From: Chryseobacterium sp. CH25
GTDB taxonomy: Bacteria > Bacteroidota > Bacteroidia > Flavobacteriales > Weeksellaceae
Assembly: GCF_004119455.1 (NCBI RefSeq)
Contig: NZ_NRQT01000003.1
Coordinates: forward strand, 310,001-374,000
Direction of reading: 5' to 3'
Length of the DNA stretch: 64,000 bases
In this document: one piece after another, positions 1 to 64,000 of the stretch
How positions within the stretch are numbered: position 1 is the stretch's first letter
Layout of the letters: every line of letters starts with the position of its first letter
The notes under the pieces: model-generated
Seen by the model: the letters and a program-made list of their open reading frames with translations, nothing else
Database searches by the model: none
What the model was told of the DNA's origin: nothing
Made by a program: the position numbers and the translations under genes

Positions 1-473
1 TCTTTAAGCTGACTGAGACCCATTTTAAAGCCTTCTTCAAATCCCATATCCAGCATTTTTTTCATTACTTCTTCAGATTGATAGTGAATATTAACTGTTA
101 CTTTTGTCCCTTCCTCTACCCCGGTAAAGCCAATCAGCCATTTTGACCTTGGAGCATCTTCGTTGACCTCTCCATTTTCATCACAGAAAGCACTCGTCCA
201 ATCAAAACTTCTGTGTTCTATAATTTCTCCGTATTGGGATTGGGAATATCCTTTTTCACCATTGGGACCCACCATGGCATACAGCCAGATGCCACCTTCT
301 TTAAAATTCTGTTTTACAGTTTCGCTTTTCCAGGGTTTTGGGCCCCACCACTGATCCAACAATTCGGATTGGGTAAAATAGTTCCACACTTTCGAAACAT
401 CAGCGTTGTAAATAGTCATTACATAGACGCTTTTCGCATCAAAATCTTTGTTGAAAATGATATTAGATTCCAT
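1..473 (-). CDS. SRPBCC/AHSA1-family protein, C-terminus cut by window edge
   Basis: The reading frame starts at the ATG complementary to 471-473 and stays open to the left edge, giving at least 157 residues. The sequence has the AHSA1 (activator of Hsp90 ATPase-like, START/Bet v1 fold) pattern: an early segment with VWNYFTQSELLDQWWGPKPW, then GGIWLYAMVGPNGE and W-L-I-G-F-T before a helix rich in E and K (EEVMKKMLDMGFEEGFKMG). These proteins bind small hydrophobic ligands or act as stress-related accessory proteins; the substrate cannot be told from sequence. It is probably cytoplasmic, as no signal peptide is visible. It is transcribed away from the histidine kinase gene at 675. Family assignment is firm; function is not. 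Confidence 0.85.
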   Translation of the reverse strand, partial: MESNIIFNKDFDAKSVYVMTIYNADVSKVWNYFTQSELLDQWWGPKPWKSETVKQNFKEGGIWLYAMVGPNGEKGYSQSQYGEIIEHRSFDWTSAFCDENGEVNEDAPRSKWLIGFTGVEEGTKVTVNIHYQSEEVMKKMLDMGFEEGFKMGLSQLK

Positions 474-674
474 AAAGTAATAATTTTAATTAAAGGTAAC
501 TCTTTATTTATAGAAAGGACTTTTCCTATGACAAGTAAACAATAATTCATAAATAATTGTTAAAAAACAGTCTTTTAAGAAAAAAAACATAATTATTTGG
601 CTCGTTTTTTGTTTAGGTACTCTTAAAACAATTAATTTTAACATTCATTTTTCCAAAACATATATAATTAAGTA

Positions 675-2213
675 ATGAATAATAAATTCATCCCAATAAT
701 TTCGGTGTTTATGACGATCTCACTGATTGTCTTTGTTACGCTCCAATTTTATTGGCTGAAAGGCTATTATGGTGTACTGGAACAGGACTTTTCAAATAAG
801 GTTTATTCTGTTCTGGAAAACACATCAAAAACAATTGAAGAAATTGAAGCCGATAAATATCTGACTAAGGATAATAGAAGTACAATTCTTGCCAACAGCA
901 AAAACCCTTCTCTTACAACCATTCAACAGGTAGAAGATTCCGGAACGCAGAGACAGATTATCTACTCCAAGAATATTATTTCCAACGCCCAGCTCCCTAT
1001 CTCTAAAACAGGAGATTCTGTAAAGCTTACTACTTTATATACGGATGAAGCAGCTTACAAAATAAAAAGAGACACTACCAATCGTGAAATTCTTACCTCG
1101 GACATCAATCAGGATATTGAAACCGGGGATTATGCTGTAAAAGAATTCGTAAAGGTATATGGAAACAACTTACCTATTGCACAAAGGGTAAGCCCTGCCA
1201 CTCTTGACTCGGTAATCACCAAAGAATTAAAAATCAGAGGAATTACTGCAAAGTTTGGTTATGGAATTGTTGACAAAGACAATAAACTTACCAGTATTGC
1301 CAATAAAGCCTACAAAGAAAAAAAGGACAGCAATACTTACAGCTACCCTCTTTTCACTGATAAAAAGTACAATACTTTATATAATCTGGCTTTAGTTTTC
1401 CCTAAAAAGGAATATTCTCTGGCGATGAACAACTGGCCGATGCTGTTGGGAACTTTTCTTTCATTGCTTACGATTCTTGGGATTTATATTATTTCCATCA
1501 ATTATATGATGAGACAGAAGAAATTAGCTGAAGTAAAAACAGACTTCATCAACAACATGTCTCATGAATTCAAGACCCCGTTGGCAACCATTTCTGTAGC
1601 AACAGATTCATTAGCGAATGATAAAATTGCCACCAATCCTGATAAGGTAAAATATTATTCAGAGCTGATTAAGCAGGAAAATCTGAGAATGAAAAAGCAG
1701 GTAGAGAATGTCCTGAATATGTCTAAGCTTGAAAGAAATGAGGTAGAATTATTCCTGAGGGAAACCAATGTAAGGGAATTGATTAAAAGAACAACAGAAT
1801 CTTTCAATCTGATTGTACAGCAGAGAAACGGTACTCTGACTCAACAGTTCAACGCTACTCATTATAATTTTAAAATTGATGAGTTCCACATCTCAAATAT
1901 GCTGGTGAACTTACTGGATAATGCTAATAAATATTCTCCGGAAGCTCCGGAAATCCATGTGGAAACCAGAAATGAAGGTCATTGGTATGTGATTGAGATC
2001 TCAGATAAAGGAATGGGAATGGAAACCCAAAATAAAACAAAGATCTTCGAGAAATTCTTCAGAGAAGAAACCGGAAATATTCACAACGTAAAAGGACAGG
2101 GATTAGGACTTTCCTATGTTAAAAAAATTGTAGAACTACACAAAGGACAGATTATTGTGGAATCCAACAAAGGTGATGGAAGTACATTTACAATAAAGCT
2201 GCCGATGGGATAA
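675..2213 (+). CDS. Two-component sensor histidine kinase
   Basis: A 512-residue membrane histidine kinase. It has an N-terminal membrane segment (about 8-29), a periplasmic sensor region of roughly 220 residues with no domain I recognise, and a second membrane segment (about 253-277). The dimerisation/phosphoacceptor domain follows, with MSHEFKTPLATI placing the phosphorylated histidine at about 297. The ATPase domain shows the N box (NLLDNANKYSPEA, about 412-424), a G1 box (SDKGMGM, about 442) and a G2 box (GQGLGLSYVKKI, about 474). It precedes a response regulator on the same strand by 152 bases and most likely signals to it. The pair resembles the RprX/RprY type common in Bacteroidota; the stimulus is unknown. 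Confidence 0.93.
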   Translation: MNNKFIPIISVFMTISLIVFVTLQFYWLKGYYGVLEQDFSNKVYSVLENTSKTIEEIEADKYLTKDNRSTILANSKNPSLTTIQQVEDSGTQRQIIYSKNIISNAQLPISKTGDSVKLTTLYTDEAAYKIKRDTTNREILTSDINQDIETGDYAVKEFVKVYGNNLPIAQRVSPATLDSVITKELKIRGITAKFGYGIVDKDNKLTSIANKAYKEKKDSNTYSYPLFTDKKYNTLYNLALVFPKKEYSLAMNNWPMLLGTFLSLLTILGIYIISINYMMRQKKLAEVKTDFINNMSHEFKTPLATISVATDSLANDKIATNPDKVKYYSELIKQENLRMKKQVENVLNMSKLERNEVELFLRETNVRELIKRTTESFNLIVQQRNGTLTQQFNATHYNFKIDEFHISNMLVNLLDNANKYSPEAPEIHVETRNEGHWYVIEISDKGMGMETQNKTKIFEKFFREETGNIHNVKGQGLGLSYVKKIVELHKGQIIVESNKGDGSTFTIKLPMG

Positions 2214-2365
2214 AACATGAGTAATAAGTGATGAGTAATAAATAATATAAGATTAAAGATTTATTTATCATCATTAATTATAAAAATAAGAAACCAAAAA
2301 CAAAATATAAGAAGAGAGAGTGAGACAGTTCATTCTTAATTGTTAATTATTAATTAGTAAAAGTT

Positions 2366-3052
2366 ATGAGCAACAGAATATTATTAGTAGAGGACGATCA
2401 GAGTTTCGGGGCGGTGCTTAAAGATTATTTAACAATCAATAATTTTGAAGTTACCCTTGCTACTGATGGAGAACAGGGATTGAAAGAGTTTACAGAAAAT
2501 GAATTCGACATCTGTATATTTGACGTAATGATGCCTAAAAAAGATGGGTTTTCATTAGCTGAAGATGTAAAAAAGATTGATAAAAATACACCTATCATAT
2601 TCCTTACCGCAAGAAATATGAGAGAAGATATCTTGAAAGGGTACCAATTGGGAGCTGATGATTATATCACAAAACCATTTGATACGGAACTTCTTTTATA
2701 CAAGATTAAGGCTATTCTTCAGAGAAGCTCTACTCTTGAAAATGAAGAGCAGGAGCAGTTCAAGATCAGCAATATCTTCTTCGATTCTATGCTGAGACAA
2801 CTGAAAGTGGGTGATAAAGAATACAAACTTTCTCCAAAAGAAAATGAGTTATTGAAGCTTCTTTGTATTCACAGAAACGATTTCATGCCGAGAGACCTTG
2901 CGCTGAGAAAGATCTGGAAAAAGGAGAACTACTTTACAGCAAGAAGTATGGACGTATATATTGCCAAGCTTCGTAAGTTATTAAAAGATGATGAAGGATT
3001 GGAGATTATCAACGTTCACGGAGAAGGATTCAGACTTCTTGTGAAAAATTAA
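2366..3052 (+). CDS. OmpR/PhoB-family response regulator
   Basis: A 228-residue DNA-binding response regulator. The receiver domain (about 4-115) has the acidic pair E9/D10/D11, the phosphoacceptor Asp at 53 in FDVMMPKKDG, the conserved Thr in FLTARN, and the Lys in DDYITKPF. The C-terminal winged-helix domain (about 130-227) has the usual LSPKENELLKLL and RSMDVYIAKLRKLL segments and ends in NVHGEGFRLL. It follows the histidine kinase and is likely its partner. A strong hairpin terminator lies right after it. The 152-base gap after the kinase contains AT-rich sequence with no clear promoter, so co-transcription is likely but not shown. Confidence 0.95.
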   Translation: MSNRILLVEDDQSFGAVLKDYLTINNFEVTLATDGEQGLKEFTENEFDICIFDVMMPKKDGFSLAEDVKKIDKNTPIIFLTARNMREDILKGYQLGADDYITKPFDTELLLYKIKAILQRSSTLENEEQEQFKISNIFFDSMLRQLKVGDKEYKLSPKENELLKLLCIHRNDFMPRDLALRKIWKKENYFTARSMDVYIAKLRKLLKDDEGLEIINVHGEGFRLLVKN

Positions 3053-3075
3053 TCCAAAAACCGCATTATAAATAT

Positions 3076-3113
3076 AAAATTAGCAAAACAATTGAAAATG
3101 TTTTGCTAATTTT
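3076..3113 (+). terminator. Hairpin terminator after the response regulator
   Basis: A 15-base arm at 3076-3090 (core TTAGCAAAACA) is exactly complementary to 3099-3113, with an 8-base loop, and the 3' arm ends in T residues. It closes the two-component operon. Its 3' arm also supplies the -7 box of the next gene. Confidence 0.8.
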
Positions 3114-3114
3114 G
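3107..3114 (+). promoter_or_regulatory. Candidate -7 box for the repeat lipoprotein
   Basis: TAATTTTG matches the Bacteroidota -7 consensus TAnnTTTG and ends 20 bases before the ATG at 3135. It overlaps the 3' arm of the terminator. No clear -33 TTTG at the usual spacing. Confidence 0.5.
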
Positions 3115-3134
3115 TTTCATACCCAATCAAGGAT

Positions 3135-3800
3135 ATGAAGAATACGTTTTTAGGTTTGATCTCTGTATCAATATTAGCGGTCTCTTGTAAAAAAGATGAA
3201 AGAGCCACTTATTTAAAAGAAGAAGCTGGTTCACAGCAGCCTTCTGTAGCTATCAATAATACTCCAAAAGCTTCCCTGATGGATCAGGCAGGAATCCAAT
3301 CCAACTCAGCAACTGCTGCAATGGCCACTGCTCCAGGAATGAACCCTGCACACGGACAGCCGGGACATAGATGTGATATTCCTGTAGGACAGCCATTAAA
3401 TAGCCAGTCCTCTTCTGCCACTCCGGCATCCCAAAACATCACTGTTGGCGCTAATAATACCATTCAGATTGATCCGAGTACGGCAGCTCAGGCAAAAGTA
3501 GCAATGAACAACAGTACTCAACCTGTAAAAACGGCTCCGGGAATGAATCCGCCACACGGGCAGCCTGGGCATCGTTGTGATATTCCTGTAGGACAGCCTT
3601 TGAGTAGTAAGCCTGCTGCTACAGCACCATCTCAATCAGTGCAAAATAATATACAGGTTACACCTACTCCAACACCTGCGCAAGCTCAGGCTCAGGCCGC
3701 TTCACAAAATCTGGCTATGGGAGAAAAGCCTAAAGTAAATCCAGCTCACGGAGAACCTTGGCACAGTTGTTCTCTAAAAGTTGGTGATCCTTTGCCATAA
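3135..3800 (+). CDS. Lipoprotein with three HGxPxHxC repeats
   Basis: A 221-residue lipoprotein: signal peptide followed by lipobox SILAVSC, lipidated Cys18. The body is low-complexity (Ala, Gln, Ser, Thr, Pro) and holds three copies of a motif at about 66-88, 134-156 and 199-221. The first two read APGMNPxHGQPGHRCDIPVG; the last is a diverged copy (NPAHGEPWHSC) at the extreme C-terminus. Each repeat has two His and one Cys, spaced so that it could bind a metal. The motif is common in secreted Bacteroidota proteins of unknown function. It lies upstream of a Cys-rich protein and a receptor with CxxC modules, which fits a metal role, but that is inference. I do not recognise a named family. Confidence 0.85.
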   Translation: MKNTFLGLISVSILAVSCKKDERATYLKEEAGSQQPSVAINNTPKASLMDQAGIQSNSATAAMATAPGMNPAHGQPGHRCDIPVGQPLNSQSSSATPASQNITVGANNTIQIDPSTAAQAKVAMNNSTQPVKTAPGMNPPHGQPGHRCDIPVGQPLSSKPAATAPSQSVQNNIQVTPTPTPAQAQAQAASQNLAMGEKPKVNPAHGEPWHSCSLKVGDPLP

Positions 3801-3806
3801 ATTTTG

Positions 3807-3814
3807 TATTTTTG
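3807..3814 (+). promoter_or_regulatory. -7 box directly before the Cys-rich gene
   Basis: TATTTTTG fits TAnnTTTG and ends 5 bases before the ATG at 3820. If transcription begins 5-7 bases after the box, the mRNA would start at or next to the start codon, i.e. a leaderless or nearly leaderless message. This supports ATG 3820 over the upstream TTG at 3781. Confidence 0.55.
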
Positions 3815-3819
3815 CAGCT

Positions 3820-4182
3820 ATGAAGCTATTTCACATATTGGCAATAGTATTTTGTTTGGGAATCTTCCTGGTTCCTAAGGATAGCTTCTACGCTCAATCT
3901 ATGCAGGAAACCTGCTGCAAGGCAGACTCTGGAAAGAAGAGCGACTGTTGTAAAAATCACTCCTCAAAAAAAGATAGTAAAAATGATACTACAAAGTCAT
4001 GTAATGATGACTGCTGTTCGTCATGTATTGCCTGCTTTACTTTTATTGAGACTCCTTTTTCAAAAAATTTGCGTCTGGAACTTTCTTATTACAAAGCGAA
4101 TAAGAATCCTCAGTTTCAGTATTCAGACCCTTATCTTTCCGACCGTTTAAAAGAAATCTGGCAGCCGCCCAAAATAGGTTAA
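3820..4182 (+). CDS. Small Cys-rich secreted protein
   Basis: A 120-residue protein with an N-terminal hydrophobic segment (about 1-17) ending in SFYAQ, consistent with export. The mature part has nine cysteines, mostly as CC pairs within Lys/Asp/Ser-rich sequence (TCCKAD, SDCCKNH, NDDCCSSCIAC). The C-terminus (YLSDRLKEIWQPPKIG) is Cys-free. The open frame extends upstream to a TTG at 3781 inside the previous gene, but ATG 3820 gives a proper signal sequence and sits behind a -7 box. Dense Cys pairs plus the downstream receptor with metal-type CxxC modules suggest metal binding or metal-responsive function at the envelope. I do not recognise a family. Confidence 0.8.
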   Translation: MKLFHILAIVFCLGIFLVPKDSFYAQSMQETCCKADSGKKSDCCKNHSSKKDSKNDTTKSCNDDCCSSCIACFTFIETPFSKNLRLELSYYKANKNPQFQYSDPYLSDRLKEIWQPPKIG

Positions 4183-4196
4183 CTAAATCATTATAA

Positions 4197-4219
4197 GTTC
4201 GTTATACACTATAGCGAAC
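4197..4219 (+). promoter_or_regulatory. Inverted repeat before the HMA-TonB receptor
   Basis: GTTCGTTATA-cac-TATAGCGAAC: 10-base arms with one G.T pair and a 3-base loop, 30 bases upstream of the receptor ATG. There is no strong T-run after it, so an operator or mRNA hairpin is as likely as a terminator. Confidence 0.45.
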
Positions 4220-4249
4220 CGTATTTTATTTAATCTAAACTTTAAACAA

Positions 4250-6955
4250 ATGAAATTATATATTTCCAGGTTCATACTTGGTGCATTATTCTTATTTACA
4301 CAATTTATATCAGCTCAAAATCTTCAGAAAAACCAGTTCAAAGTAAAAGGGAACTGCGAAATGTGCAAAACACGAATTGAAGGAGCTGCCAAAAAAGCAG
4401 GTGCAAAAACAGCTGTTTATTCTATTGATCTTCAAACGCTAACCCTAGAAACAGATAAGGTTTCTGCGGACGACATCCTGAAAAAAGTAGCGGAGGCAGG
4501 TCATGACAATGAAAAATTTAAGGCATCTGATGATGTTTATAAAAGCCTTCCGGGATGTTGTTTATACGACAGAGATCTACAGCCTGTACAGGCAGAATCT
4601 CATCATGATCACCATACCACTGCTACAACTCCTGCTAAAAAAGACAATGAGTTTTATGTAAGAGGAAACTGTGCATCATGCAAAAACAGAATTGAAAAAG
4701 CAGCTAAAAGTGCTGGTGCAGATTCAGCGGAATGGAATGCAGAAAAGCAAACGGTCGCTTTACATTTTGATGCTTCAAAAACCTCATCAGATAAGATCCT
4801 GAAAGCAATTGCTGATGCAGGACATGATAATGAAAAATACAAGGCTCTAGATACCACTTACAACGGACTTCCGGGATGTTGTCTGTATGACAGAGATTTT
4901 ACTTTCGGGGAAGCCAACCCAAAGGTTCATTATGAAGAGGAAACTAAGCATGAGGACCATAAAGATCATTCAGTTTCTGCTAATGATGATTCTCACAGCA
5001 AAAATGAGAAGAGTATTGACGGTGTTGTAGTAACAGGTTCTAAAGCAGCTACCGCTTTAAGTAAAAAAGAAGCCGGGCTGGTTTTTAATATTGATAAAAA
5101 AGAACTTTTAAAAGCGGCATGTTGTAATTTATCTGAAAGTTTTGAAACCAATGCTACTGTAGATGTATCTTTCAGCAATGCTGTTACTGGTACCAAACAG
5201 CTTAAAATGCTTGGTTTGGATCAAAAATATACAAGTTTAACCAAGGAACAGCTTCCTGAGATCAGAGGATTAGCTTCTGCATATGGACTGAATTTTATTC
5301 CGGGAAGATGGATTGAAAGTATTCAGCTTACGAAAGGTGGAAGTACAGTAACCAACGGTTATGAAAGTATTACAGGGCAAATCAATACTGAATTATTGAA
5401 AAATGCTAAGGAGCCGGAAACTTCTCTGAATCTTTTCTCTGATTTTAACGGAAGAGCTGAAGTGAATATTACCAACGTCTCTCCTATTAATGATAAGTGG
5501 TCACAAACATTCCTTCTTCACGGAAACGGAACTTTCGGGAATACGGATATGAATGATGACGGTTTTCTTGACAGGCCCAAAGGAACGCAGATTAATGCAG
5601 CTTATCTTTTAAATTATAACGATCTTGAAAAATCAGGATTCGGGTCTCATTTCGGGATTAATTTTATCCGTGATGAAAGAACTGCAGGGCAAACTGCTTT
5701 CGACAAGAAACTGGCGCAGGATAAGCAACCGGCTTATGGTGTAGGCATTGATATTTCAAGATTCCAGGTTTGGAACAAAACAGGATATGTTTTTAAAGGA
5801 AAACCTTACCAAAGCATCGGGTGGATGAACCAATATGTGTATCACCAGCAGGACAGCTTTTTTGGGTTGAGAAATTATTCCGGGCAGCAGCATACCTATT
5901 ATTCGAATCTAATTTTTGAAAGTATTATTGGAAATACCAACCATAAATATAAAGCAGGAGCAAGTTTCCTATATGATGGTTATAATGAAACATACTTATT
6001 AGATAATATTAAAAGAAACGAAATTGTTCCGGGAATCTTTGCTGAATATACTTTAACTGGCTTAAAATATACTTTAGTAGCAGGAACCAGAGTGGATTTC
6101 CACAACCTGGCAGGAACTCAGTTTACACCAAGAGTGAATTTTAAATATGATTTTACTCCGCAGACTATTTTAAGACTTTCTGCCGGAAGAGGTTTCAGAA
6201 CAGCAAATGTATTTGCAGAGAGCCAGCAGTATTTTGCTTCTAACAGAGCGATCAATATTCTACCTAACGGAGGAAATATTTATGGTTTAAAGCCTGAAAT
6301 TGCATGGAACTATGGTGCAAGTTTACAACAGGAGTTTAAGCTTTTCGGAAGAAAATCTACTATTATTGCTGACTTTTTCAGAACAGATTTTCAGGATCAG
6401 GTGTTAGTGGATTTAGATAAATCTCCTCAGCAGCTTACATTTTACAACCTGGAGGGGAAATCATTTGCCAATTCATTCCAGACGCAGTGGGATTTTACAC
6501 CTTTCAAGAACTTTGATGTAAGACTGGCATATAAATATTATGATGTACAGGCAGATTATATCGGTGGAAGAAGAGAAGTTCCTTTTATGGCTAAACACAG
6601 AGGGTTTGTAAACCTTGCCTATGCTACCAATAAAAATGATAAAGGTGGATTCTGGAGCTTTGACACCACGTTAAACTGGGTAGGAAAACAGAGACTTCCT
6701 GATATGTCAGGTAACCCTGAAGAGTTTCAGTTACCTAGATACTCTAATTCTTATGCGGTATTGAATGCGCAGATCTCAAGAAACTTCAACAAAAAGCTTA
6801 GAGCTTATGTAGGCGGAGAAAACCTAACATCTTATTACCAGAAAAATGCAATCATCGATTTTAAAAATCCTTTCGGAAATTATTTTGATGGCGGAATGGT
6901 ATACGCCCCAATTATGAAAGCGAATTTCTACGTGGGACTGGATGTGACTTTTTAA
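4250..6955 (+). CDS. TonB-dependent receptor with two N-terminal HMA-like CxxC modules
   Basis: A 901-residue outer-membrane receptor with a signal peptide (about 1-22). Two similar modules of about 105 residues follow: GNCEMCKTRIEGAAKKAGA (C36, C39) and GNCASCKNRIEKAAKSAGA (C141, C144). Each ends in LPGCCLYDRD (CC at 103-104 and 210-211) and both resemble heavy-metal-associated domains. A His/Asp/Glu-rich linker (about 115-125 and 227-250) leads to a TonB-box-like GVVVTG (about 258-263), a plug domain (IQLTKGGSTVTNGYESITGQI) and a beta-barrel ending in a terminal aromatic (VGLDVTF). Receptors of this type take up chelated metals. The fused modules suggest copper or another soft metal binds before TonB-driven uptake. 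That substrate is inferred. A terminator follows. Confidence 0.9.
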   Translation: MKLYISRFILGALFLFTQFISAQNLQKNQFKVKGNCEMCKTRIEGAAKKAGAKTAVYSIDLQTLTLETDKVSADDILKKVAEAGHDNEKFKASDDVYKSLPGCCLYDRDLQPVQAESHHDHHTTATTPAKKDNEFYVRGNCASCKNRIEKAAKSAGADSAEWNAEKQTVALHFDASKTSSDKILKAIADAGHDNEKYKALDTTYNGLPGCCLYDRDFTFGEANPKVHYEEETKHEDHKDHSVSANDDSHSKNEKSIDGVVVTGSKAATALSKKEAGLVFNIDKKELLKAACCNLSESFETNATVDVSFSNAVTGTKQLKMLGLDQKYTSLTKEQLPEIRGLASAYGLNFIPGRWIESIQLTKGGSTVTNGYESITGQINTELLKNAKEPETSLNLFSDFNGRAEVNITNVSPINDKWSQTFLLHGNGTFGNTDMNDDGFLDRPKGTQINAAYLLNYNDLEKSGFGSHFGINFIRDERTAGQTAFDKKLAQDKQPAYGVGIDISRFQVWNKTGYVFKGKPYQSIGWMNQYVYHQQDSFFGLRNYSGQQHTYYSNLIFESIIGNTNHKYKAGASFLYDGYNETYLLDNIKRNEIVPGIFAEYTLTGLKYTLVAGTRVDFHNLAGTQFTPRVNFKYDFTPQTILRLSAGRGFRTANVFAESQQYFASNRAINILPNGGNIYGLKPEIAWNYGASLQQEFKLFGRKSTIIADFFRTDFQDQVLVDLDKSPQQLTFYNLEGKSFANSFQTQWDFTPFKNFDVRLAYKYYDVQADYIGGRREVPFMAKHRGFVNLAYATNKNDKGGFWSFDTTLNWVGKQRLPDMSGNPEEFQLPRYSNSYAVLNAQISRNFNKKLRAYVGGENLTSYYQKNAIIDFKNPFGNYFDGGMVYAPIMKANFYVGLDVTF

Positions 6956-6980
6956 AAACAAAATACTCCTTTAGTCTATG

Positions 6981-7011
6981 AAAAACAGTATCAAATTGAT
7001 ACTGTTTTTTT
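6981..7011 (+). terminator. Hairpin terminator after the TonB receptor
   Basis: Arms 6981-6994 (core AAACAGTATCAA) and 6996-7009 are exact complements and a T-run continues past the 3' arm. It separates the metal-related genes from the GntR gene. Confidence 0.85.
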
Positions 7012-7071
7012 ATTTTCATTAAAAAATTAATCATCAAATCAAAAAAATACTATATTTACATTTTATTATAT

Positions 7072-7083
7072 GTATGAACATAC
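7072..7083. promoter_or_regulatory. Candidate GntR operator overlapping its own start codon
   Basis: GTATGAACATAC is a perfect palindrome spanning the ATG at 7074. Its reverse strand shares 10 of 12 bases (TATGTTCAnAC core) with a site before the GH38 gene at 7853-7876, suggesting autoregulation. Confidence 0.4.
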
Positions 7084-7835
7084 TTAATCAGGATTTTACG
7101 ATTGATCATAACAGCAAACTCCCTCTGCATGTGCAGGTAGAGGAACTTTTCCGTAAACTTATCAAAATAGAAGTTTATAAAAAAGGAGCTTTATTGCCTA
7201 AAGAAGTAGATCTTGCCAACCTGTGGGGCGTTTCGAGAAACACTATTCGACAGGCAACCAACAAACTTGAAAATGAAGGGCTGATCATCCGTAAAAAAGG
7301 GATTGGGACACGTGTTGCCGAAAAGAAAAGTCTGGTCACAGGACTGGATCATTGGTACAGCTTTACCAGGGAAATGCAAGAAAAAGGAATTCATGTGGTC
7401 AATCAATTGCTGAAGACCACTCAGGTAGTGCCCAATGAGGTAATCTGCAATTTCTTTCAATGTACTCCTGATAAAAAGATATTCAAGCTTTCCAAATTAA
7501 AAGGAGAAAGTTCAGGAGATCCGATCGTTTATTTTGAAAGCTATTTTCACCCAAGGATCGGAATTGATAAAGATGATGACTTCAATATGCCACTTTATAG
7601 TATGCTTCAGGAAGAACATGGGATCATTGTACACCGTTCCCGTGAGAATATCAGTGCATGCCAGGTGGGTAGTGTAATAGGAAAAAAGCTGAAGGTATCT
7701 GCGTCTTTTCCAGTCTTAAAACGAGAACGCTTTGTCTATGATATTAACGGGAAACCTGTAGAATATAATGTAGGGTATTACCGTTCGGATAAATTTACCT
7801 ATACGATAGATATTAATAAATCTCCAGAGAATTAA
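7074..7835 (+). CDS. GntR-family transcriptional regulator (HutC/UTRA type)
   Basis: A 253-residue regulator. The N-terminal winged helix-turn-helix (about 12-80) has LANLWGVSRNTIRQATNKLE as the recognition region and IIRKKGIGTRV as the wing. The C-terminal part (about 95-245) fits the UTRA ligand-binding domain (YFESYFHPRIG, FVYDINGKPVEYNVGYYRSD). Such proteins usually repress sugar or amino-sugar genes and are released by a phosphorylated sugar. It is the first gene of the plus-strand arm of the mannose/N-glycan locus, 60 bases before GH38, so it probably controls that arm. A palindrome at its start codon suggests autoregulation. The true inducer is unknown; a mannose or GlcNAc derivative is plausible. 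Confidence 0.93.
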   Translation: MNILNQDFTIDHNSKLPLHVQVEELFRKLIKIEVYKKGALLPKEVDLANLWGVSRNTIRQATNKLENEGLIIRKKGIGTRVAEKKSLVTGLDHWYSFTREMQEKGIHVVNQLLKTTQVVPNEVICNFFQCTPDKKIFKLSKLKGESSGDPIVYFESYFHPRIGIDKDDDFNMPLYSMLQEEHGIIVHRSRENISACQVGSVIGKKLKVSASFPVLKRERFVYDINGKPVEYNVGYYRSDKFTYTIDINKSPEN

Positions 7836-7852
7836 TTTTCTCTTAGCAATCA

Positions 7853-7876
7853 ATATGTTCAAACATTCTAACATAT
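7853..7876. promoter_or_regulatory. Inverted repeat upstream of GH38, possible GntR operator
   Basis: ATATGTT-N10-AACATAT, 20 bases before the GH38 ATG. Within it, ATGTT-ca-AACAT forms a tighter dyad at 7855-7866. It shares the TATGTTCA core with the palindrome at 7072-7083. Confidence 0.4.
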
Positions 7877-7895
7877 AAATATAAAAACTAAGCAT

Positions 7896-10800
7896 ATGTA
7901 TAACAGGTATTTTCTTTTGCTGGTCTCTTTCCTGATAAGCAATATTGCTCATGGTCAGAAAAAAGCACCTTACTTTGGCAATGTACAGACCGTGAACGGA
8001 TACAACCGTGAAATAAGCGGAGAAAACATTGATTATTTTTCAGCTTTCCCCGATCATGCTACCCGTGCGCTTCTTACCCGTACGACTGACGGTGCTAAAA
8101 CAATAGAATGGGAAACAGCTCCTGCACCACAAAAGAATACCGGACCATACGTCTACTTCAACTGGTTGGTTTCACATTCATCAGGGACCAGCGGCGGGCC
8201 CAGAAATTTTGATCTGTATATCAATGATCAGAAAGCATTAATCCTTACCACTTATCCGGCCAATCAACGTCCGGACTGGGTTTCCAAAGCTGCTGACAGC
8301 ACAGCGTTTGTATTTCATCAAACCAAAATGGACGGCCTGAAAGACTCTTATGGAATTGCCTATTTACGCGTCCCTGTCAGTAAAATAACACCGGGAAAAC
8401 CTCTCCGCTTGAAACTGGTAGGTCAGAACCAAAACAGCCGTGACTGGTTTATGACCTATAAATTTACTTTCGAGGAAAAAATAGATGCAGCCTCTACTCC
8501 ATTCATCTTAAAAGACGGAAAACGCCTCATCACCCTTACTACTTTACATTTTGGACCGGATCAGAAAATAACAGCAACCATCAATAATAAAGACTCTCAC
8601 TCTTTCACAATACCGGATGGGATCAAAACTTTTGACATTCCAGTTGATCTTTCACAGGAAGGGGGTAATGTACAGCTGGTAGTCAATTCAGGAAAAAAAG
8701 AGTTGTTCCGTAAAAATATTGAGGCTGGAAAAGTTGTTCCCCGTACTTTATATTTCATCCATCATTCTCATACGGACGTTGGCTATTCTCACCTGCAGGC
8801 TGAAGTGGAAAAAATACATACTAAAAACATCTATGACGCTATCAAAATGATTAAGGAGACTAAAAACCTTCCTGAAGAAGCGCGTTTCAAATGGAATGTA
8901 GAAGCACTCTGGGATGTGGAAAATTTTATGAAAACAGCCACTGCAGAGGATAAAAAATCATTTGTAAATGCAGTAAATGAGGGCGGAATAGGTCTTTCTG
9001 CCATGTATGGTAATATTTTAACGGGTCTCAGCCAGCCGGAAGAACTTTTCCATTACACGGAATATGCTCAGAAACTTGAAAAAGAATATGGATTAAAAAT
9101 CAACAGTGCGATGATGTCTGATGTACCGGGATTTGCATGGGCTTTAGTCCCGGCACTTACTTCATCCGGAGTAAAATATTTTTCCAGCGGGCCCAATTAT
9201 TTAGGGAAAACCAACCCTTATCTGGGAGACCGTGTAGGGAATTTTGTAAAAAACTGGGGCGATAAACCTGTATGGTGGCAATCGCCATCCGGAAAGGAGA
9301 AAATATTATTCTGGACTGCAGGAAGAGGCTACTCTTCCTGGCATGGAGTACACCCGGGGGCTGTATTTGAAACTGGTCAGAAAAAAATCTCAGAATATCT
9401 GGAAGATCTTACGAGAACCAATTATCCGTATGACATGGTGCAGTGGCGCTATAATATTGTAGCGGACAATGGTCCTATAGATCCTTCCGTATCAAGATTT
9501 GTAGACGAATGGAATAAGAAATATACTTCCCCTAAGATTGTTCTGAGTACAAATGAAAAGATGTTTGAAGTATTCGAAAAGAAATATGGTGACCAGATCC
9601 CTGTTGTAAAAGGAGATATAAGTCCTTATTGGGAAGATGGATCTATGTCCACCGCCAAAGAGGAAGGGATCAACCGAAACAGCAGCCTGAAATTACAGCA
9701 GCTGACAACGCTCTACGCGATGCTAAATCCTGGTCAATACAACAGCCAAAAGTTTTATGATGCATGGAGAAATGTTATTCTTTTTCATGAGCATACCTGG
9801 GGAGCTTTCAACAGTATTACGGCTCCGGACCTTCCTTTTGTAGCGGACCAATGGAGGGTAAAAAGACAGTTTTCCCTTGATGGAAATTCTCTTTCAGAAA
9901 ACCTGGAAAAAGAGCTCCTTCAGCCTCTCACCGATCCTTCCTCTAAAACAATTGCGGTTTTCAATACCTCATCATGGACGAGAAGCGGTGTGGTAACCAT
10001 TCCGGGAACGGCTTTCGGAAATGCTGTGAAGGATGCATCCGGGAATATAGTTCCTCTTCAGAAGCTTCAGGACGGAAGCATGGTATTTTTTGCCAAAGAC
10101 ATTCCGGCATTAGGTACAGCAACCTTTACTATTATTAAAGGTAAAACACAATCATCCGGTACTTTTACAATTTCAGACAACGGAATTTCCAATGGAAAAA
10201 TAGCCCTGATATGGGATCGTAAAACAGGAAGTATTACCCGTTTTGCAGATAGCGGTTCTACCAATTACGCAGGAAGTTTTAATGATCAGGGACTCAACAG
10301 CTATTGGTATGTACCAGGATCTGATCCGAAAGAAGTGATGACCAATGCTGATGTACAGGTAAAAATCCTGGAAAACGGTCCTGTAATCGCTAAAGTTTCC
10401 ATAATCTCAGAAGCTCCCGGAGCCCATAAACTGGAAAGAATTATCACATTGACAGCCGGAAGTGATGAAGCTGCTCTGGAAAACATTGTGGATAAAAAAC
10501 CAGTACGTACAAAAGAATCTGTTCATTTCGGATTTCCTTTTAATGCCGACTTTAAAAACATTACAATAGATGCAGGTTATGGAACGATGAAATACCTTAC
10601 GGACCAGCTTCCCGGTTCCAATATGGATTACTGGTACGGCCGCCGTTGGGTAGATGCTTCTTCCGAAGAAAAAGGAATGCAGTGGATGATGATTGAAACC
10701 CCATTGATTGAAGCTGCAGAGATGATTGATGAAAGAATGACCATCGACAACAGCCATAAAAAATGGAAAGATAAAGGAACGCCAGGAACAACAAACTGGT

Positions 10801-11222
10801 TCAGCTATGCAATGAACAACTATTGGCATACCAACTATAAGGCAGATCAGGAAGGTCCGGTACATTACCGTTATACTCTCCGTCCTCATGCTGAGTTTAA
10901 TGCTGTAGAAAATGAAAAATCTGCAGCAGCTTTTACACAGCCTCTTATTGCGATCCCCGTTAAAGAAAAATCACAAGTCGGAAAAAGTCTTTTCCGTATG
11001 AATAATGAGAATATTGTAGTGACAAGTGTTACTCCTCAGGAAGATAAAAGTCTCCTTATAAGGCTTTACAATCCTTCTGAAAACGAGCAGACCACTGCTT
11101 TTATGTGGGAACAGCTAAAACCTTCAAAGATTATTGAACTTAAAACCGGAAAAGTATTATCTCCTACCGAAAAGGTTAGTTTATCCGGAATGGATGTCGT
11201 AGAAATCAGAATTGTTCTTTAA
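7896..11222 (+). CDS. GH38 alpha-mannosidase, exported
   Basis: A 1108-residue enzyme with a signal peptide (MYNRYFLLLVSFLISNIAHG). The catalytic GH38 N-terminal domain begins near residue 285 with HHSHTDVGYSH, whose His and Asp match zinc ligands of the family. SAMMSDVPGFAWALVPAL around 405-425 corresponds to the nucleophile region. The middle and C-terminal domains complete the usual GH38 layout, and about 280 residues precede the catalytic domain, probably a beta-sandwich. GH38 enzymes remove alpha-linked mannose from N-glycans or mannans with retention. Location is likely periplasmic, as no T9SS tail is present. It forms an operon with the ROK kinase 21 bases downstream. Linkage preference cannot be read from sequence. 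Confidence 0.93.
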   Translation: MYNRYFLLLVSFLISNIAHGQKKAPYFGNVQTVNGYNREISGENIDYFSAFPDHATRALLTRTTDGAKTIEWETAPAPQKNTGPYVYFNWLVSHSSGTSGGPRNFDLYINDQKALILTTYPANQRPDWVSKAADSTAFVFHQTKMDGLKDSYGIAYLRVPVSKITPGKPLRLKLVGQNQNSRDWFMTYKFTFEEKIDAASTPFILKDGKRLITLTTLHFGPDQKITATINNKDSHSFTIPDGIKTFDIPVDLSQEGGNVQLVVNSGKKELFRKNIEAGKVVPRTLYFIHHSHTDVGYSHLQAEVEKIHTKNIYDAIKMIKETKNLPEEARFKWNVEALWDVENFMKTATAEDKKSFVNAVNEGGIGLSAMYGNILTGLSQPEELFHYTEYAQKLEKEYGLKINSAMMSDVPGFAWALVPALTSSGVKYFSSGPNYLGKTNPYLGDRVGNFVKNWGDKPVWWQSPSGKEKILFWTAGRGYSSWHGVHPGAVFETGQKKISEYLEDLTRTNYPYDMVQWRYNIVADNGPIDPSVSRFVDEWNKKYTSPKIVLSTNEKMFEVFEKKYGDQIPVVKGDISPYWEDGSMSTAKEEGINRNSSLKLQQLTTLYAMLNPGQYNSQKFYDAWRNVILFHEHTWGAFNSITAPDLPFVADQWRVKRQFSLDGNSLSENLEKELLQPLTDPSSKTIAVFNTSSWTRSGVVTIPGTAFGNAVKDASGNIVPLQKLQDGSMVFFAKDIPALGTATFTIIKGKTQSSGTFTISDNGISNGKIALIWDRKTGSITRFADSGSTNYAGSFNDQGLNSYWYVPGSDPKEVMTNADVQVKILENGPVIAKVSIISEAPGAHKLERIITLTAGSDEAALENIVDKKPVRTKESVHFGFPFNADFKNITIDAGYGTMKYLTDQLPGSNMDYWYGRRWVDASSEEKGMQWMMIETPLIEAAEMIDERMTIDNSHKKWKDKGTPGTTNWFSYAMNNYWHTNYKADQEGPVHYRYTLRPHAEFNAVENEKSAAAFTQPLIAIPVKEKSQVGKSLFRMNNENIVVTSVTPQEDKSLLIRLYNPSENEQTTAFMWEQLKPSKIIELKTGKVLSPTEKVSLSGMDVVEIRIVL

Positions 11223-11243
11223 TATTATTCAAAATCAAAGAAA

Positions 11244-12182
11244 ATGTCAAAGCCAGTCATTGCCATAGACATGGGAGGAACCAGAATTAAGATAGGAATC
11301 ATCCAGAATGCAAGTATCCTGGCTTCCGAATCTATTGATGCTCATTCCGGACACGGTCTCAGACAGAGACTCCCTTTTATACAGGAAACCGTAGAAAGCC
11401 TATTACATCAGCAAGGCCTTTCAACAAACGATATTTTGGGACTGGGCATAGCTTCTCCAGGTATTGTGGACAATATTCAGAAAAGAATTCTTTCTATTGA
11501 TAAAAAGTTCGGAGACGCTCCGGATATTGATCTGGAAGAATGGTGTCTGCAAACTTTTGATCTGCCTTTCACCATAGAAAATGATGCCCGTTCTGCATTA
11601 CTTGGAGAATGGAAATACGGGAATGCAAAAAGCTATGAAAATGCAGTTCTTATGACATTGGGTACCGGAGTTGGAAGTGCTGCTGTTATGGAAGGACAAT
11701 TGCTGAGAGGTAAACATTTTACAGCCGGTATATTGGGTGGGCATTCTGTGATCAATTATAAAGGAAATCTTTGTAACTGTGGCAATAAAGGCTGTGTAGA
11801 AACGGAAGCTTCTACCTGGAGCCTCCCTGCCATAGCAAAAACAGAAAATAGCTTTACCCTAAGTGAGCTTTCCTCCTCTCCTGTCATTGATTATGAGCTT
11901 GTTTTCAAACTCGCTGAAAAAGAAGGTGCAGCCGCCAAAAATTTGCGGGATCAAAGCTTACAGGCATGGGCAGCGTGTGCGGTTAACCTTATTCATGCCT
12001 ATGATCCGGAAGTTCTTGTATTGACAGGCGGAATTATGGCCAGCAGTTCACAAATTCTGCCCTATATCAGACAACATATAGAAACTCACGCCTGGACCCC
12101 ATGGGGAAAGGTACAGATCAAAGAAGGAGCATTCCCTGGTACTGCAGCTTTACTCGGAATCGCACACCTTGTCAATCATTAA
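11244..12182 (+). CDS. ROK-family sugar kinase
   Basis: A 312-residue cytoplasmic kinase of the ROK family. It starts with the phosphate-binding motif IAIDMGGTRIKIGI and has the catalytic IENDARSALLGEW (Asp general base), the second phosphate loop TLGTGVGSAAV and the zinc-binding ROK signature CNCGNKGCVE. These enzymes phosphorylate glucose, mannose, GlcNAc or ManNAc at C6. It is between GH38 and the mannose-6-phosphate isomerase (11-base gap), so mannose or GlcNAc released by this locus is the natural guess. It differs from the second ROK protein at 18210-19079, which lacks the Cys signature; the two may phosphorylate different sugars. Confidence 0.92.
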   Translation: MSKPVIAIDMGGTRIKIGIIQNASILASESIDAHSGHGLRQRLPFIQETVESLLHQQGLSTNDILGLGIASPGIVDNIQKRILSIDKKFGDAPDIDLEEWCLQTFDLPFTIENDARSALLGEWKYGNAKSYENAVLMTLGTGVGSAAVMEGQLLRGKHFTAGILGGHSVINYKGNLCNCGNKGCVETEASTWSLPAIAKTENSFTLSELSSSPVIDYELVFKLAEKEGAAAKNLRDQSLQAWAACAVNLIHAYDPEVLVLTGGIMASSSQILPYIRQHIETHAWTPWGKVQIKEGAFPGTAALLGIAHLVNH

Positions 12183-12193
12183 TAAAAAATCGA

Positions 12194-13948
12194 ATGAAAT
12201 CAAATTTCAATAAATTCCCTGTTATCAAAATACAAAACCACACCTGCGTAACGGGTTGGGATAATATCACAGAGGAAATAAAAAAAAATACACCCCGTCT
12301 CATTGCCATTGAATGCTATCCCGGTGTTTTTATCAAAGAGATCATAACTTCTGTGCAGGAATTATTACATCCTGAATTGATCATTGATACCTCAGAGGCG
12401 ATGAAACCAGAGAACGAAATTGCAGCAATGGTACAGCAATATGTTACGGATGATCCTGTATTTGGCTATATCACCCCATTGGAGCTGGAAGATTATTTTG
12501 ATTCGTCAAAAATAGCTGCAATTCAACAACAGATAAACAGCACCCAAGGCTGCACAGTGATTATCGGTCCGGGTGCCACTTTACTGGCCCTGCAGCCGGA
12601 TCTTTCCCTCTATGCAGATATGCCCCGGTGGGAAATACAGAGGCGCTTCCGTAATAATACAGCCTGTAATCTGGGCAGAACCAATTATACAGATTCTTTT
12701 TCCTATCAGTACAAACATGCTTATTTTGTAGATTGGCGTGTTTGTGACCGTCATAAGAAAAGAATTTTGAAGACCTGTCATTTTGTTCTGGATACCACCA
12801 AACCCCAACAGCCTAAAATGATAAGCACCAATGCTTTGTTTGGAGCTCTTAAACAGTCCATAACACAGCCTTTCCGGGTTGTTCCGTTTTTTGATCCAGG
12901 GCCATGGGGTGGCCAATGGCTGAAAGAAGTCTGCGATCTGGACAGGAATGTACCCAATTACGCATGGGGATTCGATTGTGTACCGGAAGAAAACAGTTTA
13001 TTATTAGAATTTGGGGATCAGGTTGTAGAAATTCCATCAATCAATCTGGTATTTTTCCAGCCGGAAGCTTTGCTTGGACACCAGGTCTATGATGGATTTG
13101 GAGATGAATTTCCTATCCGTTTTGATTTTCTGGATACCATGGAAGGCGGAAATTTAAGTTTACAGGTTCATCCTCTGAAAGAATATATCAGAGAAAAGTT
13201 CGGAATGACTTATACGCAAGATGAAAGTTACTATATGCTGGATGCCAGAGACAGCGCTTTTGTATATCTCGGGCTGAAAGAAAATGTAGATCCTGATGCC
13301 ATGATGAAAGACCTTGCCGCAGCTCAAAATGACAATATTCCTTTTGATGCTGACCAATATGTACAAAAATGGCCGGTACGCAAGCATGATCATGTTTCCA
13401 TCCCGGCCGGAACCGTACATTGCTCGGGAGCAGATTCTGTTGTGTTGGAAATAAGCGCAACCCCTTATATCTTTACTTTTAAACTCTGGGATTGGGGAAG
13501 AATGGGACTGGACGGGAAACCCAGACCTATATCCCTGGAACATGGTAAAAATGTAATCCAATGGGACCGAACCTCTTCATGGACTCAGAAAAATATTCTT
13601 AACCTTACGGAACAGGTTGCTGAAGGAGAAGGCTGGCGTGAAGAACGTACAGGACTTGATGCGTGGTCATTTATTGAAACCCGCAGACACTGGTTTACAC
13701 AAAAAGTAGAGCATCACACAGAAGGAGTGGTGAATGTTCTGAATCTTGTGGAAGGCCGTGAAGTAATCATTGAAAGCCCGGACAACAGCTTTGAGCCTTA
13801 TATTATTCATTATGCCGAAACTTTTATTGTTCCCGCCCATGTCGGAGCCTATACGATTACCCCTCATGGAGAGAGTGCCGGTAAAGAATGTGCAACGATA
13901 AAAGCCAGTGTCCGTACAGAAATGATTGCAAGTAAAGTTTTAAAATAA
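12194..13948 (+). CDS. manA: Class I mannose-6-phosphate isomerase with extra N-terminal domain
   Basis: A 584-residue protein, almost twice the size of a minimal class I enzyme. The C-terminal part (from about 285) has the metal-binding elements of type I phosphomannose isomerase: the QVHP motif after GGNLSL, the Glu in DESYYMLDA, and the His in IPAGTVHCSG. The N-terminal half (about 1-240) has IAIECYPGVFIKE and VIIGPGATLLAL, resembling a degenerate nucleotide-kinase fold that lacks a full Walker A motif. Longer isomerases of this kind occur in other Bacteroidota. It converts mannose-6-P to fructose-6-P after the upstream kinase. The frame is open from 12101, but ATG 12194 avoids overlap with the kinase and leaves an 11-base gap. 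The sugar porter starts 5 bases after it. Confidence 0.9.
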   Translation: MKSNFNKFPVIKIQNHTCVTGWDNITEEIKKNTPRLIAIECYPGVFIKEIITSVQELLHPELIIDTSEAMKPENEIAAMVQQYVTDDPVFGYITPLELEDYFDSSKIAAIQQQINSTQGCTVIIGPGATLLALQPDLSLYADMPRWEIQRRFRNNTACNLGRTNYTDSFSYQYKHAYFVDWRVCDRHKKRILKTCHFVLDTTKPQQPKMISTNALFGALKQSITQPFRVVPFFDPGPWGGQWLKEVCDLDRNVPNYAWGFDCVPEENSLLLEFGDQVVEIPSINLVFFQPEALLGHQVYDGFGDEFPIRFDFLDTMEGGNLSLQVHPLKEYIREKFGMTYTQDESYYMLDARDSAFVYLGLKENVDPDAMMKDLAAAQNDNIPFDADQYVQKWPVRKHDHVSIPAGTVHCSGADSVVLEISATPYIFTFKLWDWGRMGLDGKPRPISLEHGKNVIQWDRTSSWTQKNILNLTEQVAEGEGWREERTGLDAWSFIETRRHWFTQKVEHHTEGVVNVLNLVEGREVIIESPDNSFEPYIIHYAETFIVPAHVGAYTITPHGESAGKECATIKASVRTEMIASKVLK

Positions 13949-13953
13949 TTGCT

Positions 13954-15312
13954 ATGCCTGAAAACATCAATTCAAATATTATTTATAAATCGACGCTGGT
14001 GGCTTCTGTGGGTGGATTATTATTCGGGTATGATACGGCAGTGATCTCGGGAGCCATTGGTTTTATGAAGATCTATTATCAGCTTTCTGATGTGATGACC
14101 GGATGGGTAGCTTCATGTGCTTTACTAGGCTGTATTATCGGAGCCATGTATTCCGGAAAGCTCAGTGATCAGGTTGGCCGGAAGAAGGTATTAATGCTTT
14201 CTGCCCTTTTATTCACGCTTTCTTCTGTGGGTACTGCACTCGCTCCTAACCTTTGGAGTTTTGTTATATTCAGGATTATAGGGGGAATGGGAATCGGGAT
14301 TGCTTCTATGCTTTCACCCATGTATATTTCAGAAATGGCTCCGGCAGCGATAAGAGGGCGCCTTATATCGATCTTTCAGCTTGGCATTGTGACCGGGATT
14401 CTGGTCATTTATTTTGTCAACGCATATATAGCCGGAATTCATAACGAAACGTGGAATATTTCTACAGGATGGCGATGGATGTTCGGATCAGGTGCTATTC
14501 CTTCCATTATCTTTATCCTGCTATTGTTTACCGTACCTGAAAGCCCACGCTGGCTGGCCAAACAGAAACGGAATCCTGAAGCGTTAGCCATTCTTACTCG
14601 GATCAATGGGGTTTCTGCTGCTCAACAGGAACTGGATTCCATCAATGATTCTCTGAAAGACGAAAATCCTGTTTCTCTTTCTGATATAAAAGAACCAAAA
14701 CTCAAGCGGGCATTGGGAATTGGGATTTTACTGGCTGTATTTTCACAGTTCACGGGAATCAATGCGATCATGTATTATGCCCCTGAAATTTTTAAATCTA
14801 CAGGAGTAGGCTCTGATTCTGCTTTTATGCAGACTATTCTGGTGGGTGTTATTAATGTTATTTTCACTTTTGTAGCGATCCGGTATGTAGATCTCTGGGG
14901 ACGTAAAAAATTACTGTTGCTGGGGATTTCGGGAATGGCCATCTGTCTGTTTACAGTTGGTCTTACTTTCTATATGCAGCAACAAGGATATATGGTACTG
15001 ATTGCGATTCTTGGTTATATTGCGTGTTTTGCCATGTCATTAGGCCCACTTACGTTTGTGGTGATTGCAGAGATATTTCCTACTAAAGTACGGGCAACAG
15101 CCATGTCAGTAGCGACATTTTTTCTTTGGGCAGCTGTATTTTTAGTATCACAGACCTTTCCGGTACTGATAGGATCTGTAGGCAATGCTTATACCTTCTG
15201 GCTCTACATGATCATTGCCATAGCTGCATTCCTGTTTATTCTAAAAAGAATCCCTGAAACCAAAGGAAAAACATTAGAGGAAATAGAACATACCTGGGAA
15301 AGTAAGCAGTAG
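13954..15312 (+). CDS. Sugar porter (MFS, XylE/GLUT type)
   Basis: A 452-residue, 12-helix inner-membrane transporter. Sugar-porter signatures are clear: GGLLFGYDTAVISGA in helix 1, the loop GKLSDQVGRKK, ESPRWLAKQ before the central loop, the helix 7 QFTGINAIMYYAPEIF, and the C-terminal PETKGKTLEEIE. It is the last gene of the plus-strand operon, 5 bases after the isomerase, and probably imports mannose (or another hexose) by proton symport so the ROK kinase and isomerase can use it. A long bidirectional terminator follows. Substrate is inferred from context only. Confidence 0.93.
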   Translation: MPENINSNIIYKSTLVASVGGLLFGYDTAVISGAIGFMKIYYQLSDVMTGWVASCALLGCIIGAMYSGKLSDQVGRKKVLMLSALLFTLSSVGTALAPNLWSFVIFRIIGGMGIGIASMLSPMYISEMAPAAIRGRLISIFQLGIVTGILVIYFVNAYIAGIHNETWNISTGWRWMFGSGAIPSIIFILLLFTVPESPRWLAKQKRNPEALAILTRINGVSAAQQELDSINDSLKDENPVSLSDIKEPKLKRALGIGILLAVFSQFTGINAIMYYAPEIFKSTGVGSDSAFMQTILVGVINVIFTFVAIRYVDLWGRKKLLLLGISGMAICLFTVGLTFYMQQQGYMVLIAILGYIACFAMSLGPLTFVVIAEIFPTKVRATAMSVATFFLWAAVFLVSQTFPVLIGSVGNAYTFWLYMIIAIAAFLFILKRIPETKGKTLEEIEHTWESKQ

Positions 15313-15332
15313 TCTTACTTTCTGAAAATAAA

Positions 15333-15369
15333 AAATCCCATTTTAGCTGATTACACTAAAATGGGATTT
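15333..15369. terminator. Bidirectional terminator between the two arms of the mannan locus
   Basis: Arms 15333-15346 (AAATCCCATTTTAG) and 15356-15369 are perfect 14-base complements with a 9-base loop, A-rich before and T-rich after. It lies between the convergent sugar porter and cupin genes and can serve both. Confidence 0.9.
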
Positions 15370-15388
15370 GTTTTATATAGACTTTGAC

Positions 15389-15886
15389 TTATCTTCCAAA
15401 GTCATCCTGTACTCTTACGATATCATCTTCATCTGAAGGATTGGATGCATCGGTATGTTGCCATATTTCAGCTACAATTCCCCAGCCTGACAGTCCTATT
15501 AATCTGTGTCTTTCTCCCTGCTGAAGTTTTACCTGATCTTTTGGGTGGTATTCTGCCACTTCTCCTTCTTCATCTGTAGTGCTTCTTTTGATTCCTACTG
15601 TTCCTTCCACTACCTGCCAGATTTCGGCTCTTCTGTGGTGATACTGCCAGCTTAGTCTTGCTTCCGGAGCAACAATAAGAATTTTCGGGCTTAGCTTCCC
15701 TCCTATTCTCAGGTTTTCTACATCAATTCCATCAAAATACTGGTTGGCAAAATCCTGTGCCTGAGCTTCATCTATCACAAAAAAGCCTCCCCATGGTCTG
15801 GTATCGTCTTTTGCTGCAATGGTAAATCCCTGGCTTTGCAGAGTCTGTTCCACTCTCTCGAATATTTCTTTTTTTTCCGTGCTCAT
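15389..15886 (-). CDS. Cupin phosphomannose isomerase-like protein
   Basis: A 165-residue cytoplasmic single-domain cupin. The central segment YHHRRAEIWQVVEGTVGI matches the metal-binding motif of type II phosphomannose isomerase/GDP-mannose enzymes (His-His ... Glu). VKLQQGERHRLIGLSGWGIVAEIWQH supplies the last His and the following strands. The N-terminal 60 residues (TRPWGGFFVID) also fit that group. It is the last gene of the minus-strand mannan operon, 24 bases after the GH92 gene, and likely interconverts mannose-6-P and fructose-6-P. It would then duplicate the function of the larger isomerase at 12194-13948. Related proteins are sometimes labelled phosphoheptose isomerase, so the exact sugar phosphate is uncertain. 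Confidence 0.75.
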   Translation of the reverse strand: MSTEKKEIFERVEQTLQSQGFTIAAKDDTRPWGGFFVIDEAQAQDFANQYFDGIDVENLRIGGKLSPKILIVAPEARLSWQYHHRRAEIWQVVEGTVGIKRSTTDEEGEVAEYHPKDQVKLQQGERHRLIGLSGWGIVAEIWQHTDASNPSDEDDIVRVQDDFGR

Positions 15887-15910
15887 ATATCTTGTTTCTC
15901 TTAATTAAAA

Positions 15911-18193
15911 TTATTTATCTGACTCTTCTTTTGACATTGAATAAGGGAAGTCTTTTTCCTGTGATCCTCTGTCTGTATTTGGCTTACTGTCCATTTTAAA
16001 ATTCAGAACTGCTCCTTTGCTTAATTCATTATGGCTCAACCAGTTTTTGGAATAAGGCTGTCCATTTACATTCAATGATTGTACATATAAATTTTCTGCA
16101 CTGTTTTCCGCTGCCTTTACTTCAATTTTCTTGCCGTTTTCAAGGTGAATGGTTGCCTCTTTAAATAATGGCGCTCCCAATACATACTGATCTGTTGCCG
16201 GAGTTACCGGATAAAAACCTAGTGCTGAGAAAATATACCATGCAGAGGTCTGCCCGTTATCTTCATCTCCACAATAGCCATCCGGAGTTGCCTGATATAG
16301 CTTATTCATGACCTGTCTTGCCCAATATTGGGTTTTATAAGGTGCTCCTGCATAGTTGTACAGATAGATCATATGCTGTATAGGCTGATTCCCGTGGGCA
16401 TACTGCCCCATATTCATAATCTGCATTTCTCTGATCTCATGGATCACGCTACCATAATAACTGTCATCAAAAACAGGTGGCAATGAAAATACTTCATCCA
16501 GTTTGGCTTCAAATTTCTTTTTACCGCCCATCAGTTCAGCTAAACCATTAATATCCTGGAAAACCGACCAGGTATAATGCCAGCTGTTCCCTTCTGTAAA
16601 GGCATCGCCCCATTTGAAAGGATTGAAAGGCTTCTGGAAATTACCGTCTTTATTTTTACCGCGCATCAATCCGGTCTCCTTATCGAACAGATTTTTGTAA
16701 TTATACGCTCTTTTTTTGTAAATATCAATTTCTGAGGCAGGTTTTCCTAATGCTTTTCCTAATTGATAGATGGAAAAGTCATCATAAGCGTACTCTAATG
16801 TTCTGGCTGCGTTCTCATTAATTTTCACATCGTAAGGAACATAGCCTAATTCATTGTAATATTTTACACCTGCACGTCCAACGGCTTCTATAGGCCCTTC
16901 ATTATTGGCTCCGTGTTTTACGGCTTGCCAAAGGGTTTCCACATCATATCCGCGAAGTCCTTTGATATAGGCGTCTGCCACTACGGAAGCAGAATTGTTT
17001 CCAATCATAATATCGGAATATCCAGGGCTGCTCCACTCCGGTAAGAATCCGCCTTCTTTGTATGCATTGGCTAAACCTTCCAGCATTTCTACATTAATAC
17101 TTGGATATACTAAGTTCAGGAAAGGATACAAGGCACGGAAAGTATCCCAGAAACCGGTTCCGGCAAACATTCTTCCGTCTGTAATTTTTCCGTTGTACGG
17201 ACTCCAGTGCTTTATTTTGTTTTGAGCATCAATTTCATATAATTTCTGCGGGAAAAATAATGTTCTGTATAATGAGGAATAAAAGGTTCTCATCTGCTGA
17301 TCTGTACCTCCTTTTACTTCTATTTTTCCTAAGGTTTTATTCCAGATATTTTTAGCATCGGTTTTCACCTGTTCAAAATTTCTGTTTCCGATTTCTCTTT
17401 TAAGATTGATTTCAGCCTGTTCAAAACTGATGAATGACGAAGCTACTTTTGCATAGACCGTTTCTTTATCTTTCAGTTTAAAACCTACTATAGCTCCTGT
17501 GTGATCACTGGTAATTTCTAACTTATCATTAATCAGTTTATCATCTTTCCAGGTTTTTGTCAGCTCAAAATCTTTATCAAACTGAACAACAAAATAGTTT
17601 TTAAAGTTATCATATTTCCCGGTTGAATATCTGGTAGTATACCCCAGAATTTTTCTTTCTTTCGGTAAAATTTTGATGTACGACCCTTTATTTAAAGCAT
17701 CAATCACTACATATGCACTGTCTGTTTTCGGGAAATCGAATTTGAAGAAAGAAGCTCTTTCTGTAGGCGTAAACTCAGTAGTTACATTGATGTCTGCTAA
17801 ATAAACACTGTAGAAATAAGGAGTGGCAACCTCAGCTTTATGGCTGAACCAACTGGCTCTGTCATCTTCTTTAAATTTTAGTTTCCCTACTCCCGGCATC
17901 ATGGAGAAAGCTCCATAATCATTCATCCAGGGAGAAGGCTGATGGGTTTGCTTGAATCCTTTTATTTTATCGGCATCATAAGTGTAAGCCCATCCGTCAC
18001 CCATTTTTCCGGTTTGTGCTGTCCAGAGGTTCATTCCCCATGGAAGTCCGACTGCCGGATAGGTATTTCCGTTGGATAATGAGGGTTTAGACTGAGTTCC
18101 CATCAATGGATTTACATAATCTACCGGAGATATATTCTGACCGAAGGCCCAGGCTTGTAATAAAATAAAACAAGTGGAAAAAATGTACTTCAT
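15911..18193 (-). CDS. GH92 exo-alpha-mannosidase (copy 1)
   Basis: A 760-residue exported enzyme with a signal peptide (MKYIFSTCFILLQAWAFGQ). GH92 features include the N-terminal VDYVNPLMGT, the fold-start GNTYPAVGLPWGMN, the catalytic-domain segments GTGFWDTFRALYPF and NNSASVVADAYIKG, and the C-terminal GDEDNGQTSAWYIFSALGF with the family's acidic catalytic residues. GH92 enzymes are calcium-dependent inverting alpha-mannosidases active on alpha-1,2, -1,3 or other mannose links of N-glycans. It is probably periplasmic. The ROK gene starts its run 16 bases upstream and the cupin follows. It is clearly diverged from the second GH92 at 25390-27621, suggesting different linkage preferences. Confidence 0.95.
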   Translation of the reverse strand: MKYIFSTCFILLQAWAFGQNISPVDYVNPLMGTQSKPSLSNGNTYPAVGLPWGMNLWTAQTGKMGDGWAYTYDADKIKGFKQTHQPSPWMNDYGAFSMMPGVGKLKFKEDDRASWFSHKAEVATPYFYSVYLADINVTTEFTPTERASFFKFDFPKTDSAYVVIDALNKGSYIKILPKERKILGYTTRYSTGKYDNFKNYFVVQFDKDFELTKTWKDDKLINDKLEITSDHTGAIVGFKLKDKETVYAKVASSFISFEQAEINLKREIGNRNFEQVKTDAKNIWNKTLGKIEVKGGTDQQMRTFYSSLYRTLFFPQKLYEIDAQNKIKHWSPYNGKITDGRMFAGTGFWDTFRALYPFLNLVYPSINVEMLEGLANAYKEGGFLPEWSSPGYSDIMIGNNSASVVADAYIKGLRGYDVETLWQAVKHGANNEGPIEAVGRAGVKYYNELGYVPYDVKINENAARTLEYAYDDFSIYQLGKALGKPASEIDIYKKRAYNYKNLFDKETGLMRGKNKDGNFQKPFNPFKWGDAFTEGNSWHYTWSVFQDINGLAELMGGKKKFEAKLDEVFSLPPVFDDSYYGSVIHEIREMQIMNMGQYAHGNQPIQHMIYLYNYAGAPYKTQYWARQVMNKLYQATPDGYCGDEDNGQTSAWYIFSALGFYPVTPATDQYVLGAPLFKEATIHLENGKKIEVKAAENSAENLYVQSLNVNGQPYSKNWLSHNELSKGAVLNFKMDSKPNTDRGSQEKDFPYSMSKEESDK

Positions 18194-18209
18194 TGTATCG
18201 TTTCGTTTA

Positions 18210-19079
18210 TTAATTTATATAAGCTTTTTTTAGTGCATAGCTGGAAGCTCCCAGAATAGCCGCATCTTCAAATATGGCAGAAATTTTAACCTGCAAGGTA
18301 ATGTTATTCTCTTTTAGATTCTGAATAAATCTTTGCTCAAAATGAGGATAAGCTTTTGCTATATTCCCTCCTAAAACTAAAACTTCCGGTTTGTAGTGAT
18401 CTACATATTTTACGATAAAGTCTGAGAAAGAATCTGCATACTCGTCAAATACCTGTTTTTGTATTTCTAAAGGCATATCCAGAAGATCCTTACTCCCTGA
18501 AATTTGTTCTCCGGTCAATTCTTTATACCGATTTACAAACCAGCGTGTCGCCAGATAATCTTCACAGATAGAATCTTTAAAGGGAGAATCCCACAGATCT
18601 TCATCCGTGGCAAATTCTCCATTATAGAATGTAGTTCCTAATCCTGTTCCCAGAGTTACTCCAAAAACTCTTTTAAAACCCTGTACACAGCCCCCGAAAA
18701 CTTCGCCTTCCATAAAAGCAGCCGCATCATTAACAAAGTGAATCTGCTTTGTAGAAGTGGATAATCTTTTAGCCAATTCCTCTTTTATGTTGACATGAAG
18801 GATATCCATAAACTTCCCTTGCTCCATCAGCGATATCCCGTTTTCATAATCGAAAGGGCCCGGCATGGCTATTCCTATTAAAAGATCTGATTTAGCCAGA
18901 TTATGGGCTCCTTTTTCAATGGCTGAAGTCCAGGCTGAGAAAATAGTTTCTCTGTCGTCAAAGGAATTAACATGTTCTCTTACATAGGTTGAAGTGATAA
19001 TTTCACGTTTTTCAGGATCTACCTGCGCGAGTGTAATGTGTGACCCTCCAATATCGATTCCCAGTATATTCTGCATCAT
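18210..19079 (-). CDS. ROK-family kinase lacking the Cys zinc signature
   Basis: A 289-residue ROK-type protein. It keeps the N-terminal phosphate loop ILGIDIGGSHITLAQV, the catalytic HFVNDAAAFMEGEVFGG and the second loop VTLGTGLGTTFY. The CxCGxxGCxE zinc motif present in the other ROK protein here is absent; the equivalent stretch reads LWDSPFKDSICEDYLATRW. Related ROK proteins without that motif include polyphosphate-type and some allose/mannose kinases. It lies between a GH18 and a GH92 gene in the minus-strand operon, so it probably phosphorylates a sugar released by the locus, either mannose or GlcNAc. Two adjacent Met codons (19079, 19076) could start it. Confidence 0.85.
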   Translation of the reverse strand: MMQNILGIDIGGSHITLAQVDPEKREIITSTYVREHVNSFDDRETIFSAWTSAIEKGAHNLAKSDLLIGIAMPGPFDYENGISLMEQGKFMDILHVNIKEELAKRLSTSTKQIHFVNDAAAFMEGEVFGGCVQGFKRVFGVTLGTGLGTTFYNGEFATDEDLWDSPFKDSICEDYLATRWFVNRYKELTGEQISGSKDLLDMPLEIQKQVFDEYADSFSDFIVKYVDHYKPEVLVLGGNIAKAYPHFEQRFIQNLKENNITLQVKISAIFEDAAILGASSYALKKAYIN

Positions 19080-19202
19080 TTTTTAATTTAAATTCAAACT
19101 GTTTTATTGTATTGAAAAACAGACAAACAGAAAGATAATGTCTGTATGCCTGTTTTGCAATATGTTATCTGTTTTTCAGATAAAATCTTCATTCAATAGG
19201 TT

Positions 19203-21605
19203 TTATTTAACAATGATTTTACCTGATGAAGTTACTTTATTTTTTGAAGATGTGATTTTGTAAATATAAGTACCTGCAGCCAGATCCTGTGTATTCACTG
19301 TGTTATTATTTTGATTAATATCCTGTTTTTTCAATAATTTCCCTGAAGTATCATAGAATGCAACCTCACTGTTTTCAGTAATTGTAAAGTGAATATCACT
19401 TCCTCGTTTAACAGGATTTGGATAAACAGTATTATTCTCTTTTACATTCTCAACATCCCTTACAGACAGAGAAGCATTACAAGGAACCTCTGTTTTCCAA
19501 TTGGTGCTGGTCATATTAACTAATGTTGCAAAATGGGTATTTGCTGTAGCATCCAAAGCACCTGTTCCGCTTCCTTCATCCATCTTCCAATTGGCTTCCA
19601 GTCCTTGTGAGTTTGCGGATACATTACAGCTGTTATCCAGAATTTCCTGAGCTGACAATGCTCTTTTCCATACTCTGAATTCGTCCAAAGAACCGTTTAA
19701 TGCACGGGAATTGTCATAATTTCTTGCCAGATACATAATACCGTTAGCTGTAAAATTACCTGTAACCGGAGTGCTTGTATCAAGAGTTCCGTTAACATAA
19801 AGCTTCATCGCTGTTCCATCATAGGTCGCAGCTACATGATACCAGGTATTGGTGTTGAATGCTGTATTTGTATTAATTTTTGTCTGAGAAGAACCGAAAC
19901 TCAATATAAACTGAAGTTTATTATTCGCCAGATTGCCATCACCGAATCTAAGCATCGCAGAGTTGCTGTCTCCTACTTCAATACCAAGGACTGATGAAAT
20001 ATTAGGGAAAGCTGTTTTAAATGCATTTACTTTTACCCAACCTTCAATGGTTACAGCATTTCCGCTCAGGTTAAACTGTCCTGCATTCAGATAGTTTGTG
20101 CTTCCGTTGAAAGAAAGTGATCTTGGGCCAGGGCTTACAACCGGGGCAAAACCACTGTTGAAAGCTCCTTCTCCTGAGTAAGTACTTACTGTTCCGCCAT
20201 TACATGCTGCCTGTACTTTCCATACATAGCTTGTATTAGGTGTAAGGTTTTGCAGTGAATAATTATTGGTGGTAATATTCTGAACTTCATTCCATGTAGT
20301 AGCCGCAGTTGTTTTGTACTGCAATGTATAAGAAGATGCTGTTCCTGCATCCCATGACAACTGAGTTGAGTTTCCAAGATAGCTTCCTGACACAAGACCT
20401 GAAGGCGTTGCACATCCGTTTCCGGAATTGAATCTTGGAGCAAAAAGATAAGTACTTGTTAGGGTTGAAGAACAATTAGACTGTATTCTCCAGTCATAAT
20501 CCGTGTTCATCGTAAGATTATTGATAACCACATTACTTCCGGAGTAGTTGTTGGCAACGTTAGTCCAAGTTGTTGAGCTGGCAGGTTTATAATCGATGTT
20601 ATACGTTTGGGAGCCATTAGAGGTCCAGTTTAATTTCGCAGAAGTTCCTGTTACATTGGTTACCTCCAGTCCTAACGGCGGATCACAGGCCTGTCCCTGA
20701 CTCCATGAATAAAGCTGTCCGCTTAACTGAGTGTTTTCATTATAAAGAATATTGGAGCCTGTGCTCAGATAGCTGGCTACATCAGTTCCTGCTAAATCGT
20801 ACCACATGAACACGCCATATCCGTCATTTTTAGTACTGGTTGCTGAAGAGGCAACAACAGATGCAGGAGTAGACTGAGGGTTTGTATTCTGAATCCAGAT
20901 TGCTGCCGGGGAGAGTTTTGTTTTATCAAGAGGCGGAACGTTTGGAGCAACATAAGTACCATACATCGCATTCCAGCTGTAATTGATATAATTTCCTGCT
21001 GAGTCTCCATTATAGCTTTGTCTTGAAGTAGCCGGACCATAGTAATAGAAGGTAATCAGTTTATCAGGCATTGCGGCTTTCAGTTCCTGTAATAGCATCA
21101 CAAAAGAACTGTTATTAGGCTGCCCTGTTCCATTATTTCCGTATCCTGCATATTCATCATCTAAATCTACACCATCCAGACCATAAGTATATACAGTATG
21201 AGCGACCTGTAAAGCAAAGTCTTTAGCAGCTTCACGGTTAGGGAAATTGGAAATTCCGGCTCCCTGATGGTTTCCTAAAATATCCAGTAATACTTTAATT
21301 CCTTTCTGTTGTAAAGGTTTTACGTAGGTATTTACATCATTCAGTACTTTGGTAACATTATTATTGCTTGAGATATAGGCTCTGCTTTTAGAAACATCAT
21401 AATTGATGTTGGCAGCGAAGATAATGGCCACATCAAAAAGCTGTCTATTGCTAGTCTGTAAAGTATAAGAGCCTGCGTTCAGCATGTTGTTGTTATTCAC
21501 TTCCACATAACAGACTCCCAAAGGGTTAAGCTGCTGAGCTTTCATTTTAGGGGCGGTCTGAAACATCAGAGCCATAAGGGGAATAAGAAAGGCGTTTTTT
21601 TTCAT
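19203..21605 (-). CDS. Secreted GH18 endo-beta-N-acetylglucosaminidase, two FN3 domains, LamG and T9SS tail
   Basis: An 800-residue exported protein. A signal peptide (about 1-24, ending KMKAQQ) precedes a GH18 domain of the Endo H/Endo F1 type (about 25-305) with catalytic DGVDLDDE (D144-E151, E151 the acid). Two fibronectin type III domains (about 315-395 and 400-490), a LamG/concanavalin-like domain (about 505-670) and a T9SS type A sorting domain (PNPVKRGS ... GKIIVK) follow. Such enzymes cut between the two core GlcNAc residues of high-mannose N-glycans. The T9SS tail predicts release or attachment at the cell surface. Its paralogue is directly upstream (21667-23820) with one FN3 domain fewer. 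An extension to 21653 is open but the signal peptide favours 21605. Confidence 0.93.
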   Translation of the reverse strand: MKKNAFLIPLMALMFQTAPKMKAQQLNPLGVCYVEVNNNNMLNAGSYTLQTSNRQLFDVAIIFAANINYDVSKSRAYISSNNNVTKVLNDVNTYVKPLQQKGIKVLLDILGNHQGAGISNFPNREAAKDFALQVAHTVYTYGLDGVDLDDEYAGYGNNGTGQPNNSSFVMLLQELKAAMPDKLITFYYYGPATSRQSYNGDSAGNYINYSWNAMYGTYVAPNVPPLDKTKLSPAAIWIQNTNPQSTPASVVASSATSTKNDGYGVFMWYDLAGTDVASYLSTGSNILYNENTQLSGQLYSWSQGQACDPPLGLEVTNVTGTSAKLNWTSNGSQTYNIDYKPASSTTWTNVANNYSGSNVVINNLTMNTDYDWRIQSNCSSTLTSTYLFAPRFNSGNGCATPSGLVSGSYLGNSTQLSWDAGTASSYTLQYKTTAATTWNEVQNITTNNYSLQNLTPNTSYVWKVQAACNGGTVSTYSGEGAFNSGFAPVVSPGPRSLSFNGSTNYLNAGQFNLSGNAVTIEGWVKVNAFKTAFPNISSVLGIEVGDSNSAMLRFGDGNLANNKLQFILSFGSSQTKINTNTAFNTNTWYHVAATYDGTAMKLYVNGTLDTSTPVTGNFTANGIMYLARNYDNSRALNGSLDEFRVWKRALSAQEILDNSCNVSANSQGLEANWKMDEGSGTGALDATANTHFATLVNMTSTNWKTEVPCNASLSVRDVENVKENNTVYPNPVKRGSDIHFTITENSEVAFYDTSGKLLKKQDINQNNNTVNTQDLAAGTYIYKITSSKNKVTSSGKIIVK

Positions 21606-21631
21606 TGATCTTAATTTTATTAGAATAGGAA

Positions 21632-21659
21632 AAGTCATTGGACCTAGGCCCAATGACTT
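21632..21659 (-). terminator. Hairpin between the two GH18 genes
   Basis: AAGTCATTGG and CCAATGACTT pair around a central gcctaggt; reading on the minus strand the 3' arm runs into TTTTCC. It probably attenuates transcription after the upstream GH18 gene or stabilises its mRNA end. Confidence 0.6.
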
Positions 21660-21666
21660 ATTTTTA

Positions 21667-23820
21667 TTATTTTATCATTAATTTCTCTGTTTGTTTGATA
21701 CTTCCATTCTGCGATTCAAACTGAAGGATATAATTTCCGGATGAAAGTCCAGATGATTCATACTGATTATTTCCGGTATTCAATGATTTCGTGCTCATAA
21801 TTCTTCCATAAAAATCAAAGATGGTCAGTTTTCCTTTGTTGTATTCATCTGGAACTGAAACCGTAAATGATGAAGATTTGCTGATTGGGTTCGGAAATAT
21901 TCTGATTGGATTCTTCGTATTAGCTGAGCTTAACTCTCTTTGGCTGGCTACAATTTTTGATACTGTTGAAGTGCCTGTTGCACATGGCAGATCTGTTCCC
22001 CAATTGGAAGCATCTACTCCTGTTAAACTTAAACTAATTCCATTTCCTGAACTATCCTGAACCGTAGAACCACTTCCTTCATTGAATTTCCAATAAGCAG
22101 CAAGAGAAGTAGCCGGAACAGATACATTACACATATTCTGACTGATTTCTGTCTGGCTTAATGCGCGCTTCCAAACTCTAACCTCATCAACTTTACCATT
22201 GAAATTTCTGGAAGTGTTATATAGATATCCTACGTTGAATGCCCCATTAGAACTTACATTTCCGGTTTGTGCTTTGCTTGCATCCAGCACTCCGTTGATA
22301 TAAAGTTTCATAGAGCTTCCATCATAAGTTGCAGCTACATGATACCAGGTATTGGCATTCAAAGCCGTAGTAGAGGCTAGTTTTTGCTGTACATTATTAA
22401 TACTTAATACAAACTGAAGCTTATTATTGGCCACGCTGGCATCTCCCAATCTTAATAATGCTGAATTAGTATCTCCTGCTTCTGTTCCCATAATGGATGA
22501 AATATATGGAGAAGCAGCTTTGAAGGATGAAGGTTTAATCCAGCCTTCGAAAGATAATGCTGAACCACTTAAATTGATATTTCCTGCTGCTCCGGATTCA
22601 GTGCTTCCATCCAGAGAAAGAGCATAAGAACCTGTAGGCGCTGTTCCACCTGATCCACTGTTGAATCTTGGGGCAAACATATAAGTACTTTTTACACTGC
22701 AGTTTGTTCTGATTCTCCAATCGTATTCAGTATTAGCCGTTAATCCTGAAACTGTTACCGAACTAGCGTTAACCGCTGTAGCTGCACTCGTCCAGGTGGT
22801 TGAAGAAGCTGGTTTATAATCAATATCGTAAGTATTTGTTCCTACTGTAGTCCAGTTTAATTTTACGCTGGTTCCTGTAAGATTGCTGGTGTATAACCCA
22901 ATAGGCGCATCACAATTGGTTCCTTGTGTCCACGATTGTAGAGTACCGCTTAAAACGGTTGCTTCACCATACAATGTCTGAGTTCCTGCTGTAAGCTGTG
23001 ATGTTTGATTGGTTCCTTTAAGATCATACCAAAGATATAATCCATAGCCGCCATTTTTCGTTTGAGTGGCCAGGCTCGTGGTTGTAGAATTGGACGTATT
23101 TCCCAACCAGACTGCTGCCGGAGAGATCTGAGCTTTAGTCAATGGTGGAACGTTAGGTGCAGAGAATGTTCCGTACATCGCATTCCAGCTGTAGTTGATA
23201 TTATCTCCTACTCTGGCTCCGTTCCAAGAAAGCCTTGAAGCGGCATCTCCATAATAATAGAATGAGATGATTTTATCAGGAAGCAATGCCCTTAATTCCT
23301 GAACAAGCATAACGAAAGAGCTGTCATTAGGTTGCCCTGTTCCGTTATTTCCATAATCTGAATATTCATCATCAAAATCAATCCCATCCAGACCGTAAGT
23401 GTTTACTGTATTGGCTAACTGTAGTGCAAAATCTTTGGCTGCCTCACGGGTAGGAAAATTACAGATCCCTGCTCCCTGGTGATTTCCCAAAATGGTTAAC
23501 ACTACTTTCATTCCTTTTTGCTGCAGCGGTTTTATATAGGTATCTGCATTGGTAAGAACCTTGGTCACATTATTGTTAGAATATAAATAGGCTCTTCCAC
23601 GGCTGGTATCGTAATTAATATTAGCCGCAAAGATGTTTACCACATTGAACAGATAACTGTTCGATGTTTGCAGTTTATACGCTCCCGTATTCAGGATGTT
23701 GTTGTTATTCACTTCCACATAGCATATTCCTTTAGGATTAAGCTGTTGTGCATTAAGGAAAGCACCGGCCTGAAGCGCCATGGCCATCAGTGCAGTGGTA
23801 AGGATTGATTTTTTTTTCAT
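21667..23820 (-). CDS. Secreted GH18 endo-beta-N-acetylglucosaminidase, one FN3 domain, LamG and T9SS tail
   Basis: A 717-residue paralogue of the neighbouring GH18 enzyme. It has a signal peptide (about 1-24) and an Endo H/F1-type GH18 domain (about 26-310) with DGIDFDDE (D145-E152, acid E152). One fibronectin type III domain, a LamG domain (SFEGWIKPSSF to AAYWKFNEGSGS) and a T9SS type A tail (IFPNPISKSSSF ... QTEKLMIK) follow. Shared stretches such as LNPxGxCYVEVNNNNxLN and GNHQGAGI show a tandem duplication followed by loss or gain of one FN3 domain. It should release high-mannose glycans outside the cell for SusCD uptake. The open frame reaches 23865, but the start at 23820 gives the signal peptide. 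Confidence 0.93.
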   Translation of the reverse strand: MKKKSILTTALMAMALQAGAFLNAQQLNPKGICYVEVNNNNILNTGAYKLQTSNSYLFNVVNIFAANINYDTSRGRAYLYSNNNVTKVLTNADTYIKPLQQKGMKVVLTILGNHQGAGICNFPTREAAKDFALQLANTVNTYGLDGIDFDDEYSDYGNNGTGQPNDSSFVMLVQELRALLPDKIISFYYYGDAASRLSWNGARVGDNINYSWNAMYGTFSAPNVPPLTKAQISPAAVWLGNTSNSTTTSLATQTKNGGYGLYLWYDLKGTNQTSQLTAGTQTLYGEATVLSGTLQSWTQGTNCDAPIGLYTSNLTGTSVKLNWTTVGTNTYDIDYKPASSTTWTSAATAVNASSVTVSGLTANTEYDWRIRTNCSVKSTYMFAPRFNSGSGGTAPTGSYALSLDGSTESGAAGNINLSGSALSFEGWIKPSSFKAASPYISSIMGTEAGDTNSALLRLGDASVANNKLQFVLSINNVQQKLASTTALNANTWYHVAATYDGSSMKLYINGVLDASKAQTGNVSSNGAFNVGYLYNTSRNFNGKVDEVRVWKRALSQTEISQNMCNVSVPATSLAAYWKFNEGSGSTVQDSSGNGISLSLTGVDASNWGTDLPCATGTSTVSKIVASQRELSSANTKNPIRIFPNPISKSSSFTVSVPDEYNKGKLTIFDFYGRIMSTKSLNTGNNQYESSGLSSGNYILQFESQNGSIKQTEKLMIK

Positions 23821-23927
23821 TGTATAATTTTTAAGGTGTTTTGGTGTGTGAATTTGATATAACAATCCCCTGATCCTTTCTTTTTCAGGAAAGAATCTTA
23901 ATTAAATAGGCCATATAAACTAATGGG

Positions 23928-25355
23928 TTATGTCAGTAAATCAGGATTTTCGTTAAAGGTTTTCCAAAGCAATTCTCCAAATAAGGTATTGGCCCATGCG
24001 AACCATTCTCTGGTGAATTTTTTGTCATTGTCTTTATGGAAGGATTCATGCATAAAGCCTGTCCCGCCGTGCGTTTTCTGTAAAGTATCTATACACCATC
24101 TGATCTCACTTTTATCCTTTGTAGTGAGCGCTTTCATAATGATACTCATTGGCCAGATCATATCCAGTCCAATATGTGGACCTCCTATCCCTTCTGCCAG
24201 CTTTCCTTTGAAAAAGAACGGGTTATTTTCCGACCAAACGAATTTTCTCGTATTCTGATAAACAGGGTCATCCGCTTTCACCGCATCCAGATAAGGTAAT
24301 CCCAGCAAACTAGGGCAGTTCGCATCATCCATCAGGTTATAACTTCCGAAACCATTTACTTCAAAAGCATATATTTTTCCGAATTCAGGATGATTGTAAA
24401 TTCCATATTTTTTAATGGCTGCATCTACCTCATCAGCAAGGCTGTTCAGTTGCTGAGCCAACGTTTTTTCATTTTTAATCTGAGACACCATTTCTGCTGC
24501 CTGACGTAAACTTACTACAGCAAATAAGTTAGAAGGAATCAAAAATCCATAGATGGTAGCATCATCACTTGGTCGGAACATAGAGCTGATAAGACCAACA
24601 GGCTTTGTTGGATAACCATATCCACCCATTGGAACTCCGTCTGTAGCCCATGAGGTTGTACGTTCAAATTTGTATGGACCTAAGTCCTTTTTCCTTTGTT
24701 GTTCAATGAAAGTCTGCAACGTAAGTTTAATTCCCTGTAGCCAGTTTGCATCGAAAGGTTTTGTATCTCCTGTGGTTTTCCAGAAGTGATATGCTAAACG
24801 GATTGGATAACACAGAGAGTCGATTTCCCATTTTCTTTCATGGGTTCCCGGCTTCATATCTGTGTGGTCATATTCTTTCCACTTACTGATCTTTTTATCA
24901 TCATTATAGAATGCGTTGGCATAAGGATCTTTAAGGATGAAAGTTGTCTGCTTATGGATCACTCCGGAAATCAATTTGTGAAGCTTCTCATCTTTCTTTG
25001 AGAACTGCAGATAAGGGAAAACCTGTGCAGAACTGTCACGAAGCCACATGGCATCAATATCTCCTGTAATCACATAAGTATCCGGTGTACCATTGGTTTC
25101 ACTGTAGAAAACAGTAGTATCTAATGTATTCGGAAAGCAGTTTTCAAAAAGCCAGCTTAGCTCTTTATTGTTTACTTTCTTTTTAAACGCTGCAATAGCA
25201 CTTTCTACGGATTCACTGGTAAAATGTCTTTTATCTTTAGGAACACGAACTACAGGAAAACCTTCCGTAGCCAGGGTTTTTGCAAAAACATTCTGAGTAA
25301 ACAGCAATCCGGCTCCTCCCATTGCACTTGTTTTAATAAAATCTCTCCTTTCCAT
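23928..25355 (-). CDS. GH125 exo-alpha-1,6-mannosidase
   Basis: A 475-residue enzyme. The N-terminus (MERRDFIKTSAMGGAGLLF) looks like a twin-arginine-type or alternative signal sequence with RR at 3-4. GH125 motifs include the TGDIDAMWLRDSSAQVFPY block, which carries an acidic catalytic residue, and YPTKPVGLISSMFRPSDDAT, GFGSYNLMDDANCPSLL and GGPHIGLDMIWPMSIIM. The family comprises metal-independent inverting exo-alpha-1,6-mannosidases. It would remove the alpha-1,6 arm after GH92 trimming. It is 34 bases from the GH92 copy 2 gene upstream in the same operon. Tat export is suggested only by the double Arg and should be treated as tentative. Confidence 0.92.
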   Translation of the reverse strand: MERRDFIKTSAMGGAGLLFTQNVFAKTLATEGFPVVRVPKDKRHFTSESVESAIAAFKKKVNNKELSWLFENCFPNTLDTTVFYSETNGTPDTYVITGDIDAMWLRDSSAQVFPYLQFSKKDEKLHKLISGVIHKQTTFILKDPYANAFYNDDKKISKWKEYDHTDMKPGTHERKWEIDSLCYPIRLAYHFWKTTGDTKPFDANWLQGIKLTLQTFIEQQRKKDLGPYKFERTTSWATDGVPMGGYGYPTKPVGLISSMFRPSDDATIYGFLIPSNLFAVVSLRQAAEMVSQIKNEKTLAQQLNSLADEVDAAIKKYGIYNHPEFGKIYAFEVNGFGSYNLMDDANCPSLLGLPYLDAVKADDPVYQNTRKFVWSENNPFFFKGKLAEGIGGPHIGLDMIWPMSIIMKALTTKDKSEIRWCIDTLQKTHGGTGFMHESFHKDNDKKFTREWFAWANTLFGELLWKTFNENPDLLT

Positions 25356-25389
25356 TGATACTTTTATTTCGTTTAATTTTTATTAGTCT

Positions 25390-27621
25390 TTATTTTACAG
25401 GCTTACTTCCCATTACAAATCTCAGTTCGCCACCATTCATAATATCGCTGTGATTCAGTTCCCAGCCTTTGTACTCTTTTCCGTTCAGGAACATTTTCTG
25501 TACATAGATGTTTTTATCTGAAATTTTATCTGCGATCACCGTGAAGGTTTTTCCATTTTCTAGCTGTAATGAAGCTTTAGGAAACTGTGGTGCGCCGATG
25601 GCATAAACCGGTTTTCCTGGCGTTACAGGGTAGAATCCTAATGAAGAAAAAATATACCATGCTGACATTTGTCCGCAGTCTTCGTTATTCACAATTCCAT
25701 CCGGTTTGGCTGCATACATATTATCACGGATGTATTTTACCATTTTCTGTGTTTTGTAAGGGCTTCCTGCATAGTTATACAGGTAAGGAACATGATGTCC
25801 TGGTTCATCTCCAAATCCTAAAGACCCGATGAATCCTGAGATATCCACATGCTGCTCTCCTTCCATATGAAGGGCTTCTGTAAATGTTTTATCCAGTTTT
25901 TCTTCAAAACCTTTCTTGCCACCATACAGATTCATCATTTCATCTATTTGATGAGGCACGAAGAAATCATAAGCCCAGATATTTCCTGAAACCCAATGAG
26001 GTTGAAGCTTCTTCCAGTCATTAAGGGTAAAGTCTGCTAAGAATTTACCATCCTTCTGTCTTGGCCAAAAGTGATTATTTTCTTTATTGAAAGTGTTCAG
26101 GAAGTTCATTGAACGTTTTTTGTACACCTCAGCTTCATTTTTCTTTCCTAATTTCTCTGCTAATTGTTGAATACACCAATCATCATAAGAATATTCTAAC
26201 GTTGCAGAAACAGAAGCTCCGTTTTCTGAAGGAGTATAGCCTAATTTAATATAATCGTTAAGACCTCCGCCTCCATCGCTGCTACTCATTTTATCGGTAA
26301 GAGAAGCATCTTTCATCGCTGCAAATGCTTTTTCAGCATCAATACCCGGAACTCCTTTTGAAATAGCATCCCAAATCACAGACGCACTGTGATAACCTAA
26401 CATACAGAAATTATCATAACCGCATAGTTCCCAGATCGGCATGTGATCTTTACGATCTGTATATCTGCTGATAAGAGAATTGGCAAATTCTTTTGTATGT
26501 TTCTGATCCATAATGGTCAGCAATGGGTGAGTTGCTCTGAATCCGTCCCAGTAAGAATAGGTACTGTAGTTGGTAAACCATTTCGTATTCATATTTTCCT
26601 GAGCGGCTACATAGTCTCCGTTCACATCCATATAAAGGTTCGGAGCAATAAATGTATGATAAACCCCGGTGTAGAAAATTTTTCTCTGACTATCTGTACC
26701 TCCGGTTACCTGAAATCTTCCGATAAGATCTCGCCAGGTCTTTTGTGCTGTTTCTTTCGCTTTTGCAAAATCTACGTTTTTCGCTTCTGTATCAAAATTT
26801 TCCTGAGCATTCTCCGTGCTTACCGGAGATAAAGAAACTTTTACTTCAATACTTTCCTGATCTTCAGTAGCGAATCTTACAAAGGCTTTAGCATCTTTAG
26901 CCAGCGCAATTTTTTCGTTATCTTTTATTTTCCCTTCAGCATAAACTCCATAAGATTTAAACGGTTTGGAAAACTCCATCACGAAATAGGCAAATCTCTT
27001 TCCACCCCAACCGTTGCTGTAGCAATATCCTTTGATCTTGTTATTACCTTCTACGCTTACCAATGTGTGATAAATATTTCCGAAGATTTTATTGGTAGGA
27101 TCAATAATAATATTGGCCTCATCTGTCTTCGGGAAGGTATATTTATGGAATCCTACTCTTGGAGAAGCAGTAAGTTCTGCTTTAATTCCATAGCTGTCCA
27201 GCATTACGGAATAATATCCCGGTACTGCAGTTTCTTTATCATGAGTAAATGTTGAACGGTAGCCGGTTTCAGGTTTATCTTCTGACCCGGGAACCATTTT
27301 TACCTGCCCAACTGTTGGCATCACCAAAATATCACCAAGATCTGCCCAACCTGTTCCGCTAAGATGGTTATGACTGAATCCCATGATTGTTTTACTGCTG
27401 TAATGATATCCGGAACACCAGTCCCAATCACCACTTTTGGTATTTTGATCCGGACTCAGCTGAATCATTCCAAATGGTGTGGTAGCTCCTGGAAATGTAT
27501 GCCCGTGTCCTCCTGTTCCAATGAACGGGTCTACCCAGGATAAAATGTCATTTTTATTTTGCTGGGCATTGGTTATGGAAACCAGAGCGGTAAAAAAGCA
27601 GATCAACAGTTCTTTTTTCAT
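25390..27621 (-). CDS. GH92 exo-alpha-mannosidase (copy 2)
   Basis: A 743-residue exported enzyme with a signal peptide ending in NAQQ. It has GH92 hallmarks: WVDPFIGTGGHGHTFPGA and PFGMIQLSPDQ at the N-terminus, YSYWDGFRATHPLLTIM in the catalytic domain, GDEPGHHVPYLYNYAG and the C-terminal VNNEDCGQMSAWYIFSSLGFYPV. The GHGHTFPGAT start is that of alpha-1,2-type GH92 members, while copy 1 at 15911 lacks it. That contrast implies different linkage or arm preference, though this is inference. Upstream is the GH130 gene with a 125-base gap, long enough for an internal promoter. Confidence 0.95.
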   Translation of the reverse strand: MKKELLICFFTALVSITNAQQNKNDILSWVDPFIGTGGHGHTFPGATTPFGMIQLSPDQNTKSGDWDWCSGYHYSSKTIMGFSHNHLSGTGWADLGDILVMPTVGQVKMVPGSEDKPETGYRSTFTHDKETAVPGYYSVMLDSYGIKAELTASPRVGFHKYTFPKTDEANIIIDPTNKIFGNIYHTLVSVEGNNKIKGYCYSNGWGGKRFAYFVMEFSKPFKSYGVYAEGKIKDNEKIALAKDAKAFVRFATEDQESIEVKVSLSPVSTENAQENFDTEAKNVDFAKAKETAQKTWRDLIGRFQVTGGTDSQRKIFYTGVYHTFIAPNLYMDVNGDYVAAQENMNTKWFTNYSTYSYWDGFRATHPLLTIMDQKHTKEFANSLISRYTDRKDHMPIWELCGYDNFCMLGYHSASVIWDAISKGVPGIDAEKAFAAMKDASLTDKMSSSDGGGGLNDYIKLGYTPSENGASVSATLEYSYDDWCIQQLAEKLGKKNEAEVYKKRSMNFLNTFNKENNHFWPRQKDGKFLADFTLNDWKKLQPHWVSGNIWAYDFFVPHQIDEMMNLYGGKKGFEEKLDKTFTEALHMEGEQHVDISGFIGSLGFGDEPGHHVPYLYNYAGSPYKTQKMVKYIRDNMYAAKPDGIVNNEDCGQMSAWYIFSSLGFYPVTPGKPVYAIGAPQFPKASLQLENGKTFTVIADKISDKNIYVQKMFLNGKEYKGWELNHSDIMNGGELRFVMGSKPVK

Positions 27622-27746
27622 GATAGAGGTATCAGAGATTTTTTAAAATTTAAAAGTTTGTTTAAAATTATGAAAACCTTTATAAACTTCCCAAAAATGG
27701 GAGAAAATAAACGAATTTATAATTCTTTATAACTTATATCATTCAC

Positions 27747-28718
27747 TTATATTGAATTCTTTTTCATGAAATCAATAATTTCCGAAATATAACCGAAAGC
27801 AATGGCTACTACCGTGTCAGCTGCTCCATAATATACGGTCACTTTATCTCCTTCTGTTAATGCTGCACAAGGGAAAACCACATTAGGGACATCTCCTGCC
27901 AGTTCATATAGCTCTGCCGGAGCTAATAAATAAGGTTTTGTTCTGTACAATACTTTGGAAGGATCTTCAAGATCAAGCAAAGCAGCACCCATCGAATATC
28001 TGAACCCGTTGCAGGTATTAATCACTCCATGATAGAAAAGCAGCCATCCTTCTTCTGTTTTGATAGGAACCGGTCCGCCACCGATCTTAGTACACTGCCA
28101 TGCACTGTCTGCAAAAGGGGTAACTTTCATCACGCAACGGTGCTCGCCCCAATATTTCATATCAGGACTATAGCTGATATAGATGTCTCCAAAAGGAGTA
28201 TGCCCGTTATCACTCGGACGGCTCAGCATGGCATATTTCCCATTGATTTTTTCAGGGAAAAGCACACCGTTTCTGTTGAAAGGAAGAAACGCATTTTCAC
28301 ACTGGAAAAATTCTTTAAAATCAAAAGTATATCCAATTCCGATGGTAGGCCCGTTGTATCCGTTACACCATGTAATCCAATAACGATCTTCTATAAAAGT
28401 AACACGGGGATCATATTTGTAATCGGATTCAATCATCTCGGTATTTCCGGCCTGCATTTCAATAGGGTCATGGTTAATATCCCAATTGATTCCATCTTTA
28501 CTGAACCCTGCGAAAATGTTCATCTGCACGGCTTTATTATCGCAACGGAAAACCCCGGCAAATCCATCTTCAAAAGGAATTACTGCACTGTTGAATACAC
28601 TATTGGATGTAGGTATTGCATATCTGTTAATGATCGGGTTTTCGGAAAACCTCCACATGATATCATTACAATCTTCCGGGCGATCCTGCCAAGGGATCAT
28701 TACTGATTGAGCTGTCAT
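27747..28718 (-). CDS. GH130 beta-mannoside phosphorylase
   Basis: A 323-residue cytoplasmic enzyme without signal peptide. The five-bladed propeller family GH130 is shown by [20 protein letters not shown], the [17 protein letters not shown] blade with its Asp, [20 protein letters not shown], and [19 protein letters not shown]. These enzymes use phosphate to split beta-mannosides; in N-glycan loci the typical substrate is Man-beta-1,4-GlcNAc, giving mannose-1-P and GlcNAc. That is the core left once GH18 cuts the chitobiose and the alpha-mannosidases trim the arms, so it closes the pathway. The MFS gene 35 bases upstream may import this disaccharide. Confidence 0.9.
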
Positions 28719-28753
28719 AAAGTATCTTTACTTTTTTATTTAAAATTTGTTGA

Positions 28754-30052
28754 TTAATTGATTGGTTCTTCTTTCTGATTTTCTGAATAAGGGAAAGGAA
28801 CAAACAGGGTAACAAGGAATGCAGGAATAGTAGCAATCAGTACCCAGATGAAGAACATTTTATATCCGATCCAGTCACTAATCATTCCACTGAACATTCC
28901 CGGAATCATTACTCCAAGGTTCATAATTCCTGTAGCAAAAGCATAATGAGCTGTTTTATGTTTTCCGGGGGCGATCTGCTGCATCATATAGAGCATTAAT
29001 CCCACAAAACCAAATCCATAACCGAAATACTCCACTACTACCGCAACACCTACTGGTAAAAGTTCAACAGGCTGGTAATAAGCCAGCAATGCATACACCA
29101 CAAATGGAATATTGAATGCACAGCACAGCCATATTAAAGATTTCTTCAATCCGCGGGCTGAAATAAAATATCCAGCTAAAACAGATCCCAGGATAAAAGC
29201 TGCAGAACCATAAGTTCCGTAGATAAGCCCGATATCTGATGTTGATAATCCTAACCCACCTGAAGTTCTTGGTGCTTTAAAAAACAGAGGTGCAATTTTG
29301 ATGGCAAAACCTTCTGCAAAACGGTACAGGATAATGAACAGTATACACCACAGAATTTTCTTTTTAGTGAAGAAAGAGGTAATTACTTCCAATAATTCCT
29401 GACGAACATTTCCTGCTGTTTTTCCATCCTTCTGCTCTTCTTTATTTTCTTTAGGCAGAATCAGATAATGATATATAGCTAATGCAAAGAACAATAATGC
29501 ATAAATGGCCATAATAATCATCCAGGCATTAGTAACACCTTTTGTTTTTTCTAACACTCCAGCCACATAGACTAAAGCTCCACTGCTGATAATTTTAGCA
29601 AGGTTGTAAAACGCTCCCTGCCAGCCAATATACTTAGCCTGTTCTTTATTGGTAAGAAAGCCAATATAAGTTCCGTCTGCTACCACATCATGGGTTGCTC
29701 CACAAAATGCAACGACTGCAAAAAGAGCTATACTATATTTGAAAAAGTCGTGCATAGGCAGACTTAAAGCAATAAGAGCAAACAGAATTCCTATAGCAAA
29801 CTGGGTAGCAACAACAAAGAACTTTTTGGTTTTATAGATTTCCAGAAAAGGGCTCCAGAGTGGCTTTAATGTCCATGAAAACATGATAAGAGCCGTCCAG
29901 AAAGTAATCTGTGAATCCGAAACACCCATGTCTTTATACATAATCCCTGAAACCGCATTAATGGTTACAAAGGGCACTCCCATTGCAAAATATAATGTGG
30001 ATATCCAAAGAATCGGTTGAATCCGACGGGTTCCGGAGTTGTTTTTTCCCAT
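28754..30052 (-). CDS. MFS transporter, likely for a mannosyl disaccharide
   Basis: A 432-residue, 12-helix inner-membrane protein of the major facilitator superfamily. It begins ILWISTLYFAMGVPFVTIN, has LKPLWSPFLEIYKTKKF after the first helices (a feature of the AmpG/PAT-type branch), a central charged loop (KENKEEQKDGK) and paired helices after it. It is not a sugar porter like the one at 13954. Its position between SusD and the GH130 phosphorylase suggests import of the trimmed Man-GlcNAc or small mannosides into the cytoplasm. That substrate is based only on context. Confidence 0.85.
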   Translation of the reverse strand: MGKNNSGTRRIQPILWISTLYFAMGVPFVTINAVSGIMYKDMGVSDSQITFWTALIMFSWTLKPLWSPFLEIYKTKKFFVVATQFAIGILFALIALSLPMHDFFKYSIALFAVVAFCGATHDVVADGTYIGFLTNKEQAKYIGWQGAFYNLAKIISSGALVYVAGVLEKTKGVTNAWMIIMAIYALLFFALAIYHYLILPKENKEEQKDGKTAGNVRQELLEVITSFFTKKKILWCILFIILYRFAEGFAIKIAPLFFKAPRTSGGLGLSTSDIGLIYGTYGSAAFILGSVLAGYFISARGLKKSLIWLCCAFNIPFVVYALLAYYQPVELLPVGVAVVVEYFGYGFGFVGLMLYMMQQIAPGKHKTAHYAFATGIMNLGVMIPGMFSGMISDWIGYKMFFIWVLIATIPAFLVTLFVPFPYSENQKEEPIN

Positions 30053-30082
30053 ATTTAAAAATAAAATTCAAAAAGAAAAAGA

Positions 30083-30180
30083 GAACATCTCAAGGTTCAT
30101 TCCGGCTAAAAACGAAACTATAAATTTTTTGAAGGTCCTACGCCTACCTCCTGCCTGAATGATTATCCTTTATGAGATGT
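30083..30180 (-). terminator. Long-loop inverted repeat between SusD and MFS genes
   Basis: TGAGATGT at 30173-30180 pairs with ACATCTCA at 30085-30092; on the minus strand the second arm is followed by TCTCTTTTTCTTTTTG. The stem is 8 bases and the loop about 80, containing an unusually G-rich minus-strand stretch around 30133-30160. It may be a terminator/attenuator separating high susCD expression from the enzyme genes. Confidence 0.4.
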
Positions 30181-30204
30181 CTCTGTATTATTAAAGTAAT
30201 TTGA

Positions 30205-31842
30205 TTATTTTTTATCCCACCAAAGCTTTGTTGCTCCGTTATCAGGACCTCCTAATTGCTGAACTGCCTGTGCATAATTAAAAGTAGAATTCTTGGTATC
30301 ATTTGTAAATGGAATTCTTCTGATCATCTGATCTGTACCAATTAATCCGCCACTATCATTTTTTCTGACTTTGAATAAAATTGGATATCCTGTTCTTCTT
30401 TGTTCAGCCCATGCTTCAGGACCATCTGGATAAAGAGCCAGCCATTTTTGAGTCATAATTCTTTCGAGTTTCTTCTCGTTAGAATCACTGTTGTTCCAAG
30501 CGATTGTAATGCTGCTTAATTGTGAATCCCCTGCAAGTATGTTATTGGCTGGATTTTTAGGGTCAATATAAGGAGCCTCTGTAGAAACGCCATCTGCAAG
30601 ATAAGCCGCTACATCAGAACTTTTACCCCATTCCCCAAAAGATTGACTGACACCAGCCTGATAATTAGATTGTGCATCACCTGCACCCGAGTAACCTCTC
30701 AAAGCAGCCTCAGCTTTCAAAAACCAAGTTTCGGCAGCAGTAAATAATTTGAATCTCCCGTCAGTACCAGAGAAATAATCTCCACTAGCAGATCTTGCTG
30801 CCGGTTGGGAATAGCCTCCATAAGTCGATTTCCCATTGATTAAATCAATTCCTTGACGTATTCCTATATATTGTGGTTTACCACCTACAACTGTTGCCGG
30901 ATCTGTTGCCGGATTAGCGTACGCAGCAAGTCTGGGATCTTTAAAGCCATTCATATAAGCCATTATTGGAGCTCCAATATAACAGTCACCCCACGAATAG
31001 ATAATAAAACTTAATTCATGCTGTCCAACACTTATCAATGCATTGTCTGCATTATCAGAGATTAATCCTGCGGACGAAGCAAAGACTTCCTCAGCATATT
31101 TTTTTGATTTTGCCGGATCAGCATAGCTCATACGCAAAGCAAATCTCAGTTTAAGAGAATTGGCTAATTTTGCCCATTTAGCGATGTCTCCACCATAGAT
31201 CAAATCTGATCTTTTCACAACAGCTTTATCTTCTACATTCTGCGTTGCAGGAGTATTTTGTACTTTTTGCAAGTCAGCAATGGCAATCGTAAGATCATTA
31301 ATAAAATTATTGTAAGCATCCTGCTGAGAATCAAAATCTGTAATCCCATTTGCATTAGGAGTATCATATTTACTATATACTACAGGCCCATGGCGATCTG
31401 AAACTCTTGCCGCTGTAAGGATTTTCAATATCTTTTTTACTGCAAAAGTTGCTGTGAAATCTATCCCGGGATAGTTGTTTTTAGCAGCGTTATCAATAAC
31501 AATAGAATTATTAAAAGTATCTTGCTGTCTTGCAATAATTCTATTATTCCAGCCATCCATCATTAAATAAGTAAGATTATTTGTACCCCCATTAAATTGA
31601 GATGCCGTACTAAACATTCCACTATACATATCTGCATTAAGATTTGTAGCTAACTGATAATCTGCCTGAAAATCTCTTTGTATAGCCTTCATTGGATCTA
31701 CAATTGCTTTAAAATCTGCATAAAAATTTTCAGGACCTCCAACTTTCTGCTGATTAAAATCTTCAAAGTCTCCGATACAACTGGAGGCAGAAAAAAGGAC
31801 AGCTACTCCAAGTATATAAGTTTTAATATTAATTATTCTCAT
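30205..31842 (-). CDS. SusD/RagB-family outer-membrane glycan-binding lipoprotein
   Basis: A 545-residue lipoprotein with lipobox SASSC (lipidated Cys22). The SusD fold is indicated by the N-terminal helical region, the NLTIAIADLQKVQNTP segment typical of the TPR-like part, LKLRFALRMSYADPAKS, AAETWFLKAEAALRGYSG, and the C-terminal ERIMTQKWLALYPDGPEAWAEQRRTGYP. It forms the lid of the SusC channel and binds the incoming glycan at the cell surface. It is 15 bases after susC, so the pair is co-transcribed. It belongs to the SusD-like group often paired with shorter SusC proteins in flavobacteria. The ligand is probably a high-mannose oligosaccharide because of the neighbouring enzymes. Confidence 0.94.
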   Translation of the reverse strand: MRIINIKTYILGVAVLFSASSCIGDFEDFNQQKVGGPENFYADFKAIVDPMKAIQRDFQADYQLATNLNADMYSGMFSTASQFNGGTNNLTYLMMDGWNNRIIARQQDTFNNSIVIDNAAKNNYPGIDFTATFAVKKILKILTAARVSDRHGPVVYSKYDTPNANGITDFDSQQDAYNNFINDLTIAIADLQKVQNTPATQNVEDKAVVKRSDLIYGGDIAKWAKLANSLKLRFALRMSYADPAKSKKYAEEVFASSAGLISDNADNALISVGQHELSFIIYSWGDCYIGAPIMAYMNGFKDPRLAAYANPATDPATVVGGKPQYIGIRQGIDLINGKSTYGGYSQPAARSASGDYFSGTDGRFKLFTAAETWFLKAEAALRGYSGAGDAQSNYQAGVSQSFGEWGKSSDVAAYLADGVSTEAPYIDPKNPANNILAGDSQLSSITIAWNNSDSNEKKLERIMTQKWLALYPDGPEAWAEQRRTGYPILFKVRKNDSGGLIGTDQMIRRIPFTNDTKNSTFNYAQAVQQLGGPDNGATKLWWDKK

Positions 31843-31857
31843 TTTAGTATTGTATAT

Positions 31858-34815
31858 TTAGAAGTTAGCTTTTAGTGATAATCCGATAGATCTGGTAATA
31901 GGTATACCAAAAGAATCCACTCCTACACCACCGGGTGTATTTCCTGAAACCTGTTCAGGATCAAACGGTGCTTTTTTATAAAAGAAAAATAGATTTGTTC
32001 CCACTATACCTACCGTTGCATTTTTCAGGACACTGGAGTTAATATCAAAAGTATAGGTTATAGATGCCTGGCGTAATCTTACCGTTGTTGCACTATAGAT
32101 ATAGGCTTCATCAATTCCTGCCCCTTCCTGATTTGCTCCTACTGTTTTATAATAAGCTTTAGCATCCGTTAAACCAGTATAGGCAGCTCCTGCATTTGGA
32201 GTTCCTGGTGCGTATACCGCATTCGGGATTGCTACTCCACCTGCATCTCTGGCAGAAGCACTGTTCTGGCTTACCCCAAGCATATCATTTGCTTTTTCTG
32301 TAAGAGACAGGACTTGACCACCAAATTTTCCATCAATCAGAAAAGAAATTCCCAGTTTTCCAATATTAAAAGAGTTATTAAATCCTAACATAAATTTAGG
32401 ATTAGGATTACCTAAATAACCAATTTGTTTATCTGCCATAGGTTTTCCATCAGTATCTACCAAAATTCTCCCCTGACCATCTCTCAGGAATTTAATACCA
32501 TAGATGTCTCCGAAAGATCCGCCCAATTTAAGTTTTGTATAAACTCCACCTCCCGTAAGTGCAAGAAGCTGGTTTTCAAGACCATTAAATCTGGAGGGAA
32601 ATAATTCTACAATTTTATTTTTGTTTGCAGAACCATTTAAATTAGCCGTCCAGCCAAATTTTTCTGAATCAAATATTTTATAGGATAGAGAAGCTTCAAA
32701 ACCTGTATTTTGTATTTTTCCGGCATTTATATAATAGGAACCGGATGGTAAACCTCCTAAGTTAGAAGCAATATTAAGGGCCAAAAGCTGATTGGAAGCA
32801 TTTGAATTGTAATAGGTGATATCAAAACTTAAGCGGTTTTTAAACAATCTTAGTTCAGTTCCAGCTTCAAAAGTCTTATTAAGTTCCGGTCTTACAAATA
32901 ATTCCTTGAACGCCGGATCTGTTACAAGAGAATATTTAGGTTTTATAATTTGACCGGCATCAACATTGTATCCATAAACACTATTATATGGAATCATAGC
33001 CGTTGTCAAATTTGCGGGCAGTCCTAATCCTACTGTAGCATAGGACCCTCTTATTTTCCAAAAGCTAATGGCTTCAGGAAGTTTAAAGATTGAAGATAAT
33101 ACAGCGTTAGCACCCACAGATTCATAATCATATCCACTGGTTCCTGTATAAGCCAAAGTGGAATCCCAGTCATTTCTAAAAGTCATATCCACAAAGAACA
33201 TATTCTTATACCCCAAGGATGCACTTGCAAAAATCGACTGGATTTGTTTTTTAGTACTGTAGTTTATATTATGAAACCCATCTCCTACACTCCTGTCTAC
33301 ATTCCACTGCAAATTACTGACAGTAAATAAATTGGGCGCTGCCAAATAGGCATTATCAATTTCAGTTACTGTATTTCTTGAAGTATTGATGCTTCCACCC
33401 ACTGTAAAATCTAATGAAATATCTTCACTTAATTTTGGACTCCCTACTAATAAAACGTCTCCATAAGTAGAAGAGTTTTCGTATTTGTTTTGAAGAAATC
33501 TTCCATTTTCTCCGTTACTCGTTATCAGAATTGGATCTGAGTATGCCGAAACACCTCTTTGGCTATCTGTAATATTCCAACTATAATTCCCTCTTACTCT
33601 TGCTGATAGCCATGGATTGATTTGATAGGCCAAAGATACTGCACTATATGTATTTTTGTTATTAACAGTAACTTTATTTCTGTTTAATACCCAATAAGGG
33701 TTTTGTGTTGCAGGATTCCCGTTGAATTTTCCATCTGGTCCTATGGCCCACCAGTTTTGGCCTGGCAATAATCTCGATTTATCTATGTAGTAGTAGTTAC
33801 TATTATTATATTGATCAAAATCTACTCCTCTTGGCAACCAGTATAAACCTACTAACGGTGAAAAAGAAACACCGGGAGTCTGTCTGTTGATACTGTTTTG
33901 TATAGACCCAATAAAATTAGCATCTAAAGTTAATTTATCATTCAGATATTTGCTGGAATTTCTAAAAGAGACGTTGTACTGATCAAAATAAGAAGAAGGA
34001 ACAATTCCTTTATTAGTAGTATTTCCTATTGAGAAATAATTCGTTGATTTTTCAGTTCCTGACTGGAAAGAAAGACTGTTAACCCATGTTGTCCCATTTT
34101 GTAGGAAATCTTTTAAATGATCCTTAGAAGTTCCTTTTGCTCCCCAGCTTTCATTGGAAACACCAGGAGCTTGGCCAGCCGCAGGATCATAAGAAAGATA
34201 GCTATGCTGTTGCTTGGGAAGACTATATGCCTGGTCTACTGTAAAACTAGTATTGTAACTTATAGAGCTTTTCCCTACTTTTCCCTTTTTTGTGGTAATC
34301 AGAATTACCCCATTTCCCCCAATAGAACCATAAAGAGCAGAAGCGGAAGCCCCTTTTAAGAAGTTGATGCTTTCAATATCATCCGGATTGATGGAGCTTA
34401 AAACATCTCCTGCATCCGGCATTGTAGAGTATTGGCTCGCCTCAGCAGACTTTCCAACACTGTTAATAATGGGAATACCATCTATTACATATAAAGGCTG
34501 ACTGCTACTAGCTGATTTATTTCCTCTCATTAAAACCCTAACCGAACTTCCTACACCATTAGTTCTATTAATCTGTACATTGGAAACTTTTCCGCTGATT
34601 GAGTTTAAAAAATTGGGAGTTTTCACTTCTGTAAGCTCATCTCCGCCAATCTGCTGACTGGAATAAGTAAGAGCACGAGCCTGCCTTTTAACCCCCAAAG
34701 AGGTAACTACGACCTCCTGAATATCGGTTGTCTTCGTAGTGTCGGCCGCTTTTTTTTCCTGTGCAGTGGCAGAAAGGGAAAAAACAAATAGAACCGGTAT
34801 AACTGCTTTTCTCAT
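31858..34815 (-). CDS. SusC/RagA-family TonB-dependent receptor
   Basis: A 985-residue outer-membrane transporter. A signal peptide (about 1-18) leads to a TonB-box-like DIQEVVVTSLG (about 31-41), then the plug with VRVLMRGNKSASSSQPLYVIDGIP and INPDDIESINFLKGASASALYG, which is the SusC signature. The beta-barrel follows and ends in an aromatic (SLKANF). There is no CarboxypepD-like domain before the TonB box, unlike many longer SusC proteins. With SusD it imports glycans freed by the two T9SS-secreted GH18 enzymes. It is the first gene of the 11-gene minus-strand arm. The 494-base region upstream holds a candidate promoter and a long dyad. Confidence 0.95.
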   Translation of the reverse strand: MRKAVIPVLFVFSLSATAQEKKAADTTKTTDIQEVVVTSLGVKRQARALTYSSQQIGGDELTEVKTPNFLNSISGKVSNVQINRTNGVGSSVRVLMRGNKSASSSQPLYVIDGIPIINSVGKSAEASQYSTMPDAGDVLSSINPDDIESINFLKGASASALYGSIGGNGVILITTKKGKVGKSSISYNTSFTVDQAYSLPKQQHSYLSYDPAAGQAPGVSNESWGAKGTSKDHLKDFLQNGTTWVNSLSFQSGTEKSTNYFSIGNTTNKGIVPSSYFDQYNVSFRNSSKYLNDKLTLDANFIGSIQNSINRQTPGVSFSPLVGLYWLPRGVDFDQYNNSNYYYIDKSRLLPGQNWWAIGPDGKFNGNPATQNPYWVLNRNKVTVNNKNTYSAVSLAYQINPWLSARVRGNYSWNITDSQRGVSAYSDPILITSNGENGRFLQNKYENSSTYGDVLLVGSPKLSEDISLDFTVGGSINTSRNTVTEIDNAYLAAPNLFTVSNLQWNVDRSVGDGFHNINYSTKKQIQSIFASASLGYKNMFFVDMTFRNDWDSTLAYTGTSGYDYESVGANAVLSSIFKLPEAISFWKIRGSYATVGLGLPANLTTAMIPYNSVYGYNVDAGQIIKPKYSLVTDPAFKELFVRPELNKTFEAGTELRLFKNRLSFDITYYNSNASNQLLALNIASNLGGLPSGSYYINAGKIQNTGFEASLSYKIFDSEKFGWTANLNGSANKNKIVELFPSRFNGLENQLLALTGGGVYTKLKLGGSFGDIYGIKFLRDGQGRILVDTDGKPMADKQIGYLGNPNPKFMLGFNNSFNIGKLGISFLIDGKFGGQVLSLTEKANDMLGVSQNSASARDAGGVAIPNAVYAPGTPNAGAAYTGLTDAKAYYKTVGANQEGAGIDEAYIYSATTVRLRQASITYTFDINSSVLKNATVGIVGTNLFFFYKKAPFDPEQVSGNTPGGVGVDSFGIPITRSIGLSLKANF

Positions 34816-34959
34816 AAGGTTTAGATTAGTTAGATTTAATTGAGAATCAATGACATTACTTTAGATTTTAATACCAAAAAGTTTATTGTTTTTTTAGCAA
34901 TATTTTGTGGTTTATGTATTAAATTATTTAAAGTTTTGTTAAGATTTAATTCACATTAA

Positions 34960-34967
34960 CAAATCTA
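34960..34967 (-). promoter_or_regulatory. Candidate -7 box for susC
   Basis: Minus-strand TAGATTTG matches TAnnTTTG. It is about 145 bases from the susC ATG. No -33 TTTG at the usual spacing was found, which fits an activator-dependent promoter. Confidence 0.4.
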
Positions 34968-34987
34968 AATTTTGTAGACAGTCCGAT

Positions 34988-35018
34988 ATAATACTATTTT
35001 ATCATAAAACGATATTAT
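34988..35018. promoter_or_regulatory. Imperfect dyad upstream of the susC promoter
   Basis: Arms 34988-35002 and 35004-35018 match at 12 of 15 positions about a single central C. The centre lies about 40 bases upstream of the -7 box, a normal activator position. Its TGATAAAATA core (minus strand) recurs at 36246-36255 upstream of the AraC gene, so the AraC protein is a candidate binder. Confidence 0.4.
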
Positions 35019-35309
35019 TTTTTCATAGGCATAATAAAAATAAACGTAAATAATTAATAATCAACACTTTAAAACAGAGTTTCAATAATTAAAAAAAGGG
35101 GAATTATTTTGTTATTTTTTAATTTTGGAGAAAAAAATACAACTCAGAGTTCTCTCTGTTTTTTAACAAGAAAACGAACAATACCAGAGCCACGCAACTC
35201 TTTTTACATAAAGATTTTTCACTCCATTATATTTGTTTAGAATGGCAAAAAACTTTGTGGAAACCTGAGAATCTATAAGGTAACAAGAAAAGTAAATACC
35301 AGAAAAATA

Positions 35310-36188
35310 TTATTCAATTTTTTTAACCCCTTTAAACTGCTCTCTGAATTCAGTGGGAGTCGTCTTTTTAATTGATTTAAAGACTTTATTGAAGTTTGCA
35401 ATATTATTAAACCCGGCTTCAAAAGCAATTTCAAAAACGGTAAGATTTTTTTCCATCAGCCATCGGGCAGCATAGCTTATTCTAATTTCATTAAGATAAT
35501 TGATAAATGTTTTTCCTGTTCTTTTCTTAATAAACCTATTGAAGCTCACATTACTCATATTTACCAATGAAGCTACATTATCCAGTGTTATTTTATTCTC
35601 AAAATTCTTATGAACAAAATCATGAATAACCTTCATCTTATCATTATCATCAAACGTTTCAGAATCTATACTGTAAGAGGATAAAAGCATCTTATCTTCT
35701 GCAGTAGCTAACTCATTGAGGATCTTCATAATTTCTATAAAAGACTCAAAGCTGTTCATCTTGGAAAGATTCAGAAACGAATCCTTTAGTTTTTCAGCAG
35801 TTTCTGTAGAAAACAGAATTCCTCTGATTGAATCCTTCATCAGATTATTGATGGGCCTGAGGATATTTTTCTGCATCAGTGCCTGATTAAAGAAATCCTG
35901 ATTAAACTGTATGGTAATTTCGTGAGTCTTTTTGTACTTACATCTATGATTTGCCCAACAATGTGGTAAATTGGGGCCTACCAAAACCAGCTCCAGATCT
36001 CCAATCTCACCTGTGTGATCCCCTATCATTCTACGATAGCCTTTTCCTTTGTACACAAAATTAATTTCAATCTCCGGATGGTAATGATAAGGAAAATCAA
36101 AAGATTCTTTAATCCTGTCAAACACCAGAAAACTATCTTCTGGAGATAATGGAGTTATTTCTCTAAGAATATTTTCCAGTCCGTTCAT
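35310..36188 (-). CDS. AraC-family transcriptional regulator
   Basis: A 292-residue regulator. The N-terminal half has a cupin-like sensor with FPYHYHPEIEINFVYKGKG and LVLVGPNLPHCW, features of sugar-sensing AraC proteins. The C-terminal 100 residues hold two helix-turn-helix units: LDNVASLVNMSNVSFNRFIKK and VFEIAFEAGFNNIANFNKVFK followed by TPTEFRE. It is upstream of susC on the same strand and is the likely activator of the SusC-led operon, although no direct evidence links them beyond position and a shared 10-base motif. It is transcribed divergently from the OsmC gene. Confidence 0.9.
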   Translation of the reverse strand: MNGLENILREITPLSPEDSFLVFDRIKESFDFPYHYHPEIEINFVYKGKGYRRMIGDHTGEIGDLELVLVGPNLPHCWANHRCKYKKTHEITIQFNQDFFNQALMQKNILRPINNLMKDSIRGILFSTETAEKLKDSFLNLSKMNSFESFIEIMKILNELATAEDKMLLSSYSIDSETFDDNDKMKVIHDFVHKNFENKITLDNVASLVNMSNVSFNRFIKKRTGKTFINYLNEIRISYAARWLMEKNLTVFEIAFEAGFNNIANFNKVFKSIKKTTPTEFREQFKGVKKIE

Positions 36189-36445
36189 AAAGGCATTTTT
36201 GAAAAGGGATTACAATATCGTTTACAGTACAAATATTTGTAAATTTGATAAAATAATATCAATGTAAAAACATATTTACTGTTTTTTTTACCTCATTTTT
36301 GATATGTATGTCAGAATAATATTAGGCTTTTGTAATTTAAAATGCTTTAAGTAATGCTTTTTCATATCTTTATACAGAACAATTTTTCATCAGAAAAATA
36401 ACTTTTATATCAACATCAAATTAATATTAATCAAAACTCAACAGT

Positions 36446-36862
36446 ATGAGACGTAACGCAACTGCCGTATGGAACGGTACCATTAAAGAAGGAAAAGGAC
36501 ATATCACTACTCAAAGTACAACTTTAAACCAGACTCAATATTCTTTTAGCAGCCGCTTTGAGGATGGTGTAGGAACCAATCCTGAAGAGTTATTGGCTGC
36601 TGCCCACGCAGGATGTTTTACGATGAAATTAAGTGCAGAACTTTCTCAGGCAGGGTACACTCCTGAAGAACTAACCACTAAATCAGTCATCACTCTTGAT
36701 CCAAGCATTGGAAAAATTACAAAGTCTGAACTAACCCTTACTGCAAAGGTTCCTGGGATTTCTGAGGAAGAATTTCAGAAATATGCAAAGATCGCAGAAG
36801 AAGGATGCCCAGTAAGTGCAGCTTTCAACTTTGAGATCACTTTAAATGCAACCTTAGCTTAA
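36446..36862 (+). CDS. OsmC-family peroxiredoxin-like protein
   Basis: A 138-residue cytoplasmic protein of the OsmC/Ohr family. It begins [19 protein letters not shown], typical of the OsmC subgroup. [24 protein letters not shown] supplies the first active Cys, and [11 protein letters not shown] the second, with a Glu nearby. The two cysteines reduce organic hydroperoxides. It stands alone, with a short hairpin after it and the TetR operator region next. Regulation is not evident. Confidence 0.93.
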
Positions 36863-36871
36863 AAACATAAT

Positions 36872-36901
36872 AAGTCTGGGCACTCATAAGTTCTCAGACT
36901 T
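36872..36901 (+). terminator. Weak hairpin after the OsmC gene
   Basis: AAGTCTG at 36872-36878 pairs with CAGACTT at 36895-36901 around a 16-base loop, then CATTTTAAAA. The T-run is short. Confidence 0.5.
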
Positions 36902-36912
36902 CATTTTAAAAT

Positions 36913-36936
36913 AAAATATACCAATTGGTATATTTT
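36913..36936. promoter_or_regulatory. Perfect 24-base palindrome, candidate TetR operator
   Basis: A perfect dyad centred on CCAATTGG (core TATACCAATTGGTATA) ends 3 bases before a TATATTTG -7 box that serves the TetR gene. Binding here would block the promoter of the tetR-thiolase pair, as expected for autorepression. Confidence 0.75.
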
Positions 36937-36938
36937 CG

Positions 36939-36946
36939 TATATTTG
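36939..36946 (+). promoter_or_regulatory. -7 box of the tetR-thiolase operon
   Basis: TATATTTG fits TAnnTTTG and lies 22 bases before the tetR ATG, immediately after the palindromic operator. Confidence 0.65.
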
Positions 36947-36968
36947 CATTGTAATTAAGCATTTAAAA

Positions 36969-37574
36969 ATGTCAAAGGCAGAAAAGACAAAACAATTTAT
37001 CATTGAGAAAACAGCTACTTTGTTCAATACCAAAGGCTATAATGCTACGTCCCTGTCAGACATAACACAAGCAACCGGATTAACCAAAGGAAGCATTTAT
37101 GGAAACTTTGAGAATAAGGATCAGGTAGCCATTGAAGTATATAAATACAATGCTGCATTGCTGAGCAAAGTAATGAACCACTCTCTAGGAGATCAGTACC
37201 CTACTTCAACAGAAAAACTTCATGCTTTTGTTGCATTTTACAGGAAAAACTGGCGCTCCGTCTTTTCAAACGGTGGGTGCCCATTGATGAATGCTGCTAC
37301 AGAAGCTGATGATTCTTTTCCTGCGCTTAAACAGTATGTTCAGAAATCATTTACCCTGTGGACGGAAAGAATAGTTGCAGTGATTGTTCAGGGACAGAAA
37401 AAAAATGAACTGAAAGCATCAGTGAATGCTGATGAATATGCCTCTCTATTTATTATGCTTATTGAAGGTGGAATTTTACTTTCAAAAACCATGGATGATG
37501 AAAAATATCTGAACCAGGCTCTGGATAAAGTCAAAGATATGATTGATCATGAACTGAATATTCTTCCATCATAA
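36969..37574 (+). CDS. TetR/AcrR-family repressor
   Basis: A 201-residue regulator. The N-terminal helix-turn-helix is typical: FIIEKTATLFNTKGYNATSL, then ITQATGLTKGSIYGNFENKDQ. The C-terminal ligand domain (about 60-198) has WRSVFSNGGCPLMNAATEADD, seen in TetR proteins of the YcdC/YxaF-like group. Just upstream is a perfect 24-base palindrome next to the -7 box. The thiolase gene begins 10 bases after it, so the regulator probably represses its own operon in response to an acyl or aromatic compound. The ligand is unknown. Confidence 0.92.
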   Translation: MSKAEKTKQFIIEKTATLFNTKGYNATSLSDITQATGLTKGSIYGNFENKDQVAIEVYKYNAALLSKVMNHSLGDQYPTSTEKLHAFVAFYRKNWRSVFSNGGCPLMNAATEADDSFPALKQYVQKSFTLWTERIVAVIVQGQKKNELKASVNADEYASLFIMLIEGGILLSKTMDDEKYLNQALDKVKDMIDHELNILPS

Positions 37575-37584
37575 ATTATACAAT

Positions 37585-38853
37585 ATGGAAACAAAAAAAG
37601 TGGCGATTGTAGGATACAGCAGAATCCCATTTGCCAGAATGAATACCGCCTATTCCGAAAAGGGAAACCAGGATCTTTTGCTGGCAGCCTTGAACGGATT
37701 GATAGACCGTTATCAGCTAAAAGGTAAATTACTTGGAGAAGTCGCTGGTGGTGCAGTCATTAAGCACATCTCTGAAAGTAACCTCATCAGAGAAACCGTA
37801 ATGAATACCTCACTCAACCCTGCAACTCCTGCCTGCGATCTTCAACAGGCTTGTGATACAGGAATTGAAGCTGCCATTTATATCGGAAATAAAATTGCTC
37901 TCGGACAAATAGAGAGCGGCATTGCTTGCGGTGTGGAAGCTATGAGTAATATTCCTTTTGAATCTTCTCCCCGATTGAGAAAAGCTCTTTTAAAAGCTAA
38001 TAAAGAGAAATCTGCATTTGGAAAAATCAAACAGCTGCTAAGCCCCAAACTGAAGGACTGGATGCCTATTCCTTACAAAGGTCAGGAACCTAAAACAGGG
38101 CTTGTGATGGGTGAACATACCGAAATAACGGCAAAACATTATAATATTTCAAGGGAAGATCAAGACGAACTGGCATTTAAAAGCCATCAGAATATGGCAA
38201 AAGCTTATGATGAAGGATTTTTTGATGATATGATCACTCCGGCCTTTGGTCTTGACAAAGACAATAACTTACGTCGCGATACCAGTCTTGAAAAATTATC
38301 TCAATTAAAACCAGCTTTTGATAAACAAAACGGAACATTAACAGCAGGAAATTCAACCCCATTTACAGATGGAGCCTCTGCCGTTTTATTAGCCAGTGAA
38401 GAATGGGCAAAAGCCAATAATCTTCCTATTTTAGCTTATATTACCTTCTCAGAACTTGCAGGAATAGAATATGTAGAAAACAGACAAAATCTATTATTGG
38501 CTCCTGTCTTTGCAGCAGAAAGAATGCTGAAGAAAGCAGGAATGAATCTTGAAGACTTTGACTATTACGAAATACATGAAGCCTTTGCAGCTCAGGTTTT
38601 AGCAACTCTCAAAATCTGGGAAAATGACGATCTGGCTAAACAGTTTGGATTGGAAAAAGCCCTTGGAAAGATTGACAGGAACAAATTGAATGTAAAAGGA
38701 AGCAGCCTTGCAGCAGCTCATCCATTTGCAGCAACAGGCGGAAGAATAATAGCTACCTTAGCCAAACTTTTAAATGAAAAAGGTAGCGGGAAAGGCTTTA
38801 TTTCTATCTGTGCAGCTCGTGGACAGGGCATAACAATGATCTTAGAAAAGTAG
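37585..38853 (+). CDS. Thiolase (acetyl-CoA C-acyltransferase, FadI-like)
   Basis: A 422-residue thiolase. The nucleophile Cys is in DLQQACDTGIEAA (about residue 90), the catalytic His in YYEIHEAFAAQ, and the second Cys in SICAARGQG near the end; LAAAHPFAATGGRI supplies the other conserved His. The length and the long insert around 130-170 (LSPKLKDWMPIPYKGQEPKTG) are typical of FadI-type enzymes. It performs reversible cleavage of 3-ketoacyl-CoA. It is co-transcribed with the TetR gene, so fatty-acid breakdown under TetR control is plausible. No partner hydratase/dehydrogenase gene follows. Confidence 0.92.
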   Translation: METKKVAIVGYSRIPFARMNTAYSEKGNQDLLLAALNGLIDRYQLKGKLLGEVAGGAVIKHISESNLIRETVMNTSLNPATPACDLQQACDTGIEAAIYIGNKIALGQIESGIACGVEAMSNIPFESSPRLRKALLKANKEKSAFGKIKQLLSPKLKDWMPIPYKGQEPKTGLVMGEHTEITAKHYNISREDQDELAFKSHQNMAKAYDEGFFDDMITPAFGLDKDNNLRRDTSLEKLSQLKPAFDKQNGTLTAGNSTPFTDGASAVLLASEEWAKANNLPILAYITFSELAGIEYVENRQNLLLAPVFAAERMLKKAGMNLEDFDYYEIHEAFAAQVLATLKIWENDDLAKQFGLEKALGKIDRNKLNVKGSSLAAAHPFAATGGRIIATLAKLLNEKGSGKGFISICAARGQGITMILEK

Positions 38854-39044
38854 TTTTCAGCTATTTTTATGTAAAAAATATTCATTATGCTATAAATAAT
38901 ATCCCTGTTTATTCGTCTGTAGCGAAAGAAAAATGATAATATTGCAAACGGAAAACAGAATGATCAAGAAAAGCAGTGAAATGAAGCATGGGTAAATACG
39001 CTTTACCTTATGAAAATCTAATCAGTTTTAAATAATCAACTAAT

Positions 39045-40286
39045 ATGAAAAGAGTTGTCATTACAGGATTGGGAGCAGTGACACCCTTGGGAAATAATGT
39101 CGAAGAATTTTGGCACAACAGTATTAACGGAGCCAGTGGTGCAGGGTTAATCACTCATTTCGATTCAGAAAAATTTAAGGTACACTTTGCCTGTGAGGTG
39201 AAAGGCTTTGATCCAAAGCTACATCTTACCCACAACGAAATCAAAAGAAGTGACCTTTTTACACAATATGCAATGTACGCTTCTGCAGAAGCTATGCAGG
39301 ATTCCGGTTTAGATCTTGAAAACATGGATCCTTTTGATTCTGGAGTGATCTGGGGAACAGGACAGGGCGGAATGTGGACTTTTGAAAAGGAAGTAATGGA
39401 TTTCGCACACGGCGATGGTACTCCGCGTTTTAATCCTTTCTTTGTTCCTAAGTTTATTGCCAATATGGCTTCAGGAATGATCTCCATGAAATATGGACTT
39501 CAGGGAATAAATTATACAACAGTTTCTGCCTGTGCAACAGGAAATACAGCCTTGATGGATGCTTTCAACTATATCCGTCTCGGAAAAGCAAAAGTAATTA
39601 TCAGTGGAGGTTCTGAAGCTGCTATTACCCCTGCTTCAATAGGTGGATTCTCTATTATGAAAGCCATGTCTACCAGAAACGATGATTTCGCAACAGCCAG
39701 CCGTCCTTACGACGCAGACAGAGATGGTTTTGTGATGGGAGAAGGTGCAGGAGCATTAGTTCTTGAAGAATATGAACATGCTGTAGCAAGAGGAGCAAAA
39801 ATCTATGCGGAATTAGCAGGAGCAGCAATGACAGCTGATGCTTACCACATGACAGCACCTCATCCGGAAGGTGTTGGAGCTATTAAAGCCATGCAGATTG
39901 CTGTAAAAGAGGCTGGTGCCAATATGGAAGATATAGATTATATTAACCCACATGCTACTTCAACTCCACTGGGAGATTTAATTGAATTAAAAGCGATTAA
40001 CAAAGCATTTAATGGAAATAAAAATCTTGACATCAGTGCCACGAAATCAATGACAGGGCACTTATTAGGAGCTGCAGGAGCTGTTGAAGCGATCCTTTCT
40101 ATTAAGGCTATTCAGAATGGTATTATTCCGCCAACCATCAATCTTCACAGTATTGATGAGAACATTCCAAAGGATATTAATATTGTATTCGGAGAAGCTA
40201 AAGAAAAAGAGATCAATTTTGCATTGAGTAATGCTTTTGGCTTTGGTGGACATAATGCAACTCTTGTTTTTAAGAAGTTTTCTTAA
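39045..40286 (+). CDS. fabF: Beta-ketoacyl-ACP synthase II
   Basis: A 413-residue condensing enzyme. It starts RVVITGLGAVTPLGNNVEEFW. The active-site Cys is in TTVSACATGNTALMDAF (about 163), with the two His in INPHATSTPLGD (about 303) and TKSMTGHLLGAAGA (about 341). Length and motifs fit FabF. It elongates malonyl-ACP in type II fatty acid synthesis. Here it is not next to acpP, so it is likely a second copy rather than the housekeeping gene; that cannot be tested within the window. The 190 bases upstream show no clear promoter. A terminator follows. Confidence 0.93.
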   Translation: MKRVVITGLGAVTPLGNNVEEFWHNSINGASGAGLITHFDSEKFKVHFACEVKGFDPKLHLTHNEIKRSDLFTQYAMYASAEAMQDSGLDLENMDPFDSGVIWGTGQGGMWTFEKEVMDFAHGDGTPRFNPFFVPKFIANMASGMISMKYGLQGINYTTVSACATGNTALMDAFNYIRLGKAKVIISGGSEAAITPASIGGFSIMKAMSTRNDDFATASRPYDADRDGFVMGEGAGALVLEEYEHAVARGAKIYAELAGAAMTADAYHMTAPHPEGVGAIKAMQIAVKEAGANMEDIDYINPHATSTPLGDLIELKAINKAFNGNKNLDISATKSMTGHLLGAAGAVEAILSIKAIQNGIIPPTINLHSIDENIPKDINIVFGEAKEKEINFALSNAFGFGGHNATLVFKKFS

Positions 40287-40397
40287 TTTTTAAAATAAAT
40301 TTCTACCAGATTTTTAACTCTGATTATTTAGGTATAATAGACTATTACTGAGTCGAAAAGATAAAAATACTGGAAATTTTTTAATAAAAATATTGAC

Positions 40398-40430
40398 AAT
40401 CCCTGTGCTTAAAAAACACAGGGATTTTCT
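40398..40430 (+). terminator. Terminator after fabF
   Basis: AATCCCTGTG at 40398-40407 pairs with CACAGGGATT at 40417-40426, followed by TTCT. Confidence 0.8.
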
Positions 40431-40475
40431 ATGCATAAAAGTTTTTTGTAAGTTCGTTCCACTACAAAATATTTT

Positions 40476-41599
40476 ATGAAGAAACTCCACTATGTATTAT
40501 TAATTCTCATTTCAAATTTTATTTATGCTCAAAATAATTTTGAAATTGATCTCAGTTCAGATTCATACATTAATGACAGCCTTATGTTAGGAGCTCCAAT
40601 GACGAGAAAGGGATTTGGAGATCTTTATACATTTAAAATGCAGACGAATAAAAATATCTCTGATTTGGCAAAAAAAACAGGATAGATCATTCCTTTTATT
40701 ATTTAAAAATTCAAAAGAAAAATATTGTCATTGGCTTTATAGAATATCCTCAACCTGTAGCTTTTATTCATCTGGGAAAGAAAGGGGAAGCAAGTCATAA
40801 TACAAAAATATTTTTTCTGGAGAAAGGAAAACATAAGATTGATTTACCCCAAAACATTAATAATCTGGAACTTGATATACATTCTCCAACCAACAAAGAA
40901 TATAAGGCTTTAAAAAAATCATTGGAACAGTTTTATATAAAATCAAAAAGCCCTGATCAACGTGACAGTTTGATAAATATGGACAAAAAACAGAAATTTT
41001 TAGGAGAATACATCAGGAAAAATCCCAATTCATATGCCGCGTTATGGGAAATTGTGAATGATTATACTCTTAAAGATTATCACCCTGCTTACTTGAAAAA
41101 CCTGAATTTATTTTCAGTAAAATTTAAACAAAACAAATTATACAAGGGTGTTGAAACTCGTTTAAAAGCAGAACAGTCTACATCCATCGGACAAAAAATA
41201 CCTGATATTTATTTTGACAAACAGAATAAACTGACTTCTGAGAACTTTAAGAAATATAAATTAACCTTCATTGACTATTGGTCTACCACTTGTGCTCCCT
41301 GCATAAAAAGTATGCCTGAAATTGTGAAACTCTATAATGAATATAAAGATCAAAATGTAAATTTCATCACGGTTACAGATGAGCAAAACCCCAATAGAAT
41401 AGAAACTGCAAAGAATATCCTAAAGAAAAACAATGCCACTTGGGTGAATTTCTTTGATACCAATAAAGACTTCCAGAAGAAAGTAAACGCGACAAGCTAT
41501 CCACTTCATTTTATCATCGACGAAAACGGAAAAATAATTGCCCGAATCAGCAATAATATAGACGAAGTCAGAACTATTATTAAAGAATATTTACAATAA
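40476..41599 (+). pseudogene. TlpA-like thiol-disulfide oxidoreductase, split by a -1 shift at A8
   Basis: A signal-peptide protein starts at 40476 and stops at 40685. The rest of the gene continues in the -1 frame without a stop to 41599. Joined at the run of eight A (40670-40677) it gives about 374 residues: signal peptide, a DUF4369-like N-terminal region (FEIDLSSDSY ... LGKKGEASHNTKIFFLEKG), and a thioredoxin-like domain with YWSTTCAPCIKSMPEIV (CAPC active site) and a cis-Pro loop ATSYPLHFIIDENG. That is the normal layout of the Bacteroidota TlpA/AhpC group. The shift point reads A AAA AAA in frame, a known slippery heptamer. Explanations: a homopolymer read error, a recent inactivating deletion, or frameshifting/slippage. 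I favour error or decay. A shared terminator follows. Confidence 0.8.
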
Positions 41600-41611
41600 G
41601 TTTTTCAAAAG

Positions 41612-41638
41612 AAAAAGCAGTCTGGACGACTGCTTTTT
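41612..41638. terminator. Bidirectional terminator
   Basis: AAAAAGCAGTC and GACTGCTTTTT pair around a 5-base loop, with A and T runs on both sides. It lies between the convergent TlpA-like and L,D-transpeptidase genes. Confidence 0.85.
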
Positions 41639-41640
41639 TA

Positions 41641-42399
41641 TTATGCTTTTAACCATTCCGATGAGGAAAGGTAGTTCTGATCAGGATAATAAATGAAAAG
41701 TAAATTTCTCCCCTTTATCGTATTAATCATAGATTGCGACAGCTCTCTCGGTACAGCAGGACACCCCCAACTTCTTCCGATTCTTTTATGTACTGCTGCA
41801 AAAGCATCACTTACATAATCTGCCCCATGCATTACAATCGCTCTTCTATACGCTGCATCATTGAATCCTTTATCCATTCCTAATAACCTCAAAGAATATC
41901 CGTTGTCTCCCTGATAGGTTGCATCTGTGATATAAAATCCCATGCTGCTCTGTCTCGAACTTTCCGTGTTAGAAAAATTCGTGGCAAATTCTTCGCCTGT
42001 ATTTTTACCGTGGGCAACCAAAGAGTTGAACAGTACTTTTTTGTCATTAAGATCAATCACCCAAAGTCTTTTGGTGTTGGAAGACATAGAAAAATCGCAA
42101 ACAGTTAATAAATGCGACTCGTCAGTAAGCAAACCTGCTTTCTTTAGATTTTCAAATCCTGTTAAGGCCTTAGAAAACACTTCATAGTTCAGTTCATGTT
42201 CAGGATCAAATTCAATTGAATTGTATAGTGCTTCTGACGAAGATACTGCGGTAGTAGTATTCTTCTCAGATTTCGTTTCAGTTACTCTTTCCGTCTTTTT
42301 TATGTTGACGTTTTCATTCTTTACCATTGCTCCCGGAGAAATGTAGAATGACGTTGTCACCATGTAAACAAGGCCTATTACGCCATAAAATCCTTTCAT
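41641..42399 (-). CDS. Murein L,D-transpeptidase catalytic-domain protein
   Basis: A 252-residue exported protein of the YkuD_2 type. The N-terminus has a hydrophobic segment (about 1-22). A Ser/Thr/Glu-rich linker (about 28-55) precedes the catalytic domain with RLWVIDLNDKKVLFNSLVAHG, the conserved His in AIVMHGADYVSD, and the active-site Cys in GRSWGCPAVPRE (about 210). These proteins form or cut 3-3 peptidoglycan cross-links or attach proteins to the wall; the YkuD_2 branch is common in Bacteroidota but poorly studied. It is a single gene convergent with the TlpA-like gene. Its own promoter is not evident. Confidence 0.9.
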   Translation of the reverse strand: MKGFYGVIGLVYMVTTSFYISPGAMVKNENVNIKKTERVTETKSEKNTTTAVSSSEALYNSIEFDPEHELNYEVFSKALTGFENLKKAGLLTDESHLLTVCDFSMSSNTKRLWVIDLNDKKVLFNSLVAHGKNTGEEFATNFSNTESSRQSSMGFYITDATYQGDNGYSLRLLGMDKGFNDAAYRRAIVMHGADYVSDAFAAVHKRIGRSWGCPAVPRELSQSMINTIKGRNLLFIYYPDQNYLSSSEWLKA

Positions 42400-42528
42400 T
42401 CAATAATATATTAGTACCAAATTAGTGGGGCAAAATTATAAAAACATAGGTATCAGCCACTTATAAGTCTACAAAGTTTAACTGAATTTAAGAAACTTTA
42501 ACGTCCTGATTCTGTGAAATAAAGCTCA

Positions 42529-43056
42529 TTATTTTTGCGAATCTCCAACGAATTCCAGACTAATTGAGTTCATGCAATATCTCAATCCGGTAGGCTTTGG
42601 ACCATCATCAAATACGTGTCCTAAATGAGAATCACATCTTTTACAAAGAACCTCTACCCTCTCCATTCCATAGGCAGTATCTCTTTTATAATAAACCCCT
42701 TCTTTATCTGCTTCAAAAAAACTTGGCCAGCCACAGCTGCTTGAAAATTTTGAAGTGGAACGGAATAAATGATTGCCACAAACCGCACAGTAATAATCCC
42801 CTACCTCATCAAATTCATTATATTTCCCAGTGAAAGCTCTTTCTGTAGCCGCTTCCCTGGAAATTGCGTAAAGGTCCGGTGCTAAGATTTTTTTCCACTC
42901 GTCATTGGAAATATTCAGTTTTGTAGTATCGGTTCTTGAGTAATATGGATTGTTTTTTGCTTCTGTATTTTCCATAGAAGTAATTTTAATAGGTTCCTGT
43001 TTCTGCGTACATCCCTGCAGAACAATTAATATAATGGCTGAAATTAAAAATTTCAT
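42529..43056 (-). CDS. msrB: Peptide-methionine (R)-S-oxide reductase, lipoprotein
   Basis: A 175-residue MsrB with a lipoprotein signal (lipobox VLQGC, Cys16), so it acts in the periplasm or outer envelope. The zinc ligands are two CxxC pairs: C90/C93 (YYCAVCGNH) and C138/C141 (LCKRCDSHLGHVF). The catalytic Cys is C161 in GLRYCMNSISLEF. CGWPSFFEA at 108-116 is also conserved and may hold the resolving Cys. It repairs oxidised methionine in exported proteins using a thioredoxin-like reductant. It is transcribed alone; upstream is a repeat-rich intergenic region. Confidence 0.95.
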   Translation of the reverse strand: MKFLISAIILIVLQGCTQKQEPIKITSMENTEAKNNPYYSRTDTTKLNISNDEWKKILAPDLYAISREAATERAFTGKYNEFDEVGDYYCAVCGNHLFRSTSKFSSSCGWPSFFEADKEGVYYKRDTAYGMERVEVLCKRCDSHLGHVFDDGPKPTGLRYCMNSISLEFVGDSQK

Positions 43057-43081
43057 CGTAAATTTTAATTATTTATTTCTT

Positions 43082-43233
43082 AACCACAAAAGTGACAGTA
43101 TATTTAAAAACACTTAAGTTTATGAAAATCTTTGACTTTCATCTTATGTGAACGTATGAGACATCAGGTTAAACTTTCTTAAGTGCTCTAAAGTGGTTCA
43201 AATAAAACTCTTGTATCTTTTGTGGTTCAAATA
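43082..43233. repeat. Nested palindromic repeat region
   Basis: AACCACAAAAG (43082-43092) and CTTTTGTGGTT (43217-43227) form an exact 11-base inverted repeat; within it CACTTAAG (43111-43118) and CTTAAGTG (43178-43185) form a second. GTGGTTCAAATA occurs twice as a direct repeat (43193-43204, 43222-43233). The layout resembles a small non-coding palindromic element of the type scattered in flavobacterial genomes; only one copy is in the window. Confidence 0.5.
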
Positions 43234-43259
43234 TTGGATGATTTGATAACCAAATTTAG

Positions 43260-43267
43260 TAAATTTG
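43260..43267 (+). promoter_or_regulatory. -7 box directly before the DUF445 gene
   Basis: TAAATTTG fits TAnnTTTG and ends 5 bases before ATG 43273. This favours that ATG over the upstream GTG at 43222 and implies a very short leader. Confidence 0.5.
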
Positions 43268-43272
43268 AGAAT

Positions 43273-44517
43273 ATGAATGACGAAGCAAAAAGAAAACAGC
43301 TTAGAAAATATAAGGCATTTGCCACAGGACTTTTTGTTCTGATGGCACTTATTTTCATTGTGACAACCATTATGCAGAAGTCTAATTCTTCTCACTGGAT
43401 AGGCTATGTACGTGCTTTTGCGGAAGCAGCTATGGTAGGTGCTTTGGCAGACTGGTTTGCGGTTACCGCCTTATTCAGTCATCCTCTTGGGCTTCCGATT
43501 CCTCATACCAATCTTATTGAAAACAGCAAACAGAGGTTAGGAGATAATCTGGGAAGCTTTGTAGTCAGTAATTTTCTTTCTCCTCAAAATATACGTCCCT
43601 ATATTCAAAAAATAAAGGTTTCCGGTTTTGCCGGAGAATGGCTTACCAAAGAGAAAAATCAGGATATTCTCATCCGAAACCTGTCTGATATTGTTCTTGA
43701 TATCCTCAATAAACTTGATGATTCTACTGTAAGTCAATTCATCAGTAAGAAGGTATCTGATATGACGGATGATATTAAACTCAACAAGGTTGTAGGAAAC
43801 GGTATCAATTATATCCTGGAAAAGAATGACCATCAGAGAATCATCACCAATCTTGCCAAGCAGATTAAAGAATACATTGTTCAAAATGATGAAATGATAA
43901 AGGATAGGGTAAAAAAAGGAAGCTATACCTTCATTCCATCTTTTGTGGATAATAAAATTGCAGATAAGATCGCAGATGGTTTATCTGAGTTTTTCAAAGA
44001 AATAGAGGAAAATACAGAGCATGAAGTCAGAGGGTTAATCACTCAAAAAATTCATGAATTTTCTGTTGATCTTAAGGAAGATCCAAAATGGGATGAGGAA
44101 TTTAAGACGATTAAAAATGGGCTTCTTAAAAATGATAAACTGGAAGAATATTCCAATGATATTTGGGTATCCATCAAGAAAACATTGATGAAAGAATTGC
44201 AGGAAAATCATTCTGCATTGAAAAATTACCTTTCCAAAAACCTGAATGAGTTTTCACAAAACTTAAAAACAGACGAAAACCTTCAGAACAAAATAGATCA
44301 TTGGGTTCGGGTAACGGCTTATAAATATATTCTGAAAAACACCCATCAGTTCGGAAACCTCATCAGTACTACGGTGGGGAACTGGCAAGGTAAGGAACTG
44401 AGTGAAAAACTGGAACTGGAAGTAGGTAAAGATCTTCAGTTTATCCGTGTAAATGGGACTCTGGTTGGAGGATTGGTAGGACTTATCATTTATACCATTG
44501 CTCATTTCTTTATTTAA
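43273..44517 (+). CDS. DUF445-family membrane protein
   Basis: A 414-residue protein of the DUF445 (YjiN/YtwP-like) family. An N-terminal membrane helix (ATGLFVLMALIFIVTTIMQ) is followed by the family's signature YVRAFAEAAMVGALADWFAV and FSHPLGLPIPHTNLI, then long helical, probably coiled-coil segments (about 100-370), and a final membrane helix (GTLVGGLVGLIIYTIAHFFI). The layout suggests a membrane-anchored cytoplasmic or periplasmic rod. Function is unknown. A longer GTG start at 43222 is open, but it would place the -7 box inside the gene. Confidence 0.9.
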   Translation: MNDEAKRKQLRKYKAFATGLFVLMALIFIVTTIMQKSNSSHWIGYVRAFAEAAMVGALADWFAVTALFSHPLGLPIPHTNLIENSKQRLGDNLGSFVVSNFLSPQNIRPYIQKIKVSGFAGEWLTKEKNQDILIRNLSDIVLDILNKLDDSTVSQFISKKVSDMTDDIKLNKVVGNGINYILEKNDHQRIITNLAKQIKEYIVQNDEMIKDRVKKGSYTFIPSFVDNKIADKIADGLSEFFKEIEENTEHEVRGLITQKIHEFSVDLKEDPKWDEEFKTIKNGLLKNDKLEEYSNDIWVSIKKTLMKELQENHSALKNYLSKNLNEFSQNLKTDENLQNKIDHWVRVTAYKYILKNTHQFGNLISTTVGNWQGKELSEKLELEVGKDLQFIRVNGTLVGGLVGLIIYTIAHFFI

Positions 44518-44533
44518 AAACGGACATATAACC

Positions 44534-45427
44534 ATGAAAAAACTTCTTATTCTTCTCTTACTTTCGTTTTTCCTTCCGGGTAAAAGTCAAAAGGTTGAGT
44601 TAAAAACAGTCACAGATTCATCTCAGGTCTTCAAAGGAGAAATAGCAGGAGTTCCCGTTACCTTACAGCTTCACTATGATGGTATTCCGGACTGCAATTT
44701 ATACCAGCATTTTGTAGACGGATGGTATTATTACGATAAATATCAGAAGAAAATTCCATTGACAGGACTATATGATTATGGAAAACTGTCATTATATAAT
44801 TTCGGGGCTAAGCATCAACAGGTTTCTAAACAATTCAAAGAAAAAATCAATTCGCCACAGGATGTGGAAAAAGTAGCTGAAATAGTAAAAGGCTTTAATC
44901 CGAAGGAAATCATTTTATTTGGGTACAACCAAACTAAAGAAAATCCTATTTCGGGAAGTTTTTATCTTGAGAATAAAGGCAAAACACAGCCAGCAAAACT
45001 ATTCACCGGTAATGAGATGATCTACCGTTATAATAATTATCTGACTTTACCTAATAACAAAAGAATCAACACCTTTGATATTATTAACCTATATGGTGGA
45101 AATCAACTAATTTCTTATGTTTCCGGAGAAAAAGGGAACAGAGTTTTACTGTATTTTGAACATTCTTCCAACCTTAACGCCTGTGGAAGATGCGGTGCCA
45201 GTGAAGGTGAAAAAGGCTATAGAATTCTTTATTTTACCAAAGACTGGAATTATAAACGCTATGAAGAATTCCTTACTGAAAGCTGTTTGGAAAACATCTA
45301 TGATACTCCACAAACAAAATCAAAGGATGGCAAAACAATACAATATAAAATAAAAAAATCGGATTCCTCTCCGGCTCATACATTAACTGTCGACATCCGA
45401 AATGCATCTGTAATAAAATCAAAATAA
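44534..45427 (+). CDS. Secreted protein of unknown function
   Basis: A 297-residue exported protein. ATG 44534 gives a standard signal peptide (KKLLILLLLSFFLPGKSQ); the open frame reaches back to 44498, overlapping the DUF445 stop, but that version lacks a proper signal. The mature part is mixed beta with Tyr-rich stretches (FVDGWYYYDKYQKK) and a late Cys cluster (NACGRCGASEGEKGYR) that could form a disulfide or bind metal. I do not recognise the family. It is 16 bases after DUF445 and probably co-transcribed with it. A terminator shared with pyrD follows. Confidence 0.8.
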   Translation: MKKLLILLLLSFFLPGKSQKVELKTVTDSSQVFKGEIAGVPVTLQLHYDGIPDCNLYQHFVDGWYYYDKYQKKIPLTGLYDYGKLSLYNFGAKHQQVSKQFKEKINSPQDVEKVAEIVKGFNPKEIILFGYNQTKENPISGSFYLENKGKTQPAKLFTGNEMIYRYNNYLTLPNNKRINTFDIINLYGGNQLISYVSGEKGNRVLLYFEHSSNLNACGRCGASEGEKGYRILYFTKDWNYKRYEEFLTESCLENIYDTPQTKSKDGKTIQYKIKKSDSSPAHTLTVDIRNASVIKSK

Positions 45428-45430
45428 AAA

Positions 45431-45456
45431 AGAGTTCATATTCTGAACTCTCTTTT
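45431..45456. terminator. Bidirectional terminator
   Basis: AGAGTTCA and TGAACTCT pair around a 5-base loop, with A-rich sequence before and CTTTTT after. It lies between the unknown secreted gene and the convergent pyrD. Confidence 0.85.
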
Positions 45457-45460
45457 TATA

Positions 45461-46498
45461 TTATCTTGGCAATCTGCTTGCTCTTTTTAAAATCTCTTTG
45501 TTGATTTCATTAATCAGTTCCGGACCTTCATAAATAAATCCGGTGTATAACTGAACCAGACTTGCACCGGCATCTAATTTTTCAATAGCATCTTTTGCAG
45601 AATGAATTCCTCCTACTCCAATGATCGGGAATGCTCTGTTACTTTTATCGGAAATGTACTTAATCATTTTTGTACTTCTTTCACGAATAGGTTTTCCGCT
45701 TAGCCCTCCGTTTCCTATTTGCTCTAAAACTTCCGGAGGTGTTTTTAATCCTTCTCTGTTTACCGAAGTATTGGAGACGATTACTCCATCTATTTTTGTT
45801 TCTGCAATAAGCTCTACAATTTCGTCTAACTGAGCATTATTAAGATCCGGAGCTATTTTAAGGAGTATTGGTTTCTGTACAGATTTCGACTGATTGATTT
45901 TCTTTACTTCAGTAATCAGCTCACGAAGGTATTCTACATCTTCCAGTTTGGCGTGGCTTCCTACATTCGGGCAGCTTACATTCAGTACAAAATAATCTAC
46001 ATGAGGATGAAGACCTTCAAAACAATCCAGGTAATCCTGTGTATAGTTTTCAGGTTTTGTATCTGTATTTTTCCCGATGTTTCCACCGATGATGATTTTC
46101 CCTTTGTTGGATTTCAATTTTTCAATAGCAGCCTGAAGACCATCATTGTTGAATCCCATTCTGTTAATGATTCCACCATCTTCAATCAAACGGAATAATC
46201 TTTTCTTAGGATTTCCTGCCTGAGCTCTTGGGGTTACTGTCCCGATTTCTACAAATCCGAAACCTAAATCTCCCAATTCATTGAACAAGGTTGCATTTTT
46301 ATCAAAACCGGCAGCCAGTCCTACAGGATTTTTAAATTTCAATCCGAAAACTTCTCTTTCCAGACGTTTGTCTTCAATAGGTTTTGGGAAAAATAATTTA
46401 GTAAGAAATCCAAAATTCTTAAGCATTGAAAAAGTAAAGTGATGTACTTCTTCAGGATCACATTTGAAAAGAATCGGACGAATGAGCGATTTGTACAT
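45461..46498 (-). CDS. pyrD: Dihydroorotate dehydrogenase (quinone), class 2
   Basis: A 345-residue class 2 enzyme: an N-terminal amphipathic membrane-associated extension (about 1-40, [19 protein letters not shown]), then the barrel with [26 protein letters not shown] and RMGFNNDGL. Also visible are KIAPDLN, VSNTS and [11 protein letters not shown] for FMN binding. It oxidises dihydroorotate to orotate at the membrane in pyrimidine synthesis. The catalytic loop reads NVSCPNVG, so the base position holds Cys rather than the Ser found in the E. coli class 2 enzyme; a Cys there is usual for class 1. It is a single gene; the 164 bases upstream hold palindromic sequence only. Confidence 0.95.
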
Positions 46499-46616
46499 TG
46501 AAAAAAAGTTTTACAAAATTACTCATTTTAAAATTAATGGTGGATTAACCTATGATATTTTATCAAATTGCTTGATATATAGCATCTATAAGGTAGAAAG
46601 TTAATGTCACCTGCAA

Positions 46617-46646
46617 GATCCTTGACAAGGATTTAGGGTTGCCCTT
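46617..46646. other. Small palindrome between pyrD and truC
   Basis: GATCCTTG-a-CAAGGATT (46617-46633) is followed by a GGG/CCC mini-hairpin (GGGTTGCCC). The CCTTGnCAAGG core recurs at 52392-52402. It may be the 3' hairpin of truC, which ends at 46663 on the minus strand, but no clear T-run follows. Confidence 0.35.
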
Positions 46647-46662
46647 TTCTTTTAATTATCAA

Positions 46663-47358
46663 TTAAGAATACTGACTTAAATCAAAATTCAGGATGTCTC
46701 CTACTCTTTTAAATTCTTCATCTACAGTAGCATTCAATATTATTTCTTCATTGGTAACAGGATGATTGAAAATCAATTGATGAGCATGAAGCGTCATTTT
46801 ATTGATTCCAAATGTTTGAAGCCATAATTTATTCTGCTTATTGCAACCATGCTTACGACAGCCTAAAATCGGATGCAGGATATGTTTGAAATGTTTTCTC
46901 AACTGATGAAATCTTCCCGTTTCAGGGATTGCTTCTACCAAACAATATCTAGAAGTCTGATGCTTTAAAAAAGGTAAATCTATTTCTGAAGTCTGCAAAC
47001 GACGGTAATAGGTAACTGCATTTTGCGTGACTTCATTTTCATTAACCAGGTCATAATCGATGGTTTCTTCTTCTTTAGCCCAACCTCGCAGAATAGCAAT
47101 ATACTTTTTCTCCACTTCTCTGCCTGCAAAACGGTCACTCATTATTCTAAGGGTATCTTTATCTAACGTAAATAGCAGAACACCGGAAGTTTTTCGGTCT
47201 AATCTATGTACAGGATACACTTTTTGCCCGATCTGTTTCCTCAGCTCCTGAATAGCATACGTATCGGCCTCTCCGGCATAAAAAGATTTATGCACTAATA
47301 ATCCACTGGGTTTATTGATGGCAATAATATGCTCGTCACGATAAAGAATTTCTAACAT
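46663..47358 (-). CDS. truC: tRNA pseudouridine synthase C (RluA family)
   Basis: A 231-residue pseudouridine synthase. It starts MLEILYRDEHIIAINKPSGL, typical of TruC, and has the RluA catalytic motif HRLDRKTSGVLLF with the Asp nucleophile. It then has RYCLVEAIPETGRFHQLRKH and a C-terminal HAHQLIFNHP motif. It converts U65 of tRNAs in known TruC proteins. The frame is open back to 47496, but the extra 46 residues are translated from a hairpin repeat, so ATG 47358 is the real start. The protein is cytoplasmic and no operon partner is evident. Confidence 0.9.
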   Translation of the reverse strand: MLEILYRDEHIIAINKPSGLLVHKSFYAGEADTYAIQELRKQIGQKVYPVHRLDRKTSGVLLFTLDKDTLRIMSDRFAGREVEKKYIAILRGWAKEEETIDYDLVNENEVTQNAVTYYRRLQTSEIDLPFLKHQTSRYCLVEAIPETGRFHQLRKHFKHILHPILGCRKHGCNKQNKLWLQTFGINKMTLHAHQLIFNHPVTNEEIILNATVDEEFKRVGDILNFDLSQYS

Positions 47359-47384
47359 GGTGCAAAAGTAGAGATTTTCAACTG

Positions 47385-47460
47385 ATTCTAGCCCTGATTG
47401 TAACGGCATCCTTTTTTGTTGCGGCTGAAGCAAAGCGGAAGCCGTAACAAAAAAGATACA
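47385..47460. repeat. Hairpin repeat element upstream of truC
   Basis: TTTTTTGTTGCGGC (47412-47425) and GCCGTAACAAAAAA (47441-47454) pair over 14 bases with one G.T, around a 15-base loop. The flanks (CCCTGATTGTAACGGCATCC and AGATACAGTGGAAAGCAGG) look like part of the same unit. I recall closely similar elements being frequent in Chryseobacterium/Flavobacterium genomes; only one copy is here. It is GC-richer than its surroundings. Confidence 0.55.
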
Positions 47461-47539
47461 GTGGAAAGCAGGTTCCCGGCTCCTGACAAACCTCATTTGT
47501 AAACCTCATTAATTTTACTACTTTCGCGAAAATTATTTC

Positions 47540-48061
47540 ATGAAACAACTATTCCTTGTGCTGTTATTAAGCCTTATTTCACTAAACTCTTATGCACAAG
47601 CTTCAGATTCTATTCAGTTGGGGACAGCCCACAGATCTCTTTTTATTAAAGGAAATCAAACATTCAAATATTCTGAATATAAAAAAGTGTTCCACAATGC
47701 TGATGCCTTAAAGTATGCGAAAAGAGCACGTTCAAAAACTACAATGGGAAGCATTTTCGGATTTACAGGTGGGATTCTGATGGGTGTAGGAATTGTAAGA
47801 GCCCTGCAACCGGACGAGAAGGTAAATACTTATCTTGGAGACGGCAGAGTATATACCATGACTTATAAAAATAATTATGGCGGGTGGCAGCTAATAAGTC
47901 TGGGAGCTGGAATTACAATTGCCGGAATTATTATTAACTCCGGAACCAAAAAAAATTTAAGAAAAGCCATTGATATTGAAAATGGTTCTGACAGAAAGGA
48001 TCAGGCTTATTATAAAGTTGGATTTACCGGTAACGGAGCCTCATTAAGCTATAACTTTTAA
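47540..48061 (+). CDS. Small exported protein with Gly-rich membrane segments
   Basis: A 173-residue protein with a signal peptide (KQLFLVLLLSLISLNSYAQ). The mature part has two Gly-rich hydrophobic segments (about 75-96, GSIFGFTGGILMGVGIV; about 118-138, LISLGAGITIAGIIINSG) separated by a short charged loop. The end (GFTGNGASLSYNF) looks like an outer-membrane strand with a terminal Phe. I do not recognise a family; it could be a small envelope protein. A strong terminator follows. Confidence 0.75.
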   Translation: MKQLFLVLLLSLISLNSYAQASDSIQLGTAHRSLFIKGNQTFKYSEYKKVFHNADALKYAKRARSKTTMGSIFGFTGGILMGVGIVRALQPDEKVNTYLGDGRVYTMTYKNNYGGWQLISLGAGITIAGIIINSGTKKNLRKAIDIENGSDRKDQAYYKVGFTGNGASLSYNF

Positions 48062-48077
48062 GATCAAAAATAATAAG

Positions 48078-48102
48078 AAGCAGTTTTTTAACTGCTTTTT
48101 TT
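48078..48102 (+). terminator. Hairpin terminator
   Basis: AAGCAGTT (48078-48085) and AACTGCTT (48090-48097) pair around TTTT, then a T-run. Confidence 0.85.
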
Positions 48103-48133
48103 GTTGAATCTTATGATTTTGGATCCAATTTGC

Positions 48134-48141
48134 TATTTTTG
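48134..48141 (+). promoter_or_regulatory. -7 box of glyS
   Basis: TATTTTTG fits TAnnTTTG and ends 21 bases before ATG 48163. The frame is open to 48130, but that start would include the promoter, so 48163 is preferred. Confidence 0.6.
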
Positions 48142-48162
48142 CACATCAGACGTAAAAAAATT

Positions 48163-49704
48163 ATGGCAAAGCAAGAAGATGTTTTCAAGAAAGTAATTTC
48201 TCACGCTAAAGAATACGGGTTTATTTTCCCTTCCAGTGAGATCTATGATGGTTTATCCGCTGTTTATGATTATGGACAGAACGGGGCTGAACTTAAAAAT
48301 AATATCAAACAATACTGGTGGAAAGCTATGGTACAGCTTAACGAAAATATTGTGGGTATTGATTCGGCAATCCTTATGCACCCAACAACTTGGAAGGCAT
48401 CAGGCCACGTAGACGCTTTCAACGATCCATTGATTGATAATAAGGATTCTAAAAAACGTTTCAGAGCAGACGTTTTGGTAGAAGACTACTGTGCTAAAAT
48501 TGAAGATAAAGAGAATAAAGAAATCGAAAAGGCTGCGAAGAGATTCGGGGATGCTTTCGATAAAGATCAGTTTGTGGCTACCAATCCAAAAATTTTGGAG
48601 TACAGAGCGAAAAGAGAGGCTATTCTTTCAAGACTGGCAAAGTCTTTAGAGAATGAAGACCTTGCTGATGTAAAAGCTTTAATTGAAGAGCTAGAAATTG
48701 CTGATCCGGATACTGGTTCTAAAAACTGGACGGAAGTAAGACAGTTCAACTTAATGTTCGGAACAAAACTTGGAGCTTCCGCAGACAGTGCAATGGATCT
48801 TTATCTTAGACCGGAAACAGCTCAGGGTATCTTCGTTAACTTCCTGAATGTACAGAAAACTTCACGTCACAGACTTCCTTTCGGTATTGCACAGATTGGT
48901 AAAGCGTTCAGAAATGAGATTGTTGCAAGACAGTTTATCTTCAGAATGCGTGAATTTGAACAGATGGAAATGCAGTTCTTTGTAGCTCCGGGTACAGAAC
49001 TTGAATTCTACGAACAATGGAAACAAAAACGTCTGAACTGGCACAGAGCCCTTGGTTTAGGTGATGATAACTACAGATTCCACGATCACGAAAAATTAGC
49101 TCACTATGCTAATGCTGCAGCTGATATTGAGTTCAACTTCCCATTTGGTTTCAAAGAATTGGAAGGTATTCACTCCAGAACTGATTTTGACCTTAAGGCT
49201 CACGAACAATTCTCAGGAAGAAAACTTCAGTTCTTCGATCCTGAAAGAAATGAAAACTATGTTCCTTACGTAGTGGAAACTTCCGTAGGTTTAGACAGAT
49301 TATTCTTATCTATTTTCTCTCACTGCTTAAAAGACGAAGTATTGGAAGATGGTTCTGAAAGAACAGTTTTATCTTTACCACCTGCTTTAGCTCCAATTAA
49401 AGCGGCTATCCTTCCATTGATGAAGAAAGATGGTTTAGCTGAGTATGCTGAGAAGATTTTCAATGATCTGAAGTATGATTTCAACTTATTCTACGAGGAA
49501 AAAGATGCAATCGGAAAACGTTACAGAAGACAGGATGCGATTGGTACTCCTTATTGTATTACTGTAGATCACGATTCATTAACGGATCACACTGTAACCA
49601 TAAGAGACAGAGATACGATGCAGCAGGAAAGAGTTCCGGTTTCAGAATTGAGAAGAATCATTGATGAGAAAACCAACTTCAGAAATCTACTTTCTAAAAT
49701 ATAA
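48163..49704 (+). CDS. glyS: Glycyl-tRNA synthetase (dimeric type)
   Basis: A 513-residue class II synthetase of the single-chain (alpha2) type. MAKQEDVFKKVISHAKEYGF begins the N-terminal part. Motif 1 region SSEIYDGLSAVYDYGQNGAELKNN, motif 2 FGIAQIGKAFRNEIVARQFIFR with EFEQMEMQFF, and motif 3 TSVGLDRLFLSIFS are all visible. The C-terminal anticodon-binding domain (about 400-510) ends in RRIIDEKTNFRNLLSKI. It charges tRNA-Gly in the cytoplasm and is a single-copy essential gene. It has its own promoter and terminator. Confidence 0.97.
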   Translation: MAKQEDVFKKVISHAKEYGFIFPSSEIYDGLSAVYDYGQNGAELKNNIKQYWWKAMVQLNENIVGIDSAILMHPTTWKASGHVDAFNDPLIDNKDSKKRFRADVLVEDYCAKIEDKENKEIEKAAKRFGDAFDKDQFVATNPKILEYRAKREAILSRLAKSLENEDLADVKALIEELEIADPDTGSKNWTEVRQFNLMFGTKLGASADSAMDLYLRPETAQGIFVNFLNVQKTSRHRLPFGIAQIGKAFRNEIVARQFIFRMREFEQMEMQFFVAPGTELEFYEQWKQKRLNWHRALGLGDDNYRFHDHEKLAHYANAAADIEFNFPFGFKELEGIHSRTDFDLKAHEQFSGRKLQFFDPERNENYVPYVVETSVGLDRLFLSIFSHCLKDEVLEDGSERTVLSLPPALAPIKAAILPLMKKDGLAEYAEKIFNDLKYDFNLFYEEKDAIGKRYRRQDAIGTPYCITVDHDSLTDHTVTIRDRDTMQQERVPVSELRRIIDEKTNFRNLLSKI

Positions 49705-49713
49705 TATTAATAT

Positions 49714-49742
49714 AAAAGCCTTGATTTTTCAAGGCTTTTTTC
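49714..49742 (+). terminator. Terminator after glyS
   Basis: AAAAGCCTTGA and TCAAGGCTTTT pair around TTTT, followed by a T-run. Confidence 0.9.
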
Positions 49743-49780
49743 ATTTTCAAAAAAAATCATATCCATATTGTGAAAATGAT

Positions 49781-49788
49781 TACTTTTG
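49781..49788 (+). promoter_or_regulatory. Candidate -7 box for the lipoprotein at 49817
   Basis: TACTTTTG fits TAnnTTTG and lies 28 bases before the ATG. Confidence 0.5.
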
Positions 49789-49816
49789 AGGCTATTAAAA
49801 AAACTAATTATAAACT

Positions 49817-50641
49817 ATGAAGAAATTAATCATTTCATCGCTAGCTATAGCAGTAATGGCAAGCTGCAGCTCTTCAAACGATGACAGTACAAATGACAAC
49901 AATAATAGCACACCTACTCCTTATCTTCTAAAGACATTCACTGAAATTACTCAGGACGGCGATTCTTTTACTACACAATATAAGTATAACGGAACAAAAA
50001 TAACAGAAGCATTTGATGTTGCTGATAATGAAAAAACAGTATATACTTATGACGGTGATAATATCATCAAGACTGAAGTGTACACCAAAACGGGAGCATT
50101 AAAATTTATGAGAGAGTTTTCTTATTCTAACGGAAAACTGGTTTCTGAAAAAGTAACGGATAAGCACCAACCGGGAACTTTGGTTTACACTGAAACGTTT
50201 CAATATCTTAGTGACAGTCATATAAAGCACAATGCTCTTCAAACTTATACTTATAATTCAACCACCGGAGCTTACTCAGATATAAAATTCCAAGATAAGG
50301 ATATTTATCTTGATGCTAGCGGGAACCTACTTTCGATGACTTACTCAAATAACGGAACCACATACAGCACTACATTCTCTTATGATGGCAATAACCATCC
50401 TATGAAAAATGTAAAAGGGTATATAAAAATGGATATGCTCTCTCTTGCAGATGGTGAAATAGGTTATAGTAACCTGGTAAAAGCAGATGGAAACTATGCA
50501 GGTTCAGTAAATGGAACCACTAAGACCAGCGCTGTTCATACTCTTAATGCAGCTAATTATCCAACTAAATCAGTCATGACGTATACAAGTACGGCTTTTG
50601 GAACCAATAAACACACTTATCTTTACGAGTATAATAAATAG
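49817..50641 (+). CDS. Lipoprotein of unknown function with YD-like strands
   Basis: A 274-residue lipoprotein: lipobox AVMASC (Cys17) then a Ser/Asn/Asp-rich linker (SSSNDDSTNDNNNSTPTP), typical of Bacteroidota surface lipoproteins. The rest is beta-rich with repeated motifs resembling Rhs/YD-type strands (YTYDGDNIIKTEVYTKTGALKF, FSYSNGKLVSEK, FSYDGNNHPMK). Such proteins often form a short beta-sheet wrap. No catalytic motif. It stands alone between terminators. Confidence 0.8.
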   Translation: MKKLIISSLAIAVMASCSSSNDDSTNDNNNSTPTPYLLKTFTEITQDGDSFTTQYKYNGTKITEAFDVADNEKTVYTYDGDNIIKTEVYTKTGALKFMREFSYSNGKLVSEKVTDKHQPGTLVYTETFQYLSDSHIKHNALQTYTYNSTTGAYSDIKFQDKDIYLDASGNLLSMTYSNNGTTYSTTFSYDGNNHPMKNVKGYIKMDMLSLADGEIGYSNLVKADGNYAGSVNGTTKTSAVHTLNAANYPTKSVMTYTSTAFGTNKHTYLYEYNK

Positions 50642-50665
50642 TTATCTGCTCTGATTTACATATTT

Positions 50666-50691
50666 AGCCCTGAATTTTCAGGGCTTTTATT
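50666..50691 (+). terminator. Hairpin terminator
   Basis: AGCCCTGAA and TTCAGGGCT pair around two T, followed by TTTATTTTTC. Confidence 0.85.
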
Positions 50692-50740
50692 TTTCTTCAG
50701 TGTATTCCTATAATTTATTATTTTAGACCAAAATTAGACC

Positions 50741-52276
50741 ATGAAAAAAATTACTTTACTGGTGTTTGGATTAATCCAGACACTTGCATTTTCCCAAACT
50801 CAGGATTTAACAGCATTAGCTGCAGGAGACCATGTAGGAATGAATGCCTTATTTGATGATAAGGACAACCTTTATGGCTACGTTTCTATATATTCTTACG
50901 GAAAATCCGGAGATAAAACCAAGAAATTTGAATACGTTATATTGGATAAGAACCTTAATCCTGTTGCCAATAAAGAATTTGAAGGTGATATCACCGCTGC
51001 ATCTTATAGAGGGTATGTGGATTTTAAAGGTCAGATTATCCTAAAGCCATCCATGATGGATTATTCTCTGATAAAAAGCAGAGAAATCTTTACACCCGTT
51101 TCCATGGTTATTAATCCGAAAACCAATACCATAACCAGAAAAGTCTATTATGATTATCTTGAAGACGGAAGCTTTAAAGAGATCAATGAACCGAAAAGCT
51201 GGAAGGAACAAAACAAAGAGAACCGAAGTGAAAAAAGAGAAAAAGGGTACAATTATGTTTCAGCAGTAGCAGAAACGAAAGAAGGGGGCTATTTTGCCGT
51301 AGAATACAAAGATTATGGAAAGTATATCAACAGCAACAGCCTGATGAAGTTTGATGAAAACAAAAAGGAAGTATGGCGCTATAAATATAATACAGACGGA
51401 ACCAAGAAAGTTTTTTCTACCTTGACTCCTCTGGAAAAAGATGAAAATTATATCTATTCTATCCTGAAGAAGGTGGATGATGATAAAAAAACATTCAGTC
51501 TCCTTGTTCTTGATATGAAAACGGGAAAGCAGATTGCCAATAACCCCATCACAGGAATTACAGATAAGACCATTGAATACATAGATACTTTTATTTCCAA
51601 TTACAATGCTCTTGATAATGACAAAACTTTTGATGACAAAATTGTATTAATGGGACGAAACTATGCTCCCAACGATTATGATATAGGATTTTCCAGATTA
51701 ATGATTAATAAATCCAATTTTAGTATTGATACAAAAACGCTTAACTATAAACCTGACTTTGTTCCCCACCTGCCTAAAATAGATGCACATGGATATGTAG
51801 AAAGCGGATATTATCTCCTTACTAAAGACTTATATTTCATGAGTGACGGAAGTGTAGGTATTCTTTCTGAAAAATATAAACCTGCCGGCCAATACAACGC
51901 TCCAAAAACAACGGATCTTGTTTATGTGTACACAGATAAGGATTTCAAAATTAAAGATCTTAAAGTACTGGAAAAAGAAAAAACAAAATGGGCAATCAAT
52001 AGTGATTATCTGTTTTCACAATACCTCAACGGTGGAAAAGACGTGGTTTTCTTCTACCGCGATTATCAGAAAGATGAAGTAACCAGACAGAAAAAGTGGA
52101 ATCTATTTATCAATACAGTTATTGACGGGAAATTCAAGCAGGAAATTATTCCTATTTCCGAAAAGGATAACTACCAGGTAACTCCTTATGTTGCCAAAGA
52201 AGGTTATATTCTTCTCCGTGAATACAATACGAAAGATAAATACAATAAGATCCGTTTAGAAAAACTGAACTACTGA
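50741..52276 (+). CDS. Exported protein of unknown function, possibly beta-propeller
   Basis: A 511-residue protein with a signal peptide (ITLLVFGLIQTLAFSQ). The body has many short strands with acidic turns and repeated phrases such as YGYVSIYSYGKSGDKTKK, MKFDENKKEVWRYKYNTDG, DLVYVYTDKDFKIKDLKVLE, suggesting a propeller-like or WD40-like fold. No lipobox, membrane segment or catalytic motif is visible. I do not recognise the family. It stands alone, followed by a strong terminator. Confidence 0.78.
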   Translation: MKKITLLVFGLIQTLAFSQTQDLTALAAGDHVGMNALFDDKDNLYGYVSIYSYGKSGDKTKKFEYVILDKNLNPVANKEFEGDITAASYRGYVDFKGQIILKPSMMDYSLIKSREIFTPVSMVINPKTNTITRKVYYDYLEDGSFKEINEPKSWKEQNKENRSEKREKGYNYVSAVAETKEGGYFAVEYKDYGKYINSNSLMKFDENKKEVWRYKYNTDGTKKVFSTLTPLEKDENYIYSILKKVDDDKKTFSLLVLDMKTGKQIANNPITGITDKTIEYIDTFISNYNALDNDKTFDDKIVLMGRNYAPNDYDIGFSRLMINKSNFSIDTKTLNYKPDFVPHLPKIDAHGYVESGYYLLTKDLYFMSDGSVGILSEKYKPAGQYNAPKTTDLVYVYTDKDFKIKDLKVLEKEKTKWAINSDYLFSQYLNGGKDVVFFYRDYQKDEVTRQKKWNLFINTVIDGKFKQEIIPISEKDNYQVTPYVAKEGYILLREYNTKDKYNKIRLEKLNY

Positions 52277-52326
52277 TATCATAGAATCATTTTGAATTCT
52301 TCTAAGAAAAAATGATCTTAAAAAGG

Positions 52327-52355
52327 AAACCTATCTCACCTTTGAGATAGGTTTT
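52327..52355 (+). terminator. Hairpin terminator
   Basis: AAACCTATCTCA and TGAGATAGGTTT pair around CCTT, followed by TTAG. Confidence 0.88.
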
Positions 52356-52443
52356 TAGTTTTTCTCATGGATTAAAGAGTTTGGGCTTTTAGCCTTGTCA
52401 AGGTTCCCGCATCTTCAAAAATCAGAGGGATCAAGTTGCAACA

Positions 52444-53781
52444 TTATTTTGATTTTGCAACCGTTTCATTAGTCTGATAATAATCCGAGATATTTTTGAT
52501 TTCATCCAGACTTAAGTTCCACATAAAATTAAGGAACTGCTGATAACTTTCACTTTGATTTTTAGGCTCTATTCTATCCAGATAACGGTTAAGATTGTAG
52601 TTTTTTCTGGCCTCATAAATTTTAGAAAAGCATTTTCCCAGCCAATCTTTATAATATTTTTCTTCCTCCCCATCCTGTAAAAACTGCATGGCTACATAAA
52701 TTCCCAGTCCATAATCTTCAGAGTGAAAATAATTAGGGAGAATTTCCATTCTTGCCATTTTTTTCAAAGCAAGATAAGCATCTGATGGTTTTTCTGTGTC
52801 TGCAGAAGTATTCAGCTCAGGAAAAACTTTTTTAAGTCTCTCTATTCTATGAACCATTTCAGGATGCGAAGCCACAGAATCTTTGTTCAGCTTTTCTTTA
52901 TAAAAGTTATAATTGTAAAGGGAAAAGTCTTCTTTCTTCATCCATTTCTCCTTAAAAGCCTGTTTGGGAAGGTCAAAAAGTTTTTTATAAGTCTCTATTT
53001 TAAGCTCTCTTGGGGAAATGGTATCGAATGTCTGAATTTTTTGCAGTCCGTTAACAAATTCGCTTTTCTTAAAATCACTGTTTTTAAAAATAACATACCC
53101 CAAAGAGTCTGCCTGCATTTCAAGCTGCCTCTTCTCTATACTCTTTTTATAAATTCTGTTTTTCAAAATATCAAATGCTTTTTCATTTCGTCCCTGACTG
53201 CGGCGGTCTGTTGTCTCTTTGATATTTTGTACCGTAGATTTATCTATTTTATTCTGCTCTACAATATTCAGTACAGATTTTAGCGTATGTTCTTCTATTT
53301 TATGTCCTAATTCGTGGGAGATGACACCAGCTAACTGAGCTTCATTATCCATCCAGTTGTATAGTCCCATATTAATCACAAAGGTTCCATCCGCAAGGCA
53401 ATAAGCATTGGGAGTATTATCTTTGGCAATGAGAATTTTAAGATCACGGGAAACTTTTGGATTATTTTTTCTGAGACGCTCCACCAGAGATTTAATAACA
53501 ATATCAAATTCCGACTTGAAGACAAAATCTTTATTTTTCACCTGGTTTTCAAACTCAGTACCGAATTCTTTATACATTTTAGACATTTCCGAACCTGTTC
53601 TCCCTGAATATTGCGCTCTCAGCCCTTTTATAAGGTTTTCATTATTGGTGGTAAAATTTTTCAAAAATTCTTTCCGCTGAAGGTAATCTGCGGTGTCTAT
53701 TGCTTTATAGGTTTGGGAAATTCCTGCTACTGATAGCAGGAAGCACATCAATACAATAAGTTTTCTGGTCATGTTTTTCAT
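52444..53781 (-). CDS. M48-family zinc metalloprotease, exported
   Basis: A 445-residue protein with a signal peptide (KLIVLMCFLLSVAGISQ). The zinc motif HELGH is at about 156-160, in AGVISHELGHKIEEH, with a third ligand likely in LEMQADSLGYVIF further on. Length and layout resemble periplasmic M48 proteases of the BepA/YfgC group without TPR repeats; the C-terminal 180 residues are helical. It is likely involved in outer-membrane protein quality control or turnover. ATG 53781 is preferred to the TTG one codon earlier. A second in-frame ATG at 53772 is also possible. It is transcribed divergently from the serine hydrolase at 53870. Confidence 0.9.
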   Translation of the reverse strand: MKNMTRKLIVLMCFLLSVAGISQTYKAIDTADYLQRKEFLKNFTTNNENLIKGLRAQYSGRTGSEMSKMYKEFGTEFENQVKNKDFVFKSEFDIVIKSLVERLRKNNPKVSRDLKILIAKDNTPNAYCLADGTFVINMGLYNWMDNEAQLAGVISHELGHKIEEHTLKSVLNIVEQNKIDKSTVQNIKETTDRRSQGRNEKAFDILKNRIYKKSIEKRQLEMQADSLGYVIFKNSDFKKSEFVNGLQKIQTFDTISPRELKIETYKKLFDLPKQAFKEKWMKKEDFSLYNYNFYKEKLNKDSVASHPEMVHRIERLKKVFPELNTSADTEKPSDAYLALKKMARMEILPNYFHSEDYGLGIYVAMQFLQDGEEEKYYKDWLGKCFSKIYEARKNYNLNRYLDRIEPKNQSESYQQFLNFMWNLSLDEIKNISDYYQTNETVAKSK

Positions 53782-53840
53782 CAATTAAACAAAAATAATG
53801 TATTTGATGATTCATTTTTATTTTTTCACCCAAATTATTT

Positions 53841-53848
53841 TAAATTTG
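53841..53848 (+). promoter_or_regulatory. Candidate -7 box for the serine hydrolase
   Basis: TAAATTTG fits TAnnTTTG and lies 21 bases before the ATG at 53870. Confidence 0.5.
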
Positions 53849-53869
53849 TTAAAGACCGATTGACAAAAA

Positions 53870-55000
53870 ATGAGAATACTAAAATACATGATAGGTGGAG
53901 CTGTAGCCGGAGCAGCGGCGGCTTACTTGTTTGGATACGATTATCTGCTCAGTGGAATTTCCAAAACCTACCTTAAAGGAAGATCAAGTGCCCATATTGA
54001 TGATGGAAATCTGTTTCCCAGCAATCCTATTCCTACAGAATCACCAAAACGATGGGAAGAACATTCAGAATACAATAAAAAAGAATTACCGGAGATTTTA
54101 GTTGATGATTTAAAACACTCCAAAACAGCCTCTTTTGTAGTCATAAAGGATGGCAAAATTCTTCACGAACAATACTGGGAAGGTTATAATCAACTTTCGC
54201 AAACCAATTCTTTTTCCATGGCAAAAGCAGTTACCGTTATGCTTTTAGGAAAAGCTCTGGAGGAAGGGATTATCAATAATATAGATGAAAAGTTATCCGA
54301 TTTTTATACAGAATTTAAAGAGAAAACTTTCGGTAATGATGTAACTCTTAAAAATCTGGCTCAGATGGAATCCGGTCTCGAGTGGGATGAAAATTACAAT
54401 AATCCGTTTCTTCCCAATGCCAGGGCATACTATGGAAAGAGTCTTGTAAAGGCAGTCTTTTCAAGGAAGTTCAAAGAAAAACCGGGAACAAGGTTTGAAT
54501 ATCAGAGCGGAACAACACAACTTCTCGGTTTTGCCTTAAAAAAAGCATTGAAGAAGCCTCTGGCAAGCTATCTTTCTGAAAAATTCTGGATTCCAATGGG
54601 AATGGAACAGAGCGCAAAATGGAGCACAGATGATTACGGAATGGAAAAAACATATTGCTGTATCCACTCTAATACCAGGGATTTTGCCAAACTGGGACTT
54701 CTATTCCTGAATGATGGTAAAATTGGAAATCAGCAGATTCTCAATGCAGATTTTATTGAGCAGATGAGAACTCCGACAGAAAAATCTGAGAATATTTATG
54801 GAATGGGACTTTGGATTAATCATGACAACCCCATAAAACATTATTATTTCCTTGGACTTCAGGGGCAATATATTATTATGGTTCCGGAGCACAATATGGT
54901 AATTGTGAAAACCGGAAGCTATGCTAACAATCCTAAAAACGACAGAGGAAGACCGGATCAGGTGAAGTTCCTTGTTAATGAAACCGTACCGTTATTTTAA
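53870..55000 (+). CDS. Serine hydrolase, class C beta-lactamase family
   Basis: A 376-residue protein with an N-terminal hydrophobic anchor (about 7-28, MIGGAVAGAAAAYLFGYDYL). The nucleophile motif SxxK is in NSFSMAKAV (S116, K119), and the second conserved element is FEYQSGTTQLLGF with Tyr. The C-terminal HYYFLGLQGQYIIMVPEH replaces the usual KTG box. Such proteins are esterases, peptidases or penicillin-binding-like enzymes; a true beta-lactamase is unlikely without the KTG box. The next gene starts 7 bases after the stop, so the two are likely one operon. Confidence 0.88.
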   Translation: MRILKYMIGGAVAGAAAAYLFGYDYLLSGISKTYLKGRSSAHIDDGNLFPSNPIPTESPKRWEEHSEYNKKELPEILVDDLKHSKTASFVVIKDGKILHEQYWEGYNQLSQTNSFSMAKAVTVMLLGKALEEGIINNIDEKLSDFYTEFKEKTFGNDVTLKNLAQMESGLEWDENYNNPFLPNARAYYGKSLVKAVFSRKFKEKPGTRFEYQSGTTQLLGFALKKALKKPLASYLSEKFWIPMGMEQSAKWSTDDYGMEKTYCCIHSNTRDFAKLGLLFLNDGKIGNQQILNADFIEQMRTPTEKSENIYGMGLWINHDNPIKHYYFLGLQGQYIIMVPEHNMVIVKTGSYANNPKNDRGRPDQVKFLVNETVPLF

Positions 55001-55007
55001 TAAAAAT

Positions 55008-55619
55008 ATGGAAAAATACAGCCCAAAAATAGACAGTTATATTGAAAAGTCTCAGGATTTTGCTAAACCTATTCTTCATTATATCAGGGAAACCGTTCAT
55101 GAATGCTGTCCTGATGCGGAAGAAACTATGAAATGGAGCTTTCCACATTTTATCTACAAGGGTAAAAACCTTTGTGCTATGGCTTCTTTCAAACAACACT
55201 GCACTTTCGGGTTCTGGTTGGAGAAAGAGATGAAAACCATGCAGGAAATAACTCAGGATATTGAAAAGAACTCTATGTTCAGTTTAGGTAAAATTACAAA
55301 GATTGAAGATCTTCCCTCGAAACCTCAGCTAAAAAAAGCAATCAAAGAAGCTATGGAGCTTACAGATATGGGAGTTACCATGAAGAAAGCAGCTCCTTCT
55401 AAAACAGAAGTGGAAATTCCTGATTATTTTCTATCAGCATTACAGGCACAGCCAGCAGCATTACATGTTTTTGAAAAAGCATCTCCATCCTTCAGAAAAG
55501 AATACATTACATGGATTACTGAGGCCAAAACCGAAGCTACCCGAAATAAAAGAATGGAGCAGGCTTTGGAATGGATTGCAGAAGGTAAGAGCCGGAACTG
55601 GAAGTACGAAAAAAAATAA
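55008..55619 (+). CDS. YdeI/DUF1801-type protein
   Basis: A 203-residue cytoplasmic protein. The N-terminal half has the DUF1801 pattern (HYIRETVHECCPDAEETMKW, HFIYKGKNLCAMASFKQH). The C-terminal part matches the YdeI/OmpD-associated family, with VEIPDYFLSALQAQPAAL and a long charged helix (FRKEYITWITEAKTEATRNKR, MEQALEWIAEGKSRNW). The open frame runs back into the previous gene to 54972, but ATG 55008 starts the family-like sequence. Function is not known; it probably folds with two similar alpha/beta modules. It follows the serine hydrolase gene by 7 bases. Confidence 0.85.
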   Translation: MEKYSPKIDSYIEKSQDFAKPILHYIRETVHECCPDAEETMKWSFPHFIYKGKNLCAMASFKQHCTFGFWLEKEMKTMQEITQDIEKNSMFSLGKITKIEDLPSKPQLKKAIKEAMELTDMGVTMKKAAPSKTEVEIPDYFLSALQAQPAALHVFEKASPSFRKEYITWITEAKTEATRNKRMEQALEWIAEGKSRNWKYEKK

Positions 55620-55691
55620 GATTCTACACAAAAACTAAGTCCAGCCGGACATTCTTACCAAAATCTGCTTTATATCTAACAATAAAAGTAT

Positions 55692-56942
55692 TTATATCCT
55701 GTTCGGCACATCTTCAAGTTGCCCTTCCCATTTGGAGACCGCCGAAGTGGCCAATGCATTTCCCAATACATTTGTCATACTTCTCCCCATATCACAAAAA
55801 TGATCGATAGGAAGAATTAAAGCAATTCCTTCAGGAGGAATACCAAACATGGAGCAAGTTGCTACAATAATAACCAAAGAAGCTCTTGGAACTCCAGCAA
55901 TTCCTTTTGAAGTAAGCATTAGGATCAAAAGCATGGTAATCTGCTGCCCAACCGTCATTTCAATTCCATAAATCTGTGCAATAAATATTGACGCAAATGT
56001 CATATACATCATACTACCATCCAGATTGAACGAATATCCTAAGGGTAAAATAAAAGAAACTACTCTGCTGTTGCAGCCAAATTTCTCAAGCTCTTCTACC
56101 AATTTTGGAAATACAGCTTCTGAACTTGTGGTAGAAAAAGCAATGAGCAGAGGTTCTTTAATTCTTTTTAAAAGGTCGAAAAGACGATTCCCCAAGATTA
56201 AATACCCTACTAACAAAAGAACAGCCCAAAGAACAGCTATAGCAAAGAAAAAGTCTCTTAAATAAACAGCATATACCTTAAAAATCTCAAATCCGTTTGT
56301 AGCAACCACAGCTGCAATAGCCCCCAGCACCCCAAGTGGGGCAAACCACATAATATAACCTACCATTTTAAGAACTCCATGGGCAATGATATCAAAAAGT
56401 TTAACTACCGGTTTTGAATATTCTTCTCCTAAATTAGCCAGTGCTATCCCAAACATAATGGAAAATACAACAATCTGAAGCACTTCATTAGTAACAAATG
56501 CTTCAAATAGACTTTTAGGAATCACGTGCTTTACAAAGTCTTCCATGGAAAAACTCTTACTGGTTTTCAGAAGGTCATCTGCTGCTGTAACTTCCTGAAT
56601 GGGTAGTTTGGTTACATATCCGGGTTCCAGCCAGTTGACAAGTAATAGTCCTAAAAAAAGGGAAATCAGAGAAGCTGTAATAAACCAAAGCATTGCTTTT
56701 GTTCCCACTCTTCCAATCATTTTGATGTCGCTTATTTTGGCTATCCCCACTACAAGAGTGGTAAATACCAACGGTGCAATAATCATCTGTACCAATCTGA
56801 TAAAAATGGTTCCAAGCAGTTTAATATTTTTCGAAAAAGGTTCTATACTTTCCGGGTATCTCAGATGAACCAATCCTCCGATTCCCACGCCTAGAATAAG
56901 TGCAATAATAATAGCAATAAAAAGTTTGTTTTGTCCTTTCAT
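55692..56942 (-). CDS. Dicarboxylate/amino acid:cation symporter
   Basis: A 416-residue inner-membrane symporter of the DAACS family (GltP/DctA). Recognisable parts: the N-terminal LFIAIIIALILGVGIGG, LIRLVQMIIAPLVFTTLVVGI, the HP1 loop TTSSEAVFPKLVEEL, YSFNLDGSMMYMTFASIFIAQ, the HP2 loop LTSKGIAGVPRASLVI, and PIDHFCDMGRSMTNVLGNALA, where the Asp and Arg contact substrate. These import glutamate, aspartate or C4-dicarboxylates with H+ or Na+. It is divergent from a DcaP-like porin gene, whose family is linked to dicarboxylate uptake, so the two may form one pathway across both membranes. Confidence 0.95.
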   Translation of the reverse strand: MKGQNKLFIAIIIALILGVGIGGLVHLRYPESIEPFSKNIKLLGTIFIRLVQMIIAPLVFTTLVVGIAKISDIKMIGRVGTKAMLWFITASLISLFLGLLLVNWLEPGYVTKLPIQEVTAADDLLKTSKSFSMEDFVKHVIPKSLFEAFVTNEVLQIVVFSIMFGIALANLGEEYSKPVVKLFDIIAHGVLKMVGYIMWFAPLGVLGAIAAVVATNGFEIFKVYAVYLRDFFFAIAVLWAVLLLVGYLILGNRLFDLLKRIKEPLLIAFSTTSSEAVFPKLVEELEKFGCNSRVVSFILPLGYSFNLDGSMMYMTFASIFIAQIYGIEMTVGQQITMLLILMLTSKGIAGVPRASLVIIVATCSMFGIPPEGIALILPIDHFCDMGRSMTNVLGNALATSAVSKWEGQLEDVPNRI

Positions 56943-57256
56943 ACATATAGTTTAATTTTTAAATATATGAAGAGGCAACTATCCCCGTTATGCTCTGTGC
57001 AGGCATTGCAAGACATTGACAAGTATTGATAAGCATCAACAGTCCGAAGTAGAAAAAGCCAGTTCTCATTCTAATCCAGACATTGTCTTTTAAAGCAAAT
57101 ATGATACTTTTTGATATCCTTCGACATCTTTCAATATCACTTTTACCTAAAACTATACAATAACTTCGCAGGAATTTTTAAACCAATGATTTATACTGAA
57201 AACATTAAAAAAAATATAGCTCAGGTTGATTGATTATCCATCCTAAAAACACATTA
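56943..57256. other. Divergent upstream region of symporter and porin
   Basis: About 314 bases with no gene. It contains a 10-base tandem direct repeat (57015-57034) and short direct/inverted TTGA elements around 57110-57140. No clear TAnnTTTG box was found facing either gene. Confidence 0.55.
57015..57034. repeat. Tandem 10-base repeat, possible regulator site
   Basis: ATTGACAAGT then ATTGATAAGC: two copies with 8 of 10 bases equal and exactly one helical turn apart, followed by ATCAAC. It lies in the divergent region of the symporter and porin genes. Confidence 0.35.
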
Positions 57257-58438
57257 ATGATAAAAAAAATACTTTTAAAGATCATAAGTTCTGTGATCTT
57301 TATCTCAACTGCTATTGAAATTTCAGGTCAAATTTCCCTAGCTATTCTTAAACCTGAAGATCAGAATGAACGGGAACTGTATATAAAAGGATTTATTCAG
57401 GCTGATTTTATGACAAGTTTCCAGAATATGAAATCAAAAGACGGATTCTCGGCCTACTCAATAGAAATCCCGCAGACAGATGCTATAAGCAGTAATTTTA
57501 GTGTAAGACAAACCACACTCGGAATAGGTTTTAAACAGAAGAATTCCAAAAATAATCAAACTCTATCCGTTTATACTGAAATAGACTTTGCCGGACCCAA
57601 CAATACTATAGCTCCCAGATTCAGACATGGGTATATACAATGGAACAGATGGCTTGCAGGACAGGCATGGAGTAATTTTTCCGATATTGAAATTCTCCCT
57701 ATGATTTTTGACTTCATGCCTCCTGACGGATTACTGCTTACAAGAAGAATACAGTTGCGCTATACTGCCCCGATTTCAAAAAAAGGAAACCTATCTTTCT
57801 CATTAGAAGATCCCAATACTCCAAGTATCAGAATACCGTCCGATTCATTAAACTGGAAAAAGCAGCCTATTATACCTACCTTCTCAGTTCTCTACCGATA
57901 TGGAAATGAAAAAGAGTATATTAAAGCAGGAGCTGTTATTTCTCCGATGAGTTATCAAATGAAATATACACTTCAGGATGAATATAAAACCAAAACTATT
58001 GTAGGATGGGGAGCCATGATCTCTGGAAAACTTCGTGCAGATGCAAAAAATATTTTTAGCCTTCAAACTTCTTTTGGAAAAGGCTTTTCAACCTACAACA
58101 CCAATTTAAGGGAAGAAAATTATGATGCAATTCCTAATTTTCAAAACAAAAATATACTGGAAACATTAAACCTTTTCAATATAGTTGGAGCCTATGAACA
58201 TTGGTGGGCACCCCGATGGAACTCTACTCTTTTTTTCAGTTACTCGAATATTGGTTATCAGAACTTTATTCCAAAAGACATGACTAAAAGCTTTCATAAT
58301 ATTTCGGGAAATATTATTTTTCACCCTTATAAAAAGATGCGATTGGGGATAGAAGCCAATTATGGACAAAAACAAAACTTTGGAAATGAAAAGGCCAAAG
58401 GTTGGCGAATTCAGACTTCAGCAAAGGTCTATTTCTAA
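57257..58438 (+). CDS. DcaP-like outer-membrane porin
   Basis: A 393-residue outer-membrane protein with a signal peptide (MIKKILLKIISSVIFISTAIE). It has beta-barrel character: many alternating-residue strands with aromatic girdles and a C-terminal Phe (IQTSAKVYF). The segment VRQTTLGIGFKQKNSKNNQT then VYTEIDFAGPNNTIAPRFRH and the QAWSNFSDIEILPMIFDFM strand are typical of DcaP-type trimeric porins, which admit dicarboxylates and small drugs. It is divergent from a dicarboxylate-type symporter. ATG 57257 is preferred to 57230 since it gives a normal signal peptide. Confidence 0.82.
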   Translation: MIKKILLKIISSVIFISTAIEISGQISLAILKPEDQNERELYIKGFIQADFMTSFQNMKSKDGFSAYSIEIPQTDAISSNFSVRQTTLGIGFKQKNSKNNQTLSVYTEIDFAGPNNTIAPRFRHGYIQWNRWLAGQAWSNFSDIEILPMIFDFMPPDGLLLTRRIQLRYTAPISKKGNLSFSLEDPNTPSIRIPSDSLNWKKQPIIPTFSVLYRYGNEKEYIKAGAVISPMSYQMKYTLQDEYKTKTIVGWGAMISGKLRADAKNIFSLQTSFGKGFSTYNTNLREENYDAIPNFQNKNILETLNLFNIVGAYEHWWAPRWNSTLFFSYSNIGYQNFIPKDMTKSFHNISGNIIFHPYKKMRLGIEANYGQKQNFGNEKAKGWRIQTSAKVYF

Positions 58439-58472
58439 ATTATAATATTAATATTTTGAGGACTATTTCTAT

Positions 58473-59744
58473 TTAGTGGAACCTAAAATTAGCTTCAGGC
58501 AATGTATTATTTTTGAGGAAGGCTTCATATTCAGGAGATAGCTGAGCACGGCCAAAAGTATTTTCACCGCTCATGCTTCCAAGGCGGACTTTATCTTTCC
58601 CGAACTTTTTGTTCATCGCATCCATAGCCTTCATCACCGGGAGATGTTGGTTTTGTGTATCTTCTTCAAAAAGACTGATCTGTCTCTGATCTTCGGGAAC
58701 AAAATCATTTACCATCACTCCTGCTCTTTTGTAGTGAAAACCATCTCTGTAAACCGCTTCAAAGAGTTCATTTACCACTCTTCCAATCAATATGGATGAA
58801 TTGGTTGGATTGGAAAGAATTTGGGTCATAGCATTTCTATATTCAGGAAGATCTTTTCTGAATCGGTTAGTCTGCACAAAAACCGTTATCATTTTACAAC
58901 AGGTATTCTGCCGGCGCAACCTTTCTGAACAGTACATTCCAAAGGTTTCTACCCGCTCCCGGACCGCTTCTTTATCGGTAAGCATTTCCATAAAGCTCCG
59001 GGTAACTGCAATGGATTTTTTTGGAGAAGGTGCATCCAACTCCAGCTGACGAATTCCTTTCAACTCATTAATCATCCTCACTCCATGAATTCCCATTATT
59101 TTTCTAACCCACATTTCAGGTTTCTGAAGAAGATCCCAGGCTTTATAAACACCACTGTCATTCATTTTGGCGGCTAACTTTCTTCCTATTCCCCAAACAT
59201 CTCCTATGTTCAGCCATTTCAGGGCCTTTTCTATTTTTTCAGGAGTATCCATAATATAAACTCCATTAAATTGCTCCGGAAAATCTTTTACAATTCTATT
59301 AGCTACTTTACATAGGGTCTTACTGGGTGCAATACCAATACTTACAGGGATATTTTCTTTTTCCTGAATCTCGGTTTTGATTTTAGAACAGTATTCGTGG
59401 ATATCAATGTATTTAAAACCTGTTAAATCGAGAAATAATTCATCAATGCTGTAAATCTCATAATCCACAACAAAAGAGCGGGCTATATTGATGACCTGCT
59501 GACTCTTATAATTATAGAGCTCAAATTTTGCAGAAAAGCTTTTTACATCATGCTCTTTAAAAAGATCTCTGTATTTAAACGCAGGAGCAGCCATAGGGAT
59601 TCCCAAATCTTTTGCTTCCTTGCTTCGGGACACAACACAGCCGTCGTTGTTGGAAAGAACCACAACGGGCTTGCCTTCAAGATCAGGATCCAGAGTCCTT
59701 TCACACGAAACAAAAAAGTTATTACAATCTACCAGCGCATACAT
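58473..59744 (-). CDS. umuC: Y-family DNA polymerase (UmuC-like)
   Basis: A Y-family translesion polymerase of 423 residues from the family-like start YALVDCNNFFVSCERTLDP; an in-frame ATG 9 bases earlier (59753) is possible. The palm contains the conserved SIDELFLDL acidic motif and the first Asp in LVDCN. Other blocks are NNDGCVVSRSKEAK, PVSIGIAPSKTLCKVANRI and the helix-hairpin-helix KWLNIGDVWGIGRKLA. The C-terminus holds the little-finger domain and a UmuC-type tail. UmuC bypasses DNA lesions with low fidelity. No umuD-like gene lies within the window, though the two are usually adjacent in related bacteria. A -7 box lies just upstream. Confidence 0.93.
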   Translation of the reverse strand: MYALVDCNNFFVSCERTLDPDLEGKPVVVLSNNDGCVVSRSKEAKDLGIPMAAPAFKYRDLFKEHDVKSFSAKFELYNYKSQQVINIARSFVVDYEIYSIDELFLDLTGFKYIDIHEYCSKIKTEIQEKENIPVSIGIAPSKTLCKVANRIVKDFPEQFNGVYIMDTPEKIEKALKWLNIGDVWGIGRKLAAKMNDSGVYKAWDLLQKPEMWVRKIMGIHGVRMINELKGIRQLELDAPSPKKSIAVTRSFMEMLTDKEAVRERVETFGMYCSERLRRQNTCCKMITVFVQTNRFRKDLPEYRNAMTQILSNPTNSSILIGRVVNELFEAVYRDGFHYKRAGVMVNDFVPEDQRQISLFEEDTQNQHLPVMKAMDAMNKKFGKDKVRLGSMSGENTFGRAQLSPEYEAFLKNNTLPEANFRFH

Positions 59745-59765
59745 GACGATCATGAATTATCTACA

Positions 59766-59773
59766 CAAAATTA
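59766..59773 (-). promoter_or_regulatory. -7 box of umuC
   Basis: Minus-strand TAATTTTG fits TAnnTTTG and leaves about 7-15 bases before the two candidate start codons. No CGWCA dyad precedes it at the spacing seen in the four downstream sites. Confidence 0.55.
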
Positions 59774-59861
59774 TCATTTTTCAAGAATAAAATCATTCTT
59801 TATTCAGGAATTAACATCACATTTAACACACTGAAAAACAAATAAATATTATTTTTAAATA

Positions 59862-59895
59862 CGACATGTTTTGTCGCATTAGGGATATAGCTTTG
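59862..59895 (+). promoter_or_regulatory. Dyad-promoter element A
   Basis: CGACA-tgttt-TGTCG (59862-59876) is a perfect dyad; its TTTG ends at 59873, then 14 bases later comes the -7 box TAGCTTTG (59888-59895). It is upstream of the M15 peptidase gene and 90 bases before element B. No start codon follows it before B, so it may be a second promoter or extra operator for the same gene. Confidence 0.65.
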
Positions 59896-59951
59896 TTTTC
59901 AAAAACAATTTCTGAACTTCTCTTCAAATTCGCTTATTTTTAATTAAAACA

Positions 59952-59985
59952 CGTCAGTTTTTGTCGCTTCCCACTCCTACTTTTG
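59952..59985 (+). promoter_or_regulatory. Dyad-promoter element B, before the M15 peptidase
   Basis: CGTCA-gtttt-TGTCG (59952-59966), 14 bases from its TTTG to the -7 box TACTTTTG (59978-59985), and 19 bases on to ATG 60005. It shares TGTCGCTTCCC with element C. Confidence 0.7.
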
Positions 59986-60004
59986 TTTCAAACGATAAAG
60001 ATTT

Positions 60005-60505
60005 ATGGATAAAGTAACATTAGAAAGAATTCAGAAACTTCACCCATTGGTAAGAGATGAAGTGAAGCAAATTATTAAGGAATGTGATGAAGCACTCACT
60101 GGTAGAGCCAAGATAAGAATCACCCAGGGATTGAGATCTTTTGAGGAACAGGAAAAGCTTTACGCAATTGGAAGAATAACGTCCGGAAAAAAGGTAACGA
60201 ATGCGAAAGCAGGCCAGAGTATTCATAATTATGGTCTTGCTGTAGACATGTGCCTGATGATTGACGGAAAGACAGCCAGTTGGGACACTGTAAAAGACTG
60301 GGATAATGATAAGGTAGCCGATTGGTATGAATGTGTGAAAATTTTCGCAAAACATGGCTGGGACTGGGGTGGAAACTGGAAAACGTTTAAAGACCTTCCC
60401 CACTTTGAAAAAAAGACAATTCCATCGAAGAAAGGACATGTAAAAACCACGTGGAGAACGCTTTTAAAAATGCCCAGAGATCAGCAGAATTATGTTGTTT
60501 TTTAA
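60005..60505 (+). CDS. M15-family peptidase, endolysin-like (L-Ala-D-Glu endopeptidase type)
   Basis: A 166-residue enzyme with no signal peptide. It matches the M15C/CwlK-like group: RITQGLRSFEEQEKLYAIGR, then SIHNYGLAVDMCL with zinc ligands H74 and D81, and GWDWGGNWKTFKDLPHFE with H133. Phage endolysins and some bacterial lysis enzymes have this size and layout; they cut the peptidoglycan stem peptide. Lack of a signal peptide means the enzyme stays inside unless the membrane opens. It is preceded by two copies of a shared dyad promoter and followed after 191 bases by a patatin gene with a third copy. It could be a phage remnant or part of a host lysis/defence module. Confidence 0.9.
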   Translation: MDKVTLERIQKLHPLVRDEVKQIIKECDEALTGRAKIRITQGLRSFEEQEKLYAIGRITSGKKVTNAKAGQSIHNYGLAVDMCLMIDGKTASWDTVKDWDNDKVADWYECVKIFAKHGWDWGGNWKTFKDLPHFEKKTIPSKKGHVKTTWRTLLKMPRDQQNYVVF

Positions 60506-60534
60506 TTCTCTTTTATTGGAAAATAAATAAAACA

Positions 60535-60568
60535 CGTCAAGTTCTGTCGCTTCCCCGCCCTACCTTTG
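60535..60568 (+). promoter_or_regulatory. Dyad-promoter element C, before the patatin gene
   Basis: CGTCA-agttc-TGTCG (60535-60549), then a -7 box TACCTTTG (60561-60568) at the same 14-base spacing as elements A, B and D. The leader to ATG 60697 is about 120 bases, without an open frame I trust. Confidence 0.7.
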
Positions 60569-60696
60569 TTTTATAAGAAAGCTACTAAAAACAACAAGAT
60601 CCTAACATTGAATTCAACCATTTGCTTCAACAAAATCATCAATTCTACAGGATCATACTGTAACGTATTCTTAAAAAAAACAATTAACAAAATAAC

Positions 60697-61734
60697 ATGA
60701 AAAAGACAACCATTCTTTCTTTGGACGGGGGCGGAATAAGAGGAATTATAACCTGTATTATTCTGCGCTACATAGAAGAACAGCTCCAGTATTATGATAA
60801 ACCGAGTGCTAAGCTTGGAGATTATTTTGATCTGGTGGCAGGCAGCAGCACTGGCGGGCTGATTGCCTCTATTATTCTATGTCCCGATGAAGTCCGTAAA
60901 GCAAAGTATTCTATCCAGAAAGGATTGGAACTGTATGCTGAAAAGGGCGGTGACATCTTCCAGGTTTCCTTTTGGGAAAAACTGGTTAATCCATTTGGAT
61001 TGTTGAATGAAAGGATTTCTCAGGAAGCACTTGAGAAAAATCTGAATGACTTTTTTGGAAATTTAGAATTAAAAGAGCTAATAAAACCTTGTTTAATAAC
61101 AAGTTATGATATAGAAAACAGAAGAGCAAAACTTTTCAATTCATGTGAAGCCCATCTCAGTACGGATAATTTCTATGTAAAAGATGTCTGCAGAGCTACT
61201 TCAGCAGCACCTACCTATTTCAGCCCGGTACAGATCAAATCTATGTATGGACAAATCTTCAGCCTGATTGACGGCGGTATGTTTGCCAATAATCCTGCTC
61301 TTTGTGCTTATGCTGAAGCCAGAAAAATTCCTTTTGCAGAGGTTTTAAAAAATCATCAGAAAGCCAATCATCCTGGAGTAAACGATATGATTATGATATC
61401 TATCGGAACAGGAATTGAAGCCAGACCTTATTCATTTAAAAAACTGGAAAAGGCTGGAAAAATTGGCTGGGTAAGCCCCATCATCGATATTTTAATGTCT
61501 GCTAACGCAGAAACCGTAGATTATCAGCTTTCTCAAATGTTCCAGACCTTAGGACTGAGAAATCAGAAAAATTATTACCGTCTGAATCCATCATTGAAAA
61601 ATGCTTCTCCTGCAATGGATAATGTAAGACGTTCTAATATTGAAAATCTGATACAAGCCGGACTAAGCTATATTGATGATAACCGGGAAGTTCTAAATCA
61701 GATTGTCCAAAAGCTCATCAGAAACAAAATATAA
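60697..61734 (+). CDS. Patatin-like phospholipase (CapV-like)
   Basis: A 345-residue cytoplasmic patatin domain protein. The oxyanion motif LDGGGIRGI is at about 9-17, the nucleophile elbow GSSTGG has S51, and the catalytic Asp is D192 in LIDGGMFANNP. The N-terminal STILSLDGGG context and length match bacterial patatins such as the CBASS effector CapV and toxin-like lipases. It would degrade membrane phospholipids. There is no nucleotidyltransferase or CBASS-like gene in the window, so the trigger would be different. The gene follows a dyad promoter and its stop overlaps an inverted repeat. It and the M15 peptidase are both envelope-degrading activities under matching control elements. Confidence 0.92.
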   Translation: MKKTTILSLDGGGIRGIITCIILRYIEEQLQYYDKPSAKLGDYFDLVAGSSTGGLIASIILCPDEVRKAKYSIQKGLELYAEKGGDIFQVSFWEKLVNPFGLLNERISQEALEKNLNDFFGNLELKELIKPCLITSYDIENRRAKLFNSCEAHLSTDNFYVKDVCRATSAAPTYFSPVQIKSMYGQIFSLIDGGMFANNPALCAYAEARKIPFAEVLKNHQKANHPGVNDMIMISIGTGIEARPYSFKKLEKAGKIGWVSPIIDILMSANAETVDYQLSQMFQTLGLRNQKNYYRLNPSLKNASPAMDNVRRSNIENLIQAGLSYIDDNREVLNQIVQKLIRNKI

Positions 61735-61777
61735 GCTTAAAAGCTTATATTAAACCCAAATAAGCTTTTAAGCTTAT
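61731..61777. repeat. Paired AAGCTT inverted repeats after the patatin gene
   Basis: ATAAGCTTAAAAGCTTAT (61731-61748) and ATAAGCTTTTAAGCTTAT (61760-61777) are exact reverse complements, separated by 11 bases; each is itself nearly palindromic. They can form an 18-base-pair hairpin or two smaller ones. The first overlaps the stop codon. A related AATAAGCTTATT lies at 61932-61943. No T-run follows. Confidence 0.7.
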
Positions 61778-62091
61778 ATTAAAATTCTCACCGAATTAAA
61801 ACGCTTGCTCTGTCAGTTTATAATATTCATCAAAAATTAAATAAAAATGAAAATAAATTATAACACGACAAGTTTTGACGCCCTAGTCAACTATATTTGA
61901 ATAAACAAAATAACCAAGGAAACCAAAGCTAAATAAGCTTATTCCAAACTTACATTACCCCTATTATTTTTAATAATAATCTTCAGTTCATCAAATACTG
62001 AACAGGGTATCTATTGCTCCATATTGAATATTAGTCTGCTAGCACTACTATATATTATTAACCAATTAATAACCTTAACAATTTTAGAATT
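61735..62091. other. Regulatory region before the DUF2589 gene
   Basis: A 357-base gap with no gene. In order: the AAGCTT repeats, dyad-promoter element D (61866-61899), a third AAGCTT palindrome (61932-61943), a small GTTCA/TGAAC hairpin (61986-62003) and AT-rich sequence to the ATG. The leader from element D is about 190 bases, unusually long for this genome. Confidence 0.6.
61866..61899 (+). promoter_or_regulatory. Dyad-promoter element D, upstream of the DUF2589 gene
   Basis: CGACA-agttt-TGACG (61866-61880), then 14 bases from its TTTG to the -7 box TATATTTG (61892-61899). Same spacing as A, B and C. Confidence 0.68.
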
Positions 62092-62682
62092 ATGGCAAAT
62101 TTAGTACAAGAATTAAACAGTTTAGATTTCAGTGTTTACATCGGAGGGCCTATGCAGGCAGCTATCAAGGCTCAGCATGATGCATCCATGTCACAAGTAA
62201 ATTTCATTAAAGAAGTAGGCTTTGAAGAAGGGGCTCCGGAAGGAGGAGCTAAAAAGCTTAAGTATGTGGATTTTATCTATACAAAATCTGTTCCCAGCAC
62301 AGCTGAAAACAATGATAGCGTAGTAAAATCAGAAGTAAAATTAAGTGTCCCATTGCTTTGTATGCTGTCAATTCCTTCTTTAAGAATTGATGAAATGACT
62401 ATTGATTTTAACGCCAAACTTAATTCTGTGGAAACTCAGAATATTGCTAGCGAATTCCAGGGAAGTGCTTCTCTCAGCGCTAAGTTCTGGAAAGTTAAAT
62501 TCAATGCTTCAGCTTCTTATAAGAAAACCAACTCAAGTACTTCGACTACGGAGAAAACTTATACGTTGGGCGTACATGTAAAAGCTGTAAATGACGAATT
62601 ACCGGCAGGTCTTTCAAAAATTATGGATATGTTAGAAGATGCTATTGTTGCTTCTGCAGCACCGGTAACTCCTACTCCTTAA
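62092..62682 (+). CDS. DUF2589-family protein
   Basis: A 196-residue cytoplasmic protein of the DUF2589 family. Family features: N-terminal helix with GGPMQAAIKAQHDASMSQVNF and IKEVGFEEG, then strands VDFIYTKSVP and KLSVPLLCMLSIPSLRIDE, the IDFNAKLNSVETQ strand, a Ser/Thr-rich middle (KKTNSSTSTTEKTY) and TLGVHVKAVNDELPAGLSKIMDMLEDAI. The function is unknown; the beta-rich centre with amphipathic helices at both ends is compatible with an oligomeric or membrane-associated assembly. It has dyad element D and a long leader upstream, and a strong GC-rich hairpin separates it from the next gene. Confidence 0.88.
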   Translation: MANLVQELNSLDFSVYIGGPMQAAIKAQHDASMSQVNFIKEVGFEEGAPEGGAKKLKYVDFIYTKSVPSTAENNDSVVKSEVKLSVPLLCMLSIPSLRIDEMTIDFNAKLNSVETQNIASEFQGSASLSAKFWKVKFNASASYKKTNSSTSTTEKTYTLGVHVKAVNDELPAGLSKIMDMLEDAIVASAAPVTPTP

Positions 62683-62690
62683 TTATTTTC

Positions 62691-62719
62691 AGGATGGCTG
62701 CTCCGGCAGCCATCCTTTT
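62691..62719 (+). terminator. GC-rich hairpin after the DUF2589 gene
   Basis: AGGATGGCTGC and GCAGCCATCCT pair perfectly around TCCG, followed by TTTT. It is the most stable hairpin in the window and may set the DUF2589 message apart from the two genes downstream. Confidence 0.9.
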
Positions 62720-62751
62720 AAAAATCATTATCAATTTAAAAAAAACTTATC

Positions 62752-63435
62752 ATGCCAAAATTGAATGAATATTTAGGAGGTATTGTCTCTGAAATTTCCA
62801 CAGCCAGAAAAATGACAGACTTACAGACTGTACAAATAGCTAAAGAATATGCTAAAGATGATTTATTGAAACATTTTTCCATTCCAAGAATGAAAGTGGG
62901 AACGGTAGACCTTACTATTCCTTTTGCTATAGCAGGAAGTCCCCCTATCTTGCCTTTCAGAGACTTTTCTTATGAAGAAATTACCAAAGTAGCCGCAGCA
63001 GATTATAATCCTTCTGATACAAAAAATGATCAGAATTTAAGAAATTTCCTAGCCAATCAGGAGCTTAGTTATAATGATTATATAACGAAGATCAAGGCTG
63101 AAAAAACACCTACCCTCACCGATACTCAAATGCAGTATTTTGACCCTATTTCAAAGTATATAGTAGAATACTGCCGTTCTCTTCCCAATTTTACATGGAA
63201 GAATACAGATCCCCAGTTTTTACAACAAAGCCTTTTCAACAGAATTGTTTTGGAAGCCAGAAGAGTTATTGAAAAGTTAGATAACCGGGAGATTATTGTA
63301 GAGGCAAACAAATTGATGCAACTGGATACCAAATGCCTGATTTTCGCTAAAATGAGTGTAAGCGAAGCAGGAATGGAGTGGTCGAGATACGAAGATATCA
63401 ATGGAAATATTATAGAAACACTTATCCCTGAATAA
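62752..63435 (+). CDS. Unknown protein, DUF2589 partner-like
   Basis: A 227-residue cytoplasmic protein. The N-terminal 65 residues (LGGIVSEISTARKMTDLQTV, IAKEYAKDDLLKHF, then IPRMKVGTVDLTIPFAI) follow the plan of the DUF2589 protein before it: an amphipathic helix and then a Pro-containing beta pair. The middle is helical (LSYNDYITKIKAEKTPTL) and the end (KMSVSEAGMEWSRYEDINGN) is beta-rich. I recognise no named family or catalytic motif. It starts 69 bases after the DUF2589 stop, beyond a strong hairpin, and precedes the last gene by 4 bases. A structural partnership with the DUF2589 protein is an inference. Confidence 0.82.
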   Translation: MPKLNEYLGGIVSEISTARKMTDLQTVQIAKEYAKDDLLKHFSIPRMKVGTVDLTIPFAIAGSPPILPFRDFSYEEITKVAAADYNPSDTKNDQNLRNFLANQELSYNDYITKIKAEKTPTLTDTQMQYFDPISKYIVEYCRSLPNFTWKNTDPQFLQQSLFNRIVLEARRVIEKLDNREIIVEANKLMQLDTKCLIFAKMSVSEAGMEWSRYEDINGNIIETLIPE

Positions 63436-63439
63436 TATA

Positions 63440-63562
63440 ATGAAAAAGTCACAGTTTATTTTAGTTTCCCAGTTAAAGGATCAGTTGCTGGAGTTTCCAG
63501 GTATTGTTTCTTCTTTAGAGAAAAAAGATCCTTTTTTGTTGAGAGAATGCTTTCATGGCTGA
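63440..63562 (+). CDS. Short ORF, likely the 5' part of the last gene
   Basis: A 40-residue frame beginning 4 bases after the previous stop: MKKSQFILVSQLKDQLLEFP, then GIVSSLEKKDPFLLRECFHG and a stop. Its last dozen residues look out of frame. In the -1 frame the same DNA reads DPFFVERMLSWLKSVEN if one T is added to the T6 run (63532-63537), continuing into the 63547 frame. The in-frame T TTT TTG at that spot is also a slippery heptamer. I believe the true protein starts here and runs to 63993 (about 184 residues). Confidence 0.6.
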   Translation: MKKSQFILVSQLKDQLLEFPGIVSSLEKKDPFLLRECFHG

Positions 63563-63993
63563 AATCTGTAGAGAATATTCTTTCTACGAACACCATTAGT
63601 GAAGTTTCAGAAATAGCAGGTTTCAGAAGTAAGATTCTGGCAGGTAAAATCAGTGATGATAGAAGCTTTAATGCTAAAAAAAACCAGCTCAAGGTTACCG
63701 CAAATCTTCTTCACGATGCACAAAACTGTGTGCTTAATGTATTACTGCCTCATGAAACAAAAATGAATGAATGCAGAGATATCACCAAACAAATACTGGC
63801 TTTAGCAGCGCAAACAACAAGTTCGCTTTATACTTCAGAAATAACATTTGAAGATTTTGTACAGAAAGTCTGGTCACATATCCTTTCCGATAATGATTTA
63901 AAATTAGGAGGCATCAAACTCAAATCAATGCTTTCTGAGATGGACATCATAATGCTTATTGCTGATGAAATAGATATTAAAGATTTTTCTTAA
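63547..63993 (+). CDS. Unknown helical protein, 3' part of a probably frame-split gene
   Basis: The frame from ATG 63547 encodes 148 residues, largely helical: SVENILSTNTISEVSEIAGF, NLLHDAQNCVLNVLLPHETK, QILALAAQTTSSLYTSEITF and a C-terminal LSEMDIIMLIADEIDIKDFS. No family, signal peptide or membrane helix is seen. ATG 63547 could be a genuine internal start coupled to the upstream ORF, with which it overlaps by 16 bases, but the sequence just before it in this frame (FVERMLSWLK) reads as a natural continuation of a longer protein. It ends 7 bases before the window edge and shares the operon of the 62752 gene. Confidence 0.72.
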   Translation: MLSWLKSVENILSTNTISEVSEIAGFRSKILAGKISDDRSFNAKKNQLKVTANLLHDAQNCVLNVLLPHETKMNECRDITKQILALAAQTTSSLYTSEITFEDFVQKVWSHILSDNDLKLGGIKLKSMLSEMDIIMLIADEIDIKDFS

Positions 63994-64000
63994 AACTAAA

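Follow-up and report, generated by a model that had tools for sequence, protein, structure and literature searches.

The open reading frame at 4250-6955 (+ strand, ATG start) of the 64,000-nucleotide window analysed here encodes a 901-residue exported TonB-dependent receptor carrying two modules of the HMA fold, as judged from sequence, Pfam matches, conservation within the genus and a structural model. From the N terminus, a signal peptide is followed by the two modules with their His/Asp-rich linkers, a plug and a beta-barrel. We read this protein, at roughly even confidence, as a TonB-energised outer-membrane importer of a thiol-loving metal, most likely copper, to which a periplasmic metallochaperone is covalently attached.

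The receptor and the elements just upstream of it, from 3135 on, lie on the + strand. The signal peptide (residues 1-22, 4250-4315) was recognised by eye, and its predicted cleavage site, A22|Q23 (SA|Q), agrees with the Q-rule described for Bacteroidetes (PMC5837995). Module 1 spans residues 26-109 (4325-4576), with C36, C39, H85, C103 and C104 in the motifs GNCEMCKTRIE, GHDNEKF and LPGCCLYDRD, while module 2 spans residues 131-216 (4640-4897), with C141, C144, H192, C210 and C211 in GNCASCKNRIE, GHDNEKY and LPGCCLYDRD. An HHDHH stretch (residues 118-122, 4601-4615) lies in the inter-module linker, where residues 114-129 have a pLDDT below 50. Module 2 leads into a flexible His/Asp/Glu-rich linker (residues 217-253, 4898-5008; pLDDT below 50 at residues 226-263), which includes a His-rich stretch before the plug at residues 227-249.

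Searching the whole protein with Pfam HMA (PF00403) gave 43.4 bits (E 4.5e-11; cut-off 24.8), with module 2 (residues 140-193) as the best stretch. Module 1 has the CxxC motif and alone reached 19.2 bits, under the cut-off of 24.8; it scored 116.9 bits against a profile of HMA proteins adjoining such receptors, in which both window modules are themselves included. The secondary structure that DSSP assigned to module 1 in the model was E26-32, H37-49, E54-58, E63-68 and H73-82. The module 2 model (pLDDT 91.4) superposes on 67 residues of CopZ (2qif) at an rmsd of 1.0 (Z 10.8), and its Z against MerP (1osd) is 10.3; as modelled, its fold is nearest to copper chaperones, with MerP tied with them. 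By offsets in the 2xmt and 2xmv rows, H192 falls at His61 of Synechocystis Atx1.

An initial annotation of this DNA had described two CxxC modules with LPGCCLYDRD ends and a His/Asp-rich linker at these coordinates, and the sequence of the reading frame, Pfam and the model bear this out. It also placed the modules in the periplasm, in keeping with the signal peptide seen by eye and with their position ahead of the TonB-box-like stretch and plug. Its premise that HMA domains are normally cytoplasmic or part of P-type ATPases was too restrictive: MerP is a protein of the periplasm (title of 1afi), and at the Bacteroidota loci examined an exported HMA protein usually accompanies the receptor.

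The putative TonB box, DGVVVTG (residues 257-263, 5018-5038), was picked out by eye and resembles the Ton box of OprC, PSVVTGV (PMC8610252). Pfam and the model place the plug at approximately residues 264-385 (5039-5404), with an ACCNLSESF motif and a score against PF07715 of 19.5 bits, under the cut-off of 23.9, and the barrel at approximately residues 386-901 (5405-6952), with 94 bits against PF00593 (E 2.5e-26; cut-off 27). Residues 264-901 of the model align to BtuB, Cir and OprC, the comparison with BtuB (2guf) giving Z 34.4 over 519 residues (VIA-align); together with the barrel score this places the protein in the TonB-dependent receptor superfamily, defined by a 22-strand-type barrel and an N-terminal plug. 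A Foldseek comparison with viral proteins returned one SusC-like match at E <0.001, which is irrelevant here. The receptor's ten Cys form five pairs, the last being C291-C292 of the plug (5120-5125), kept in 46/46 aligned receptors of the subfamily described below (subfamily A), with and without fused HMA modules. Against a metal-handling role, these cysteines could be disulfide-bonded in the periplasm.

The receptor belongs to the core genes of the genus: all 98 sampled genomes have it, 94 of them as a single unbroken match to residues 1-901 and four in pieces, which rules out chance or a misread frame as the source of the fusion. CxxC, GHD and CC are kept in both modules at all 36 genus loci read out, a set that includes the window's own locus and may hold several from the same species; four failed only a stricter pattern that also requires K after CxxC. 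Ten Cys, all paired, are present in 34 of these 36 receptors, and two have one extra Cys.

Its plug motif, ACCNLSESF, assigns the receptor by sequence to subfamily A of Bacteroidota receptors; such receptors and their HMA partners are annotated in databases only as ‘TonB-dependent receptor’ and ‘heavy-metal-associated domain-containing protein’. Across a phylum-wide sample, an HMA domain is fused or next door in 43 of 62 subfamily-A receptors: 2 are fusions and 40 have a same-strand HMA gene no more than 1 kb away; at L109 the HMA gene overlaps the receptor start. Receptors of a sister subfamily had no fused or adjacent HMA (0/17). Family loci, picked for variety, comprised 16 fused, 3 adjacent and 1 with neither (n=20), and the 80 named loci 31 fused and 49 adjacent, this latter set being biased because the ranking query included the HMA modules. 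Judged from these sequences, the fusion in the window mirrors a chaperone gene that is separate in most other Bacteroidota examined, and is here doubled. Since the chaperone domain is usually encoded by a neighbour gene of the channel, the two probably cooperate in metal import. Both the mirrored neighbouring gene and the fifth Cys pair, held by the plug itself, are observations beyond the initial annotation.

A search for the same architecture in other genomes, which that annotation had suggested, thus found it across the genus and in further Bacteroidota families. Every module precedes the plug in 48/49 fused loci. The N-terminal fusions carry one to three modules and form two sets, one in Weeksellaceae and the other in Chitinophagaceae/Sphingobacteriaceae; a single clade of fusions was rejected (AU p 0.000586), and the chaperone has probably been tied to the receptor twice in evolution. 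CxxC, G[HY][DE] and CC are kept in 74/74 fused modules found, the window's two included, by a search profile that favours copies with those motifs. A tree of HMA modules, considered for the origin of module 1, had few columns and was mostly unresolved, showing only recent local duplications such as that of modules 2 and 3 at L058. A candidate third fusion (L226, from a metagenome bin) was dropped because its read-through frame retains an internal signal peptide; the receptor frame merely runs stop-free into the downstream gene.

The HMA partner is not obligatory. No fused or close HMA gene was seen at 19 of the 62 phylum loci, four of which (L096, L127, L130 and L137) have less than 250 bp of downstream DNA, and at 13 of the 19 it is neither fused nor adjacent despite flanks of at least ~2.6 kb in both directions. 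L119 has an HMA gene 1,170 bp away, and at L115 a YHS-domain protein sits where the HMA gene would be.

The receptor is preceded by further candidate metal-handling genes. In the genus, the cassette opens with a gene (3135-3800) for a lipoprotein with three HG-x-P-x-H-x-C repeats and an SVSC lipobox seen by eye; it is present in 59/60 genus genomes. Among the named loci it was seen upstream of the receptor in 15, at a distance of 413-499 bp in 14 of them and of 1,211 bp in the other, and downstream in one more. We infer that it belongs to the receptor system. Between it and the receptor, 3820-4182 encodes a small exported Cys-rich protein (120 residues from the ATG at 3820), called HYC_CC_PP-like from its position and from NCBIfam NF047658, against which its product scored 16.6 bits, under the cut-off of 28, the query having one extra N-terminal residue. 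Reading frames in the same position at L083 and L119 exceed that cut-off (43.1 and 43.9 bits), and a simple pattern detected an upstream Cys-rich CC/PP frame at 20/20 family, 46/62 phylum subfamily-A and 76/80 named loci. A hairpin with a T-rich tail (4197-4219) separates the Cys-rich gene from the receptor; 7 of its 10 pairs show changes on both sides in the genus alignment, and its covariation score was reached by 0/500 shuffles, slid versions scoring lower. RNAalifold predicted no pairs on the same upstream alignment, Rfam gave nothing at gathering score within 2000-8000, and a sigma-70 scan found 8 promoter-like sites against 12.4 expected.

The case for copper is circumstantial: a CopZ-like predicted fold, Cu-type ATPases near related receptors and a HYC_CC_PP gene beside a multicopper oxidase together make it the most likely metal. 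The P1B ATPases near subfamily-A receptors in fetched genomes bear the Cu(+) signature in 3/3 cases (17 bp upstream at L092, downstream at L121 and 2.1 kb upstream at L180), these being the only three seen among 162 loci with flanks of mostly 2-6 kb per side. Elsewhere in the window's own genome, one HYC_CC_PP gene precedes a multicopper oxidase with three Cu-oxidase Pfam domains over cut-off (371 bits against TIGR01480, under the cut-off of 479) and a second precedes an RND transporter. Co-occurrence with heme-copper oxidase was uninformative, the oxidase being present in 235/247 genomes. Copies in four plasmid records were set aside as a clue to the metal: one adjoins metal-efflux genes, two adjoin an HMA gene, and H3 is unannotated with a receptor frame.

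That the same machine imports another metal, such as zinc, nickel or a metal chelate, with the modules acting as zinc/cadmium-type chaperones, is unlikely but the strongest of the alternatives. HMA folds serve zinc ATPases too (ZntA and ZiaA were among the matches), and on the Haliscomenobacter plasmid, where the receptor copy keeps the plug CC and has no HMA gene annotated beside it, the cluster holds CusA/CzcA genes and a zinc-type ATPase downstream. The copper site of OprC is also missing, as neither the CxxxM motif (plug) nor HxM (barrel) occurs anywhere in the 901 residues. However, the nearby P1B ATPases are Cu-type in all three cases, the additional Asp or Cys of zinc HMA domains is absent from the modules, and by offset they share the loop-5 His with the Synechocystis copper chaperone. 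We consider it improbable that the modules serve only as a metal trap for tolerance, buffering toxic copper or silver at the outer membrane while the receptor imports something else. HYC_CC_PP relatives do occur within resistance-type clusters (multicopper oxidase, RND), and CusA/CzcA adjoins the receptor at L114. Yet a buffer would have no need of adjacency or fusion to a transporter, and the plug CC is invariant even in receptors without HMA, which argues that its thiols belong to transport itself.

In FecA and FpvA, an N-terminal signalling domain acts on a regulator, and the modules occupy the matching position, from signal peptide to TonB box. They might act as sensors of metal in the periplasm that either gate the receptor, by hiding or exposing the TonB box, or send a signal to a regulator. 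Upstream there is a two-component pair (675-3052), in an order repeated in one other genus (L058), and in Parabacteroides a gene of the sigma-70 family comes after those for the receptor and the HMA protein. The receptor is nevertheless no FecA/FpvA-type transducer by domain content, since a Pfam scan (E ≤0.1) gave no match to the defining STN domain; neither FecR nor a sigma factor was found among the six window genes scanned (675-7835), and the HMA protein is separate in most relatives, an arrangement that a built-in gate would not need. Purely regulatory modules are about as improbable as the trap, and a dual role in import and regulation is possible. Very improbable is that the modules bind no metal and act as protein-binding adaptors or thiol-redox domains, even though plant HMA folds can serve as protein-binding baits (RGA5 and Pik rows) and periplasmic Cys pairs can oxidise, as in oxidised MerP (1osd). 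Against this stand the CxxC, loop His and CC kept at 36/36 genus loci, and the presence at L115, in place of HMA, of a YHS domain, itself of a metal-binding type.

Under the import reading, a metal or metal complex would pass in through the barrel, and TonB would pull the plug, where C291-C292 would take the metal or stand along its route. The two tethered modules, each with CxxC, loop His and CC tail, would catch the metal before it spreads through the periplasm and might hand it on to cuproproteins of the periplasm or to a transporter in the inner membrane, with the His/Asp-rich linkers providing reach and additional low-affinity sites. The proposal of the initial annotation that the modules receive metal as it enters is plausible, being favoured by the neighbour/fusion pattern and the invariant plug CC in the sequences compared. 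A Bacteroidota-wide copper import system, in which thiols pass the metal from the CC pair of the plug on to a dedicated chaperone in the periplasm, neighbouring or tethered in one to three copies, is a more tentative extension, to which we give somewhat less than even weight. If true, the tether would let the chaperone collect the ion right at the exit of a TonB-driven channel, and the small Cys-rich protein and HGxPGHRC lipoprotein would be additional metal-handling parts. With the chaperone attached here and separate in relatives, the hand-off of a toxic ion becomes testable by cutting or mutation.

MerP, an exported single HMA domain working ahead of a membrane transporter, resembles the modules in export and predicted fold (Z 10.3). 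The modules differ in their extra CC tail and fusion to an outer-membrane receptor and fall below the threshold of the MerP equivalog (TIGR02052, cut-off 92.55), which gave 16.1 bits, and no mer genes were found among the six window genes scanned. With CopZ/Atx1 and Cu-ATPase domains they share the beta-alpha-beta-beta-alpha fold, the first-loop CxxC and, as in Synechocystis Atx1, the loop-5 His, but they are exported, have GNC instead of GMTC ahead of the motif, and end in an LPxCC extension outside the CopZ-matching range (model residues 3-69).

Among receptors, the modelled fold is that of OprC/NosA from Pseudomonas (Z 30.5 over 547 residues), and OprC is described as using a plug Cys for copper (PMC8610252). 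The absence of CxxxM-HxM places the receptor outside OprC/NosA, from which it also differs in its ACCNL plug motif, HMA modules and CC tails; OprC was not among its 13 sequence matches. The CxxxM-HxM motif also sets apart G2EC70 of Bizionia argentinensis, an OprC-like Bacteroidota receptor that carries it according to the study proposing its role in copper uptake, which counts HMA proteins as copper chaperones (PMC11213822). CrtA/BfrG likewise imports copper across the outer membrane through a TonB-dependent receptor; its orthologs are mostly from Proteobacteria with a conserved E/Q/H/R/W/Y site, compared here by description only, and the accessible text on them makes no mention of HMA (PMC12914433). 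Literature searches, with most subscription journals outside reach, listed no paper on HMA-receptor fusions or HYC_CC_PP among their matches. The chaperone-fused or chaperone-adjacent receptors would add a Bacteroidota system that databases carry only under generic receptor and HMA labels. The closest counterparts are the Bacteroidota pairs of the same subfamily, in which an unfused chaperone adjoins the receptor; here one polypeptide combines the plug C291-C292 with two modules, each bearing CxxC, G[HY]D and CC.

We examined the TonB-dependent receptor encoded at positions 4250-6955 (+ strand), whose 901-residue translation opens with a signal peptide ending, by eye, at SA/Q, in agreement with the Q-rule for Bacteroidetes in the portion of the source available (PMC5837995). 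HMA modules 1 (residues 26-109) and 2 (residues 131-216) are separated by an HHDHH linker; a His/Asp/Glu-rich linker follows, then a TonB-box-like DGVVVTG (residues 257-263), and C-terminal to it the plug and barrel. The initial annotation had read two CxxC HMA-like modules ahead of the plug. This holds: Pfam HMA matches the receptor at 43.4 bits (cut-off 24.8), and module 2 modelled in isolation (pLDDT 91.4) has a CopZ-like fold (CopZ 2qif, Z 10.8, rmsd 1.0, 67 residues; MerP 1osd, Z 10.3). Module 1 by itself falls below the Pfam HMA cut-off (19.2 bits); it scores 116.9 bits against a profile of receptor-associated HMA proteins that contains both window modules. In Pfam the barrel reaches 94 bits, and Plug, at 19.5 bits, stays under its cut-off. 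The full model has a mean pLDDT of 88.3, with values below 50 at residues 1-3, 20-23 and both linkers, and its receptor part aligns with BtuB (Z 34.4, 519 residues) and OprC (Z 30.5, 547 residues). All ten cysteines lie in pairs (36/39, 103/104, 141/144, 210/211 and 291/292).

The receptor was found in 98/98 genus genomes sampled, as a single unbroken match over 1-901 in 94 and in pieces, at a contig break or stops, in 4; the nearest named relatives are Chryseobacterium species, with 96% identity to C. jejuense. Both modules retain CxxC, GHD and CC in 36/36 genus loci read out (the window's own included), with exactly ten cysteines, all paired, in 34 and eleven in 2. The only strong matches to the HMA profile in the CH25 genome are the receptor's two modules, the next best scoring 19.2 and 18.3 bits.

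Receptor matches at a threshold of 1e-40 occurred in 113/118 genomes of a family sample and 83/247 of a phylum sample, from which we analysed 20 family loci picked for variety and 79 phylum loci, one per matched genome with the own genus excluded. All 79 phylum receptors sort into subfamily A (n=62), with a plug CC motif like ACCNLSESF, or its sister subfamily B (n=17), with a plug CxxC, as (D/N)CxxCxT. Searching other genomes for the same architecture, as the initial annotation had suggested, returned fusions in 16/20 family loci and 2/62 subfamily A phylum loci. The fused family loci carry one module (11 loci), two (4) or three (1), and six of the 16 have a separate HMA copy besides; the other family loci have an adjacent HMA gene (3/20) or neither (1/20, L071). 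A same-strand gene for a small HMA protein lies no more than 1 kb away in 40/62 subfamily A phylum loci, and another, at L109, overlaps the called receptor start, so that HMA is fused or next door in 43/62. Nearly all of the proteins from those 40 genes begin with a signal-peptide-like stretch and carry CxxC, GHD/GYD and, as a tail, CC; that of L121 is divergent and lacks this tail. Among the remaining 19 loci, L119 has an HMA gene 1,170 bp away, and four (L096, L127, L130 and L137) had <250 bp of downstream DNA examined. HMA was neither fused nor adjacent in 13/62, with about 2.6 kb or more examined on each side, nor in any of the 17 subfamily B phylum loci. At L115, also one of the 19, the usual HMA protein position is taken by a YHS-domain protein (4911-5255, +) whose start resembles a signal peptide, one metal-binding domain swapped for another. 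The 80 named loci, biased by ranking on similarity to a query carrying HMA modules and possibly overlapping in species with the other sets, split into 31 fused and 49 adjacent. CH25 itself has a subfamily B receptor (G000:C11:74748-76424; plug CxxC, VCNTGDIHINGLEG), with an N-terminus-like ORF in a different frame and, by eye, a thioredoxin-like ORF after it; this gene may be frameshifted.

All modules lie N-terminal to the plug CC in 48/49 fused loci. On a tree for which 161 receptor cores were thinned to 104 (short search, plain model, with long branches and unusual composition flagged in other rows), N-terminal fusions form two separate sets, in Weeksellaceae and in Chitinophagaceae/Sphingobacteriaceae. 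Constraining 29 fused rows, L226 omitted, into a single clade was rejected (AU p 0.000586). One fusion with later splitting is a formally permissible alternative to two fusions; it would require the split-off gene to switch sides in Flavobacterium, where the separate gene lies downstream of the receptor. The one exception to the N-terminal placement, L226 (a Flavobacteriaceae bin), was dropped as a fusion: its receptor frame reads into a downstream HMA gene that retains an internal signal peptide, through either a lost stop codon or a misassembly. Modules 2 and 3 of the three-module receptor L058:4980-7988 are nearly identical, the product of a recent tandem duplication.

Genes for a histidine kinase and an RprY-like response regulator (675-3052, +; RprY-like score 300.9 bits, cut-off 370) lie directly upstream of the receptor cassette, an order repeated in L058, with a 15-pair hairpin (3076-3113) in between. 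At 3135-3800 (+) lies the gene for a lipoprotein that carries three HG-x-P-x-H-x-C repeats and has zero Pfam matches; it occurs in 59/60 genomes of the genus, in most cases immediately upstream of the receptor gene, and its product is possibly a metal-binding surface partner. A small Cys-rich exported protein is also encoded upstream; it scores 16.6 bits against HYC_CC_PP (NF047658), below the cut-off of 28, which is exceeded by the L083 and L119 ORFs in the corresponding place. A simple pattern recovered such an upstream ORF in 20/20 family, 46/62 phylum subfamily A and 76/80 named loci, and several misses show one by eye. Elsewhere in the CH25 genome two HYC_CC_PP genes exceed the cut-off, one preceding an RND transporter and the other DUF3347 and multicopper oxidase genes, the oxidase bearing HMBD (heavy-metal-binding) repeats (L248:3176-7685; G000:C210), a copper-tolerance-type cluster. 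The gap separating the Cys-rich gene from the receptor contains a hairpin (4197-4219, +) that ends in a T-rich tail and shows covariation across the genus, with both sides changed in 7/10 pairs and a covariation score matched by 0/500 shuffles; it is possibly an attenuator or partial terminator setting receptor levels.

Domain composition, fold, conservation and the fusion or adjacency in separate clades are directly supported by these data. In our favoured reading we infer metal, direction and relay as follows: TonB would drive copper import through the barrel, copper would pass the plug CC, and the tethered modules would capture it and deliver it to periplasmic acceptors. Rival readings make the modules a gating or signalling domain, a pure buffer or a non-metal adaptor. 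The 74 fused modules found, the window's and L226's included, all have CxxC and CC near the end, with a GHD (68), GYD (5) or GHE (1) loop; separate HMA matches, including a few CopZ-like ones, have CxxC in 104/104 and CC in 101/104, counts from a profile seeded with CxxC/CC-type motifs that decayed copies could escape. Structural alignment offsets (rows 2xmt and 2xmv) place the loop histidine of module 2, H192, opposite His61 in Atx1, a copper chaperone from Synechocystis, a residue match that we infer from alignment end positions. The plug CC is invariant in 46/46 aligned subfamily A receptors, fused and unfused alike, and therefore belongs to the transporter rather than the fusion; subfamily A is defined by a CC-containing pattern, yet all 79 phylum loci fit A or B.

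Zinc is the rival metal. A P1B ATPase lies near 3/162 subfamily A receptors (mostly 2-6 kb examined each side): 17 bp upstream at L092, downstream at L121 and 2.1 kb upstream at L180. All three carry the Cu(+) signature motifs, and those of L092 and L121 exceed the NCBIfam copper-translocating ATPase cut-off. Against copper, the OprC copper site was sought in the receptor and is absent, and on Haliscomenobacter hydrossis plasmid pHALHY01 a plug-CC receptor (L155, variant ACCDLAGCF) clusters with CusA/CzcA, an adaptor and a zinc-type P1B ATPase, a second receptor lying in between. Heme-copper oxidase is near universal in the genomes examined and uninformative on the metal. Provided that the system handles a soft metal, we lean towards copper.

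No report of an HMA-receptor fusion was found in the literature searched, where this arrangement and its phylum-wide pairing appear undescribed; the component parts are of kinds already known. The accessible text on Bizionia argentinensis proposes copper uptake by an OprC-like receptor and names several HMA proteins as chaperones, there without a tie to the receptor (PMC11213822). CrtA is described, in the part of the source available, as a second family of copper receptors, mostly in Proteobacteria (PMC12914433), and OprC, in the portion consulted, binds copper with a plug cysteine (PMC8610252).
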